Of a stretch of 9,153 nt of DNA, positions 1 to 9,153 are shown in pieces (position 1 is the first letter of the stretch; each line of letters starts with the position of its first letter). The stretch lies in assembly GCA_029974855.1 (NCBI GenBank), contig JARKQO010000143.1, positions 1 through 9,153 of the forward strand, in the 5' to 3' direction. The DNA comes from Eubacteriales bacterium. Its GTDB lineage: Bacteria; Bacillota_A; Clostridia; Christensenellales; Aristaeellaceae. Both the position numbers and the translations under genes were made by a program. The notes below the pieces were generated by a model. It saw only the letters and a program-made list of their open reading frames with translations, did not search any database and was not told the origin of the DNA.

Positions 1-1
1 C

Positions 2-199
2 GACAGCCTGTGGAAGTTCGTGCTGTATATCACCGGGCCCTTTAACCTGCTGAAATGGGTGGCCATCAGCATTGTGGGCACCATGATGTACAAACCCCTG
101 TCCCCCCTGCTCCACGGAAACGGCAAGGGAATCCGGCGGGGGGCCACGGGCGCAACGGCCCGGGTTCAACGCTCAGGGGAGGAAAAGGCGGAAAAATGA
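2..199 (+). CDS. C-terminal end of a membrane protein, probable ECF transporter S component (partial)
   Basis: The window opens inside this gene and only the last 65 codons are present, ending in TGA at 197-199. The visible part has a hydrophobic helix running through LYITGPFNLLKWVAISIVGT, then MMYKPLSPLLHG, then a polar basic/acidic tail rich in Gly, Arg and Glu. A final helix entered by GPFNLLKW and left by YKPLSPLLH resembles the C-terminus of riboflavin-type (RibU-like) substrate-binding S components of ECF vitamin transporters, which sit in the membrane and work with the shared EcfT/EcfA modules. The tail after LLHG is longer than I would expect. The stop overlaps the tsaE start by ATGA, so the two are probably co-transcribed. 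Family assignment rests on a short stretch; another small polytopic protein is possible. Confidence 0.55.
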   Translation, partial: DSLWKFVLYITGPFNLLKWVAISIVGTMMYKPLSPLLHGNGKGIRRGATGATARVQRSGEEKAEK

Positions 200-675
200 T
201 GCGTTATACCACCCAAAGCGCCGCCCAGACCCGGGCCTTGGGGCAGGCCCTGGCGGCCCAGCTTTGCCCCGGGGACGCGCTGCTGCTGTACGGGGATATG
301 GGGGCCGGAAAGAGCGAGCTGGCCCGAGGCGTCGCCCGGGGATTAGGGGTGCGGGAGACGGTGGCCAGCCCCACCTTTACCATCTTGCAGGTGTATGAAT
401 CGGGCCGGGTTCCCCTGTACCATTTCGACTGGTACCGGCTCCAGGACCCGGGGGAGCTGTACGAGCTGTCCATGGAGGAATACCTCCAGGGGGACGGGGT
501 GGCGGTGGTGGAATGGCCCCAGCGGGTCCCGGAGGCCATCCCTCCCCGGCACCTGATGGTGACGCTGACCCCCTTGGGGGAGGAAGCCCGGGAGGTCCTG
601 CTGGAGCCCATGGGGGGCTTCCGGGAACTGGATTCCCTCAGCTGGGAGGAACAAGGGAAGAAGGAGACCCATTGA
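196..675 (+). CDS. tsaE: tRNA threonylcarbamoyladenosine biosynthesis ATPase TsaE
   Basis: A 159-residue cytoplasmic ATPase of the TsaBDE complex that makes t6A37 on ANN-decoding tRNAs; TsaE binding and ATP hydrolysis drive turnover of the complex. The Walker A loop is GDMGAGKS at residues 33-40, followed by the family motifs SPTF (58-61), the Tyr-His-Phe-Asp-Trp-Tyr-Arg block (75-81) and VVEWP (104-108). Length is normal for the family. The reading frame is open upstream, but the start at 196 is preferred: it gives the family's usual short N-terminus, overlaps the upstream stop as ATGA, and lies 13 bases after AGGGGAGG (175-182). A second ATG follows at once at 199, closer to the usual spacing limit, so the protein may begin at either Met. 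It heads tsaE-tsaB-rimI, a common order in Firmicutes. Confidence 0.95.
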   Translation: MMRYTTQSAAQTRALGQALAAQLCPGDALLLYGDMGAGKSELARGVARGLGVRETVASPTFTILQVYESGRVPLYHFDWYRLQDPGELYELSMEEYLQGDGVAVVEWPQRVPEAIPPRHLMVTLTPLGEEAREVLLEPMGGFRELDSLSWEEQGKKETH

Positions 676-1388
676 ATTTGTTGGCAGTGGATACCTCGGG
701 CCCTGTGGCGGGGGTGGCGGTGCTCCGGCAGGGGCAGGTGGCCTACGAAGGGGCCGCCGTCAATTCCATGACCCATTCGGTAAGCCTCCTGCCCATGGTG
801 GAGGAGGCCCTTACCCGCAGCGGCCTGGACATTGGGGATATCGGCCTGTACGCGGCGGTGACGGGGCCCGGCTCCTTCACCGGGGTGCGCATCGGGGTGA
901 GCCTGATAAAGGGCATGGCCCACGGGGCGGGCAAGCCTTGCCTGGGGGTGGACGCTTTGGAGGCCCTGGCGGCGGGGGTGAGCCTGGAAGGCGCGCTGCT
1001 CTGCCCCATCCAGGACGCCCGGGCCGGCCAGGTGTACGGCGCGGCCTTCCGGGCCGGGATGCCTCCCCCCCGGGTCTTGGACAACCAAGCCCTGGAGCTG
1101 TCCTTGTTTGTGAAGGAATGCCTGGCGGTGGCCGGGCCCAGGGAACCCCTCTGCTTTCTGGGGGACGGGGTACTGAAATACCGGGCCGCTTTGGAGGCGC
1201 TGCTGGGGGAGCGGACCCGCTTTTTGCCAGCCCACCTCTCCTTTTTGCGTCCCGCCTCCGTGGCGGCGCTGGCCCAGGTCTATCAAAACCAAGCCGGAGA
1301 TTACCTGGCCCTCCAGCCTCAGTACCTGCGGGCTCCCCAGGCGGAGCGGGCCAGGAGCGCGGCCCTAGGGAAAGCGGGGCCCGCATGA
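672..1388 (+). CDS. tsaB: tRNA threonylcarbamoyladenosine biosynthesis protein TsaB (TTG start)
   Basis: A 238-residue protein of the ASKHA fold, the catalytically inactive partner that dimerises with TsaD (Kae1/Gcp) in t6A synthesis. The N-terminus NLLAVDTSGPVAGVAVL is the classic TsaB opening, and the family signature GPGSFTGVRIG lies at residues 65-75. Length is typical. There is no ATG at the right place. The best start is TTG at 672, which overlaps the tsaE stop (TTGA) and lies 5 bases after AAGGAG (661-666). TTG codons at 678 and 681 are alternatives, but they would shorten the conserved first strand. The frame is open further upstream inside tsaE; that extension is only the tsaE sequence read in another frame. 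The last codons overlap rimI by ATGA. tsaD is not in the window. Confidence 0.94.
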   Translation: MNLLAVDTSGPVAGVAVLRQGQVAYEGAAVNSMTHSVSLLPMVEEALTRSGLDIGDIGLYAAVTGPGSFTGVRIGVSLIKGMAHGAGKPCLGVDALEALAAGVSLEGALLCPIQDARAGQVYGAAFRAGMPPPRVLDNQALELSLFVKECLAVAGPREPLCFLGDGVLKYRAALEALLGERTRFLPAHLSFLRPASVAALAQVYQNQAGDYLALQPQYLRAPQAERARSAALGKAGPA

Positions 1389-1882
1389 TCCTAAAGGATG
1401 AAAAAGGCACCTGGCATATCCGGCGTATGACCGCCGGGGACGTGGACCAGGTTCACGCCCTGGAGGTCGCCACCTTCTCCACCCCTTGGAGCCGGGAGAG
1501 CTTTTTGGAGGAAATGGAAAAGAACAAATGCGCCCGGTATCTGGTGGCGGAGCTGGACGGGGAGATCGTAGCCTATGCCGGAGCCTGGATGATCTTTGAG
1601 GAAGGGCACATCACCAACGTGGCGGTGGCCCAGAGCCACAGGGGCAAGGGTCTGGGCAAGGCCATCACCCAGGCCTTGATGCAATACGCCGCCAATTTGG
1701 GGGTGCAGTACATGACCCTGGAGGTGCGCAAAAGCAACCTGACGGCCCAAAGCCTCTACCAAAGCCTGGGGTTTCTGGCCCTTGGGCTGCGCAAGCGCTA
1801 CTATGAGGACAACGGCGAGGACGCCCTGCTGATGGTGTGCCAGCACATGCCCCCGGTGCAGGAGGATTTTGAGGAAGCGTAA
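1385..1882 (+). CDS. rimI: GNAT N-acetyltransferase, ribosomal protein S18-alanine acetyltransferase RimI
   Basis: A 165-residue GNAT enzyme that transfers acetyl from acetyl-CoA to a protein N-terminus, classically Ala1 of ribosomal protein S18. The opening IRRMTAGDVDQVHALE (residues 12-27) and STPWSRESF (32-40) match RimI. The acetyl-CoA loop (Arg/Gln-x-x-Gly-x-Gly/Ala) is SHRGKGLG at 84-91, TLEVRKSN at 111-118 carries the conserved Glu and Asn, and RKRYYEDNGEDALLM at 136-150 is the characteristic C-terminal block with the active-site Tyr region. The ATG at 1385 overlaps the tsaB stop. RimI is often encoded beside t6A genes in bacteria and its range of protein substrates may be wider than S18. 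The unit ends at the hairpin 23 bases downstream. Confidence 0.93.
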   Translation: MILKDEKGTWHIRRMTAGDVDQVHALEVATFSTPWSRESFLEEMEKNKCARYLVAELDGEIVAYAGAWMIFEEGHITNVAVAQSHRGKGLGKAITQALMQYAANLGVQYMTLEVRKSNLTAQSLYQSLGFLALGLRKRYYEDNGEDALLMVCQHMPPVQEDFEEA

Positions 1883-1904
1883 GCCCAAAGCCGGCGCATC
1901 GGCC

Positions 1905-1954
1905 AGAAACCCCCAAGGCCCGTTCCATCACGGCCCTGGGGGTTTCTTTCTCTT
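1905..1954 (+). terminator. Rho-independent terminator after rimI
   Basis: Arms 1905-1920 (AGAAACCCCCAAGGCC) and 1932-1947 (GGCCCTGGGGGTTTCT) pair at 15 of 16 positions around an 11-base loop, followed on the plus strand by the pyrimidine-rich tail TTCTCTT. It ends the tsaE-tsaB-rimI unit. The minus-strand xdh operon converges on it from 1971. Read that way the hairpin also forms, but its tail (GGCC) lacks a U run, so ending the minus-strand transcript here is possible but less well supported. Confidence 0.82.
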
Positions 1955-1970
1955 ACGGAAAAATCCTATT

Positions 1971-2456
1971 TTATTCCTTCCCTACCGCCTTGTGGGTCTC
2001 GTTCACCACCCGCTCCACAGCGTTGAGGATGTTCTGGTACCCGGTGCAGCGGCACAAATGCCCGGAAATCAGCTTGCGCAGCTCGTCCCGGGTGTAGAGC
2101 TTGCCGGTGCCCACGATTTCCACGGCGGTCATGATGAGGCCCGGGGTGCAGAAGCCGCACTGCACGGCGGCCTCCTCCACAAAGGCCTTCTGCACGGGGT
2201 TCAGCTCCCCGTTAGGGCCCAGCAAACCCTCCACGGTGAGGATGCTTCTGCCCTGGGCCCATACCGTCAGGTAAATGCAGCTGTCAATGGACTTCCCGTC
2301 CACCAGCACCGTGCAGGCCCCGCATTCCCCCACCTCGCAGCCCTTTTTGACGCTGGTGAGGCCCAGCCGCTTGCGGAGGGTGTCCGCCAAAGATTCCCGC
2401 TCGTCTATCGCAACCTCGGTGAGCTTGCCGTTCACCGTGAAATGAATGATTTTCAT
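1971..2456 (-). CDS. xdhC: Xanthine dehydrogenase-type hydroxylase, 2Fe-2S subunit
   Basis: A 161-residue small subunit that relays electrons from the molybdenum site to FAD in a heterotrimeric molybdenum hydroxylase. Two 2Fe-2S clusters are visible. The N-terminal plant-ferredoxin-type cluster uses Cys40, 45, 48 and 60 (GCEVGECGACTV). The C-terminal helical domain uses Cys100, 103, 135 and 137 (QCGFCTPG and HLCRCTGYQNI). All eight cysteines are present and the length is close to Escherichia coli XdhC (about 159). It is the last gene of the operon and overlaps xdhB by ATGA at 2453-2456, suggesting translational coupling. The name follows E. coli usage; this is the structural subunit, not the unrelated XdhC chaperone. 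Substrate cannot be read from this subunit. Confidence 0.95.
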   Translation of the reverse strand: MKIIHFTVNGKLTEVAIDERESLADTLRKRLGLTSVKKGCEVGECGACTVLVDGKSIDSCIYLTVWAQGRSILTVEGLLGPNGELNPVQKAFVEEAAVQCGFCTPGLIMTAVEIVGTGKLYTRDELRKLISGHLCRCTGYQNILNAVERVVNETHKAVGKE

Positions 2457-3331
2457 TTTGCCTCGCCTCCCCCGTTGATGATGGCCTGGGCCAACGCTCT
2501 GCCGGGAAGCTCCCGTACCAGCTGCTGGCGGAACTCCTTGCTGGCGCGCCAGCTGGTGCGGGGGTTCACCTCGCCCAAAGCGGTTTCGCCAAAGAGCTTC
2601 CGGGTTTTCTCATCAGGCTCCCGGCCGGTAATGGCCTGCTCCGCCCCCCGGCAGCGCACGGGCACCGGCCCGGCCACACCGAAGGCCAGCCGCACGTCCG
2701 CGATTTTTCCGCCCTCCAGGCGCACATGCACGGCGCAGCCCAAGGTGGCAATGTCCATGGCGTTGCGCATGGCGTACTTGATGTAGTGGCCGCTGAAGCC
2801 CTCGTAGTCCTCTTTCGCCACCAAAATTTTGGTCAGCAGCTCCCCGTGGATCAGATGGACTTTGCCGGGGCCCGCGTAGAACTCCTCCAGCTTTACCCGG
2901 CGCACGCCGTTAAGGCTGGTGATTTCCAGCTGGGCGTTCAGGGCCACCAGCATGGGGGCGCTATCCGCGCTGGTAACGCCGTTGCAGACGTTGCCCCCAA
3001 TGGTGCCGATGTTGCGCAGCTGGGGTCCTCCCGCCTGGTCCACCGCCTCCCCCAAGGCGGGCAGATATTTGCGGATCAGGGGATGCTCCGCCACCTCGCT
3101 GAAGGTATTCCCCGGGCCGATGGCGATGGCCCCGTCCGTTTCCATGGTTACGCCCTTTAAGGATTCAATGCCGTGGATGCTCACCAAGGAGCAGCCCGCC
3201 AGCTTCCCCTCCCGGATTTTGATCAGCACGTCGCTGCCCCCGGCGATAACCACGGCTTTCTCGTCTGCGGCCAAGGCGGCCAGCGCCTCGGGGACGCTGC
3301 CGGTTGTGACAATCTTTTCAATATCGTACAT
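2453..3331 (-). CDS. xdhB: Xanthine dehydrogenase-type hydroxylase, FAD-binding subunit
   Basis: A 292-residue flavoprotein of the CO dehydrogenase FAD-binding family, the medium subunit that passes electrons from the iron-sulfur clusters to NAD+ or another acceptor. The FAD-contacting loops are VIAGGSDVLIKIR at 28-40 and LRNIGTIGGNVCNG at 105-118, with SADSAPMLVALNA (121-133) after them. The C-terminal domain (about 180-292) contains the usual IKYAMRNAMDIATLGCAV block. Length equals that of E. coli XdhB. The ATG at 3329-3331 follows an AAGGAGGGG Shine-Dalgarno and begins 16 bases after the xdhA stop; its own TGA overlaps the xdhC start. Intact, with no frameshift. The electron acceptor is not deducible. 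Confidence 0.94.
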   Translation of the reverse strand: MYDIEKIVTTGSVPEALAALAADEKAVVIAGGSDVLIKIREGKLAGCSLVSIHGIESLKGVTMETDGAIAIGPGNTFSEVAEHPLIRKYLPALGEAVDQAGGPQLRNIGTIGGNVCNGVTSADSAPMLVALNAQLEITSLNGVRRVKLEEFYAGPGKVHLIHGELLTKILVAKEDYEGFSGHYIKYAMRNAMDIATLGCAVHVRLEGGKIADVRLAFGVAGPVPVRCRGAEQAITGREPDEKTRKLFGETALGEVNPRTSWRASKEFRQQLVRELPGRALAQAIINGGGEAK

Positions 3332-3347
3332 GCCCTGTCCCCTCCTT

Positions 3348-5633
3348 TCAGTCGATCAGGCCCGCGGCCTTAAAGTGTGCCACCAGCTTTTGCGGGGTCA
3401 AAGGCAGGCTGTTCACCGCCACCCCCGTGGCGTGCAAAAGGGCGTTGCGCAGGGCCGGGGCGCCGGGGATGGCCGGGGGCTCGCCCAAGGACTTATTGCC
3501 ATAGGGCCCGGAGGGGTCCACCGTCTCCACGAACTCCGCCGCCAGCTCCGGGGTGTCCAAAGCCGTGGGCAGCTTGTAGTCCAGCAGGTTGTCGTTCAGC
3601 AGCCGGGCCTTGTCGTCAAAGAGCAGCTGCTCCGCCAGGGCATAGCCCAGTCCCATGCTCATGCCGCCGTGGACCTGGGCCTGGGCCAGCTTGGGGTTGA
3701 TCAGCACGCCGCTGTCGTGGACGTTGATGATGTCCACCACCTGAATCTTCCCCAGGGGGATGTCCACTTCGATTTCCGCAAAGCAGACCCCGAAAGAGAA
3801 GGTGTTGTCCTTGCATTGGAAGGTGGTTTCGGCGGTGATGTGGGTCTGGTTGTTCAGGCTGTAGAAGGCCTCCATGGCCACGTCCTCCAGACGGATAGCC
3901 TCCCGGCCGTCCTTGCCCAGAATTCTGCCCTCCACCAAATCCAGCTCCTGGGGCTCGCACCGCAGCATCCCCGCAGCGTAGGAGAGCACCTTCTCCTTGA
4001 ACGCCTCAGCGGTCTGCTTGATGGCCATGCCCGTCACATAGGTCTGGCGGGAGGCGTAGGCCCCGGTGTCAAAGGGAGCCACGTCCGTATCCTGGGCGGA
4101 TACGATGTGCACGTTCTCCGGGAGAAGCCCTAAGGTTTCGGCGGCCATCTGCGTAAACACCGTGTCCCCGCCCTGGCCGATTTCCGTGGCGCCCAGCTGC
4201 AGCTGTACGGAGCCATCCTGGTTCAGCACGATGCGGCAGGAGGCGGTTTCTAAGGAGATGGGGTACACCCCTGTCTTGTAGCAGAAAATAGCCATGCCCA
4301 CGCCCCGGCGCAGAGGGCCGGTCTGGTTCTGGTAGGCCTTTCGCTTCTCGTCCCAGCGGATGTACTCCCGGCCCTTTTCTATGCATTCCGCCAAGCCGCT
4401 GGAATAGCAGGTGATGCCCGTGGTTTTGTCCACGAAGCCCAGCTTCATGTGGTTCTTCTTGCGGATGTCGATGGGGTCGATGCCCAGCCGCAGGGCCAGG
4501 TCGTCCATGTGGGATTCCAGGGCGAAGATGGCTTGGGGGATGCCGTAGCCCCGCATGGCCCCGCCGGAGGCGATGTTGGTGTACACCGTCCGGGCCCGGA
4601 GCTCCAGGGCCTTTTCGTCCTGGTAGATCATCTTGAACTCGTTCATAGCGTTCATGATGATGGCATGGCCGTGGGAGGCGTAGCCCCCCTGGTTGGAAAT
4701 GGCGTCCACCTTCCGGCCCAGGAGGCGGCCGTCCTTGTCCACGGCGGAGGTAATATCAAAGCTGATGGCATGGCGGGTACGGGTGCCGGACATGGTTTCC
4801 TCCCGGGAGAGCTCCAGCTTCACGGGCCGGCCCCCCAGCATGTAGGTGAGCCAAGCGTTCAGGGGCTCGTAGAGCACCTCCTGCTTGTTGCCGAAGCCGC
4901 CGCCGATGTAGGGCTTGATCACGCGGATCTTGCCCCAGGGCAGCCCTGTGGCCTGGCCCGCCACCCGGCGCACGATGTGGGGAATCTGGGTGGAGGACAC
5001 GATGACGATGCGCCCCTTCTCCATGTAGGCGTAGGACACCGGCACCTCGATATGGCAGTGCTGCACCGCGGAGGTCTCGTAGTGGTCCTTGTGCACTAAG
5101 GCCGCACCCTGGGCCGCCTCCTCAAAGGACATCTCCGCGATGTGAAGGGTGGTCTTCTTGAGGATGTTGCCGGGGTAGCCCTCATGCAGCTGGGGCGCGC
5201 CCTCCGCCATGGCCTGCTCAGGGGTCACCAAGGCCGGGTACTCCTCATACTCCACCTTGATCAGCCGGGCCGCCCGGGCCGCCGCCACCTCGTCCTCGGC
5301 CACCACCACGGCGATGTCGTCCCCGTGGATGCGCACCCGCTGGTTCAGCAGCCGCCTGTCCCGTACGTCCTGGTGGTCCGGGTCCGTGGACCAGGGGTGC
5401 CCTGCCGTGGGGAAGTCGATCTTGGGCGCGTCAAAGCAGGTGAAAATCTTCACCACACCCGGCACCTTCCCGGCTTCCTCCAGGTCAAACCCCTTCACCA
5501 GCCCGTTGGCGATGGTGCTGCGCAACACCTTGGCCACCAGGATGCCCGGAGCCGCCAGATCGTCGGTGTACATGGCGCGGCCTGTAACCTTGTCGTACGC
5601 ATCCACCCGAAGGATGCTCTTTCCAACGCTCAT
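3348..5633 (-). CDS. xdhA: Xanthine dehydrogenase-type hydroxylase, molybdopterin-binding catalytic subunit
   Basis: A 761-residue large subunit carrying the molybdenum site where a purine ring carbon is hydroxylated with water. The N-terminal hammerhead domain (about 1-130, with DKVTGRAMYTDD at 14-25) is followed by the molybdopterin domains: GGGFGNKQE (244-252), GGAMRGYG (357-364, Arg361 matching the substrate-orienting Arg of xanthine oxidases), GATEIGQGGDT (481-491) and KSLGEPPAIP (714-723, Glu718 matching the catalytic base). Close agreement with E. coli XdhA throughout includes Gln251 where mammalian enzymes have Glu. There is no in-frame TGA; selenium in selenium-dependent hydroxylases is a cofactor ligand, not selenocysteine. 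The start is preceded by GGGAGGG with good spacing. A gap of about 108 bases separates it from guaD, with no convincing terminator. Purine hydroxylase is well supported; the exact substrate is inferred from guaD. Confidence 0.92.
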   Translation of the reverse strand: MSVGKSILRVDAYDKVTGRAMYTDDLAAPGILVAKVLRSTIANGLVKGFDLEEAGKVPGVVKIFTCFDAPKIDFPTAGHPWSTDPDHQDVRDRRLLNQRVRIHGDDIAVVVAEDEVAAARAARLIKVEYEEYPALVTPEQAMAEGAPQLHEGYPGNILKKTTLHIAEMSFEEAAQGAALVHKDHYETSAVQHCHIEVPVSYAYMEKGRIVIVSSTQIPHIVRRVAGQATGLPWGKIRVIKPYIGGGFGNKQEVLYEPLNAWLTYMLGGRPVKLELSREETMSGTRTRHAISFDITSAVDKDGRLLGRKVDAISNQGGYASHGHAIIMNAMNEFKMIYQDEKALELRARTVYTNIASGGAMRGYGIPQAIFALESHMDDLALRLGIDPIDIRKKNHMKLGFVDKTTGITCYSSGLAECIEKGREYIRWDEKRKAYQNQTGPLRRGVGMAIFCYKTGVYPISLETASCRIVLNQDGSVQLQLGATEIGQGGDTVFTQMAAETLGLLPENVHIVSAQDTDVAPFDTGAYASRQTYVTGMAIKQTAEAFKEKVLSYAAGMLRCEPQELDLVEGRILGKDGREAIRLEDVAMEAFYSLNNQTHITAETTFQCKDNTFSFGVCFAEIEVDIPLGKIQVVDIINVHDSGVLINPKLAQAQVHGGMSMGLGYALAEQLLFDDKARLLNDNLLDYKLPTALDTPELAAEFVETVDPSGPYGNKSLGEPPAIPGAPALRNALLHATGVAVNSLPLTPQKLVAHFKAAGLID

Positions 5634-5741
5634 TGTGGTTCCCTCCCTTTCCCTCGCTCAGGGCATTCGCTCTATGCTGTGCCCGTTCCTTCATGCATTC
5701 GTCTGTTTTTCCCATGGAACACGGTCCATTCCGGCGCCGGA

Positions 5742-7016
5742 CTAGAACAACCGCTCCCCCCGGACGAACTTGTGCTGAATCTGCCTCTCGTCGGACAGGT
5801 AGATCACCCGGGCCAGCCGGTCCTCCAGGTCCTGGGCGCAGAGGGTATCCAAGGCGCTGTCGTCCAGGACCAAGGCGTCCATCTCGTACCCCTCCTCAAA
5901 GGAGCCCACCTTGCCAAAGAACGCGCCGCCGCCCCGGGTGCCCAGGTAGAAGGCTTCCGCCACGGTGAGGGGGGCCCCAGCCCCGTCCACCAGCCGCCAG
6001 CGCAGCTTGGATACCTGGATGGCATCCGCCATGGCCCGGAAAATGGAGGGGTGCGCGCCTCCCGCCACGTCGCTGCCCAGGCCCACGGACAGCCCCTGCC
6101 CCAGGTACTCCCGGACGGGAGCGATGCCCGAGGCCAGGTTGGTGTTGGACTGGGGGCAATGGGCCACGAAGGTGCCGCAATCCTTCATCAGCTGGGTTTC
6201 CTCCGGGTCGCACCAAACGCAATGAGCCATTACCGTGCGCCGCCCATGAGCGATGACTCCGCAGCGGGCGTAGGCGTCGGCATAGCTGCGGCTGGCGGGG
6301 CAAAGCTCCCGGACCCAGTCGCACTCCTTGGGGTTCTCGCTGAGGTGGGATTGCAGCGGCAGGCCCCTTTCCCCTTGCAAGGCCGCCAGGCCCTCCATCA
6401 GGGAATCCGCGCAGCTGGGGATGAACCGGGGGGTAAGGATGGGCTGGGTCCGGGAGAATTTTCCCTGAACATGCTCCAGCCACAGCCGGGTATCCGCCAG
6501 GGACTGCTCCCAGCTTTTCTCCACCAGGGATTCCGGCGCGTTGCGGTCCATGTTTACCTTGCCCACCATGGTGATGAGCCCGGTTTCCTCCAGCATCTCC
6601 ATCAGCAGCTCCGTGGCGGGCAGGTGCACCGTGGCAAAGAGGATGGACCGGGTGTTGGGGCCCCGGCGCAGCTCCGCCACCACCTTGCCGTACTGGGTCC
6701 GGGCGTACTCCTGGTCCCCGTAGCGGCTTTCCTCGGGGAAGGTGTAGGTGTTCAGCCAGTCCAGCAGCTCCAAATCCATGCCCAGGGCCCGGTAGGCATA
6801 TTGGGGCGCGTGCATGTGCAGATCCACCAGGCCGGGAAGGATCAGCCTGCCGGAGCAGTCCACCGGGGGCAGCTCCGCAAAGGCCTCCGGAAGCTGGGCA
6901 AACACGCCCCGGCACACCCCGTCCACGCATACCACATAACCGCCCGGCACAGTGAGAAGTTCATTTTTCCCCCTGCTGTCGCAGATATCCCCTTTGAGCA
7001 CAAAACTCCGGTTCAT
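5742..7016 (-). CDS. guaD: Guanine deaminase
   Basis: A 424-residue cytoplasmic amidohydrolase converting guanine to xanthine and ammonia with one bound zinc. Metal and active-site motifs are all present: HMH at 67-69 in LPGLVDLHMHAPQ, the guanine-deaminase hallmark PRFIPSC (196-202), His224 in QSHLSEN, His265 in MAHCVW and Asp316 in GLGSD. The frame is open to 7211, but the ATG at 7014-7016 is preferred. It follows GGGGAGGA with about 10 bases spacing and gives the normal family N-terminus, while a longer start would translate through the riboswitch. It is first in an operon with xdhA-xdhB-xdhC, so its product xanthine is the expected substrate of the enzyme encoded downstream. Expression is likely controlled by the aptamer at 7135-7197. 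Confidence 0.95.
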   Translation of the reverse strand: MNRSFVLKGDICDSRGKNELLTVPGGYVVCVDGVCRGVFAQLPEAFAELPPVDCSGRLILPGLVDLHMHAPQYAYRALGMDLELLDWLNTYTFPEESRYGDQEYARTQYGKVVAELRRGPNTRSILFATVHLPATELLMEMLEETGLITMVGKVNMDRNAPESLVEKSWEQSLADTRLWLEHVQGKFSRTQPILTPRFIPSCADSLMEGLAALQGERGLPLQSHLSENPKECDWVRELCPASRSYADAYARCGVIAHGRRTVMAHCVWCDPEETQLMKDCGTFVAHCPQSNTNLASGIAPVREYLGQGLSVGLGSDVAGGAHPSIFRAMADAIQVSKLRWRLVDGAGAPLTVAEAFYLGTRGGGAFFGKVGSFEEGYEMDALVLDDSALDTLCAQDLEDRLARVIYLSDERQIQHKFVRGERLF

Positions 7017-7102
7017 CCCTCGGGTCCTCCCCTTTGCCTCACCCGGGTCCCCTGCCCTGCCTTTGGGTGAGCGAATTTGCTGCAATCTATGCCAAAATGG
7101 CC

Positions 7103-7143
7103 GCCCATAAACCTTCTCACCTTTCAAGAGAAGACTTATAGAC
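7103..7143 (-). promoter_or_regulatory. Expression-platform hairpin competing with the aptamer P1 helix
   Basis: In the guaD leader RNA, 7143 down to 7128 (GUCUAUAAGUCUUCUC) can pair with 7118 down to 7103 (GAGAAGGUUUAUGGGC) over 16 consecutive pairs, four of them G-U, around a 9-base loop. The 5' arm contains J3/1 and the whole 3' strand of P1, so this hairpin and a ligand-stabilised aptamer exclude each other. That is the layout of purine ON switches such as B. subtilis pbuE. The sequence after the hairpin is GGCCAUUUUGGC, with only a short U run five bases away, so it is at best a weak terminator. Control could instead act on translation or elongation. Confidence 0.65.
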
Positions 7144-7197
7144 AACCATTCACGGTGGTTGGTAGACACGTCCGACCAGATCTCGGACCTATATAAG
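7135..7197 (-). promoter_or_regulatory. Purine (guanine-type) riboswitch aptamer in the guaD leader
   Basis: Read 5' to 3' on the minus strand, a complete purine aptamer is visible. P1 is CUUAUA/UAUAAG (7197-7192 with 7140-7135), J1/2 is UAG, P2 is GUCCGA/UCGGAC with a 7-base L2 GAUCUGG, J2/3 is GUGUCUACC, P3 is CAACCA/UGGUUG with a 7-base L3 CCGUGAA, and J3/1 is UC. In B. subtilis xpt numbering the ligand contacts U22, U47, U51 and C74 are all kept. C74 (position 7141) predicts guanine, hypoxanthine or xanthine rather than adenine. The L2 GG and L3 CC that make the kissing loops are kept. Departures from xpt are G24, G48, U73, one fewer P2 pair, and C35/G64 in place of the A35/A64 loop contact. 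It lies about 120 bases before the guaD start. Confidence 0.88.
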
Positions 7198-7231
7198 CCA
7201 CAAATATGCAATTAGTCCTTTGTACAGTTTT

Positions 7232-7260
7232 ACCATAGCATATGGGAGCGAAAATGTCAA
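7232..7260 (-). promoter_or_regulatory. Promoter of the guaD-xdhABC operon
   Basis: A sigma-A-type promoter on the minus strand: -35 TTGACA (7260-7255, perfect), 17-base spacer, and -10 TATGGT (7237-7232) preceded by TGC, an extended -10. Transcription would start near 7225, about 28 bases before the riboswitch aptamer, which is a normal leader layout. The -10 lies in a small inverted repeat, CCATA-GCA-TATGG on the plus strand (7233-7245). Confidence 0.8.
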
Positions 7261-7310
7261 CGGGAAAAAACGGAGGTCAGTCCAACCCTAAACGGCAATC
7301 CGATCCCCCG

Positions 7311-7339
7311 TTGTCCTTCCGCCTGGGTTATGGTACAGT
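7311..7339 (+). promoter_or_regulatory. Promoter of mocA, divergent from guaD
   Basis: On the plus strand -35 TTGTCC (7311-7316), a 17-base spacer and -10 TACAGT (7334-7339) with an extended TGG before it. Transcription would begin near 7346, leaving a short leader of about 40 bases to the mocA ATG. The predicted guaD and mocA start sites lie about 120 bases apart, back to back. Confidence 0.6.
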
Positions 7340-7387
7340 ATCAATAAAGAAAACACCCCAACCTTTAGCGCGGGAGGAAGGCTTGCC

Positions 7388-7963
7388 ATGAACATCGGCT
7401 GTGTCGTCAAGGCCTCGGGCATCTCCGCCCGCTTCGGGGGGGACAAGCTGCTAACCCCCCTATGGGGGAAGCCCTTGATTATCCACGTGCTGGACAACCT
7501 CCCGCCCTCTTTCAGCCGGGTGGTGGTGGTGACCCGCCGGGAGGCCATCGCCGCCTTGGCCCGGGAGAGAGGGCTGGAGGCCGTTGTCCACGACATGCCC
7601 TTGGTCAGCGACAGCATCCGCCTGGGGCTTCATGCCATGGCGGACATGGAGGGCTGCGCCTTTTGCGTGGGGGACCAGCCGGGGCTAACCCAGGCCAGCT
7701 TCCAGCGCCTTTTGGAGGCCTTTGCCGCCCAGCCGGACCGCATTTTCCGCTTGGCCTACGGGGAGCAGATGGGCAGCCCCGTGATCTTTCCCCGGGCCCT
7801 GTTTCCCGAGCTGCTGGCCCTGAGCGGGGAGCAGGCCGGCAGCGTAGTGATCCGGCGGCACCGGGAGCTGCTTTCCTGTGTCCAAGCCACCTCCCCCCTG
7901 GAGCTGCTGGACGTGGACACCCGGGAGCAGCTGGCCTTTTGGGAACACCGGGGCCCCGGGTGA
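7388..7963 (+). CDS. mocA: Molybdenum cofactor nucleotidyltransferase, MocA/YgfJ family
   Basis: A 191-residue GT-A-fold NTP transferase. MocA enzymes add CMP to molybdopterin to make the cytosine dinucleotide cofactor of xanthine-dehydrogenase-family hydroxylases; YgfJ relatives are linked to selenium-dependent hydroxylase maturation. The nucleotide-binding loop is VVKASGISARFGGDKLL (residues 6-22), with ASG where many relatives have AAG. The metal-binding block is CVGDQPGLT (93-101), MGSPVIFP (128-135) is the substrate-side motif and LLDVDTREQL (173-182) the C-terminal Asp motif. The ATG at 7388 follows GGAGG (7373-7377) by 10 bases. It is transcribed divergently from the hydroxylase genes it is expected to serve. 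Whether it uses CTP or another nucleotide cannot be told here. Confidence 0.85.
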   Translation: MNIGCVVKASGISARFGGDKLLTPLWGKPLIIHVLDNLPPSFSRVVVVTRREAIAALARERGLEAVVHDMPLVSDSIRLGLHAMADMEGCAFCVGDQPGLTQASFQRLLEAFAAQPDRIFRLAYGEQMGSPVIFPRALFPELLALSGEQAGSVVIRRHRELLSCVQATSPLELLDVDTREQLAFWEHRGPG

Positions 7964-7972
7964 AAAACTCCC

Positions 7973-8010
7973 AAAAAACCCGCCGCTTTTTACGGAAAAA
8001 TTCTCGGCGG
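7973..8010 (-). terminator. Terminator-like hairpin oriented for minus-strand transcription
   Basis: CCGCCG (7980-7985) and CGGCGG (8005-8010) enclose an inner TTTTT/AAAAA pairing (7987-8000). On the minus strand the hairpin is followed by G and six Us (7978-7973), a good intrinsic terminator. On the plus strand the downstream bases are ACCCC, so it would not end mocA transcription well. No minus-strand gene is visible just upstream of it; it may block antisense RNA from entering mocA. Confidence 0.5.
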
Positions 8011-8015
8011 ACCCC

Positions 8016-8044
8016 TTGCGCTTCCCAGACGGATATGCTAGAAT
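8016..8044 (+). promoter_or_regulatory. Promoter of ssnA
   Basis: On the plus strand -35 TTGCGC (8016-8021), a 17-base spacer and -10 TAGAAT (8039-8044) in an extended context (TGC before it). The -35 is weak, the -10 good. Transcription would begin near 8051 and give a 200-base leader before the ssnA ATG, long enough to hold the folded element and terminator that follow. Confidence 0.6.
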
Positions 8045-8080
8045 GAAGCCGCGAAATCTGGAAATTCTCTATATAACCAA

Positions 8081-8171
8081 ATGACGACAATGGCTGCAAG
8101 GAAGTGCTTTGCGCACGGGCTGTTCCATAGGATGGGCACCGTGAACGCCGTTGTCTCATCCGGGAACCGCC
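8081..8171 (+). ncRNA. Structured leader RNA of ssnA with two competing folds, candidate riboswitch of unrecognised class
   Basis: Fold A is a three-way junction. P1 is AUGA-(C)-GACAAUGGC (8081-8094) with GCCGUUGUC-UCAU (8147-8159). P2 is GCAAGG/CUUUGC (8096-8101, 8107-8112) with loop AAGUG. P3 is CACGG/CCGUG (8114-8118, 8139-8143) capped by CCAU-AGG-AUGG (8125-8135). Fold B is an antiterminator: GGC-U-GUUCC (8118-8126) pairs with GGAAC-C-GCC (8163-8171), enclosing GGAUGGGC (8130-8137) paired with GCC (8147-8149) and CAUCC (8157-8161). Fold B breaks P1 and P3 and captures the left arm of the terminator at 8165-8206. Fold A leaves that terminator free. This is the architecture of a ligand- or factor-controlled attenuator. 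I could not match the junction sequences to a riboswitch class I know, including the Moco motif. Pairings were found by eye. Confidence 0.6.
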
Positions 8172-8206
8172 ATTTGGACAGGAAGCATTGTCCAGAGGGC
8201 GGTTTT
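8165..8206 (+). terminator. Attenuator terminator in the ssnA leader
   Basis: AACCGCC (8165-8171) pairs with GGCGGTT (8198-8204). Inside it TGGACA (8175-8180) pairs with TGTCCA (8189-8194) around an 8-base loop, separated by a 3x3 internal loop. TTTT (8203-8206) follows the GC core. It lies 45 bases before the ssnA ATG and downstream of the ssnA promoter, so it would stop transcription before the gene unless its left arm is held by the antiterminator. Confidence 0.7.
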
Positions 8207-8250
8207 CATCATCGTACCCCCCTGGACCGAAATAAGGGAGGAGCTTGGAT

Positions 8251-9153
8251 ATGTTGATTCTCACGAATGGCAGTGTGGTCACCCGGGACGAGGGCCGTCC
8301 CTTTCTGGAAAACGGAGCCGTGGTGATGGAGGGAGGCCTCATCCTGGAGGTGGGAGACGCCCGGGAGATGGGGCGCAAATACCCCGGGGCGGAGCTGTTG
8401 GACGCCAGGGGTGGGGTCATCATGCCGGGCCTCATCAACGCCCACAACCACATCTATTCCGCCTTCGCCCGGGGCCTTGCCATCAAAAACAACAACCCCA
8501 AGAGCTTTTTGGAGATTCTGGACCAGCTGTGGTGGACCATCGACCGGCACCTGCTGCTTCCCGACACCGCCGCCAGCGCCGACGCCACCTGTATCAACTG
8601 CATTGAAAACGGCGTTACCACCGTGTTCGACCACCACGCCAGCTACGGGGAAATCCCCGGCAGCCTGTTTGCCATCGCGGAAAGCGCCCGGCGCTACGGG
8701 GTGCGGGTGAACCTGTGCTACGAGATCAGCGACCGGGACGGCCCGGAGAAGATGAAGGCCGCCGTCCAGGAGAACGTGGACTTCATCCGCCATGCCCAGG
8801 GGGACCCCAGCGGCATGGTGGCGGGGATGATGGGCATGCACGCGCCCTTTACCCTCTCCAATGAGAGCCTGGAGTACTGCGTAGCCCAAAACCCTGAAGG
8901 GGCGGGCTACCACATCCATTTGGCAGAGGGCATCGAAGACGTATACGCCAGCCTCCGGGAGCATGGCAAGCGGCCTACCTACCGGTTGCATGACTTTGGG
9001 ATTTTGGGGGACAAGACCATCTGCGGCCACTGCACCCATGTCAGCGAGGCGGAGATCGACCTGCTGAAGGAGACTGATAGCATGGTGGCCCACAACCCGG
9101 AGAGCAACATGGGCAACGCCATCGGCTGCCCCCCTGTGCTGAAGATGCTTGAA
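8251..9153 (+). CDS. ssnA: Putative amidohydrolase SsnA (partial, runs off the window)
   Basis: The first 301 codons of an amidohydrolase of about 440 residues. SsnA is encoded in selenium-dependent hydroxylase and anaerobic purine/urate degradation clusters, often beside ygfK, ygeW and xdh genes; its exact reaction is not settled to my knowledge. Metal-binding motifs are PGLINAHNHIYS (59-70, His65 and His67), YHIHLAEG (220-227) and CGHCTHVS (258-265). SsnA-like blocks are LWWTIDRHL (93-101), TTVFDHHASYG (123-133), GMHAPFTL (195-202) and AHNPESNMGN (280-289). The final metal-binding Asp would lie beyond the window edge. The ATG at 8251 follows GGAGG (8237-8241) by 9 bases. It has its own promoter and attenuated leader, and read-through from mocA is possible because no plus-strand terminator separates them. 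Confidence 0.92.
   Translation, partial: MLILTNGSVVTRDEGRPFLENGAVVMEGGLILEVGDAREMGRKYPGAELLDARGGVIMPGLINAHNHIYSAFARGLAIKNNNPKSFLEILDQLWWTIDRHLLLPDTAASADATCINCIENGVTTVFDHHASYGEIPGSLFAIAESARRYGVRVNLCYEISDRDGPEKMKAAVQENVDFIRHAQGDPSGMVAGMMGMHAPFTLSNESLEYCVAQNPEGAGYHIHLAEGIEDVYASLREHGKRPTYRLHDFGILGDKTICGHCTHVSEAEIDLLKETDSMVAHNPESNMGNAIGCPPVLKMLE

Follow-up and report, generated by a model that had tools for sequence, protein, structure and literature searches.

The leader of ssnA belongs to the ssnA RNA family RF03031: anatomy of its expression platform and a proposal for ON attenuation

The leader preceding ssnA in the window (the whole stretch of 9,153 nucleotides analysed here) raises two questions: what kind of regulatory RNA is formed, and in which direction would it act on the gene. 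A preliminary description regarded the leader as an undescribed riboswitch or attenuator, located between a promoter and the ribosome-binding site, which alternates between a three-way junction followed by a free terminator and a long antiterminator. The features of the locus are as follows.

7388-7963, + strand: mocA/ygfJ-like gene (TIGR03310, 136.6 bits, below the cut-off of 186.45)
8016..8044, + strand: promoter-like TTGCGC (8016-8021)-17-TAGAAT with an extended -10 TGC, recognized by eye
8236-8243, + strand: ribosome-binding site GGGAGGAG, from sequence; the ATG of ssnA is at 8251
8251..9153, + strand, running off the window end: ssnA, putative aminohydrolase SsnA (NF005540, TIGR03314)
On the - strand: guanine deaminase gene (TIGR02967, 348.8 bits, cut-off 375.4)
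On the - strand: xdhA-xdhB-xdhC (family scores above their cut-offs)

The leader sits between mocA and ssnA, and the best families for the partial SsnA protein were NF005540 (422.8 bits, cut-off 444) and TIGR03314 (393.8 bits, cut-off 455.5). Its placement upstream of a ribosome-binding site was confirmed; the promoter ending at 8044 is plausible by eye, but the consensus scan reported none for the leader region. Among relatives, 87 of 115 distinct stretches upstream of the motif had TATAAT with at most one mismatch in their last 48 nt (54 expected), and 36 of 115 had exact TATAAT (6 expected). Elsewhere in the window, tsaE, tsaB and rimI lie consecutively at 196-1879 (+ strand) and stop before the xdh operon, which is an ordinary arrangement.

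Two Rfam matches were detected in the whole window, a purine riboswitch (RF00167) and ssnA RNA (RF03031). The former (7216-7119, - strand, 58.6 bits) precedes the guanine deaminase gene and xdhABC. Its ligand-reading base is presumably C (guanine type), with two joining strands altered, and its P1 3' strand is able to enter a hairpin that has no U-run. RF03031 matched the ssnA leader over the full model (1-48) with 44.5 bits (cut-off 37.3, E 3.8e-11). It was the only family detected in 7960-8300 at E up to 1, where neither the purine riboswitch RF00167, the xanthine riboswitch (NMT1), T-box nor any other family of Rfam 15 was matched. The leader is a structured cis-regulatory RNA of a catalogued, unexplained family and not a new RNA, and the earlier label of undescribed is refuted by this match. 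Its core consists of the following elements.

8084..8131, + strand: ssnA RNA RF03031, conserved candidate aptamer
8091..8095, + strand: 5' strand of aptamer P1, UGGCU, pairing with GGCUG 8118-8122
8096..8103, + strand: conserved 8-nt bulge GCAAGGAA
8104..8116, + strand: aptamer P2 hairpin GUGC/GCAC (8104-8107/8113-8116)
8118..8122, + strand: 3' strand of aptamer P1, GGCUG, which doubles as the 5' part of the antiterminator drawn earlier

All pairs of P1 and P2 in the window core (9/9) are standard. A pseudoknot between the bulge and the P2 loop was considered and discarded on inspection. The family core is a third fold that excludes both the junction and the antiterminator, because its P1 5' strand is common to the junction helix and its P1 3' strand is common to the antiterminator. 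This fold, which had been overlooked, is the part conserved in relatives; the junction helices P1-P3, earlier taken to be the conserved structure, are different ones.

The search for relatives started from an uncultured Oscillospiraceae genome that carries the motif (G001, locus L026). Within its order, RF03031 turned up in 18 genomes out of 394 (16 above the cut-off); one family gave 10 of 197 (9 above) and a second family 49 of 200 (45 above), the set of this second family having been screened twice with near-identical genomes in both lists. In a class sample (391) and a phylum sample (199), G001 alone exceeded the cut-off under strict filters, and no RF03031 was detected in 14 control genomes. 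Of 400 genomes from the second family, 128 encoded SsnA. The protein closest to the SsnA of the window was 71% identical (G998), and the closest relative locus was L285.

The ssnA loci examined numbered 160, of which 141 were distinct, and the core was present in 115 of these (118 instances), though many loci were fetched through the core itself. The 26 loci without a core all came from the SsnA search, and a few of them had little upstream DNA; one instance, at 103 in L268, was false and was removed. In the fetched loci of hits above the cut-off, ssnA lay downstream of the core in 60 of 60 cases (a few being one sequence), and the distance from core to ssnA was 91-430 nt (median 145.5, 118 instances). 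In one locus (L230:3475-3279, - strand) a 6S RNA (68.6 bits) lies immediately upstream of an ssnA RNA.

Among distinct cores (96 in all), the near-invariant parts were the bulge (GNAA...A), the C-G/U-G end of P1 that adjoins it, P2, and the G that separates the 3' strands. The remainder of P1 varied in step (UAGCU/GGCUG, CAACU/GGUUG, UGGUU/GGCCA, UGACC/GGUCA), and the last pair of P2 was U-A in place of C-G in 8 rows. In alignment A1, 17 cells showed two-sided changes against 4.2 in shuffled alignments (0/500), a count biased by the choice of rows with a complete P2 and at least three P1 pairs. A set of 123 anchors, picked by the bulge and GGG alone, is without this pairing bias. At least three of the five P1 pairs formed in 120 of them and each P2 pair formed in 120 or 121, while the shuffle test on this set was modest (54/2000 on 26 different strand pairs, some of the anchors being false). 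At E 0.05 the Rfam model missed two cores, namely that of L191 and a divergent core at L254:3064-3111 (- strand) with P1 UGACC/GGUCA.

The folds that compete with this core in the window leader involve the following segments.

8077..8086, + strand: 5' strand of P0, CCAAAUG-A-CG, able to form 9 pairs with the terminator 5' arm around the aptamer; possible antiterminator
8081..8094, + strand: 5' strand of the junction helix (anti-aptamer helix; P1 of the preliminary description), partner 8147-8159
8147..8159, + strand: 3' strand of the anti-aptamer helix, partner 8081-8094
8163..8171, + strand: 3' strand of the antiterminator drawn earlier, partner 8118-8126, with nested 8130-8134/8157-8161
8165..8206, + strand: intrinsic-terminator hairpin (8165-8180/8189-8204) with U-run UUUU 8203-8206
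8168..8177, + strand: 3' strand of P0, CG-C-CAUUUGG, within the terminator 5' arm

The three-way junction with a free terminator is indeed the minimum-energy fold of 8045-8253 (z -3.7, with 0/200 dinucleotide shuffles as low), and the signal was also strong for the junction alone (8079-8162, z -4.3, 0/300), for 8058-8206 (z -6.2, 0/300) and for the terminator hairpin (z -6.6, 0/300). The junction helix comprises 13 pairs and one bulge, and as a local duplex was equalled by 3/2000 shuffles. A consensus scanner, which needs 5 T in 8, reported no + strand terminator in the leader. The U-run at 8203-8206 is short.

The antiterminator 8118-8126/8163-8171, with its nested helix, can also be drawn, so that two exclusive folds do exist on paper. 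When only its 17 local bases were shuffled, 43/2000 shuffles equalled it; when any upstream partner was allowed, 372/2000 and 361/2000 shuffles paired equally well with the terminator arm. At all lengths with computed values for both, the junction was the more stable of the two. The antiterminator was rejected as not clearly above chance, and the argument that chance hardly explains such mutual exclusion is good for the junction but weak for this helix.

The second helix that could act as an antiterminator is P0, which is a possible candidate in the window leader. It was selected after a fold had been viewed, and a first test on 21 selected bases (single-base shuffling, 16/2000) was replaced by a fairer one: 1/2000 shuffles equalled P0 when shuffled locally, 69/2000 when 8051-8090 was shuffled, and 1324/2000 when any upstream partner was allowed, which is no better than chance. 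At position 8188, P0 gained 3.9 kcal/mol with the aptamer formed and lost 1.1 with the junction formed. At position 8206 the terminator led P0 by 7.4 kcal/mol when the aptamer was formed and by 13.5 when the junction was, and it was the favoured structure in all window states that were compared. Aptamer and terminator had a coupling of +5.3 kcal/mol in the window leader, the aptamer working against the terminator, and P0 is one helix behind this value. Where the junction is able to form, the aptamer was the less stable by about 12-20 kcal/mol (3.8 at position 8124), so that only co-transcriptional (kinetic) folding could preserve it.

In relatives, a hairpin of -6 kcal/mol or lower followed by a U-run (predicted terminator) was found 3' of the core in 115 of 118 instances. 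Of 25 ssnA leaders lacking the motif, 6 had a predicted terminator under -10 kcal/mol, against 24 of 24 sampled motif leaders (scanned over 170 and 130 nt). In 24 of 115 the terminator 5' arm begins inside the aptamer (about 20 are clear; the weak ones are L161, L170, L268 and L271), and the stem takes in 3 to 18 bases of the aptamer, for example 13 in L186 (18-pair stem), 12 in L222, 11 in L183 and 4 in L285. In this direct type the terminator arm uses an aptamer strand and the two structures cannot coexist, which implies ON logic. When P1 was forbidden, the base of the terminator paired mainly with the 5' or 3' half of the aptamer in 26 of 117 leaders; an automatic label of the same folds recorded loss of the terminator in only 6 of 117.

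The other 91 leaders are indirect, with a separate terminator, and their equilibrium coupling was mixed (39 above +1, 38 below -1 and 14 between). A single sign rule from equilibrium energies failed for this group, so ON regulation there is a proposal and not a result. The most negative values (L194, L193, L143 and L195) were probably scored against the wrong terminator. The base of the terminator pairs mainly with the aptamer 5' half in L194, L193 and L195, and with the upstream flank of the aptamer in L143. With the aptamer forced, an upstream segment blocked the terminator arm by 0.58 in 84 indirect instances, versus 0.38 in shuffles, and exceeded all 20 shuffles in 18 of the 84. At a truncated RNA length, 16 of the 91 leaders showed a change in blocking above 0.2 due to the aptamer, 13 of them in the wrong direction. 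The leaders L193, L194 and L195 carry tandem ssnA RNA cores before one ssnA, each core with its own U-run; the base of the second terminator in these tandem leaders pairs with the aptamer 5' half.

With P1 forbidden, 53 of 117 leaders, that of the window included, had the P1 5' strand paired to a segment lying after the aptamer and before the terminator. The junction helix of the window looks like one version of such an anti-aptamer helix, and it is in this role, not as a conserved fold, that it survives from the preliminary description. GAUAG/CUAUC was considered in place of the Rfam P1 and rejected as a general P1. In a subgroup alignment (A2, 59 rows) the pairs 8-13/49-54 formed in 353 of 354 cells; two-sided changes occurred in only 2 pairs, and the same helix slid by +3 had as many, with a similar covariation score (0.077 vs 0.085). 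These data weakly support UGRUAG/CUAUCA as the anti-aptamer helix of that subgroup. At about 9310-9420 of L285, a 12-base complementarity links the aptamer 5' flank and P1 strand (UCAAAAUGGCUG) to a segment between terminator and ribosome-binding site, perhaps as a second control layer.

On balance we consider it an even prospect that the leader, as a member of RF03031, attenuates ssnA transcription and that stabilization of its core leads to read-through (ON). In the proposed course of events, the small P1/P2 aptamer with its conserved bulge can form first, and would then be stabilized by something, most likely a small molecule of purine or urate breakdown. The stabilized P1 would withhold its strands from competing helices, and the terminator would be passed more often. 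The competitor in the window would be the junction helix. While the aptamer holds 8091-8095, the flank 8077-8086 would be left unpaired and might engage the terminator arm at 8168-8177, and formation of the junction would weaken this P0 pairing. The ON proposal draws mainly on the direct-type relatives and is tentative for the window leader itself. The part of the preliminary description that proposed a structured cis-regulatory RNA with a terminator before ssnA, in which mutually exclusive folds take part, is supported.

The opposite sign would follow if the aptamer destroyed the antiterminator, in which its P1 3' strand pairs with 8163-8171, so that a ligand would promote termination. Such an OFF switch is unlikely. 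In its favour, the aptamer strand 8118-8122 lies inside the antiterminator strand 8118-8126, this helix exceeded local shuffles, and the 38 indirect leaders with coupling below -1 are consistent with it. It is opposed by the chance-level score of the antiterminator with any upstream partner, by its lower stability relative to the junction, by the positive coupling of the window itself and by the ON logic of the direct-type relatives. On general grounds, a breakdown gene would also hardly be shut by its own substrate class.

A further question is what would stabilize the core. In the reductive urate pathway, XdhD reduces urate to yanthine, and YgfK and SsnA convert yanthine to ureidomethyl-hydantoin and ring-opened products; SsnA is described as cleaving a ring of purine origin there (PMC12507026, 2025). 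That paper regards the control of urate genes among gut bacteria as poorly understood. Downstream of ssnA, L285 has ygfK (TIGR03315, 1345 bits) and a selenium-dependent XDH (TIGR03311, 1347 bits), and in L289 diaminopropionate ammonia-lyase and YgeY are encoded farther downstream. Given the role of SsnA in this pathway, urate, yanthine and xanthine would be the first candidate ligands, a choice made from gene context. The earlier guesses of xanthine and urate were reasonable in this respect, and those of molybdenum cofactor and selenium have no specific support here. No paper on ssnA RNA, and no reported ligand for it, was found in the literature searched; the term ssnA was absent from four papers citing the 2017 survey of candidate structured RNAs (PMC11477304, PMC7373994, PMC7266159 and PMC10043782).

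The conserved hairpin might instead bind a regulatory protein, which we judge improbable to much the same degree as an OFF switch. A small hairpin with invariant unpaired bases would suit such an attenuator, and 45 of 141 loci (for example L289:9010-9681, - strand) have a divergent gene for a YheO-like PAS-HTH regulator no more than 1.5 kb from ssnA, 33 of these loci carrying the motif. However, 82 of the 115 motif loci (some of them short) have no such gene within that distance. Of the 26 motif-less loci, 12 have it, at 111-285 nt from ssnA. The two YheO-like examples scanned contained PF08348 and PF13309; PF13309 is a DNA-binding type of domain, which speaks against this reading.

Regulation may also have been lost in this genome, leaving a terminator and a structured spacer as a decayed expression platform. 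With the aptamer forced, blocking of the terminator arm in the window leader was below that of its shuffles (0.24 vs 0.32, with 14 of 20 shuffles reaching 0.24), and the chance-level scores of both antiterminators under free partner choice, the short U-run and the low stability of the aptamer relative to the junction point the same way. The intact core, the junction above chance and the positive coupling make decay rather improbable. Attenuation by a leader peptide, in which the position of a ribosome translating the frame from 8081 (58 codons) would choose the fold, is very improbable, since that frame is open through the leader but has no ribosome-binding site before it by eye, its start codons seem to be at variable positions among relatives, and open frames of this length are common by chance in G+C-rich DNA.

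Its relatives suggest that the leader might respond to something connected with the anaerobic breakdown of uric acid, allowing the breakdown genes to be transcribed further. A more specific form of the ON proposal, which we put forward tentatively and hold to be less probable, is a riboswitch for a metabolite of the reductive urate pathway (urate or yanthine, 2,8-dioxopurine) that would induce uric-acid breakdown in Oscillospiraceae-like anaerobes, with several unrelated platforms, including tandem copies, around a core of about 32 nt. If true, this RNA would be a sensor for urate-type compounds, showing how these anaerobes switch on uric-acid breakdown. The ssnA RNA itself was already known; the anatomy of the expression platform, the ON proposal and a short list of ligands are added here.

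The ssnA RNA family RF03031 reportedly comes from a 2017 survey of 224 candidate structured RNAs. The window leader resembles it in sequence, in P1/P2, in the conserved bulge and in its location upstream of ssnA, but the terminator, the anti-aptamer helix and the possible P0 of the window extend past the 48 positions of the model. The purine riboswitch RF00167 is also found at purine genes, but its model has 102 positions and an architecture different from that of ssnA RNA. The xanthine riboswitch (NMT1 motif) is likewise associated with purine-breakdown genes and has xanthine and urate as ligands; it is another family, however, and an OFF switch that probably acts on translation (PMC7373994). 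In some Clostridiales, sigma54 and DioR were predicted to control ygeW-ygfK-ssnA-ygeY (PMC6615313). That system concerns the same genes as ssnA RNA, but its predicted regulator is a protein activator at the promoter and not an RNA.
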